DNA of 32,611 bases. Source: Caldifarciminota bacterium. Lineage in GTDB: Bacteria; Hydrothermota; Tepidihabitantia; SM23-42. The notes under the pieces were generated by a model. That model saw only the letters and a list, made by a program, of their open reading frames with translations, made no database searches and was not told the origin of the DNA. The stretch covers positions 77,377 through 109,987 of the forward strand of contig CP070802.1 in the NCBI GenBank assembly GCA_020343595.1, in the 5' to 3' direction. Position numbers and translations under genes: made by a program. Numbering within the stretch: the stretch's first letter is position 1; every line of letters begins with the position of its first letter. This document shows positions 1-32,611 of the stretch, in pieces.

Positions 1-1
1 A

Positions 2-202
2 GGTTTGTTGATCGATGAAGTCGGTGATGACACATATGCTGTGAAGCGGTCGACGAACACGCAGGGTTATGGCGATTTTCGCCGGGAGTTCGGCAGTATA
101 GGTGTGCTCCTTGATATCAGGGGTGATGATTCCTACACAACCGGCGGCGACGCTGAATTTTGGGAAAAGGGCACGTACGGTATTGGTGCCGATTGGGAAT
201 AA
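2..202 (+). CDS. C-terminal end of a GDDxY-repeat protein (partial)
   Basis: The reading frame is open from the left edge to a TAA at 200-202, so only the last 66 residues are present. Two copies of a Gly-Asp-Asp-x-Tyr motif (GDDTY and GDDSY) lie about 30 residues apart in a Gly/Asp/aromatic-rich context. Short repeats of this kind occur in secreted or surface beta-repeat proteins of uncultured bacteria, but I cannot name a family. No start is visible; the TTG near base 5 is an internal codon. The secreted HEAT-repeat gene begins four bases after the stop, so the two are probably co-transcribed. Function unknown. Confidence 0.6.
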   Translation, partial: GLLIDEVGDDTYAVKRSTNTQGYGDFRREFGSIGVLLDIRGDDSYTTGGDAEFWEKGTYGIGADWE

Positions 203-206
203 AAGA

Positions 207-1082
207 ATGCCGGTTGTTTTTTTGATCGTTGTGTTGCTTTGCGAATCAGATCTTGAAGTGTTGTATGAGCAAGCAACGACAAGATTGGTCAGCTATCGGG
301 CAGTCAAGGACTCGGCAGTAGCTTTATTCGTCGAGCTCGGTCGAGATTCTTCAACAAGTGATTCAACGGTAGATTTTCTCGTTTCAAAATTTGATACGAA
401 GTCTTCAGTACAGCGCCATACGCTGAAGAACATCCTCGTCGAGATCGGTGATAAGGCGATTGACAGGATTGCAGCCCATGTTGACTATCGCGGCAGTGAA
501 ATGGAAGCACGTGCTCTAAAGCAATCCCTATGGGTACTGGGTGAGATCGGCGGTGAGCGGATAGTCGATCCAGCAGCAGGTTTTATCAGGGATACAGAGT
601 GGTCAGTGCGCTCCGGAGCATTCACGGCACTGGGCAAGTCGGGCTCAAGCAGGGCATTACCCTACGTGCGTGAAGGTTTGAGTGATACCGTTGCCCTGGT
701 GAGGAAATCAGCTTTTCACTCCTTGGCTCAGATAGCAACCGAGGGTGATGTGGCTTATCTGATTGATGGGCTCGATGATCCCTTCTATGGAGTTCGCTAC
801 GCCGCATTGTCTGGTCTCCGCAAGAGCGGCTGCGGTTGGTCATATCTGATACATGCCGGGATAGATGACTTGAACGATTTCTTCTACATGTCCTTGAAGA
901 CCGAGTGTGATACACTCCATGGATTTGCCGATTTGATCCGCTCGATGCCGCCGTCGGTCCGTAAGGCAGCGTATAGCAACTTTTCCCAGGAGGAAATGCG
1001 CGCCGCATTGGCAACGGAACTTCATCCTCTTCTCATCAATTACCTTATAAAGAGAATCGCGCAGATCGAAAACGTGGAGTAA
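207..1082 (+). CDS. Secreted HEAT-repeat protein
   Basis: The protein has 291 residues if translation starts at the ATG at 207, four bases after the upstream stop. That start puts a short hydrophobic signal sequence (MPVVFLIVVLLC) at the N-terminus; the frame extends further upstream only by running through the preceding gene. From about residue 30 to 235 there are successive helical pairs of HEAT/PBS-lyase type, with recurring patterns such as ALKQSLWVLGEIG, SVRSGAFTALGKSG and GVRYAALSGLRKSG. HEAT arrays are protein-binding scaffolds; no catalytic motif is visible. The location is probably periplasmic or surface. Its partner may be the repeat protein encoded just upstream, which is inference from proximity. 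Confidence 0.7.
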   Translation: MPVVFLIVVLLCESDLEVLYEQATTRLVSYRAVKDSAVALFVELGRDSSTSDSTVDFLVSKFDTKSSVQRHTLKNILVEIGDKAIDRIAAHVDYRGSEMEARALKQSLWVLGEIGGERIVDPAAGFIRDTEWSVRSGAFTALGKSGSSRALPYVREGLSDTVALVRKSAFHSLAQIATEGDVAYLIDGLDDPFYGVRYAALSGLRKSGCGWSYLIHAGIDDLNDFFYMSLKTECDTLHGFADLIRSMPPSVRKAAYSNFSQEEMRAALATELHPLLINYLIKRIAQIENVE

Positions 1083-1171
1083 TAACTTACGGCCGTGACC
1101 GTTGCTGTTCTGCTTCTTGCGGTAGAGCATCGTGCTCTTGGTTACGTTTAGCAGACAATCCCGCCAAAATA

Positions 1172-1199
1172 TTGACAAGTAATCAAATATGTGTAATAT
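1172..1199 (+). promoter_or_regulatory. Promoter of phzF-like gene, leaderless
   Basis: TTGACA at 1172-1177, a 16-base spacer and TAATAT at 1194-1199. The ATG follows after six bases (1206), so the transcript should start at or beside the start codon. No Shine-Dalgarno sequence is present. Upstream, AGAGCA/TGCTCT (1124-1138) can form a small hairpin that might end the preceding transcript, but the T-run is poor. Confidence 0.75.
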
Positions 1200-1205
1200 T
1201 TTTCC

Positions 1206-2129
1206 ATGCCTGGCTGGATCAAAGTAAAGAAATACAGTGTATTTACAGCTTTACCTTATGGTGGAAATCCAGCTTGGGTAGTACTTGCTCCCGAGGAAAT
1301 GACTGAGCAAGATATGCTAGCGTTAGCCTCGGACCTCAATCCGATTGCCGATACAGCATTTGTGTTTCCGGAAGCGACCGCCGAAGCAGACATGTCCTTG
1401 CGTTTTTTCAACGGGAAGAATGAAATCAACTTCTCGAGTCATGCTGCGATTGCAACTTATTTCGCACTCAGCGGAGAGGGTCTGTTAACATTGAAGGACC
1501 CGGAAACCATCATAAAACAGCGGACCAAGACCGGCATAAATTCAGTGGAATTGAGAGTCGAGGGAGAGAAGATAAAGCGAGCTGCGATCACGTTGGCTAA
1601 ACCGACGTACCTCGATCTTGAGATTAACGTGACACTGATTTCTCGATTTCTCGGGCTTGCTGCCGAGGAAATAACCGCGACTGCTCTGCCCATGGATGTC
1701 ATTTCAACCGGATTTTATGATCTGGTTATTCCTTTGCGTTCGCTGAAGGATATGCGAAACTTAAAACCCAACTTTTCTCTGATGGACAGCTACTGTGTTC
1801 GTCTCGGGATCAACGGCGTCATAGTATTCTGTCTTCAGAAATTTGATGTCGAGAGCACGGCCTTCATGCGCCACTTCACTCCGTCGGTCGGTGTCAATGA
1901 GAATCCAATCTCTGGGTTGGCCGCAGGTTCTCTCGGCTGCTATCTCATAAAACACCGACTGGTCGATGACACGAATTTCTCCCGTATGGTTATCGAACAG
2001 GGGCATCTACAGCAGAAACAAGGTAAGGTCTACGTCCATATCGAGACAACCCGGGGGCAGATATATCGGGTCAAGATCGGTGGCAACGCGGTGCTTACCT
2101 GCACAGGTTACATCATCACGCCATCGTAG
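1206..2129 (+). CDS. PhzF-family isomerase-like protein
   Basis: This 307-residue protein matches the PhzF fold, a two-lobed diaminopimelate-epimerase-like isomerase. The N-terminal signature VFTALPYGGNPAWVVL lies at about 11-27, and the second-lobe signature FTPSVGVNENPISGLAAGSLGCYL sits where the family has a GIPEDPATGSAA-like stretch. Several usually conserved positions differ. The catalytic Glu of the N-L-S-E-T-A-F motif is Asp49 here (ADTAF). The usual CGHAT is SSHAA, and the EDPxTG aspartate is Asn. Substrates vary widely in this family, so none can be assigned. The gene is a single unit with its own leaderless promoter, and the Rnf operon's promoter follows. Confidence 0.8.
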   Translation: MPGWIKVKKYSVFTALPYGGNPAWVVLAPEEMTEQDMLALASDLNPIADTAFVFPEATAEADMSLRFFNGKNEINFSSHAAIATYFALSGEGLLTLKDPETIIKQRTKTGINSVELRVEGEKIKRAAITLAKPTYLDLEINVTLISRFLGLAAEEITATALPMDVISTGFYDLVIPLRSLKDMRNLKPNFSLMDSYCVRLGINGVIVFCLQKFDVESTAFMRHFTPSVGVNENPISGLAAGSLGCYLIKHRLVDDTNFSRMVIEQGHLQQKQGKVYVHIETTRGQIYRVKIGGNAVLTCTGYIITPS

Positions 2130-2166
2130 TATAACTAGAAGACAACAGAATCTTAGATTGCTCTCC

Positions 2167-2194
2167 TTGACGAATCCGTAAATTTGGCTATACT
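2167..2194 (+). promoter_or_regulatory. Promoter of the rnf operon, leaderless
   Basis: TTGACG at 2167-2172, a 16-base spacer and TATACT at 2189-2194. Seven bases then lead to ATG 2202. An upstream in-frame TTG at 2184 lies inside the promoter and would not be transcribed, so ATG 2202 is taken as the rnfC start. Confidence 0.75.
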
Positions 2195-2201
2195 AAGTGC
2201 C

Positions 2202-3494
2202 ATGTTGTCTGGATTCGCAGGTGGCGTGCATCCTTCCGAGAACAAGGAAACCGGCGAATGCACGATCGAAGTGATGCCAGCGCCGAAGAAAGTCTATATT
2301 CCCTTTTCACAACATACCGGAAAGCCAGCCATACCTCTCGTAAAGAAGGGTGATGATGTAAAGATCGGCATGAAGATCGGCGAGGCTGATGGCCTCATAT
2401 CGGCCTCGGTTCACGCCAGCATTTCGGGCAAGGTCATTGACATCGTGGACCATCCGCATCCGGTGATCGGCTCCGCGTGCAGCTGTATCATCGAATCGTC
2501 CGATACAGAGGAGTGGGTCAAAGAGGTGAATGCTGAGCGGGACCCCGCCAGTCTGACGGGAAAGCAACTGGTTGATGTCATCAAAGAGGCTGGTATCGTG
2601 GGGCTGGGTGGTGCGGCTTTCCCGACCCATGTAAAATTATCTCCGCCCAAAGAGAAGCGCATCGATACACTGTTAATCAACGGCTGCGAGTGTGAGCCTG
2701 TTCTTACGGCCGATCACCGATTGATGCTCGAACATGCGGCTACGATTATCGAAGGCGCCAAGATATTCCAAAGAATACTGGATGTCCAGAATCTAATTTT
2801 CGCGATCGAAGATAATAAGAAGGACGCGGTCGCCACTTTCAAACAGGAAGGGGTCAGCGTTGCCGAATTGAAGACGAAATATCCTCAAGGCGCTGAGAAA
2901 CAATTGATCAAAGCAATACTGAAACGGGAAGTACCGAGGGGTGGACTTCCGATGGATGTTGGTTGTGTGGTTCATAATGTCGGGACCTGCCATGCAGCAC
3001 TGATCGCTGCAAAATACGGCAGGCCGCTAATTGACCGCGTGGTGACGGTTGCCGGCGATGGCGTGAAGGAAAGCAAGAATGTTCTCGTGCGCATCGGTAC
3101 ACCGGTGAAATCCGTGATTGATTTCTGTAATGGGTACGTGTCTCAACCCGAAAGAGTCATCCTCGGCGGACCGATGATGGGCATTGCTCAGTATTCTGAC
3201 GATGTACCGGTTATCAAAGGGACGTCAGGCATCCTCATCTGGAACAACGCTCGGATATCTGAAGAGGGACCTTGTGTGCGATGCGCGGCATGCGTTGACG
3301 CCTGTCCCATGGGATTGATGCCCACTGAGATATGTGGTTTTGTTAAGAACAAGAACATCGACATGGCCAATGCCTATGGTGTCCTCGATTGTATCGAATG
3401 TGGGTGTTGTGCCTATGAATGTCCGGCGGCGATCCCGCTCGTGCACTATTTCAAATACGGGAAGAGTGAGATATGGAGAAGGTCGAAGAAGTAA
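2202..3494 (+). CDS. rnfC: Rnf complex subunit C (ferredoxin:NAD+ oxidoreductase)
   Basis: RnfC is the NADH-binding, iron-sulfur peripheral subunit of the ion-translocating Rnf complex. The protein has 430 residues from ATG 2202. The N-terminal region carries the biotinyl-lipoyl-like RnfC domain. A Rossmann-like Complex-I 51-kDa domain follows, with the GLGGAAFPTHVKL motif around residue 130. Near the C-terminus are two 4Fe-4S motifs, CVRCAACVDACP from about residue 358 and CIECGCCAYECP from about 397. The length is typical of the shorter RnfC proteins that lack the Ala/Lys-rich tail of gammaproteobacteria. It is the first gene of C-D-G-E-A and overlaps rnfD by 22 bases. Confidence 0.95.
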   Translation: MLSGFAGGVHPSENKETGECTIEVMPAPKKVYIPFSQHTGKPAIPLVKKGDDVKIGMKIGEADGLISASVHASISGKVIDIVDHPHPVIGSACSCIIESSDTEEWVKEVNAERDPASLTGKQLVDVIKEAGIVGLGGAAFPTHVKLSPPKEKRIDTLLINGCECEPVLTADHRLMLEHAATIIEGAKIFQRILDVQNLIFAIEDNKKDAVATFKQEGVSVAELKTKYPQGAEKQLIKAILKREVPRGGLPMDVGCVVHNVGTCHAALIAAKYGRPLIDRVVTVAGDGVKESKNVLVRIGTPVKSVIDFCNGYVSQPERVILGGPMMGIAQYSDDVPVIKGTSGILIWNNARISEEGPCVRCAACVDACPMGLMPTEICGFVKNKNIDMANAYGVLDCIECGCCAYECPAAIPLVHYFKYGKSEIWRRSKK

Positions 3495-4492
3495 AGAAAT
3501 TGTTCGTTGTCTCAGCTTCACCCCACATCAGGTCGAAGCATAAAACGAGCACTGCGATGCGCATCGTCACGATTGCGCTCTTGCCGGCGCTCGTATATTC
3601 TGCATATCTCTACGGTCCGCGTGTGCTTTTGCTGACGCTTATCAGCATCCTGGCGGCCGTGGGCGCGGAAGCCATGCTTCAGAGGATGCTCGGAAAGAAG
3701 ATTTCGGTTGCCGACGGCAGTGCTGTTTTAACCGGTCTTCTCCTTGCGTACAACCTACCGCCGGGTGCACCTTGGTGGTTGCCGGCGGTCGGAAGCGCAT
3801 TTGCAATAATCTTTGCCAAACAGCTCTTCGGCGGTCTGGGCTACAATTTCATCAACCCGGCACTTGCTGGCCGTGCGTTCCTGATGGCGTCATGGCCTTC
3901 ATTGATGACCAAGGAGTGGTTGGCTCCGGTCGGCGGGACCCTTTCTGGTATCGATGGTATAACCGCGGCGACGCCGCTCAGTCTGCTGAAGAATCCTGCC
4001 AACTACGGCGATCCTCAGATCATCGTCAGGCAACTAAACGATTTCGAGACGATCCGTAATCTCTTCTTTGGCAATATCGGTGGTTGCATTGGTGAGACCT
4101 CGGTTCTTTTCCTCTTGCTTGGTGGATTGGCCCTACTTGTCTTGAAAATCATAGATTACCGTATTGTCGTTGGATATCTCGGCAGTTTCGCGTTGCTTGC
4201 CTGGTTACTGCCGACGCCGGGCAGTGTGCTATTCCATCTATTCAGTGGCGGCCTCGTCCTTGGTGCTTTTTTTATGGCAACCGACTGGGTGACCTCACCG
4301 ATTACCAGGAAAGGCCGGTGGGTTTTCGGCATCGGCTGTGGTGTCATTACAATTATCATAAGACTCTGGGGTGGCTATCCAGAAGGTGTTTCGTATTCGA
4401 TCCTGCTCATGAATGTCTTCACGCCTTTGATCGATAGGTTGACGAAAGAACGTATTTTCGGTGAGCAGAAGAGAAAAGGAGCAAAGAAATGA
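3473..4492 (+). CDS. rnfD: Rnf complex subunit D (membrane, FMN-bearing)
   Basis: The 339-residue polytopic membrane protein belongs to the NqrB/RnfD family. It has several hydrophobic segments starting at about residue 28, and the family signature GLGYNFINPALAGRAFLMASWP at about 121-142. The conserved Thr that is normally flavinylated in RnfD lies in ITAATPL, at about residue 167. RnfD carries covalent FMN and forms part of the ion-conducting core. The ATG at 3473 lies inside the end of rnfC, so translation is probably coupled. The stop overlaps the rnfG start (ATGA). Confidence 0.95.
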   Translation: MEKVEEVKKLFVVSASPHIRSKHKTSTAMRIVTIALLPALVYSAYLYGPRVLLLTLISILAAVGAEAMLQRMLGKKISVADGSAVLTGLLLAYNLPPGAPWWLPAVGSAFAIIFAKQLFGGLGYNFINPALAGRAFLMASWPSLMTKEWLAPVGGTLSGIDGITAATPLSLLKNPANYGDPQIIVRQLNDFETIRNLFFGNIGGCIGETSVLFLLLGGLALLVLKIIDYRIVVGYLGSFALLAWLLPTPGSVLFHLFSGGLVLGAFFMATDWVTSPITRKGRWVFGIGCGVITIIIRLWGGYPEGVSYSILLMNVFTPLIDRLTKERIFGEQKRKGAKK

Positions 4493-5385
4493 CCAGCATA
4501 CGGCAGATGATCATAACTCTTTTCATTGTCGCTGTCACCTGCGCAGTTGTCCTGTCGTTCGTCTATGCATTTACGGAGCCGCGAATCGCCGAGACACAGG
4601 CACAGTTGACCTTGAGCGGTCTCGAAGAGGTGATAACGGCTTATGAATACAAGAAGATCATTCCTGATACACTATGGCAGGCGGTTGATTCCTCAGGTGA
4701 AAATGTCGGTGTAGTATTCCGCGTTTTTCCCCAGGGTTATGCCGGTCCGATCCCGATCACCGTGGGTCTTGATAATAATGGAAAGATTACCGGGATCAGA
4801 GTTGCGAGTGCCGCCGAGGGTCTTGCCGAAACGCCCGGGCTTGGCGCGAAGATCACACAGCCCGGGTTCACCGAGCAGTTCAAGGGAATGACGGCGGCCG
4901 ATGTTGCCCTCGAACAGGAAGGTGGTTCTATCGAGGCAATAACGGCGGCAACGATATCATCACGAGCAGTTGCGTCGGGGGTCAAAAAGGGGATCGAAAT
5001 GTATGGTGCATGCTTAATACCATCGTGCGATCCACATATGGTGTTTGCTGAAGCGGAGAGGTTCGTTGAGGTGATCAAAGACACACTCTGGAAAGCGGTG
5101 CGTGGAGCGGACACCTTGGGTATAGTATTCGTTGGTGTCGTAGAGGGCTATCTCGATGATATCAAATTCATGGTTGGATACAATATGGAAAAGATCATTA
5201 CCGGCGTCGCCATTCTCCATTCGCAGGAAACCGAAGGCATTGGTGAGGTGATACGTGACGGCGAATTCCTCGACAAGTTCAGGAGCGGAATTCCCGAAGC
5301 GGTGAGTGGTGCGACGATATCGACCAAAGCGTTGATCAACGGTGTAACAAGCGGTCTCGAGCGGTTCAAGGAATACGTAGAATGA
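4489..5385 (+). CDS. rnfG: Rnf complex subunit G with two tandem FMN-binding domains
   Basis: RnfG is a membrane-anchored, periplasm-facing flavoprotein subunit of Rnf. This one has 298 residues, about 100 longer than usual (around 200). An N-terminal membrane segment at about 8-28 is followed by an FMN-binding domain ending in ITAATISS, with the expected flavin-attachment Thr at 155. A second, homologous domain follows. It repeats DTLWxAV, GIVF, GY and KIITGV in the same order and ends in VSGATIST, with Thr276. The two attachment sites are 121 residues apart, which indicates an internal tandem duplication. Both threonines are kept, so two covalent FMN groups are possible. The start overlaps the rnfD stop, and the end overlaps rnfE by four bases. 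Confidence 0.92.
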   Translation: MTSIRQMIITLFIVAVTCAVVLSFVYAFTEPRIAETQAQLTLSGLEEVITAYEYKKIIPDTLWQAVDSSGENVGVVFRVFPQGYAGPIPITVGLDNNGKITGIRVASAAEGLAETPGLGAKITQPGFTEQFKGMTAADVALEQEGGSIEAITAATISSRAVASGVKKGIEMYGACLIPSCDPHMVFAEAERFVEVIKDTLWKAVRGADTLGIVFVGVVEGYLDDIKFMVGYNMEKIITGVAILHSQETEGIGEVIRDGEFLDKFRSGIPEAVSGATISTKALINGVTSGLERFKEYVE

Positions 5386-5981
5386 GCAGACTGAGCATCT
5401 TCACGCGCGGTTTGATCAAGGACAATGCGGTTTTTGTCCTGATGATCGGCCTGTGTCCGGCACTGGCTACATCGAGCACCGTGCGCGATGGGTTCGGTAT
5501 GGGTCTTGCCGCGACTTTCGTGGTCGTATGCTCTAATCTGCTGATCTCGATCCTGAGGAAGAACATCCCGAATGAGGTAAGGATCCCGATATTCATTCTG
5601 ATCATTTCGACTTTCGTGACGATCATCGATTACATGATGCAGGCCTTTCAGCCTGAACTCTACCGCGCGCTCGGCGTCTTCGTTCCGCTCATCGTCGTGA
5701 ACTGTATGATTCTGGGCCGGGCAGAGGCATTTGCTTCGAAGCGATCGGTTTTAGACTCGGTGCTCGATGGCCTTGGGACCGGTCTGGGGTTCACCCTTGC
5801 CTTGACCATAATGGGAACGATCCGTGAGATATTGGGTAATGGTACTTTTCTCGGCATGACCGTGTTCGGTGAGGCATTTAAGAATTCACCGGTCATCTTC
5901 ATGATCATGTCGCCCGGGGCGTTTCTTGTGATCGGTATTTTGAAAGCATTGATAAACAAGTACGTTAAGAAGGAGTTATGA
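5382..5981 (+). CDS. rnfE: Rnf complex subunit E (membrane)
   Basis: The 199-residue polytopic protein is of the RnfA/RnfE/NqrD/NqrE family. It carries the typical N-terminal NAVFVLMIGLCPALATSS stretch and the half-membrane-helix region used to bind the intramembrane iron-sulfur centre with RnfA. The length matches the family. The start ATG 5382 overlaps the rnfG stop, and the TGA at 5979-5981 overlaps the rnfA start. Together with RnfA it forms the pseudo-symmetric core of the complex in the cytoplasmic membrane. Confidence 0.94.
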   Translation: MSRLSIFTRGLIKDNAVFVLMIGLCPALATSSTVRDGFGMGLAATFVVVCSNLLISILRKNIPNEVRIPIFILIISTFVTIIDYMMQAFQPELYRALGVFVPLIVVNCMILGRAEAFASKRSVLDSVLDGLGTGLGFTLALTIMGTIREILGNGTFLGMTVFGEAFKNSPVIFMIMSPGAFLVIGILKALINKYVKKEL

Positions 5982-6565
5982 TGAAGAGCCCGGCACTCAT
6001 ATTCCTCGGCGCATTCCTTGTGAATAACATCGTGCTGATGCGTTTTCTCGGTTTGTGTCCATTCTTTGGTGTCTCAAGCACCGTGGAAACCGCGACCGGG
6101 ATGGGCATGGCTGTTATATTCGTGATGACCCTTGCTGCCTGGATAACCTGGGTCGTTTTCAATGCGGTCCTATTGCCTCTGAATCTTGTCTTCCTGCGCA
6201 CGGCGGTCTTCATTTTGACCATCGCGTCTCTCGTCCAGCTGGTTGAAATGTTTCTCAAAAAATCTTACCGGGCATTGTATAACGCGCTCGGAATATATCT
6301 ACCTCTGATCACCACGAACTGCGCAATACTCGGTGTAACATTTCTCAATATCGACAACAAATTCAGTTTCATCGACGGCACGGTTTTCGCGATCGGGACC
6401 GGTGTCGGTTTTACCCTGGTCATCATCACCTTTGCCGCGATTCGCGAGCGGCTAGATCTGGCGCCGATCAACCCATCGCTCAGAGGTTATCCGATATCAT
6501 TCATTGCCGCGAGCCTGATGGCGCTTGCCTTTCTCGGCTTCAGCGGCCTCTTCGGTCTGACCTGA
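5978..6565 (+). CDS. rnfA: Rnf complex subunit A (membrane)
   Basis: The protein has 195 residues, or 194 if the second of two adjacent ATGs (5981) is used. The AGGAG at 5971-5975 is better spaced for the second. The sequence FLVNNIVLMRFLGLCPFFGVSS near the N-terminus and CAILGV around residue 105 are typical of RnfA, including the Cys that helps bind the intramembrane cluster. This is the last rnf gene here. In C-D-G-E-A-B type operons rnfB would follow, but the next 148 bases hold no ferredoxin-like gene and then an unrelated regulator begins. Any RnfB would have to be encoded elsewhere. Confidence 0.95.
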   Translation: MMKSPALIFLGAFLVNNIVLMRFLGLCPFFGVSSTVETATGMGMAVIFVMTLAAWITWVVFNAVLLPLNLVFLRTAVFILTIASLVQLVEMFLKKSYRALYNALGIYLPLITTNCAILGVTFLNIDNKFSFIDGTVFAIGTGVGFTLVIITFAAIRERLDLAPINPSLRGYPISFIAASLMALAFLGFSGLFGLT

Positions 6566-6654
6566 GCAGGCCTTTCAACTTTTCGTTACCTCAAATCAAA
6601 TGGCTGCAGAGTGTAGTATTTTAATTGCATCCGGCGTCCATTCGAAAAATCCAT

Positions 6655-6680
6655 ACTCTGGTAATTACCAGAATACCAGA
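6655..6680. promoter_or_regulatory. Operator-like repeat, copy 1 (upstream of the regulator)
   Basis: A 26-base sequence contains the perfect palindrome CTGGTAATTACCAG (6658-6671), followed by a third half-site, TACCAG (6674-6679), eight bases on. It abuts the -35 box of the regulator gene (6681). The same 26 bases recur exactly at 7029-7054. It is probably a binding site for the adjacent winged-helix regulator (autoregulation). Confidence 0.7.
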
Positions 6681-6708
6681 TTGACATGGTTTGAGATAGT
6701 GGTATAAT
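6681..6708 (+). promoter_or_regulatory. Promoter of the ArsR-like regulator, leaderless
   Basis: TTGACA at 6681-6686, a 16-base spacer and TATAAT at 6703-6708, a perfect match to both consensus boxes. ATG 6714 follows after five bases, with no ribosome-binding site. The operator-like repeat touches the -35 box. Confidence 0.85.
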
Positions 6709-6713
6709 GCAAT

Positions 6714-7022
6714 ATGCGAAGGAAGATGCCCGAGACTCACTATCGCGCCTCGCGATTTTGTAGGGTGTTGGGAAATCCGACGGCATACGAGATCTTGAAA
6801 ATACTGTCGAAGTCGAATAAGACACCTACCGATCTGTCGAAAGACATCGGTCTTTCCTTGAAGACGATATCGGAAACGCTGCGAAATCTGAGACAGATCA
6901 ATCTGGTGAGGTACACGACAGAGCAAAATCGGAAGATCTATTTTCTTAAAGACAGGTCTTTGCTTAACGCTCTGCAGCGTATCGAACAGTACGTTGAAAA
7001 AATGAGGGTAAAAAAATGGTAG
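6714..7022 (+). CDS. ArsR-type winged-helix transcriptional regulator
   Basis: The 102-residue protein contains one ArsR/MarR-like winged helix-turn-helix. FCRVLGNPTAYEILKILSKSNKTPTDLSKDIGLSLKTISETLRNLRQINLV covers helices 1-4, with the recognition helix at about residues 48-58. The wing, RYTTEQNRKIYFL, follows. No Cys-based metal site of the classical ArsR ELCVCD type is seen; only one Cys is present, near residue 17. The effector is therefore unknown. The gene is leaderless and sits between two identical palindromic repeats, which suggests autoregulation and control of the nitroreductase downstream. Confidence 0.85.
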   Translation: MRRKMPETHYRASRFCRVLGNPTAYEILKILSKSNKTPTDLSKDIGLSLKTISETLRNLRQINLVRYTTEQNRKIYFLKDRSLLNALQRIEQYVEKMRVKKW

Positions 7023-7028
7023 TCCGTT

Positions 7029-7054
7029 ACTCTGGTAATTACCAGAATACCAGA
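7029..7054. promoter_or_regulatory. Operator-like repeat, copy 2 (upstream of the nitroreductase)
   Basis: This is an exact copy of the 26-base repeat at 6655-6680, with palindrome CTGGTAATTACCAG at 7032-7045 and the extra half-site TACCAG at 7048-7053. It begins seven bases after the regulator's stop and lies 64 bases before the nitroreductase ATG. Unlike copy 1, no convincing -35/-10 pair follows, so its effect on the downstream gene is unclear. Confidence 0.65.
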
Positions 7055-7118
7055 CTTCTGCGTATGGTTAATAGGCAAGAAATTGCACATAGATGCAAGC
7101 ATCTTCCGGGGGATATGC

Positions 7119-7688
7119 ATGGATGTATTTAAGGCGATAAAATGGCGCCGCAGTGTGCGTAGGTTTTCCTCGCAGAAGGTCGAGCGGGACAAAATCATCC
7201 AGATACTCGAAGCGGCTCGGCTCGCACCGTCATCAAGCAACCGTCAGGCATGGCATTTCGTCGTCGTAGATGATCCCTCGATAATCAAGCAGATACCAGA
7301 TACCGTCCCGACTGGTACACGGCGGATAGTCAGTTTCATCAAAGAAGCGCCCCTCGTTATTGTCGGTTGCTACAGCAAGGCGCTTACCCATTACGTAGCA
7401 CAGCTGGCCGGGCATGAGAATCATCTTGTCGATGTATCGATCGCCATGACCCATATGACACTTGCCGCGACCGAACTGGGTATTGGCTCTTGTTGGGTTG
7501 GTTGGTATGGTGAATCTAAATTGCGTACTCTTTTGGAATTACCGCGAAAATTCAGAGTCGTCGCGCTGCTCGTATTGGGATACCCTGCCGAGCGATCAAC
7601 AAAGGAAGCGATCGCGGGTATACCTGCCAGGCCGCGTAAGCCATTGGAAGAGATCGTATCATATAACAAATTCGGCGAACGCTATTGA
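7119..7688 (+). CDS. Nitroreductase-family FMN oxidoreductase
   Basis: Starting at ATG 7119, which is preceded by a GGGGGA ribosome-binding-like stretch, the protein has 189 residues. The family pattern is clear: the N-terminal IKWRRSVRRFSSQKV (Arg residues that bind FMN phosphate), APSSSNRQAWHFVVV at about 37-51, and IGSCWVGWYGE in the middle. The C-terminus has LLVLGYPAE. Such proteins use FMN and NAD(P)H to reduce nitro compounds, quinones or enones; the substrate cannot be predicted. A TTG-initiated extension to 7083 is possible but less likely. It follows the ArsR-like gene and the second operator copy, so it is probably its regulated target. Confidence 0.85.
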   Translation: MDVFKAIKWRRSVRRFSSQKVERDKIIQILEAARLAPSSSNRQAWHFVVVDDPSIIKQIPDTVPTGTRRIVSFIKEAPLVIVGCYSKALTHYVAQLAGHENHLVDVSIAMTHMTLAATELGIGSCWVGWYGESKLRTLLELPRKFRVVALLVLGYPAERSTKEAIAGIPARPRKPLEEIVSYNKFGERY

Positions 7689-7727
7689 TTTCACACCACA
7701 GGACGATCAGTCAACTTTAACCGAAGT

Positions 7728-7775
7728 CAAAAAAACGCGGCGGCTGTTCAAACCGCCACGTCATTGTTTTTTTTC
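7728..7775. terminator. Bidirectional terminator between nitroreductase and glnA
   Basis: GGCGG (7739-7743) and CCGCC (7753-7757) form a stem. A run of T follows at 7767-7774 and a run of A precedes at 7729-7735. It can therefore serve both converging genes. Confidence 0.7.
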
Positions 7776-7848
7776 GCTGTAATCCTTTTTTTATATCACC
7801 GTTCCGCTCAGCGAGAATCCTCGGCCAGTAGCCGGGATAATCGTTGAG

Positions 7849-9165
7849 TTAGTATAACTCCAAGTATTTATCCACTTCCCACTTTGACACCTGGATAGAA
7901 TACTCGTCCCATTCCCTCAACTTGATTTCGTGGTATCTCTGGAACAGCGTATCACCGAGTGCGCTTCTCGCTAGATCGCTCTCACCGTAGTACTCGAGCG
8001 CCTGGTATAGCGAGCGGGGTAAGACATCGATGCCCTTGTCATTCAGGACATCTGTTTCGAGCGCATAGACGTTCTCTTCGACAGGTGCAGGAGGTTTCAT
8101 TTTCTTTGTGATACCTTCGAGTCCTGCTCTGAGTACAACTGCAAAAAGCAGGTATGGATTCGCAGACGGGTCGCATGAGCGCAGTTCCATACGCGTGCTC
8201 GTGTATTTCTTCTGGCTTATTTTGGGGACGCGGACTAGTGCCGAACGATTCATTCTTCCCCAGCAAATATATACCGGAGCTTCAAAACCGGAAACCAGCC
8301 GTTTATAGGAATTAACGAGCGGTGAGGTCAGTGCACTTATCTCTTTCATATGTTTGAGCACACCAGCGAGATAGCCGTATGCCAGTTCTGAAAGTCCGTA
8401 ATCGTCCCTGGCATCGGCAAAGAGATTCTTGGTATTCTTGAAGATGCTCTGATGGATGTGCATACCATTACCCGGTGCTCCGAACATTGGTTTGGGCATG
8501 AACGTTGCGAACAATCCATACTCTTCTGCGACTTGTTTAATGACCATGCGTGCCGTTATTATGTTATCGGCGAGGTTGAGGGCGTCCGTGTATAATAGAT
8601 CGATTTCGTGCTGTCCCTTGCCGACTTCATGGTGGCCGGCCTCGAGTTGAATTCCGAATTCCTGGAGCCGGTCGCACATCGTTTTTCTGATCCTGAGACC
8701 GAGGTCGCCGCCGAGGTCAAAATAACCCACGCGGTCATGGGGTAATGGCACTGCTTTTTCACCATCACGCTTGAAAAGATAGAACTCCAACTCGGCGCCA
8801 ACATAGAATTCCATGTTTTTCTTGTGCAGTATGTCCAGGTTCGCTTTTAGAATGGAGCGTGGGTCGACCGGAGCTGGTTTGTGGTCGGGTGCGTAGACAT
8901 CGCAGATGAACCGTGCCGTCTTTTCCTCGTCCCTCGGGATGATGGCGAAGGTCGCAGGATCCGGTTTTAGATACATATCACTCTCAAAGATACGTCCGAA
9001 TCCTTCAACCGACGAACCGTCAAACCAGATGCCTTCTTTCAGCGTTTTCTTCAGATGCTGTACCGGTATTGTTTCATTCTTGACCGAACCGAGTACATCG
9101 GAAAACCAGAGGTCGATGAACCTTACTTTCTCTTTTTCGATTTTCCTGAAGATCGCGTCGAGCAT
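7849..9165 (-). CDS. glnA: Glutamine synthetase type I
   Basis: The enzyme makes glutamine from glutamate, ammonia and ATP. The protein has 438 residues, in the range of GSI enzymes. It begins with the beta-grasp domain (FIDLWFSDVLGSVKNETIP). Next come the DGSSVEGF loop at about 49-56, the metal-binding region GAELEFYLF and EVGKGQHEIDL, and the ATP-site motif GNGMHIHQSIF. YKRLVSGFEAPVYICW and RMELRSCDPSANPYLLFA carry the substrate-binding arginines. Its ATG (9165-9163) shares one base with the stop of the P5C dehydrogenase gene (TAATG), so translation is coupled and both come from the same promoter. Confidence 0.95.
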   Translation of the reverse strand: MLDAIFRKIEKEKVRFIDLWFSDVLGSVKNETIPVQHLKKTLKEGIWFDGSSVEGFGRIFESDMYLKPDPATFAIIPRDEEKTARFICDVYAPDHKPAPVDPRSILKANLDILHKKNMEFYVGAELEFYLFKRDGEKAVPLPHDRVGYFDLGGDLGLRIRKTMCDRLQEFGIQLEAGHHEVGKGQHEIDLLYTDALNLADNIITARMVIKQVAEEYGLFATFMPKPMFGAPGNGMHIHQSIFKNTKNLFADARDDYGLSELAYGYLAGVLKHMKEISALTSPLVNSYKRLVSGFEAPVYICWGRMNRSALVRVPKISQKKYTSTRMELRSCDPSANPYLLFAVVLRAGLEGITKKMKPPAPVEENVYALETDVLNDKGIDVLPRSLYQALEYYGESDLARSALGDTLFQRYHEIKLREWDEYSIQVSKWEVDKYLELY

Positions 9166-10769
9166 TACTTTCTCCGCTTCTTCTTAGTGGTTCGGCGAGA
9201 GATTTTCTTGCCTTTCTTTTTGCTCTCGATCTTTTCAGCTATCGCTTTTGCCTGTGTGAAGAGCGCTAGATAATCCGGCCCGCCTGCTTTGGAGTCAGTT
9301 CCTGACATGTTGAAGCCGCCGAATGGCTGGATGCCGACCAGCGCGCCAGTACACTTACGGTTGATATAGAGATTACCGACGAAGACTTCGCGCTTTGCTT
9401 TTTCGATTTTCTTCTTGTTCTTTGTATAGACGGCGCCGGTGAGACCATATTCTGAATCATTGGCCAATTCTACCGCGTGGTCAAAATCCCTCGCTCTGGT
9501 GACACCCAAAACCGGACCGAAAATCTCTTCCTGGAATATACGGTGCTGTTTTTCGATGTCGGTAATAACTGTCGGTCTGATGAACCATCCATTACCGGGT
9601 GCCGGTTCACCGCCGCACACCAGGGTTCCTTCCGACTTGCCGATTTTGATGTATTCGAGTATCGAATCATACGCTGATTCGTTGATAACGGGACCCATAT
9701 AGTTGTCATAATCTTTTGTGGGACCAACCGTGATCGCTTCGACCGTCGGAATGAATTTCCTCATGAATTCATCGTAGATCTTGTCATCGAGGATCAACCG
9801 TGAACAGGCCGAACATTTCTGACCCTGAAATCCAAATGCAGAAATCCTGACACCTGCTACAGCACTGTCGATATCTGCCTCTGAATCAACAATGATGAGA
9901 TCTTTGCCACCCATTTCGGCGATAACTCTTTTTATCCATATCTGCCCGGGTTGTGTTTTCCCTGCTTGTTCAACAATCCGCAGGCCAACTGGCTTTGAAC
10001 CTGTAAATGCTACGAATCGTGTTTTTGGATGCCGGACCAGATAATCACCTGCTATGGCACCAGGTCCGGTAAGAAAATTGACGACGCCCACGGGAACTTT
10101 TGCTTCTTCCACAATCTCCATAAACTTCGCGGCGATCCCTGGCGAATCACTAGAAGGTTTCAATATGACCGTATTTCCGCTCACGAATGCAGCCGTTGTC
10201 ATACCCGTCAATATCGCCAACGGAAAGTTCCATGGTGGAATTACAATACCTACTCCGAGTGGAATGTAGACTTGCTTGTTTATTTCCCCGGGGTATGTAT
10301 AGAGTTTCGGTCCTTTATCATAGCGCAAAGCCTCGAGCGCATAATAGTCACAAAAGTCTATTGCTTCGGCAGTATCAGCGTCGGCCTCAAGCCAGTTTTT
10401 GCCCTCTTCAAGAACCATCCAGGCGTTGAGTTCGAACCGGCGCCGTCGCATGATATTTGCCACTTTGAAGAGATATCCTGCTCTTGTCTTGGCCGGAGTA
10501 TATCGCCAGGATTCGAACGTTTTGAGCGCTACCTGCATCGCACGCTCGGCCGTCGCCTCGTCTGCTTTCTGAAAGGTCCCGATAACTTCACCCTTTTTTG
10601 ACGGGTTATATGAATGGAATTTGTTGTTTAATCTAATCCTCTCGCCACCGATTATGATGCTGTATTCCTTGCCGAATTGGGATTCGACCTGGGTGATGGC
10701 TTTCTCCATCTTCTTTCGGGTGTCTGTTTTTGTGAAATCATTGTATTTCTCTGTCCTGAATTGTTTCAT
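9165..10769 (-). CDS. 1-pyrroline-5-carboxylate (glutamate semialdehyde) dehydrogenase
   Basis: The aldehyde dehydrogenase-family protein has 534 residues from ATG 10769. AAGGAGG (10780-10774) lies four bases upstream and favours this ATG over the adjacent TTG. Diagnostic features are IPPWNFPLAILTGMTTAAFVSGNTVILKPSS, the Glu motif VIAEMGGKDLIIV and the catalytic Cys319 in GFQGQKCSACSR. The C-terminal FGGFNMSGTDSKAGGPDYL is typical of RocA/PruA-type P5C dehydrogenases, which oxidise glutamate semialdehyde to glutamate with NAD+. The last roughly 20 residues are an unusual Lys/Arg-rich tail not needed for the fold. Coupling to glnA suggests proline- or ornithine-derived carbon and nitrogen is passed to glutamine. 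Confidence 0.92.
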   Translation of the reverse strand: MKQFRTEKYNDFTKTDTRKKMEKAITQVESQFGKEYSIIIGGERIRLNNKFHSYNPSKKGEVIGTFQKADEATAERAMQVALKTFESWRYTPAKTRAGYLFKVANIMRRRRFELNAWMVLEEGKNWLEADADTAEAIDFCDYYALEALRYDKGPKLYTYPGEINKQVYIPLGVGIVIPPWNFPLAILTGMTTAAFVSGNTVILKPSSDSPGIAAKFMEIVEEAKVPVGVVNFLTGPGAIAGDYLVRHPKTRFVAFTGSKPVGLRIVEQAGKTQPGQIWIKRVIAEMGGKDLIIVDSEADIDSAVAGVRISAFGFQGQKCSACSRLILDDKIYDEFMRKFIPTVEAITVGPTKDYDNYMGPVINESAYDSILEYIKIGKSEGTLVCGGEPAPGNGWFIRPTVITDIEKQHRIFQEEIFGPVLGVTRARDFDHAVELANDSEYGLTGAVYTKNKKKIEKAKREVFVGNLYINRKCTGALVGIQPFGGFNMSGTDSKAGGPDYLALFTQAKAIAEKIESKKKGKKISRRTTKKKRRK

Positions 10770-10788
10770 CAAACCTCCTTACGTGCCC

Positions 10789-10816
10789 ATTATATTCGTG
10801 CATAGTCCGAAGTCAA
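10789..10816 (-). promoter_or_regulatory. Promoter of the P5C dehydrogenase-glnA operon (with leader)
   Basis: On the minus strand, TTGACT at 10816-10811, a 16-base spacer and TATAAT at 10794-10789. A leader of roughly 15 bases contains AAGGAGG (10780-10774) before ATG 10769. It is one of only two clear promoters here that leave room for a ribosome-binding site. Confidence 0.8.
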
Positions 10817-10887
10817 GGAGGTTGGGCATCGCGGATGTACTGAACGTGCCAATATCATAAAATCATCGTTAATCATGATACTCGTTG

Positions 10888-10915
10888 TTGACTTTTAGAG
10901 GAGGACTGTTATATT
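10888..10915 (+). promoter_or_regulatory. Promoter of the LEA14-like gene, leaderless
   Basis: TTGACT at 10888-10893, a 16-base spacer and TATATT at 10910-10915, with ATG 10921 five bases later. A GGAGG at 10900-10904 lies in the promoter spacer, upstream of the expected transcript start and too far from the ATG to be a ribosome-binding site. Confidence 0.75.
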
Positions 10916-10920
10916 AATCT

Positions 10921-11367
10921 ATGAAAAGAATACTGGGTTTAATATTACTGCTGGCCATAGTTCTTTCCTGTGCCAGCATCAAGGAACGCCTGGCTATAAA
11001 GGAATGCAAATTCTCGCTCATATCAGTTAAACCCTATTCCTTTACATTCTCGAATCTCAAGTTGGATTTTGAGATAAAAGTCGACAATCCTAACACTGTT
11101 GATGCGGTGCTCGACAAGTTCGTGTATACTTTCTTCGCGAATAACACACAGGTTTTCACGGGTACAACCGGGAACAAGGTTGAGGTTCCGGCCAAGAAGT
11201 CCACGCAATTCACCACGACGATCACACTTGAATACAATGCGATCGGGCAGGCAATGGCCGAGGCAATTCGATTGGGTTCGGCAGCATATCGTATCGACGC
11301 CCGCGCTTATGTCAGTACACTGCTGGGAGAGATCAGTTATCCGGTCAATATTGAATTAAATCAGTAG
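10921..11367 (+). CDS. LEA14-like (WHy domain) lipoprotein
   Basis: The 148-residue protein has a hydrophobic N-terminus and a lipobox, VLSC, with Cys17 as the probable lipid-attached residue. Residues about 35-145 form a WHy/LEA14-type beta-sandwich: FSNLKLDFEIKVDNPNTVDAVLDKFVYTFFANNTQVFTG is the hallmark LDF-x-VxNPN pattern, and a terminal strand YPVNIELN follows. Bacterial LEA14 lipoproteins are envelope proteins of uncertain role, sometimes linked to desiccation or stress. It is followed after 22 bases by the MGMT-family gene and is probably co-transcribed with it. Confidence 0.8.
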   Translation: MKRILGLILLLAIVLSCASIKERLAIKECKFSLISVKPYSFTFSNLKLDFEIKVDNPNTVDAVLDKFVYTFFANNTQVFTGTTGNKVEVPAKKSTQFTTTITLEYNAIGQAMAEAIRLGSAAYRIDARAYVSTLLGEISYPVNIELNQ

Positions 11368-11389
11368 TAGTATCAATACGGGGGGATGA

Positions 11390-11863
11390 ATGGCGAAGAA
11401 GTGTAAATCATGGCGTGAAAAATTACGTGATAGCAAGGGTTTGCCCAAGGTCATAAAGATAAATGAAAAGATGAGTAAGCGATGGGGTAGTGGTACTGTC
11501 GTTATCCCGGCACCGATCGAGGTCGACAAACTCATGAGAAAAGTACCTAAAGGAAAATTGATCACGATAAACGAGATACGCGAATATATGGCAAGGAAGT
11601 ACAAGGCATCGATCGGCTGTCCAATGACCTGCGGGATATTCGCTTGGATTGCGGCGCATGCCGCTCATGAGGATTGGGAGGCGGGGAAGAAACGTATCAC
11701 ACCGTATTGGCGCACCCTGAAAACAGGGGGCATCATCAATGAGAAGTATCCTGGTGGTGTCGAAGTGCAGAAGAAACTCCTCCAGAAGGAAGGGCATAAG
11801 ATCGTGAAAAAAGGCAAGAAGCATGTCGTTGTAGATTTTGACAAACGGCTTGTAAGACTCTGA
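11390..11863 (+). CDS. MGMT-family (alkyltransferase-like winged-helix) protein
   Basis: The 157-residue cytoplasmic protein is basic. The central part, VPKGKLITINEIREYMARKYKASIGCPMTCGIFAWIAAHAA, resembles the DNA-binding helix-turn-helix half of O6-methylguanine-DNA methyltransferases. The classical PCHR acceptor motif is absent and is replaced by GCPMTCG. The rest (TPYWRTLKTGGIINEKYPGGVEVQKKLLQKEGH) is a conserved block I recall from annotated MGMT-family proteins of similar length. A role in alkyl-lesion recognition is possible, but catalysis by the standard mechanism is doubtful. GGGGG (11381-11385) precedes the ATG at 11390. An ATG at 11386 is out of frame. Confidence 0.6.
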   Translation: MAKKCKSWREKLRDSKGLPKVIKINEKMSKRWGSGTVVIPAPIEVDKLMRKVPKGKLITINEIREYMARKYKASIGCPMTCGIFAWIAAHAAHEDWEAGKKRITPYWRTLKTGGIINEKYPGGVEVQKKLLQKEGHKIVKKGKKHVVVDFDKRLVRL

Positions 11864-12160
11864 CGCCACAAAACCACCGAGGCTGAGATGTTAAGAAGTT
11901 GAGAAGATTAAACTCTGTCTTCTTCGTTAATGAAAGAGTGGTCTCTGTACGAACCTTCACTTCAATTATTATCTTAGCCTACGAATACACGAATATCATC
12001 GGCCGACAAATCAGCACAAAAGTTTAAAAGTTTATGCCTGTCCCCGGTGCACAATTTTTGTGCACAGCGCACTGTATTTGTGCAGCAATATGGGCATTTA
12101 GCTCGTAATTTCATCACTTTTCTCTGGCACAGAATATGCTATTATAAAGGGCAGAGGTGA
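11864..12160. other. Non-coding stretch with one perfect inverted repeat
   Basis: No supported gene lies in this 297-base interval. The clearest structure is GTGCACAA/TTGTGCAC at 12047-12065 (eight-base arms, three-base loop). It is preceded by TGTCCCC, and a second TTTGTGCA lies at 12078-12085. No T-run follows, so a simple terminator is unlikely. A regulatory site or relic of a REP-like repeat is possible. Just before the next gene, a TATTAT at 12140-12145 could be a -10 box, but no good -35 is seen. Confidence 0.4.
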
Positions 12161-12163
12161 ATG

Positions 12164-12940
12164 ATGAAAAAAGTGAGAGTTTTCCTTAATCTGATGATAA
12201 TCAGCGGCCTGTTGGGACTGGCCGGCTGTTCTTTTGAAGGCGTTGATAACGAGCCACCGGCCGTACCCAGAGGTTTGAGGTCGATAACCGGCGATGAGGA
12301 AGTTCTCCTCGTCTGGTATCAGAATAATGAACATGATCTTGCCGGCTATCGCATCTATCGGAGTCTTGAGCCATTTGGTCTGTACTATGAGATCGGCGAG
12401 ACCAATCTCGACTACTTCCTTGATTATGGTCTGGTAAACGGCATAACGTATTACTACGCAGTAACTGCATTCGACTATGATGGCAACGAGAGCGAGTTTT
12501 CGTATGAAATAGTGTACGACACACCAAGGCCCGAAGGTTTCGATGAGCAGATCTTTGACTACACGATCTATCCTGACTATGCTGGGTGGAAATTCAGCGC
12601 TTACAGTATCGTGCCATTCGACTACCCGACCTGTGATTTCTACTACGGTTATGACGAAGTCGAACAGGCTTATTGTTTCTATGTTGGACATCCAGGCGGT
12701 TTGATACAGGATTTCGGTTATACATCGTCATTTGACGAGATAACCTACGCGCCTCAGCAGGGTTGGTCTGCAACCGGAAAAGTAGAGGCGATACCGGGAC
12801 ATACCTATATCATGCATACATGGGATAATCACTATGCGAAATTCCGTGTAACAGGTTTGGGTACGTACTCGGTGATTTTCGACTGGGCTTACCAGACTGA
12901 CATAGGTAACCCAGAGTTGGTGATGAACCAAGGAGGCTAA
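12164..12940 (+). CDS. Fibronectin type III domain lipoprotein
   Basis: Of two adjacent ATGs (12161, 12164) the second is better spaced from AGAGGTGA (12153-12160). It gives 258 residues. The signal peptide ends in a lipobox, LAGC, with Cys22. Residues about 30-120 form an FN3 domain: PPAVPRGLRSITGDEEVLLVWYQNNEHDLAGYRIYRS, ending in GITYYYAVTAFDYDGNESEFS. The remaining 135 residues are rich in Tyr, Phe and Asp and look beta-structured, but I do not recognise a family. It is probably anchored in the outer or inner membrane and exposed to the periplasm or surface. It is the first of four envelope genes in a row. Confidence 0.8.
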   Translation: MKKVRVFLNLMIISGLLGLAGCSFEGVDNEPPAVPRGLRSITGDEEVLLVWYQNNEHDLAGYRIYRSLEPFGLYYEIGETNLDYFLDYGLVNGITYYYAVTAFDYDGNESEFSYEIVYDTPRPEGFDEQIFDYTIYPDYAGWKFSAYSIVPFDYPTCDFYYGYDEVEQAYCFYVGHPGGLIQDFGYTSSFDEITYAPQQGWSATGKVEAIPGHTYIMHTWDNHYAKFRVTGLGTYSVIFDWAYQTDIGNPELVMNQGG

Positions 12941-12941
12941 G

Positions 12942-14030
12942 ATGAAACGATCATTATTTATTCTATTATTGCTCGGCGTTGTACCGATGTTCGCCGACAA
13001 CATAACTAATATCTACTATACTTACGATTACTACGAGCCCGGCTACTATGATGAATACTGGTACAATGATTACTGGTATAACGGACATTGGGTATACATG
13101 CCATACGGATACTATTGCGTGCGTTTCGTGTGGTGGTATCCATGGTGGTGGGACTGGTATTGGGCAAGATGTCACTGGTGCCACCATTTCCAGCTGGATT
13201 TCTTCTATGCTGGATTCTACGTTGTCTGGTATGATCACGGTTACTGGTGGTACAGGCCTCGCTATGGACAGTATGTGCGTTACCGTTTGCCATACTCTTA
13301 CCACGTTCTGCGCGTCAAGGCGAGAACGAGTGGCATATACCTTCCGGAAAAACCGCCGCGTGAGATCAACCTGCCCTATCAGGAGAATCAGATCATGAAC
13401 CTTGCCAGGCAGAATGATCCGGGACTCTTTGCCCGCGTGGAAAGAGAACAACAAAGCGGCAACCTTGAGAGGATGCGGACGAATTACGTGAAGCAGGTCA
13501 ACCGCGAGATCGCCACCAAGAACCGGCAGCATGGCATCAAGGATATGAATATTGACATAAACGAACTGTCAAAGCGTCAGAGACCTATCGCCAGGACGAG
13601 CGAAATGAGGTCGACTAACACAAGGACCAACGCAGGCAGTCAGAGCCGCGTTCAGAACGAGAGCAGGAATACAAGAACGAGCTCACCGAGAGAACAGACA
13701 CGGGTCGAGAGGCCATCGCGCATTCAGAAGGAAAGCAAGATTAAGAGATCGAGCACGCCTGTTGCGCCGGGCCGGCCTGGTCAGCGCGTCGAGCGCACGG
13801 ACAAGCAGGAGGAGCGACCCAGATCGCCTACCGTCGAGAAATCAAGTAGACATGGAAAAGCGGAACCCAGGGTCCCTGATCGTAAGGAAGAGAAGAACGA
13901 GAAACCGAAGAGTGACAAACGGAAGAGCTCGCCTCAATCCCAGAGACCGCGGGATCGTCAGCCGAGTGTGTCACGCAATCCGCGCGATGATCGATTCTAC
14001 TCAAACGAGTCAAACGAGAACGTGAGGTAG
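12942..14030 (+). CDS. Secreted protein with Tyr/Trp-rich domain and long basic disordered tail
   Basis: The 362-residue protein starts six bases after an AGGAGG (12931-12936), which overlaps the end of the previous gene. A signal peptide (about 1-18) is followed by about 105 residues of extreme composition: roughly 27 Tyr and 14 Trp by hand count, in runs such as WWYPWWWDWYWARCHW. A middle part (about 130-210) looks helical. The last 150 residues are dominated by Arg, Lys, Ser, Pro, Glu and Gln and are probably disordered. I do not recognise a characterised family. An adhesive, cell-wall-binding or amyloid-like surface role is conceivable from composition only. The DUF4384-PEGA gene starts two bases after its stop. 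Confidence 0.75.
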   Translation: MKRSLFILLLLGVVPMFADNITNIYYTYDYYEPGYYDEYWYNDYWYNGHWVYMPYGYYCVRFVWWYPWWWDWYWARCHWCHHFQLDFFYAGFYVVWYDHGYWWYRPRYGQYVRYRLPYSYHVLRVKARTSGIYLPEKPPREINLPYQENQIMNLARQNDPGLFARVEREQQSGNLERMRTNYVKQVNREIATKNRQHGIKDMNIDINELSKRQRPIARTSEMRSTNTRTNAGSQSRVQNESRNTRTSSPREQTRVERPSRIQKESKIKRSSTPVAPGRPGQRVERTDKQEERPRSPTVEKSSRHGKAEPRVPDRKEEKNEKPKSDKRKSSPQSQRPRDRQPSVSRNPRDDRFYSNESNENVR

Positions 14031-14032
14031 GC

Positions 14033-14644
14033 GTGCTTCTTGCCTTACTGATGTCGCTCATTATTGCCGGTGCACCGCTCGAGGTCTCTTTGTGGACCGA
14101 CCGCGAGGGTGCACCTTACAGTCCTGGTGACTTGTTGACGATATACTTCTCGGCAAACGAGTCATGCTATCTTGCAGTCTATAATATAGAGCAGGGGGGA
14201 GGAGTTACCCGACTCTTCCCCCCGGAAGACGACAACGGCTGGGTACGTGGGGGGCAGGTCTATCAATTGCCGCCTGATTATGCTGACTATGACTTTCGAG
14301 TAACCGGACCTGCCGGGGTCGAGACGATCATCGTGGTTGCATCTACCAGCAGGTTACCGGCGCTGAATGACGAGGGTCCAGATATTGTAACCCAGGTCAT
14401 AGACATTGAGATCAAAGAACCCGAGCCTGCCGAGCTGCTCATCGTTACGGTTCCACCTCGATGCAGGATATATCTGACGGAAACCGAATCAGGAAACAGG
14501 GAATATGCCGGTGAGGCACCTTTGGGTATCGTACTGAAACCAGGGGAATACCTGGTCGAAGTCAAGAAGGCAGGATACCGGACGCTTAGGCGCAACGTGT
14601 CACTGGATCCGGGCGAGAAACGCAAGGTCCATGTTAAACTCTGA
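14033..14644 (+). CDS. Secreted DUF4384-PEGA domain protein
   Basis: The 203-residue protein begins with GTG at 14033, two bases after the upstream stop; GAGGTAG (14024-14030) serves as ribosome-binding site. After a short signal peptide (LLALLMSLIIAGAP), residues about 20-120 match DUF4384: VSLWTDREGAPYSPGDLLTIYFSANESCYLAVYNI, then a conserved LFPPEDDNGWVRGGQVYQLP. The C-terminal 70 residues form a PEGA-type beta-domain (LLIVTVPPRCRIYL, then EAPLGIVLKPGEYLVEVKKAGYRTLRRNVSL). Such proteins are periplasmic or surface proteins without a known enzymatic role. Tight coupling to the Tyr/Trp-rich gene suggests a shared function. Confidence 0.8.
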   Translation: MLLALLMSLIIAGAPLEVSLWTDREGAPYSPGDLLTIYFSANESCYLAVYNIEQGGGVTRLFPPEDDNGWVRGGQVYQLPPDYADYDFRVTGPAGVETIIVVASTSRLPALNDEGPDIVTQVIDIEIKEPEPAELLIVTVPPRCRIYLTETESGNREYAGEAPLGIVLKPGEYLVEVKKAGYRTLRRNVSLDPGEKRKVHVKL

Positions 14645-14651
14645 ACGGGTG

Positions 14652-14679
14652 TTGACATGATGAATGATATGTCTATAAT
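14652..14679 (+). promoter_or_regulatory. Promoter of the Lys-rich secreted protein (short leader)
   Basis: TTGACA at 14652-14657, a 16-base spacer and TATAAT at 14674-14679, both perfect. Fifteen bases containing GAGGT (14685-14689) precede ATG 14695, so this transcript carries a very short leader with a ribosome-binding site. Confidence 0.8.
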
Positions 14680-14694
14680 TTTGCGAGGTATAAA

Positions 14695-15078
14695 ATGAAA
14701 AGGTTCATGTTGCTTTTATTCCTGACGAGTATGTTGCTTGCGATCGAGCAGGTGCCGCGTCAGGTCAATTCAAAAGATGAGAAAAATCCTCCGGTGCAGA
14801 TAGACAGAAACAAGACTTCTGGGCGAACCGGTTCACGCGATACGCGAACCCAGGAGATGAAGGTCGTGCAAAGGAATGATCGGGAGCAGGATCGGTTTCA
14901 GGATTCCAACTCGAACGGTGTGAACGACCGTCGTGAGGATGATTTCCAGAACATAAAGACAAAGAAATCAAAATACAAAGAGTTAATCGATAAGAAGAAG
15001 ATCGAGCAGAAGAAAAAGAAACAGCCGGAAACACCGCGGCAAGACAGAAAGGAACCGGACAAGAAGAAAGAAAAATAG
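14695..15078 (+). CDS. Small Lys-rich secreted protein with a Ca-binding-like motif
   Basis: The 127-residue protein has a signal peptide (MKRFMLLLFLTSMLLA) and then a highly charged, low-complexity sequence. In the middle, DSNSNGVNDRREDDF resembles the Asp/Asn-rich calcium loops of thrombospondin type 3 repeats. The C-terminal 45 residues are mostly Lys, Glu, Gln, Arg and Pro and probably disordered. No family is recognised. It has its own promoter but continues the envelope cluster, and its composition resembles the tail of the Tyr/Trp-rich protein. The gene converges with the minus-strand operon; I see no good terminator in the 30-base gap. Confidence 0.65.
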   Translation: MKRFMLLLFLTSMLLAIEQVPRQVNSKDEKNPPVQIDRNKTSGRTGSRDTRTQEMKVVQRNDREQDRFQDSNSNGVNDRREDDFQNIKTKKSKYKELIDKKKIEQKKKKQPETPRQDRKEPDKKKEK

Positions 15079-15108
15079 CCGTGTTCTAGCTGTTGATCGT
15101 TACGATAC

Positions 15109-16251
15109 CTACAACAAGAGTCTAAACCCCAAACCAAGCAAGTGTGGTGACGCGAGCAGTATCTGCCGTACGAGATGCTGCGTATTTATGTCCGTGACCG
15201 TTTTCCCGCGAAAGATCCGTTCCCCGATATCAAAGATCTTCTGGAGATCCCGGTCATCCAGCTTCGAATAGACATCTTGTACGCGTTTATGCCACACTAC
15301 CTCATCGAGGACCGCTGCCCGCATCTCGGCTTGCAGATTATTTTTTCTGCCTCTGATTATATCGGCCGCGTTGCGCCCGGCAATTGCACCGGATTTGATC
15401 CCGTTTGCGATCCCGCCGCCGCTCAGCGGATCAGTGAAGCGCGCGGCATCACCGACCAGGCAGAAATTATTGCCAGAAAACGTCTTCAAGGTCTTTGCCG
15501 GCACCGCGCCGAAGATACGCTCTTCGATCTTTGCGTCCGGGAATTCCTTTTCAACCCAGCGGTCGAGCAGTGTCTTTGGTTTCTCCTTTGTCCTCAGGGG
15601 AGATATCCCTAGTCCCACATTTGCCGAATTCATCGATTTGGGAAAGATCCAGGCGTATCCGCCTGGCGCATACTCATTGCCGAAGATAAGATATGCATAA
15701 CCACTTTTAACGTTGATGTTTTTCAAGCGGTACTCGGCGCAGATTTCGATCTCGCTCGGCTTCATACGCGTGTCCAGGCCCATCCAGCGTCCTACCTTCG
15801 ATACAACACCATCGGCACCAATGAGATATTTAAAGAAGTAGCTCATCCCTTTGCCGTTCTCTTTTACGATCACCTCATTCTTCTCAATACCAATAGCCTT
15901 TGTGGATTTCTTAATTGTTGCACCTTTGCTTTCGGCGATCTTTGCGAGCGCCGGGTCAAACACCTTCCGGTCGAGTATCCAGCCAACCTCAGGGTATTCC
16001 ATGGTGAATTCTCTACCGTCCGGGCCTCTGATGATCGAACCCGAAAGTCCCTGTGAGATCCACTCGGGCCTTATTTCAAGATATCCCTTGATGGTGCTTC
16101 GGGAAAGGCCTTCGGCACATGCCAGTGGTTGACCTATCTCAGCATGTTCTTCCATGACCAGCACCGTGAGGCCTCGTGCCGATGCTGCTGCAGCTGCTGC
16201 CGACCCAGCGGGCCCGGCTCCGATCACGATCACGTCATAATCATCGCGCAT
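15109..16251 (-). CDS. Geranylgeranyl reductase-family flavoprotein
   Basis: The 380-residue FAD enzyme belongs to the geranylgeranyl reductase family. The N-terminal dinucleotide-binding motif is VIVIGAGPAGSAAAAAASARG, with the acidic EEH after the second strand. GADGVVSKVGRW follows near residue 150, and FCLVGDAARFTDPLSGGGIANGIKSGAIAG is the second FAD motif at about 270. A family substrate-side block, YAWIFPKSMNSANVGLGI, lies at about 205. Members reduce double bonds of prenyl chains, such as archaeal ether lipids, chlorophyll phytyl or quinone tails. It starts nine bases after the rarA stop, with no clear ribosome-binding site. Its operon contains uppS and cdsA, which favours a polyprenyl or prenyl-lipid substrate (inference). 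Confidence 0.82.
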   Translation of the reverse strand: MRDDYDVIVIGAGPAGSAAAAAASARGLTVLVMEEHAEIGQPLACAEGLSRSTIKGYLEIRPEWISQGLSGSIIRGPDGREFTMEYPEVGWILDRKVFDPALAKIAESKGATIKKSTKAIGIEKNEVIVKENGKGMSYFFKYLIGADGVVSKVGRWMGLDTRMKPSEIEICAEYRLKNINVKSGYAYLIFGNEYAPGGYAWIFPKSMNSANVGLGISPLRTKEKPKTLLDRWVEKEFPDAKIEERIFGAVPAKTLKTFSGNNFCLVGDAARFTDPLSGGGIANGIKSGAIAGRNAADIIRGRKNNLQAEMRAAVLDEVVWHKRVQDVYSKLDDRDLQKIFDIGERIFRGKTVTDINTQHLVRQILLASPHLLGLGFRLLL

Positions 16252-16260
16252 TGAAAGGTA

Positions 16261-17469
16261 TTATTCTTTTAAATATTTCTTGTTCTTGAGTTTGTCCGGC
16301 AGATATTGCTGATCCACCTCTGCATCAGGGTAGTCGTGGGGATATTTGTAGCCCTTGCCGTAGCCCAGTTTTTTCATCAGTTTGGTGGGGGCATTACGAA
16401 TGTGCATGGGTACCGGTTCAGCCTGTGTTTCCATGGCATCCTTTTTGGCTTCTGCGTATGCCCGGTAAAGGGTGTTGTTCTTGGGTGCGCGGGCGAGGTA
16501 TGCCACACATTCAGCCAGGGCAAGATCGCCCTCGGGCCGGCCGATGAAGTGGATGGCGTCCTTTGCCGCGATCGCTATGAGGAGCGCCTGCGAGTCGGCA
16601 ACACCGATGTCCTCAACCGCAAAACGAACGAGCCGCCGCGCAATGTAGAGGGGGTCTTCACCAGCTTCAAGCATTCGCGCAAGCCAGTAGAGACTGGCGT
16701 CGGCATCTGATCCGCGTAGGGATTTGTGCAGGGCAGAGATGAGATTGTAGTGTTCTTCCCCGGCTTTGTCGTAACGGAGTGCTTTGCGCTGGACAACTTC
16801 TTCGGCCGTTTTCAGGGTAATCTTCTTGCTCTTTGATGCCAGTGCTGAGAGTTCCAGCGCGTTGAGGGCGACGCGAGCATCACCGTCGGAAACGTTTGCG
16901 ATGAAATCTATTACATCATCTTCGACTGTCAATTCGCCGGAGAATCCGCGCTCGGAATCGACGGCCTTTTTCAGTATGTCCTTGATGTTGTCGAACGACA
17001 ACGGGTGTAACATGTATACCTTGACCCTCGAGATCAGACTGGAGTTGAGTTCGAAAGAAGGATTCTCGGTTGTTGCGCCGATCAGGGTGATCGTGCCTTT
17101 CTCCAGATAAGGTAAAAATGCATCCTGTTGCGCCCGGTTGAATCGATGTATCTCATCGATGAAGACTATTGTCTCGCGATTGTACAATTGTTTGCGTTTA
17201 GCGGCTTCTCCCATGAATTTCCTGATTTCTACTATCCCGCTCGTTGCCGCCGAAAACGAAACGAAGTCAGCCTCGAATTTCTGAGCGAGTAGTCGTGCAA
17301 TTGTGGTCTTCCCGCTACCCGGCGGTCCGAAAAGGACCATCGAGAACAACCTTTTCTCTTCGATCTGTCGGGTTATCGGCCGATTGCTACCCAGCAAATG
17401 GTCCTGCCCCAGAACTTCTTCAACTTCTTCGGGACGCATGCGGTCGGCCAGCGGATTTTTTTCGCTCAT
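16261..17469 (-). CDS. rarA: RarA/MgsA-type AAA+ ATPase
   Basis: The protein has 402 residues from ATG 17469, which overlaps the cdsA stop (ATGA). A longer frame upstream only runs through cdsA. RarA family features include the N-terminal NPLADRMRPEEVEEVLGQDHLLG, Walker A GPPGSGKT at about 48-55, Walker B IVFIDEIHRFN at about 100, and sensor 1 GATTENPSFELNSSL. The C-terminal MgsA domain has SLRGSDADASLYWLARMLEAGEDPLYIARRLVRFAVEDIG and ends in KYPHDYPDAEVDQQYLP. RarA acts at stalled replication forks with recombination proteins. Its place between lipid genes is probably incidental to operon structure. Confidence 0.93.
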   Translation of the reverse strand: MSEKNPLADRMRPEEVEEVLGQDHLLGSNRPITRQIEEKRLFSMVLFGPPGSGKTTIARLLAQKFEADFVSFSAATSGIVEIRKFMGEAAKRKQLYNRETIVFIDEIHRFNRAQQDAFLPYLEKGTITLIGATTENPSFELNSSLISRVKVYMLHPLSFDNIKDILKKAVDSERGFSGELTVEDDVIDFIANVSDGDARVALNALELSALASKSKKITLKTAEEVVQRKALRYDKAGEEHYNLISALHKSLRGSDADASLYWLARMLEAGEDPLYIARRLVRFAVEDIGVADSQALLIAIAAKDAIHFIGRPEGDLALAECVAYLARAPKNNTLYRAYAEAKKDAMETQAEPVPMHIRNAPTKLMKKLGYGKGYKYPHDYPDAEVDQQYLPDKLKNKKYLKE

Positions 17470-18263
17470 GAGGTCGCCATCAGGTATACATAGAAGAAGG
17501 GTATGCTCAGTATCAGGGAATCTATGCGGTCGAGAAAACCACCGTGCCCCGGGAAGGCGTTTGAGGCGTCTTTGAGCCCGACTCCACGTTTCATCCCTGA
17601 CTCGAAAAGGTCTCCCATCGTGGCGAAAATGCCGATGCCGATCGTTATCACGATTGAATCGATCATGCTGAATTCGGTATACCACAACCTGCTCAGAAGG
17701 AGAGTGAATAGGAACGTAAGGGGGAACGCGAACAGAGTTCCTTCCCAAGTTTTCTTTGGGCTGATCCTTGGGGCGAGCCGATGTCTACCTATTGCGCTAC
17801 CTACAAAATAGGCAAATGTATCGTATAGCCAGGTCAGGATGAAAGGCATCAAGCACAGTTCAAGACTGATCTTACGCAGGAGAATGATGGTAACCGGGAG
17901 AATTGAAAGGTAGATTGCACCAAAAAAACCCGCGGCTACTTCAGTGAGGAAGTTCTCGGCTTTGTCAGTACCGGGAAACCGCACTATGTGAATGGAGCAA
18001 ATAATAATGAAAAGGATGAGTATCGGGAGGGCGAGGGGTATTCCGTAGTGAACTAGGACAATCATCACGTATACCGGTAAAAACATGGCAAATGGTTGTG
18101 GGTAGATTTGTTTCCGGCGCCAGAATCCAAGATATTCATTACCGGCAAAAGTAAAGAATAAGAGCATGAAGACGGGGAGAAAGACCCCGTCAATCCAGAA
18201 CATAAAGAGAACGACGGCAAGCAGAACCACAGCGGTCAGGATTCGCCTTTTGAGGTCAGACAC
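17466..18263 (-). CDS. cdsA: Phosphatidate cytidylyltransferase
   Basis: The membrane enzyme makes CDP-diacylglycerol from CTP and phosphatidate. The start is a GTG at 18263-18261 that overlaps the end of uppS by eight bases, giving 265 residues and starting VSDLKRRILTAVVL; a longer frame upstream is a shadow of uppS. Several hydrophobic helices follow. The C-terminus has the family signature SGMKRGVGLKDASNAFPGHGGFLDRID with its conserved Lys, Asp and Arg residues, and SPKKTWEG lies before it. The order uppS-cdsA is common in bacteria. The stop overlaps the rarA start. Confidence 0.92.
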   Translation of the reverse strand: MSDLKRRILTAVVLLAVVLFMFWIDGVFLPVFMLLFFTFAGNEYLGFWRRKQIYPQPFAMFLPVYVMIVLVHYGIPLALPILILFIIICSIHIVRFPGTDKAENFLTEVAAGFFGAIYLSILPVTIILLRKISLELCLMPFILTWLYDTFAYFVGSAIGRHRLAPRISPKKTWEGTLFAFPLTFLFTLLLSRLWYTEFSMIDSIVITIGIGIFATMGDLFESGMKRGVGLKDASNAFPGHGGFLDRIDSLILSIPFFYVYLMATS

Positions 18264-18960
18264 GGCCAAAGAGACGCTCCCTTTGTCTGAATGACTCGAT
18301 GGCCGCCAGAAACTCTTTCTCGCGAAAATCTGGCCAGAGGGTCTTCGTAAAATAGATCTCAGTGTAAGCGATCTGCCAGAGTAGAAAATTCGAGATGCGT
18401 TCACGATTCTCCACCCCGGTACGGATCATCAGATCCGGCTCAGGTAGCGAAGGATCATAGAGGAACTTAGCGAATTCGCCTTCATCGAATTGGGCGATAT
18501 CGATATGGCTGCTTCGATCTTTTTCGATGATCTTCTTGACCGCGTCGACTATTTCCCCGCGGCTGCCGTAGTTGAGGCAAAGTGTCAGGACGAGGCCGCT
18601 ATTGTTTCTTGTAGTATCGAGCGATTCCTTAAGAGCACGGCGTGCATTGTCAGACAGGGCATCGAGCCGGCCAATTGCATTTATGCGGACGTTGTTTTCG
18701 TTCAATTCGGGAGTTTCTTTTTCCAACATTTCCTCGAGCATGTTCATTAGCGTCCGGACCTCTTCGGCTGGACGTTGCCAGTTTTCAGTAGAGAAGGTGT
18801 ACAGGGTCAGGTATTTCAATCCGATATTGGTGGAGGTTTTGACTATTGCCCGGACTGATTCCACGCCCTGTCGGTGGCCAATGACCCTGGGCAGACCGCG
18901 TTTTCTTGCCCAGCGGCCGTTCCCGTCCATGATGATCGCAACGTGAACTACATCTTGCAT
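18256..18960 (-). CDS. uppS: Isoprenyl transferase (undecaprenyl diphosphate synthase-like)
   Basis: The enzyme extends a short prenyl diphosphate with isopentenyl diphosphate to make cis-polyprenyl carriers for cell-wall synthesis. An ATG exists at 18966, but it directly abuts the -10 box. The ATG at 18960 fits the leaderless spacing and gives 234 residues. Seen motifs are IIMDGNGRWARKRG at 9-22, YTFSTENWQRP at about 70, and RTG...RISNFLLWQIAYTEIYFTKTLWPDF near the C-terminus. The motif at 180-192 reads RTGVENRERISNF, two residues longer than the usual RTxGExRISNF. It heads the operon uppS-cdsA-rarA-geranylgeranyl reductase. Confidence 0.92.
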   Translation of the reverse strand: MQDVVHVAIIMDGNGRWARKRGLPRVIGHRQGVESVRAIVKTSTNIGLKYLTLYTFSTENWQRPAEEVRTLMNMLEEMLEKETPELNENNVRINAIGRLDALSDNARRALKESLDTTRNNSGLVLTLCLNYGSRGEIVDAVKKIIEKDRSSHIDIAQFDEGEFAKFLYDPSLPEPDLMIRTGVENRERISNFLLWQIAYTEIYFTKTLWPDFREKEFLAAIESFRQRERLFGRV

Positions 18961-18966
18961 GGGCAT

Positions 18967-18994
18967 ATTATAGCCTGACGTTCTGCTTTGTCAA
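18967..18994 (-). promoter_or_regulatory. Promoter of the uppS operon, leaderless
   Basis: On the minus strand, TTGACA at 18994-18989, a 16-base spacer and TATAAT at 18972-18967, both perfect. ATG 18960 lies six bases further. It diverges from the M23 peptidase promoter; the approximately 130 bases between them show no other clear element. Confidence 0.85.
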
Positions 18995-19125
18995 CTGCCT
19001 CGCACGAAATATTGAGCAAAATTCGCCGAAATTACGTAAAATATCTGCATTCGTCCCGATGTCTGACGATTGAAGGATAGCCGTCACCGAATGCCCTCCG
19101 GAGCGGTCTCCGTAATATTGGGTTA

Positions 19126-19153
19126 TTGACAAAAACACATTTCTGCATATAAT
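19126..19153 (+). promoter_or_regulatory. Promoter of the M23 peptidase gene, leaderless
   Basis: TTGACA at 19126-19131, a 16-base spacer and TATAAT at 19148-19153, both perfect. ATG 19160 follows after six bases. Confidence 0.85.
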
Positions 19154-19159
19154 CCCATA

Positions 19160-20080
19160 ATGGCAAACCGTCTCGAGGTCATTCTCGTATCCAAGAAGCA
19201 TAATTTCCTCAGGAATATTAGACTGCCAATGATCATCATATACATCCTTGCTGCATTTCTTGTTACGGCCACAACTTCGACGATCGTTTTGTTCGTAAAC
19301 AGTACACGACGCACGTTCGTGCGATTTCATCTTACCAAGGTGGAAAGGCAGAATCGTAGCCTGGTTACGAAACTCGATTCCATAAATATCATCTTGAAGA
19401 AAGCCCAGGATTCTTTTGACCAGCATATCACTCAGGATAACCGCGAGCGAACGTACTGGCAGATGGCCCACATCCATCCTGATATCTGGTCAATGGGTAT
19501 CGGTGGTACGCAGGATGAATACCGACCCCAGATCGCCAACAGGAGCATTGAGCGTATTATCAACGAGATCTACGAATCAGTTGATGTATTGAAGGGGAAG
19601 TACTACCTGCGTCAAATAAGTCTTAACGACATCCACGATCAGATCGAAGGCAACATGTACCTCTGGTCGCACACACCATCAGTGCACCCGCTTCCAGGAT
19701 GCCGGATATGTTCAGGTTATGGATATCGCGTGGATCCTATTGACCGCAAAGTACGAAAGCACTGGGGTATTGATATCGGTGCGCCGAGAGGCACAAGAAT
19801 ATCTGCTACGGCAGATGGTGTCGTAAGCTACGCAGGTTGGGTCGGTGGCTACGGCTGGACCGTGATCATCGACCATGGCTTTGGTTTCAAAACCGCTTAC
19901 GCGCACTGTCAAAGGATTCTCGTCCGGAAGAACGAGTCCGTGAAACGCGGTCAGGTGATTGCTCGGGTCGGTTCGACCGGCCGGTCGATTTCTCCGCACC
20001 TGCATTATGAGGTGCGAGTGTCGGGTATGAAGATCAATCCATACAAATACATAAGTAGCTCAGATATAATTTTTGATTAG
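19160..20080 (+). CDS. Membrane-anchored M23 family metallopeptidase
   Basis: The 306-residue protein is probably a cell-wall hydrolase or a regulator of one. A transmembrane helix lies at about 24-48 and an extended, partly coiled region at about 55-150. The C-terminal LytM/M23 domain contains the zinc motif HWGIDIGAP with His201 and Asp205, and HLHYEV with His280 and His282, so the metal site is complete. The central VVSYAGWVGGYGWTVIIDHGFGFKTAYAH is typical. Such proteins cut peptide cross-links of peptidoglycan outside the cytoplasmic membrane. The CapA-like gene overlaps its end by eight bases. Confidence 0.92.
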   Translation: MANRLEVILVSKKHNFLRNIRLPMIIIYILAAFLVTATTSTIVLFVNSTRRTFVRFHLTKVERQNRSLVTKLDSINIILKKAQDSFDQHITQDNRERTYWQMAHIHPDIWSMGIGGTQDEYRPQIANRSIERIINEIYESVDVLKGKYYLRQISLNDIHDQIEGNMYLWSHTPSVHPLPGCRICSGYGYRVDPIDRKVRKHWGIDIGAPRGTRISATADGVVSYAGWVGGYGWTVIIDHGFGFKTAYAHCQRILVRKNESVKRGQVIARVGSTGRSISPHLHYEVRVSGMKINPYKYISSSDIIFD

Positions 20081-21119
20081 CCGACCACAACTACATTTCG
20101 TTCTAAGTCTGTTGTTTTTCTTTTCTCTCGGTATCGGCGATTCGCTCACGATAATTGCCGTAGGCGATATCATGATGGGATCAGACTATCCGATCAACAT
20201 GCTTCCTCCGAATAACGGTAGCGGTTTGTTTGAACATGTCGCCGATGTGCTTAAGTCAGCCGATCTAACGATCGGCAATCTTGAAGGCGTCATAATGGAA
20301 GGAGGAGTGTGTACGAAGAAGACCGAGAAAGGCAAAGTATATGCCTTCAGAACTCCACCTGTTTTCGCATCTCATCTGAGCGATGCAGGGTTTGACTTTT
20401 TGAACCTTGCAAATAATCACATGAATGATTTCGGCCCGGCGGGCATTGTGTCCACGGTGCGGGAATTAGAGGCATGTAGCATCGGATATGGCGGGCCTGA
20501 TGGAGAAGTTGGCCGATTCGAGATGAACGGCATGAGGGTCGTCATCGCCTGCTTTTCCACGTCACCGGGGACCGACGTCATTACCGACATACGTGGAGCG
20601 CAACGCAAGGTGGCAAGTTTGGCAAGAGATAGCGACATTGTCATTGTCTCGTTCCATGGTGGTGGCGAAGGTCTTGGATATCTTCATACACGTGATGCTC
20701 TAGAATATTTCCTGGGTCAACCACGCGGCAATGTTGTGGAGTTCTCCAGAGCAGTGGTCGATAGCGGTGCTGATTTCGTGTGGGGGCACGGGCCGCACGT
20801 GCCACGCGCGATAGAGATCTATAACAATAGATTGATCGCGTACAGTCTGGGCAATTTTTGCACATGGGGTTTCAACGTAGGCCAGGAGAGGGGCTATGCT
20901 CCGATGCTGAAGCTCGTACTCGACTCGACCGGTGCCTTCATGCAGGGGGAGATCTTGTCGGCGCTTCAGCGATCCGACCGAATTCTTGTAATCGATGAAC
21001 AACACAGTGCCGCACACTTAATGGCAGCGCTGTCGAGACAGGATTTTCCCGAATCGGCTCCTTATATTACGGAGCTGGGTTCCATAGTGGCATGCCCAGA
21101 GAAGCCTGAAGATTATTAG
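20073..21119 (+). CDS. CapA/PgsA-family protein (metallophosphatase-like)
   Basis: The protein has 348 residues if it starts at TTG 20073, which overlaps the M23 stop; no in-frame ATG precedes the conserved domain. A hydrophobic N-terminus (about 8-23) suggests export. The CapA signature is AVGDIMMGSDYP at about 29-40, followed by ADLTIGNLEG, FLNLANNHMNDFG, IVSFHGGGEG and WGHGPHVPRAIEIYNNRLIAYSLGNFC. These His, Asp and Asn residues form the two-metal site of this calcineurin-like family. CapA/PgsA proteins take part in poly-gamma-glutamate or capsule synthesis, but lone members are often of unknown function. No PgsB or PgsC partner is seen here. Confidence 0.88.
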   Translation: MISRPQLHFVLSLLFFFSLGIGDSLTIIAVGDIMMGSDYPINMLPPNNGSGLFEHVADVLKSADLTIGNLEGVIMEGGVCTKKTEKGKVYAFRTPPVFASHLSDAGFDFLNLANNHMNDFGPAGIVSTVRELEACSIGYGGPDGEVGRFEMNGMRVVIACFSTSPGTDVITDIRGAQRKVASLARDSDIVIVSFHGGGEGLGYLHTRDALEYFLGQPRGNVVEFSRAVVDSGADFVWGHGPHVPRAIEIYNNRLIAYSLGNFCTWGFNVGQERGYAPMLKLVLDSTGAFMQGEILSALQRSDRILVIDEQHSAAHLMAALSRQDFPESAPYITELGSIVACPEKPEDY

Positions 21120-21155
21120 TTCTATTTGCGAAAACCGGTACGGCCCCTGTGCATA

Positions 21156-21183
21156 TTGACTATACACTACATAATGCTATAAT
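21156..21183 (+). promoter_or_regulatory. Promoter of the ASADH-like gene, leaderless
   Basis: TTGACT at 21156-21161, a 16-base spacer and TATAAT at 21178-21183. ATG 21190 follows after six bases. Confidence 0.82.
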
Positions 21184-21189
21184 GGAATC

Positions 21190-22182
21190 ATGAAAAATAT
21201 CGCGGTGTTGGGTGTTGGTAGTCTGATCGGTAAAGAGTTGATAGAAATACTGCAGCAACGTGACTACCCAACGGCAGATTCATATTTTATGTCCGATGCT
21301 GACGATTCTGTAGAAACGGTTGTTTTCAAAGGTAGAGAGTTCGATGTACTTCATGACTATGACACCTTTTTGGATAACGTTGATGTTTTATTCTGTTGTC
21401 TTGATAAGGTAGGTGCGCGCGCCGCTATCTCGAAATTCGAGGGTAAAGCCGCGGTCATTGATTGTTCGAGGGCCTTCAATTTTGCAGGCGGAGTCGAACT
21501 GGTGATTCCAGAGGTTAACCCGGAGATCTTGAAAACCAGGAGCCCGGTGATAGCGAACCCAGGTCCCTTGACCATACAGCTGCTCACCGTCGCCTTTCCC
21601 TTGCACAACAAGCACGGGCTCAATCGTCTGCATGTAACTGCCTTTGAAGCCATTTCGGATCTTGGAAATGATGCGCTTGCAGAGTTGTCATACGAGTATG
21701 AGTATCTCGCTGTCGGCGGTGATGCCTCCAAAGGGGAGGACAGTGTTTTTCCCTGCACGATCGGCAGTAATTTGATACCGCAGGTCGGGGATTTTATGGG
21801 CAACGGTGATACCGAAGAGGAGGTCATGTTCACGAAGGAAGTGAAGACCATACTCAAAACCGACGAGGTAAAGATTGGTATGACCGCGGTTTGGGTACCC
21901 CTGCGTCGGGGCAACAGCATGACGATTTGTGCAGGTTTTGAAGATAATATCAGTGTGAATGAAGCAAGGAAATTGCTTAAGAAATCTCCGGGCATAAAGG
22001 TCATGGAAAGAGACGAGGAATACCCGATGCCAGAGAATGTCATTGGCAAGGATGATGTTTTCATTGGAAGAATAAGGCAGGATAGCGTGTTTGAGAATGG
22101 CTTGGCGTTCTGGATTACGACCGACAATCTACGTAAGGGTTCGGCACTCAATGCGGTACAGATTGCCGAATTACTTCATTGA
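21190..22182 (+). CDS. Aspartate-semialdehyde dehydrogenase-like pseudoenzyme
   Basis: The 330-residue protein aligns along its full length with aspartate-semialdehyde dehydrogenases. The N-terminal dinucleotide motif is VLGVGSLIGKELIEIL, VIDCSRAF and VIPEVNPE are present, and the C-terminus is typical. The catalytic residues are nevertheless replaced. The NPNCST motif reads NPGPLT, so the nucleophilic Cys is Pro126. The TYQA glutamine is Glu153 (AFEA). RVPV...GH reads WVPLRRGN, with Trp235 and Asn242 in place of Arg and His at the same seven-residue spacing. It cannot work as a normal ASADH. E. coli USG-1 is a comparable inactive homologue. A structural, regulatory or different redox role is possible. 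Confidence 0.85.
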   Translation: MKNIAVLGVGSLIGKELIEILQQRDYPTADSYFMSDADDSVETVVFKGREFDVLHDYDTFLDNVDVLFCCLDKVGARAAISKFEGKAAVIDCSRAFNFAGGVELVIPEVNPEILKTRSPVIANPGPLTIQLLTVAFPLHNKHGLNRLHVTAFEAISDLGNDALAELSYEYEYLAVGGDASKGEDSVFPCTIGSNLIPQVGDFMGNGDTEEEVMFTKEVKTILKTDEVKIGMTAVWVPLRRGNSMTICAGFEDNISVNEARKLLKKSPGIKVMERDEEYPMPENVIGKDDVFIGRIRQDSVFENGLAFWITTDNLRKGSALNAVQIAELLH

Positions 22183-22236
22183 TTTCATTACGCATATTGG
22201 GGTGTCATTGCGATCGTTCAAGGAGTACTGGGTGAT

Positions 22237-23415
22237 ATGCTGACCTGGATTGGTTTCATCGTATCACTCGTGGCCATTCTCCTCGTGGCGCGCCGCAGCC
22301 TGCCTCTTGCTTTGCTCTGTGGAGCGCTCCTGCTCGGATTCTTCACTCTGCCGCTTTTGACAACGGCGCAACTCATCGTCCAGACTATTGTCGATCCCTC
22401 CGTGCTCTTGCTCGGTTTTGCCATGGGTTTCATCCCGATGATCGGGGGCACGATGAAAGAGAGCGGAAGCATGGATGATCTTGTGAATAACCTGCGTATC
22501 GGTAAGAAGGGAGTTATGGCTCTTGCTCCTGCAATGATGGGTTTGCTGCCGATGCCGGGTGGTGCATTGCTCTCCGCGCCGATCCTTGAGAAAGGTGGGA
22601 TCGGTGTGAGAGACGATCTCAAAGTGGCTATAAACGATTGGTTTCGACATCTTTTTGTCTTGATCTACCCGCTCAGCTCCGCGCTCATCGCATCGGCAAA
22701 AATTGCCAGTCTCAACGTCTATAATGCAGCACTCTACTTGTTGCCAACATTCCTTTTTGCACTCATCCTGGGCTATGTGTTTCTGCTGCGCAAGGTTCAC
22801 GGCCGCATTGATTACGAGGATGCTTTTTCACTAAAACACCTTTTGATCCCGCTCAGCATCGTACTCATTGCGCCGGTGCTCGATTTTTCGCTCAAAAGGT
22901 TTTTGCACTTGCCGGTAAAAGAAATTGCTACCCTGACTGGAGTAGCTACAGCGCTGATCGTCTCCATCCTTGTGAGCAGACGTAGATTAGATTTGCTGCG
23001 TATCGCACGCAAGATGAAACCCTGGAATTTTACCTTGATCATTATTGGGATGTTTATTTTTCTGAATGTCTTCAAAGCTTCAAATGCCGCCTCCTTGATT
23101 GGTTCGATACCCCTGCCACCCCTGACCCTATGTGTTGTTACTGGTTTCATACTAGGAGTAGCTACTGGAAGAATAATTCTGCCCGCGTCGATTATTCTTC
23201 CAGTGTATCTGACGCATGGCGTGATCACACCGGTCTCTTTTGCGATAATCTACTCGAGCATCTTCTTCGGTTATGTGATCTCCCCGGTGCATCCATGTGT
23301 CGGTGTATCGATCGAATATTTCAACGTCTCACTGAAGGACTTCTTGAGACTGCTCATCATTCCAACCTTGATCATATTCGTCTTATTGCTTGCGCTCTCA
23401 ATTATCCTATCATAG
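22237..23415 (+). CDS. DUF401-family polytopic membrane protein
   Basis: The 392-residue protein has about ten hydrophobic helices. It matches the DUF401 family (AF0261-like integral membrane proteins), with conserved GFIPMIGGTMKESGSM, MMGLLPMPGGALLSAPILE and FGYVISPVHPCVG. The family resembles ion/substrate transporters of the IT superfamily, with re-entrant Pro/Gly-rich loops. The substrate is unknown. AGGAG at 22221-22225 and GGTGAT just before the ATG may help initiation. It begins 54 bases after the ASADH-like gene, without a clear promoter, and the phosphoesterase gene follows 11 bases after its stop. Confidence 0.82.
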   Translation: MLTWIGFIVSLVAILLVARRSLPLALLCGALLLGFFTLPLLTTAQLIVQTIVDPSVLLLGFAMGFIPMIGGTMKESGSMDDLVNNLRIGKKGVMALAPAMMGLLPMPGGALLSAPILEKGGIGVRDDLKVAINDWFRHLFVLIYPLSSALIASAKIASLNVYNAALYLLPTFLFALILGYVFLLRKVHGRIDYEDAFSLKHLLIPLSIVLIAPVLDFSLKRFLHLPVKEIATLTGVATALIVSILVSRRRLDLLRIARKMKPWNFTLIIIGMFIFLNVFKASNAASLIGSIPLPPLTLCVVTGFILGVATGRIILPASIILPVYLTHGVITPVSFAIIYSSIFFGYVISPVHPCVGVSIEYFNVSLKDFLRLLIIPTLIIFVLLLALSIILS

Positions 23416-23426
23416 AGGATACCGCA

Positions 23427-23957
23427 GTGTTAAAACTAGGGGTCGTCAGTGATACGCATAAACATATCACGAACTTGAGCAGGGCACTGGATTTCCTCAA
23501 GAGCGAAGGTGCAAGTATGTTCATTCACCTTGGTGACGACTACACTGACCCAGAGGAAATAGGAGAACATGACTTCGTACGTATCCCGGGTGTCTTTAGT
23601 GCAACTTATACAGATGAGAGTATACCGAACCGGCTAATTAAGAATGTAGTTGGCTGGCGGTTGTTCCTGACTCATACGCTTTCATCCCATCCCAATGATC
23701 TACCTGGAGATATTAGGCCTGAAGACATCATTAACGGCCGGCGCGCTGATGCTGTCTTCTTTGGGCACACCCACGTGCCTGAAATAAAAGAAGATTATGG
23801 TATTGTATTCATGAATCCGGGTCATTTGAAGAACGACGACAAGAGGGGATCCCCTCCGACCTTCGCATATATCGAATTATCAATGAACCGCATGATTATA
23901 CGTATACACAAGCTGTTGGAATTCGAAATTCTGAAGGAACATACCTTCCGTCGATGA
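23427..23957 (+). CDS. YfcE/MJ0936-type metallophosphoesterase
   Basis: The start is a GTG at 23427, with AGAGGAT (23414-23420) in ribosome-binding position; the longer upstream frame is a shadow of the membrane-protein gene. It gives 176 residues beginning MLKLGVVSDTHKH. The calcineurin-like two-metal motifs are present: VVSDTH (D-x-H), HLGDD (GD) and a C-terminal FFGHTHVPE (GHTH). The middle GN(H/D) motif reads IPGVFSAT, so the usual Asn/Asp ligands are poorly preserved there. MJ0936/YfcE enzymes cleave phosphodiesters of unknown physiological identity. It is cytoplasmic and co-transcribed with the DUF401 gene. Confidence 0.85.
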   Translation: MLKLGVVSDTHKHITNLSRALDFLKSEGASMFIHLGDDYTDPEEIGEHDFVRIPGVFSATYTDESIPNRLIKNVVGWRLFLTHTLSSHPNDLPGDIRPEDIINGRRADAVFFGHTHVPEIKEDYGIVFMNPGHLKNDDKRGSPPTFAYIELSMNRMIIRIHKLLEFEILKEHTFRR

Positions 23958-23997
23958 CGGCAAGGTGCTGCCGAACAAGTCGTAGATAGGAGGTTAT

Positions 23998-24765
23998 ATG
24001 ATGATCTTCTTGATTTGCCTGCTTGTGACACAAGAAGCGCGGTCGGTCGGTATCATGGGAGCATTGGACGTGGAAATAGAATCGATCGACGATGATATGA
24101 CGGTCGAAATGGTCGATACGATAGGGAAAAAGACTTACAAGATCGGCAAGATCTTCAACTCACCCTGCGTACTTGTACAGGCTGGCATTGGCAAAGTAGC
24201 GTCTGCTCAGACCGCCCAGACTTTGATCATGCAGTACGGTGTTGATATCATAATTTTCACAGGGGTTGCCGGGGGAATTAACCCTACACTCGACGTAGGC
24301 GATATCGTCATATCGAAGGATGTGATACAGCATGATTTTGGCCAGGTCTGGCCTGATAGTTTTGTGCCTTTCGATACCTTCGGTTTCTATGCTGATAGTT
24401 CTCTCATTGGGCTTGCTCTCGATGCCGTAGAGAAGGTTGAGTTCGTTCCCGTGTCTGCGAGATCGGGAACACATGGTAAGATACCGCGGGTTGTTCTTGG
24501 TCGTATTGCGACCGGCGATCAGTTCATATCGAGCGAGGCAAAACGCCGGTGGATCGAGGAGGTCTTTAATGCCGATTGCGTTGAAATGGAAGGTGCAGCA
24601 GTGGCGCAGGTTTGCGCTGCCTATGATATACCGTTTTTGATCATCCGCTCACTGAGCGATCTGGCGAATGAAGATGCGGATGTCGACTTTCATACGTTTG
24701 TGCTGCATGCAGCACAGAATTCCAGTAAATTGGTCAAGGAGATTCTGAACCAGTTTGTGCGGTAG
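23998..24765 (+). CDS. 5'-methylthioadenosine/S-adenosylhomocysteine nucleosidase, probably exported
   Basis: The 255-residue protein cleaves the N-glycosidic bond of MTA or SAH, judging from its family. GIMGALDVEIESI holds the Glu that matches E. coli Glu12, VFTGVAGG-like IIFTGVAGGINPTLDVGDIVIS binds ribose/phosphate, DCVEMEGAAVAQVC holds the catalytic Glu, and IRSLSDLAN holds the catalytic Asp. The protein begins with a hydrophobic segment, MMIFLICLLVTQEARS, ahead of the normal N-terminus. It looks like a signal peptide, whereas the enzyme is normally cytoplasmic. AGGAGG (23988-23993) is suitably placed for ATG 23998 or 24001. It lies 40 bases after the phosphoesterase gene. Confidence 0.88.
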   Translation: MMIFLICLLVTQEARSVGIMGALDVEIESIDDDMTVEMVDTIGKKTYKIGKIFNSPCVLVQAGIGKVASAQTAQTLIMQYGVDIIIFTGVAGGINPTLDVGDIVISKDVIQHDFGQVWPDSFVPFDTFGFYADSSLIGLALDAVEKVEFVPVSARSGTHGKIPRVVLGRIATGDQFISSEAKRRWIEEVFNADCVEMEGAAVAQVCAAYDIPFLIIRSLSDLANEDADVDFHTFVLHAAQNSSKLVKEILNQFVR

Positions 24766-24839
24766 AAGAGTGCATACATTGTAGGGTTGCCGCGGTCCGC
24801 AACATATCCGATAAAGGCTCTATGCCCGGATGACAATAC
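24766..24839. other. Short gap with a small hairpin
   Basis: GTTGC (24786-24790) and GCAAC (24798-24802) can pair around an eight-base GC-rich loop shortly after the nucleosidase stop. No T-run follows, so it is at most a weak terminator. The nucleosidase gene and the minus-strand lipoprotein relic converge here. Confidence 0.3.
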
Positions 24840-25235
24840 TCATGGTACGGCAAAGTTGAAGGGATCAGACCAATCCCCGACTCCTCCACCTCAGCCGCCT
24901 TCCACCGCTTGTACTCGCCAGTAGTATGAACCGCCGTCCAGTGCGGAGGAAGGTAGATAGGTTGTATCCAGATGGCATGAGACATCAATGATGATGGACC
25001 CGAGGGTACCAAAGGTGTCGTCAGAAACCTGAAGATTGTAACCAACCGCGCCGTCGACGTTGTGCCATACGAATTGTGGTGGATTTTGAGTGATTGTCAA
25101 ACCATCCTCAGGTAAGATCAGCACCGGAGTACCAATACCGCTACTCGTCTGAGAGACACAACTAAGACAAACAATCACGACAAATATCAATGTTCTGATG
25201 GACGTTACCAATGGACGTGTATTTTTAATTATCAT
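24840..25235 (-). pseudogene. FN3-like lipoprotein gene interrupted by an in-frame TGA
   Basis: From ATG 25235 the frame encodes a hydrophobic N-terminus with a possible lipid-attachment Cys26 (CLSC). An FN3-like beta-domain follows, starting PVLILPEDGLTITQNPPQFVWHNVDGAVGYNLQVSDD and ending with GSYYWRVQAVEGG. A TGA at 24893-24891 stops it at 114 residues. Read in the same frame past the TGA, the sequence continues GGGVGDWSDPFNFAVP and a second TGA at 24842-24840. WSDPFNF is the expected last strand of such domains. A single GGA-to-TGA change in a Gly run is the simplest origin. TGA is a genuine stop elsewhere here, for example cdsA and rnfE, so recoding is unlikely. The domain may still be secreted in truncated form. 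Confidence 0.65.
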
Positions 25236-25284
25236 CTGTGGAATCTTGTCGTTTATCTTTGTAATCAATTTCTCGAAGAGAAAG

Positions 25285-25359
25285 CGGGGCCGACGAGAGT
25301 TGAACTCGCGACCTCCTGCGTGACAGGCAGGCGTTCTAACCAGGCTGAACTACGACCCC
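25285..25359 (-). tRNA. tRNA-Asp (anticodon GTC)
   Basis: The minus strand folds as a complete tRNA. The acceptor GGGGTCG/CGGCCCC has one T-G pair and discriminator G. The D-arm is GTTC/GAAC with loop AGCCTGGTTA. The anticodon arm is CCTGC/GCAGG with loop CTGTCAC, hence anticodon GTC, and the T-arm is GCGAG/CTCGT with loop TTCAACT. CCA is not encoded. Downstream, TTTCTC/GAGAAA (25269-25283) forms a small hairpin right after the 3' end. Transcription probably starts about 138 bases upstream, at the tRNA-like relic. Confidence 0.95.
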
Positions 25360-25394
25360 ATTTCAATGCCACGCCGCCCCTGATGTGATACTTG

Positions 25395-25496
25395 GGCAGG
25401 CGTTCTAACTCCCGTCCCTTCATGGGACGGGATCCTCATCAACTTCACGAAAGCACAAGCTTTCGGAAGTTATGGGACACGCTGAACTACGGCCCC
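25395..25496 (-). other. tRNA-Asp-like 5' half split in its D-loop by a 68-base insert
   Basis: On the minus strand, GGGGCCGTAGTTCAGCGTG (25496-25478) and GTTAGAACGCCTGCC (25409-25395) together reproduce the 5' half of the neighbouring tRNA-Asp through most of the 5' anticodon strand. They are separated by 68 bases in the D-loop. The 3' half (anticodon loop, T-arm, acceptor 3' strand) is missing or unrecognisable, so this is not a functional tRNA by itself. Its acceptor strand GGGGCCG would pair perfectly with the 3' strand CGGCCCC of the real tRNA. It lies directly behind a consensus promoter, so it should be transcribed as the leader of the tRNA-Asp precursor. Confidence 0.75.
25410..25477 (-). 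repeat. Two-hairpin insert in the D-loop of the tRNA-like relic
   Basis: The 68-base insert begins with TCCC and ends with GGGA on the minus strand. It folds into two strong hairpins. In the first, AACTTC + CGAAAGC pairs with GCTTTCG + GAAGTT around a TTGT loop, 13 pairs with one bulged T. In the second, TCCCGTCCC pairs with GGGACGGGA around ATGAA, nine pairs. Size and form resemble a small non-autonomous palindromic element (REP/MITE-like). No second copy is seen in this window. Confidence 0.6.
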
Positions 25497-25503
25497 TGAG
25501 GGT

Positions 25504-25531
25504 ATTATATACAGAATCGGGATTGAGTCAA
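25504..25531 (-). promoter_or_regulatory. Promoter of the tRNA-like relic and tRNA-Asp
   Basis: On the minus strand, TTGACT at 25531-25526, a 16-base spacer and TATAAT at 25509-25504. The expected start is near 25497, essentially the first base of the relic's acceptor strand. It stands back to back with the rhomboid promoter. Confidence 0.8.
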
Positions 25532-25541
25532 GATTTTTTTG

Positions 25542-25570
25542 TTGACAAATCCGCTAATATCTGCTATATT
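25542..25570 (+). promoter_or_regulatory. Promoter of the rhomboid gene, leaderless
   Basis: TTGACA at 25542-25547, a 17-base spacer and TATATT at 25565-25570. ATG 25578 lies seven bases further. A TTG at 25539, upstream of the -35 box, is in frame but would not be transcribed, so ATG 25578 is taken as the start. Confidence 0.78.
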
Positions 25571-25577
25571 CCATTTG

Positions 25578-26978
25578 ATGTTCTTCATTATTCCCATTGG
25601 CAGCGAAGAGGGGGTTAGGCGACTTCCGTATGTGACGATTGGTCTGATCGTCATCAATTCGGTGATATGGATCATTACCGCCTTGATTGTCGGCGGGCAG
25701 ATATCAGAATTGAATCAGATCAATGAAAGAATGCTCGAAATCGAAGTACATTATACATATCAGTTGATCGAAACCGACCCTGCCCTGCTGAACGAGTTCG
25801 ATTATGAAGAAATACGGAAGCGGATACTTGATGGTGAGATAATCCCGGTGGGCACTGAAGATTACCGGCAGTGGAGGCGTCTCTACGAGAATTTCACTGA
25901 GAAGAGCGGGCAGATGCTTTACAACAAATTCGGCTTCACGCCAGCCCGGTTCGATTTCTTCAAACTCTTCTCTTCCATGTTCCTGCATGGAAATTTCTTC
26001 CACCTGCTCTTTAATATGCTGTTTCTCTGGCTTGTCGGCTGTAATATCGAGGATGACTGGAGTTGGAAAGTATTCCTTGGACTCTACTTGATCGGCGGAC
26101 TGGTTGCGGGTATATTCCACGGTTTGGCTTTTCCCAAGAGCACGATACCGCTGATCGGCGCTTCGGGAGCCATTGCGGCCATAATGGGGGCCTTCATGAT
26201 CCGGCATTACAGGACGAAGATCCGCTTCGCATATTTTTTCCTCTTTTTCATCAGACCTTATTTTGGGGTATTCTCCATATATGCCGGTATTGCTCTGCCC
26301 ATATGGTTCCTGCAGCAGATTCTGGGAGCAAGTTGGGGTATGGAGTCGGGAACCGCTTACTGGGCCCATATCGGTGGATTCGTCTTTGGCGCGGTCATGG
26401 GCGTATCCCTCAAATTTTTCGGAATTGAGAAGAAATACATCGAACCAATGGTTGAAGATAGTTTTGAGAAATTGAAGATGTCGCCAAAGATGAAGGAAGC
26501 AAGCCGGCTTTTGGATATTGAGAATATGACCGATGCGGTTCCCTTGCTGCAGCAAGTAGTAGAGGAAGAAAGTCTCAATTATGATGCGCCTCTGATTCTG
26601 GCTCGCCTGTACTACGAAAGCGGCAACGATGAAGGTGCCCGGTCAATGTACGAGAAGGCAATGGATATTGCCCTCCGAACCGATAATGCTGATCTGATAT
26701 TTTCTTTGCACGATGAACTTGAGATGAAGCAATACTTAAGATTCTTCTCGGAGAAAACACTCTACAGACTCGCGAATTTCTACGAGCGAGCCGGCAAATA
26801 TGAAGAAGCTGTGAAGTTGTATGGTCTTCATATCCAGATTCACCAGACTAGTCAGGTCAGACCAAAGGCGATCCATAAGGTCCACATGCTGTTCAGGAAT
26901 CAACTGAAGGATGAAGTGATGGCAAGAAATGCCCTCGCGTACCTGGATAAAGAATACCCACAGTGGTTGCAGGTCTGA
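25578..26978 (+). CDS. Rhomboid intramembrane serine protease with C-terminal TPR-like domain
   Basis: The protein has 466 residues from ATG 25578. A first membrane helix (about 14-35) is followed by an unusually long loop of about 85 residues and then the rhomboid core. SSMFLHGNFFHLLFNMLFLWLVG is the HxxxxHxxxN-type helix, LIGASGAIAAIMG holds the nucleophile Ser196, and YWAHIGGFVFGAVMG holds His264, so the catalytic dyad is complete. From about residue 300 the sequence turns soluble and helical with TPR-like repeats (APLILARLYYESGNDEGARSMYEKAM and LYRLANFYERAGKYEEAVKLYGLH). Rhomboids cut transmembrane substrates; the TPR part may bind partners in the cytoplasm. It is a single-gene unit as far as visible. 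Confidence 0.92.
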   Translation: MFFIIPIGSEEGVRRLPYVTIGLIVINSVIWIITALIVGGQISELNQINERMLEIEVHYTYQLIETDPALLNEFDYEEIRKRILDGEIIPVGTEDYRQWRRLYENFTEKSGQMLYNKFGFTPARFDFFKLFSSMFLHGNFFHLLFNMLFLWLVGCNIEDDWSWKVFLGLYLIGGLVAGIFHGLAFPKSTIPLIGASGAIAAIMGAFMIRHYRTKIRFAYFFLFFIRPYFGVFSIYAGIALPIWFLQQILGASWGMESGTAYWAHIGGFVFGAVMGVSLKFFGIEKKYIEPMVEDSFEKLKMSPKMKEASRLLDIENMTDAVPLLQQVVEEESLNYDAPLILARLYYESGNDEGARSMYEKAMDIALRTDNADLIFSLHDELEMKQYLRFFSEKTLYRLANFYERAGKYEEAVKLYGLHIQIHQTSQVRPKAIHKVHMLFRNQLKDEVMARNALAYLDKEYPQWLQV

Positions 26979-27027
26979 ACCGACATAACATAGACGTCGT
27001 AGATTACTCATTGTCATTCTGGAGAGA

Positions 27028-27056
27028 TTGACATAATCGTTATCATGATATATACT
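27028..27056 (+). promoter_or_regulatory. Promoter of the Cys-motif protein gene, leaderless
   Basis: TTGACA at 27028-27033, a 17-base spacer and TATACT at 27051-27056. ATG 27062 follows after five bases, with no ribosome-binding site. Confidence 0.78.
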
Positions 27057-27061
27057 CCAAC

Positions 27062-27712
27062 ATGAGCGAGAAGTTCAAGCCGCCTCCATTCAATTACTGT
27101 GATTACCGATGTGAACGCTGCGACGAGCAAGAAAAATGCAGGGTTTTCAAGGACGATCAGGAAAGATTGTTGGAGCATTACCGCAAAGGCGAAGATCCGT
27201 ACGACCCCGAGATCTTCATGAACGATCTGAAGGAGATTTTCAGTCGGACAGAAAAGATGATCAAAAAGGCGGCTCAAGAGCATGGTATTGACCTGGACGA
27301 TGTCGGCGATGAAGAAGTACCAGAAGTCGAACCTGAAGAGTATCTAATATACCGCCTTGCTTACAAGTATTTTGAAGAAGCGAACGCATTCATTAAAACC
27401 CTGGACAAGAGCGGGATCCCGGAGAACATCAAACAGTATTATGACGATCTGGTCTGGTACCATACACTTATCGCGGCCAAATCAGGACGATTGGTTTCAG
27501 GATTCATCGACGATTTACTTGATGATGAGGTGAGTGCGGTTGAGGAGAAGGGTACGGTAAGCGTAATTAGGAAAGGCATAAGGCTTTCGAAAAATGCGCT
27601 GGAGAGCATGTTGAGTGAATTCCCGGACCATCTTCATACAATAGCAAGCTTAATGGAATTATTGAAGCAGATCGAAAGTCAGATAGAAATTGACATCCGT
27701 CAAAAGATTTAG
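27062..27712 (+). CDS. Unknown acidic helical protein with N-terminal Cys4 motif
   Basis: I do not recognise this 216-residue cytoplasmic protein. Near the N-terminus YCDYRCERCDEQEKC gives four cysteines (13, 17, 20, 26; C-x3-C-x2-C-x5-C), a likely zinc or iron-sulfur site. The rest is acidic and predicted helical by eye, with many Glu/Leu heptad-like stretches. A middle part (EYLIYRLAYKYFEEANAFIKTLDKSGIPENI) is followed by a charged C-terminus. No signal peptide or membrane helix is present. The gene stands alone between the rhomboid gene and the tilS operon, with its own leaderless promoter. Function unknown. Confidence 0.7.
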   Translation: MSEKFKPPPFNYCDYRCERCDEQEKCRVFKDDQERLLEHYRKGEDPYDPEIFMNDLKEIFSRTEKMIKKAAQEHGIDLDDVGDEEVPEVEPEEYLIYRLAYKYFEEANAFIKTLDKSGIPENIKQYYDDLVWYHTLIAAKSGRLVSGFIDDLLDDEVSAVEEKGTVSVIRKGIRLSKNALESMLSEFPDHLHTIASLMELLKQIESQIEIDIRQKI

Positions 27713-27780
27713 TACACATTCGAAACGCAACACTTAGAGCACATTTCTTGAGTTTGTATCCTCAGAGATTCAAAAGTGCA

Positions 27781-27808
27781 TTGTCAAGTCATGTAATCGA
27801 GATATAAT
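27781..27808 (+). promoter_or_regulatory. Promoter of the tilS operon, leaderless
   Basis: TTGTCA at 27781-27786, a 16-base spacer and TATAAT at 27803-27808. ATG 27814 follows after five bases. It should drive tilS, hpt, ftsH and folE, which all overlap. Confidence 0.75.
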
Positions 27809-27813
27809 ATATT

Positions 27814-29184
27814 ATGAATGCATCGGTGAAAGACAAGCTGATGAAAACGGTAGAGGAGACAATTCAGGAACATCAGATGTTTGATGGCGTTTCGAGGGTG
27901 ATAATCGCATTCTCGGCTGGGCCGGATTCGGTCTGTCTCCTTGATACGCTGCATAGTTTATACCGGGGTAGAATCGATTTTGAGCTGGTCTACGTGAATC
28001 ACGGTATGCGCCCACAAAGCATACTCCGCGGTGAGGAGCGAATGGTGAAGGATTATGCGGAGAGGTACGGAGTGAAATACAGGATCACCACGGTCAAAGT
28101 GAAGAAGAAAGGGCTAGGTGTTGAAGCCGAAGCAAGGGCTGCACGCTATAACGCCCTCCTGTCCCGCCTTGAGGAAACTGGCGCAACGCGTATCGCATTG
28201 GGGCATAATCTTGATGATTTTGTGGAAACGTTCTTGATGAATTTACTGAGAGGTAGTGGGATGACCGGTCTGAAGTCGATACCGGCGAAGCGATTACCAT
28301 TTGTCAGGCCATTGTTGAACTGCAAGAAAGTTGATATTCTCAAGTACCTGAGGTTGAGAAGGTTGAAATACGCTACGGATAGGACAAATCGATCGTTGGA
28401 TTACCGTCGTAACTTATTGAGAATGAAAGTGTTGCCGGTTCTGGAGAGATTGAATCCTGACATTCACGAGACGGTCAGAAGAGAATGCCAAATAATGACG
28501 TACGACGATGAGTATCTCTGCCAGGAGGCGAATAGATTGTACGACGTGGCGGCAGATACCGAAGAAGACTGTGCTATTCTTGACATAAACAAGCTTATGC
28601 GATATAATCTTTCGGTTACAGTTCGAGTGGTAATGAAAGCGATAGCGGAATTGCGTGGAAATCTGGAAGGTTATGAAAGTAAACATTACTACGCAATTAT
28701 TAGTCTAACGAATAAAGAGCATATTAAGAAAATAGATCTTCCCAAAGGTTTGTACGCTCAGCGTGAATATGACAAGATCGTCATCGGGCGTGCGAGACCG
28801 ACTGGGTTTCTTAGAGTACCTGTTGATATCCATGATCGGTCAACTTTGATAGGTGACGTGCTGTTGAAGACGAGGGTGGATAAAGCCTGCGATTTAGCGG
28901 AATCAGCGGGTAATAGAGAGTTTTTTGATATTGACGAACTGAGCTTGCCATTATACGTCAGAAACGCGAAGCCAGGCGATATGATCAAAACAGGTGTCGG
29001 AAGAAAGAAATTGAAGAAGGTTTACAGCGAAGAGAGGATTGTTCCGAGAAAACGCGGTGGGACACTGCTGCTGTGTGATCAGGTTGGCATATTGTGGGTC
29101 ATTGGAGTCAGACGTGCCGCCCGCGGTTTTGTGGGGGAAGAAACGAAACGAACGCTTGTGGTAGAATATGAACGTGTTGATTGA
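27814..29184 (+). CDS. tilS: tRNA(Ile)-lysidine synthase
   Basis: The essential enzyme attaches lysine to C34 of the minor tRNA-Ile (CAU anticodon) so that it reads AUA. The protein has 456 residues. The ATP-pyrophosphatase P-loop reads IIAFSAGPDSVCLLD at about 30-44, with SAGPDS instead of the usual SGGxDS. HNLDDFVETFLMNLLRGSGMTGL at about 130 is the second N-type-ATPase motif with the family's conserved His-Asn-x-Asp-Asp. A middle TilS domain follows, and the C-terminal substrate-recognition domain contains LPLYVRNAKPGDMI and KKLKKVYSEERIVPRKR. It ends 17 bases inside hpt, in the common order tilS-hpt-ftsH. Confidence 0.93.
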   Translation: MNASVKDKLMKTVEETIQEHQMFDGVSRVIIAFSAGPDSVCLLDTLHSLYRGRIDFELVYVNHGMRPQSILRGEERMVKDYAERYGVKYRITTVKVKKKGLGVEAEARAARYNALLSRLEETGATRIALGHNLDDFVETFLMNLLRGSGMTGLKSIPAKRLPFVRPLLNCKKVDILKYLRLRRLKYATDRTNRSLDYRRNLLRMKVLPVLERLNPDIHETVRRECQIMTYDDEYLCQEANRLYDVAADTEEDCAILDINKLMRYNLSVTVRVVMKAIAELRGNLEGYESKHYYAIISLTNKEHIKKIDLPKGLYAQREYDKIVIGRARPTGFLRVPVDIHDRSTLIGDVLLKTRVDKACDLAESAGNREFFDIDELSLPLYVRNAKPGDMIKTGVGRKKLKKVYSEERIVPRKRGGTLLLCDQVGILWVIGVRRAARGFVGEETKRTLVVEYERVD

Positions 29185-29677
29185 AGAGAATGAGATAAGG
29201 AAGAAAGTAAGGGAGTTGGGTTCGCGGATCAACACCGATTACAAAGGCCGTAATCCTGTAATCATCGGTGTCCTGAAAGGTGCTTTCGTGTTCCTGGCCG
29301 ATCTATTGAGGGAAACAGATATTCCCCTTGAAGTTGATTTTCTTTCGATACACAGTTATAATGGTGCCGAATCGAGTGGCGTGGTTCGCATCACCCATGA
29401 TCTGTCTTTGAATATCGAGGACCGGGACGTAATTCTGGTCGAGGACATTATCGATACGGGGCGTACTGTCAAATACATCCTCGATAATCTCCGTACACGT
29501 AAGCCACGTAGCCTCGCTGTCTGTTCGTTGCTAAACAAAGAAGAGAGGCGTGTTATCGAAGTGCCGCTAAAGTACGTTGGCTTCAAAATCCCCGGTTTTT
29601 TTGTGGTCGGTTACGGTCTCGACTATGACAACCGCTACCGTAACCTGAAATATATAGGAGTATTAGATGATAAATAA
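29168..29677 (+). CDS. hpt: Hypoxanthine phosphoribosyltransferase
   Basis: The 169-residue purine-salvage enzyme converts hypoxanthine or guanine and PRPP to IMP or GMP. The PRPP-binding loop [18 protein letters not shown] lies at about 95-112 with the Glu-Asp pair and Asp-Thr-Gly. [18 protein letters not shown] at about 36-53 and VDFLSIHSY at about 60 are typical, and the C-terminal [20 protein letters not shown] completes the pattern. The start ATG 29168 lies within the end of tilS, and the end overlaps ftsH by 11 bases. Confidence 0.94.
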
Positions 29678-31526
29678 ACCACCGACGAAGCGGAGTGCAA
29701 TCACCACGATATTGGTCTGGGTACTTATCATTGCCATTCCGTTGTATGTTGTATTACAGTTCTCTAATCGCGGAGGAAAGACTGCCGATATTCCGTACTC
29801 GTTGTTCCTCCAGGAATTACGTCAGAAAAACGTTACCGAGGTGACGATAACAGAAAAATCCATTAAGGGAAAGTTGAAAACGCCTATTAACATCGAGGAG
29901 AAAGGTGCTTTCACTGAATTTGCGACCCTGATCCCATTCGACGATCCGGCCCTCGCCAACGAGTTGGTAAAGTATAATGTCGAGGTCAAGGTGAAGCAGA
30001 AATCGGGATGGGGTGGAATACTCGTGAGCGTGCTGCCCTGGCTTCTTCTAATAGGTGTTTGGATATTTTTCATAAGGCAGATGCAGTCAGGTCAGAATCG
30101 GGCGCTTGGATTCGGGCGCAGTCGCGCAAAGGTGCTCCTGGAAAATAGGTTGAACGTCACTTTCAAGGATGTCGCGGGAGTCGACGAAGCAAAGGAGGAA
30201 CTGACCGAAGTTATAGAATTCTTGAAAGCACCCAGAAAATTCACACGCCTGGGCGGGCGTATTCCCAAGGGCGTGTTGCTGCTCGGCCCGCCCGGTACTG
30301 GCAAGACTCTGATGGCCAGGGCCGTTGCTGGGGAAGCGGGTGTGCCTTTTATCTCAATAAGTGGTTCGGATTTTGTGGAGATGTTCGTGGGCGTCGGAGC
30401 GTCGCGGGTGAGGGATCTTTTCGACCAGGCGAAAAAGAATTCACCGTGCATCATATTCATTGACGAGATCGATGCGGTTGGAAGACTTCGTGGTGCTGGT
30501 CTGGGTGGCGGCCACGATGAGCGTGAGCAGACCCTGAATCAATTGCTGGTTGAGATGGATGGATTTGAAGTAAACGAAGGCGTAATACTAATGGCCGCCA
30601 CGAATCGTCCTGATATTCTTGACCCAGCGCTGTTGAGACCAGGAAGGTTTGACCGGGTCGTAGTCCTTGATCGGCCTGATATCCGTGGCCGATTGGGAAT
30701 TCTGAAGGTGCACACGCGCAAGACACCTCTTGATGAAAACGTCAATCTTGATGTTCTGGCGCGCGGTACTCCTGGATTCTCCGGAGCAGACCTTTCCAAT
30801 ATGGTAAACGAAGCAGCACTGTTGGCCGCCCGACGTGATAAAGAAAAAGTGACAATGGCCGAATTTGAGGATGCGAAAGACAAGATATTAATGGGCGTTG
30901 AACGCAAGAGCCTTTTGATATCCGAAGACGAGAAGAAACTCATCGCGTATCATGAATGCGGGCACGTGCTGGTGGGCAAGTCCTTGCCGGGCATGGATCC
31001 GATACATAAGGTAACGATAATCCCTCGGGGCATGGCCCTGGGTCTTACCCAGGCGCTGCCGATTGACGAGCGTAGAACCTATTCCAAGGCGTATTGCATG
31101 AATCAGCTGGCGTTCATGCTCGGGGGACGTGCCGCGGAGAAACTTGTACTTGGAGACCTTTCCACGGGTGCTGGTAACGATATCGAAAAGGCCACCAAGC
31201 TGGCGCGGAAGATGGTTTGTGAGTGGGGTATGAGCGACCGGTTGGGTCCTCTTACCTATGGCGAAAAGCAGGAGGAGATCTTCCTCGGACGGGAGATCGG
31301 GATGCATCGTGATTATTCCGAAACCACGGCGCGTGAGATCGATGAGGAAGTCAAACAGATCGTTGACTCTGCCGAGACCAGGGCAGAATCAATTGTCAAG
31401 AAGAAACTCAGCAAACTCAAGATCCTGGCACAGACTCTCCTTGAAAAGGAGATACTGTCCGGTGCAGAGATAGACGATATCTTAAAAGATGATAGACCGA
31501 AAAAAGATAGAAAAAGCGGTAAGTGA
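29667..31526 (+). CDS. ftsH: ATP-dependent zinc metalloprotease FtsH
   Basis: The membrane-bound AAA+ protease degrades membrane and some soluble proteins. The protein has 619 residues. A first transmembrane helix lies at about 13-31 and a second at about 115-135, with a periplasmic FtsH-extracellular domain between. Walker A GPPGTGKT is at 207-214, Walker [13 protein letters not shown] follows, and the second region of homology is [20 protein letters not shown]. The protease motif is HECGH at 429-433, where HEAGH is usual; HExxH is intact. The third zinc ligand Asp505 lies in GNDIEKAT. It overlaps hpt upstream and folE by 38 bases downstream. Confidence 0.96.
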
Positions 31527-32049
31527 CATTCTGATTGCGATCGGCGAGAATAAAGATCGTGAGGGGTTGAAGGATACCCCGCGACGAATCGCGAGAATGT
31601 ACGAAGAGATATTTTCTGGTGTTCGCAAGGATCCCAAAAAGGAATTGAAGACGTACAAGACAAAGAATGAAGACGAAATGATCATCATCAAAGATATTCC
31701 GTTCTACTCTGTCTGTGAACATCATTTGCTGCCTTTTTTTGGAAAAGCTCACGTAGTGTACATCCCGAAGGAGAATAAGATCACCGGTTTTTCGAGTCTC
31801 GTAAGGGTGATCGATGTCATGGCGCGTAGGCCTTTGCTACAGGAACGGCTTACGCACGAAATTGCGGATTTCTTGATGGCGAATCTGACTCCGATGGGGG
31901 TCATGGTTGTCATTGAGGCAGAACATCTCTGCCTTTCAATGGTCGGCGTCAAGAAGCCAGGTACGCTGACTGTGACCTCGGCGATACGCGGCGTGATGCG
32001 TTCTGCCGCAACACGCGCCGAAGCGTTTTCACTGATCAAAGGTAAATAG
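31489..32049 (+). CDS. folE: GTP cyclohydrolase I
   Basis: The 186-residue enzyme converts GTP to dihydroneopterin triphosphate, the first step of folate synthesis. Conserved features are [22 protein letters not shown] at the N-terminus, the zinc and active-site block [20 protein letters not shown] at about 66-85, [21 protein letters not shown], and [30 protein letters not shown] near the C-terminus with the second Cys and His. The start ATG 31489 lies 38 bases inside ftsH. The alternative of a later start would remove the conserved N-terminal helix, so the overlap is probably real. Confidence 0.95.
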
Positions 32050-32099
32050 CATCAACGTCTCGGCCAGGATCTGACCGAGCAGCGAGGGAGGAGAAAGGG

Positions 32100-32611
32100 G
32101 GTTCTGTTTTTCAACCAATCATCATAACGGCGTTGCTTGTATTCATAACAGCCGGATTTAACGTAGACAACCTGGAATATCTTGGGCACAACGAACAGAC
32201 CCCGGCGCATATCATGGATGTTGAAATCGTTGGCGATCGGGCATATGTCGTCGATGGGTACAGCACGGGTCTTGAAGTATATGATATTTCTGATCCGATC
32301 GATCCGATTCGGGTTTCCGTATCAGGGCCGGCGGCATGGCGTTGTATTGCTTCAGGGGATACTCTGCTGTTTGCTTTCTGCCGCCGCGCAGGTGTCACGA
32401 TATGGGATATTTCAAGCCCTGGTGCGCCCTTGCTTCTGGGACAATACGATCCACCCGGTTCGTTGGAGGCGCTCGAAGGCGGCGTCCTGGTCGATAGCAT
32501 ACTCTATTGTGCTGCGCATCAAAATGGTATCTATGCCGTTAGCATTGCAGATCTGCAGAACCCCTACAAGCTGAGCGATTTCACTTCAGACAGTTCGGCG
32601 GCCTGGAATGT
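32100..32611 (+). CDS. LVIVD-repeat secreted protein (partial, start unclear)
   Basis: The frame is open from just after folE to the window edge. It reads PIIITALLVFITAGFNVDNLEYLG, a probable signal-peptide core. LVIVD-type beta-propeller repeats follow: IMDVEIVGDRAYVVDGYSTGLEVYDISDPIDPIRV, GVTIWDISSPGAPLLLGQYD and GIYAVSIADLQNPYKL. Such repeats form surface propellers of unknown function. GAGGAG at 32088-32093 is a fitting ribosome-binding site, but no in-frame ATG, GTG or TTG lies between the stop at 32043 and TTG 32133. That TTG would leave only a stub of a signal peptide. An unusual start codon or a one-base sequence error is possible; the start coordinate is approximate. Confidence 0.65.

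Follow-up and report, generated by a model that had tools for sequence, protein, structure and literature searches.

Why does the only tRNA-Asp gene of a bacterial genome stand behind an interrupted copy of its own 5′ half, and how could such an arrangement arise? The question is posed by a locus in the window, the 32,611-nucleotide stretch of DNA analysed here. A sequence-only reading had offered two interpretations of the copy: a decayed tandem tRNA hit by a REP/MITE-like element, or a structured leader affecting tRNA maturation. Both are considered below by comparison across two related WOR-3 genera, g1 and g2, which are represented exclusively by species-level MAGs. To judge by its named near relatives, the window's genome belongs to candidate division WOR-3 (Stahlbacteria). 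The tRNA neighbourhoods of these genomes were analysed as sequence stretches.

Anatomy of the tRNA-Asp leader

All parts of the locus lie on the minus strand. The sigma-70-type promoter TTGACT-N16-TATAAT (25504..25531) matches the consensus at 11 of 12 positions. No other minus-strand promoter-like site was found upstream of tRNA-Asp, and in three relatives (G003, G004 and G006) the promoter occupies the equal position ahead of the relic. The relic begins with residues 1–18 of tRNA-Asp (GGGGCCGTAGTTCAGCGTG, 25478..25496), comprising the acceptor 5′ strand, the D-stem 5′ strand and the D-loop through G18. It resumes at G19 with GTTAGAACGCCTGCC (25395..25409): the remainder of the D-loop, the D-stem 3′ strand and the anticodon-stem 5′ strand. 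Between the two parts lies an insert of 68 bases (25477-25410) with TCCC and GGGA ends, present in the window as a single copy. Folding and covariation define two hairpins within it: TCCCATAACTTCC...GATGAGGA, of 45 nt (25433..25477), and TCCCGTCCC..GGGACGGGA, of 23 nt (25410..25432). The resident tRNA-Asp reads GGGGTCGTAGTTCAGCCTG|GTTAGAACGCCTGCC across the point at which the relic is split, and excision of the insert restores the D-loop without loss of a base. A further hairpin, CGCCTGCCC-aaGTATCACATca-GGGGCGGCG (25372..25402), replaces the anticodon arm, as judged from folding and comparison with relatives; its loop, GTATYACAT, is conserved within the genus. A linker of 12 bases (25360..25371), divergent among relatives, leads to the complete tRNA-Asp(GTC) at 25284..25359, identified by ARAGORN and by the Rfam tRNA model (66.5 bits).

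The sequence-only reading had placed a promoter-proximal tRNA-Asp 5′ half ahead of the gene, with coordinates and bases that proved exact; its consensus promoter and its two-hairpin interruption without loss of D-loop bases are equally borne out. The hairpins had been called strong, and the 140-nt leader indeed folds at −64.6 kcal/mol (z = −6.0 versus shuffled sequences). The relic departs from the resident tRNA at two positions, with C for T5 and G for one C of the D-loop. The resulting acceptor strand GGGGCCG is, as had been pointed out, a perfect complement of the tRNA 3′ strand CGGCCCC; the relics of most relatives have GGGGTCG, as the tRNA does. Conserved competition through GGGGCCG is rejected, the variant being private to the window's genome. 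This tRNA-Asp is the only one among the 30 tRNA loci found in the 2.37-Mb genome, and its sole transcript therefore probably runs through the relic.

Other identities were considered for the window and rejected. A hammerhead ribozyme had been prompted by the motifs GATGA and GAAA; GAAA is base-paired in a hairpin, and there was no Rfam match. Group I introns and T-boxes likewise gave no Rfam match in the window, and group I introns were found at some other GIY-YIG loci. Back to back with the tRNA-Asp promoter, a second promoter (TTGACA-17-TATATT) precedes a divergent open reading frame (25539-26978), whose product we take, by eye, to resemble a rhomboid-type membrane protein.

The D-loop form among relatives

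The unit precedes tRNA-Asp in G001, G003, G004 and G006, and in G008 of the other genus, g2. Partial or gapped versions occur in G002 and G007, the latter with a single hairpin, and the unit is absent from G005 and from the other genomes inspected. Tandem units are found in G001 and G002. Across the relic region, identity to the closest relatives with the unit is 83–88%, and compensatory changes on both sides affect 7 of the 29 pairs of the unit, a count reached by 1 of 500 shuffles; the relic is therefore not a product of chance. Its presence in independent genomes also excludes an assembly error. Those of its bases that derive from the tRNA are nearly invariant among the relatives, and the linker diverges.

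The T-loop form at other tRNA genes

A 3′ form of the same arrangement lies behind tRNA-Pro, Leu, Ser, Gly, Met and Asp in both genera. It consists of a second copy of the tRNA T-arm and 3′ end, with a two-hairpin insert between T55 and C56, and its format, TCC..GGA/TCC..GGA, is that of the Asp D-loop unit. The window's own genome has two such units in tandem after tRNA-Pro(GGG). Downstream of tRNA-Asp in G003, G006, G008 and G021, a 3′-end copy has its T-loop split by a TCC..GGATCC..GGA insert of the same or closely similar format.

The distribution of the 3′ form is narrow. A hairpin pattern flanked solely by GTT and CRA was scanned against 147 genomes of the phylum and gave 13 matches, all within g1 and g2; the reversed-pattern control gave none in the same scan. 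Freed of its flanks, the pattern returned the identical 13 places, in 12 genomes. Every one of the 13 elements lies within a duplicate of the T-arm of the very tRNA it adjoins, split at T55|C56, and none lies elsewhere. All are downstream of a complete tRNA and in one orientation; the tRNAs concerned are Pro (three anticodons), Leu, Ser, Gly and Asp. Two tRNA-Met cases (G003 and G021) were detected by tRNA survey. Identity of the 3′ flanks is 98% with the tRNA next to them and 59% with the set's other tRNA species. One hairpin sequence is common to the Pro, Leu, Ser, Gly, Met and Asp loci and to both genera. The T-form hairpins covary. Read in reverse complement, hairpin 2 resembles hairpin 1, so that the double hairpin forms an approximate dyad; the tRNA arm contains no short target duplication. 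In tRNA structure, the pairs G18-psi55 and G19-C56 form the elbow; in canonical numbering, the breakpoints 18|19 and 55|56 part the residues of exactly these pairs.

The earlier label ‘REP/MITE-like’ does not hold in its usual dispersed sense, elements of this format being confined to copies of tRNA arms; a dispersed REP or MITE was rejected for lack of copies outside them, and a hairpin element free of tRNA similarity was sought in the relatives and not found. That an element struck a decayed tandem tRNA, as had been suggested, is unlikely: arrangements of this kind are found at six tRNA species in two genera, and comparison with empty sites shows partial copy and insert to be either both present or both missing. 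Beyond the phylum, the search covered GTDB genomes, in a single scan for the exact pattern of the Asp hairpin, as well as viral contigs and plasmids. A phage origin was rejected, the patterns being absent from the viral contigs, as was a plasmid origin, the plasmids giving only short, tRNA-only matches.

Occupied and empty sites

Two pairs of occupied and empty loci at tRNA-Met bear on how the 3′ units entered. In one, the flank TTTTCTATGG directly follows the tRNA in G004 and follows the relic in G003. In the other, an independent case, about 44 bases lie after the tRNA in G008 and after the relic in G021. Since the native flank stands behind the relic when the site is occupied and behind the tRNA when it is empty, the tRNA-Met unit must have been inserted, and the tRNA has remained whole. 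This evidence is direct for the T form only, and these tRNA-Met units carry no nuclease gene. For the 5′ form at tRNA-Asp, G005 and G002 have their promoter region in common, and in G005 the tRNA stands directly behind the promoter. The pair is only suggestive, because the G002 locus contains a gap in the assembly and its first unit is rearranged. Runs of N break the G002 relic locus (G002:C1; L007, L032) at 191 kb and 218 kb, 27 kb apart, and the break is probably a scaffolding error at repeats.

GIY-YIG nuclease genes

G008 and G021 carry a small GIY-YIG gene (Pfam PF01541; E 1.8e-15 for the G021 protein) between tRNA-Asp and the 3′ relic. The protein of G021 (L012:294-533) has 79 amino acids. 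The tRNA-Asp unit of G003 has kept the start of such a gene, broken, and the window's unit and most T-form units have none. The small GIY-YIG proteins of WOR-3 are 79–83 amino acids long and chromosomally encoded. Their genes adjoin tmRNA (in four genomes), tRNA-Asn, tRNA-Pro, tRNA-Asp and group I introns. With the intron loci left out, 8 of 15 loci are near tRNA or tmRNA, versus about 6% estimated by chance (p about 7e-7, for loci that come from related genomes and are hence not fully independent). A literature search on GIY-YIG genes with tmRNA or truncated tRNA found nothing on this arrangement.

Other hairpins occur in the same setting. At tRNA-Asn of G021 (L047, G021:C45, 836-1406), two 5′ relics that are 95% identical have unrelated D-loop hairpins; one GIY-YIG gene lies between the relics and another after the tRNA. 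In G003, tRNA-Asn is accompanied by a nuclease gene, behind which a different hairpin interrupts a copy of the T-arm. The tRNA-Asn arrangements point to a shared way of life, not to one lineage.

Behind tmRNA, several loci carry a small GIY-YIG gene or a pair of them (L055/L065, at G000:C1:1787822-1788557; L053; L056; L057). After the first nuclease gene of G000 come hairpins and then a copy of the tmRNA 3′ end, CCCGCCGCCTCCATCA, which is the layout seen at tRNAs. Group I introns adjoin GIY-YIG genes in four WOR-3 genomes (L048, L049, L050 and L052). Open frames also run from within a tRNA into a GIY-YIG gene (L036, G008:C108, 1013-1381; L064, 1405-1740; e.g. MVEHPAVNRRVAGSSPARG...), and these are a likely source of misannotated N-termini.

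Origin of the units

On balance, and with modest confidence, the feature in the window is interpreted as the 5′ (D-loop) form of a family of small, homing-type elements on the tRNA genes of two WOR-3 genera. The family would represent the remnants of a tRNA-invading element, with a predicted role for the nuclease. The proposed mechanism is as follows. (i) Each unit is a partial copy of the adjoining tRNA gene, and the tip of its duplicated arm carries a double hairpin, the points of insertion being G18/G19 in the D-loop (5′ form) and T55/C56 in the T-loop (3′ form). (ii) The small GIY-YIG nuclease, kept in the fullest tRNA-Asp copies of relatives, would break the tRNA gene; such enzymes can drive tRNA amplification, as SegB shows, and the WOR-3 enzymes may do likewise. 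(iii) Repair from an element-bearing copy would insert the unit and rebuild the tRNA; since every unit brings the missing part along or duplicates it, the tRNA stays complete. (iv) By interrupting the left-over arm, the hairpins would prevent both re-cutting and folding as a tRNA. Rebuilt and uninvaded tRNA are identical, so that any immunity must come from the changed flanks together with the hairpin, as we conjecture. (v) Repeats of tRNA sequence would permit tandem gain and loss of units. (vi) In the window, the nuclease would have been lost, and what remains would now serve the only tRNA-Asp gene as an obligatory, structured 5′ leader, which RNase P presumably cleaves off. The lack of a nuclease gene in most units, the window's own and the occupied tRNA-Met units among them, counts against a homing origin, as does the identity of rebuilt and uninvaded tRNA.

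A functional RNA is a rather unlikely alternative. The units would be kept since the processed leader or trailer serves as a small RNA or controls maturation of tRNA-Asp, much as has been proposed for RtT RNA. A tRNA spacer acts as a sponge in the case of E. coli 3′ETS-leuZ. The compensatory changes that maintain the hairpins are compatible with this proposal, but a mobile element would conserve its hairpins equally. The near-invariance of the tRNA-derived bases beside a divergent linker also fits; gene conversion with the adjacent tRNA can, however, preserve such bases, and in G008 the variant ATTG is indeed common to the relic and its tRNA-Asp. The promoter directly ahead of the relic argues for function, as does folding. 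In a nearest-neighbour model that ignores modification, tertiary contacts and co-transcriptional folding, the native cloverleaf costs about 3.8 kcal/mol relative to the ensemble when alone and 8 to 10 with the relic. The added penalty is about 4–6 kcal/mol, with competition predicted at all six loci tested, and competition between relic and tRNA folds is thus possible. Against a functional RNA stand the lack of a relic at tRNA-Asp in G005 and most of the family, and the patchy presence of units at other tRNAs.

It is improbable that REP/BIME-like hairpins were moved by a Y1 (RAYT-type) transposase into pre-existing tRNA fragments. In its favour are the approximate dyad form of the double hairpin, the lack of a short target duplication in the arm and the occurrence of Y1 transposases, which could be alternative movers of the hairpins, in 18 of 18 genomes tested. 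The Y1 genes are, however, equally present in genomes without the element; 12 genomes contain no copy outside tRNA arms, and partial tRNA copies would have had to pre-exist at six tRNA species, always in one orientation. It is highly improbable that tRNA-Asp simply duplicated in tandem and decayed through unequal crossing-over, its hairpins arising from replication slippage without any element. Tandem units and near-identical repeats do point to unequal crossing-over, but identical breakpoints and a shared hairpin sequence at different tRNAs in two genera largely contradict this account.

On the homing-type interpretation, an odd relic becomes part of a family with exact rules, and an essential single-copy tRNA carries an apparently parasite-derived leader. 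It becomes testable whether the small GIY-YIG nucleases, whose genes often lie next to tRNA or tmRNA genes in these genomes, act as homing enzymes directed at tRNAs. The family also hints at how tRNA tail repeats with hairpin interruptions, such as E. coli RtT, may have originated.

Comparison with known systems

Phages and integrative conjugative elements that integrate at tRNA genes keep the tRNA whole and leave a 3′ tRNA copy at their far end. WOR-3 units share the whole tRNA and the 3′ copy; they have no integrase, measure about 0.1–0.5 kb and interrupt the arm. Fungal mitochondrial double-hairpin elements consist of two consecutive hairpins, are dispersed over mitochondrial genomes and lie in some cases in RNA genes. 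They resemble the present units, by description only, in having two hairpins, but do not rebuild a tRNA. REP/BIME elements with RAYT are likewise short, paired, non-coding palindromes. REPs are dispersed between genes, whereas the WOR-3 elements are found in tRNA arm copies only. In T-even phages, the gene for the GIY-YIG enzyme SegB lies close to tRNA genes, whose tandem amplification the enzyme drives (PMC13096335). A GIY-YIG gene beside tRNA genes and the tandem amplification of tRNA segments are thus common to both systems; SegB belongs to phages, and the passages of PMC13096335 that were consulted describe no hairpin-interrupted tRNA copies, whereas the WOR-3 units lie on bacterial chromosomes.

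In E. coli MG1655, the RtT or tyrT tail repeats follow each tRNA-Tyr with the T-arm 5′ strand AAGGTTCG, several hairpins and then AATCCTTCCCCCACCACCA, which equals the last 19 bases of tRNA-Tyr. To our knowledge, these repeats have been recognized for decades without an agreed origin. They are tandem 3′ tRNA copies with a hairpin-interrupted T-loop, and the WOR-3 3′ form is alike. In E. coli K-12 (NC_000913.3, 1286300-1287700; L197), the tyrT/tyrV repeats are seen to be T-loop-interrupted 3′ copies of tRNA-Tyr that retain the T-arm 5′ strand; a literature search found no description of them as such. RtT RNAs are described as being released from tyrT and other tRNA operons (PMC4986893, which cites Bosl and Kersten 1991 for RtT RNA). 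The RtT architecture is found in the WOR-3 3′ form but not in the window's own 5′-form unit. The tyrT break is at 57|58, whereas that of WOR-3 is at 55|56, and the tyrT hairpins are unrelated in sequence to those of WOR-3. The tyrT repeats occur in the 3′ form only, and no nuclease gene is annotated in the E. coli stretch examined. The Rfam RtT covariance model (RF00391) matched four times in the E. coli tyrT region, as a control, and not at all in the window or ten unit-bearing WOR-3 loci. Because of this, the WOR-3 units are set apart from RtT and classed as a new variant of tRNA tail and leader repeats. What is new here is the D-loop (5′) version, the exact breakpoints 18|19 and 55|56, the occurrence of one element across tRNAs and the link to a nuclease. 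Tentatively, and with somewhat less conviction than the family itself, the units may stand for a new class of tRNA-parasitic mobile element with a tiny GIY-YIG nuclease and double-hairpin ends. Such an element would insert between the elbow bases, rebuild the tRNA each time and move among tRNA species; its nuclease-free derivatives would remain beside essential tRNA genes as leaders and trailers. The tyrT repeats of E. coli would, on that view, be a remote, unexplained example of such an element.
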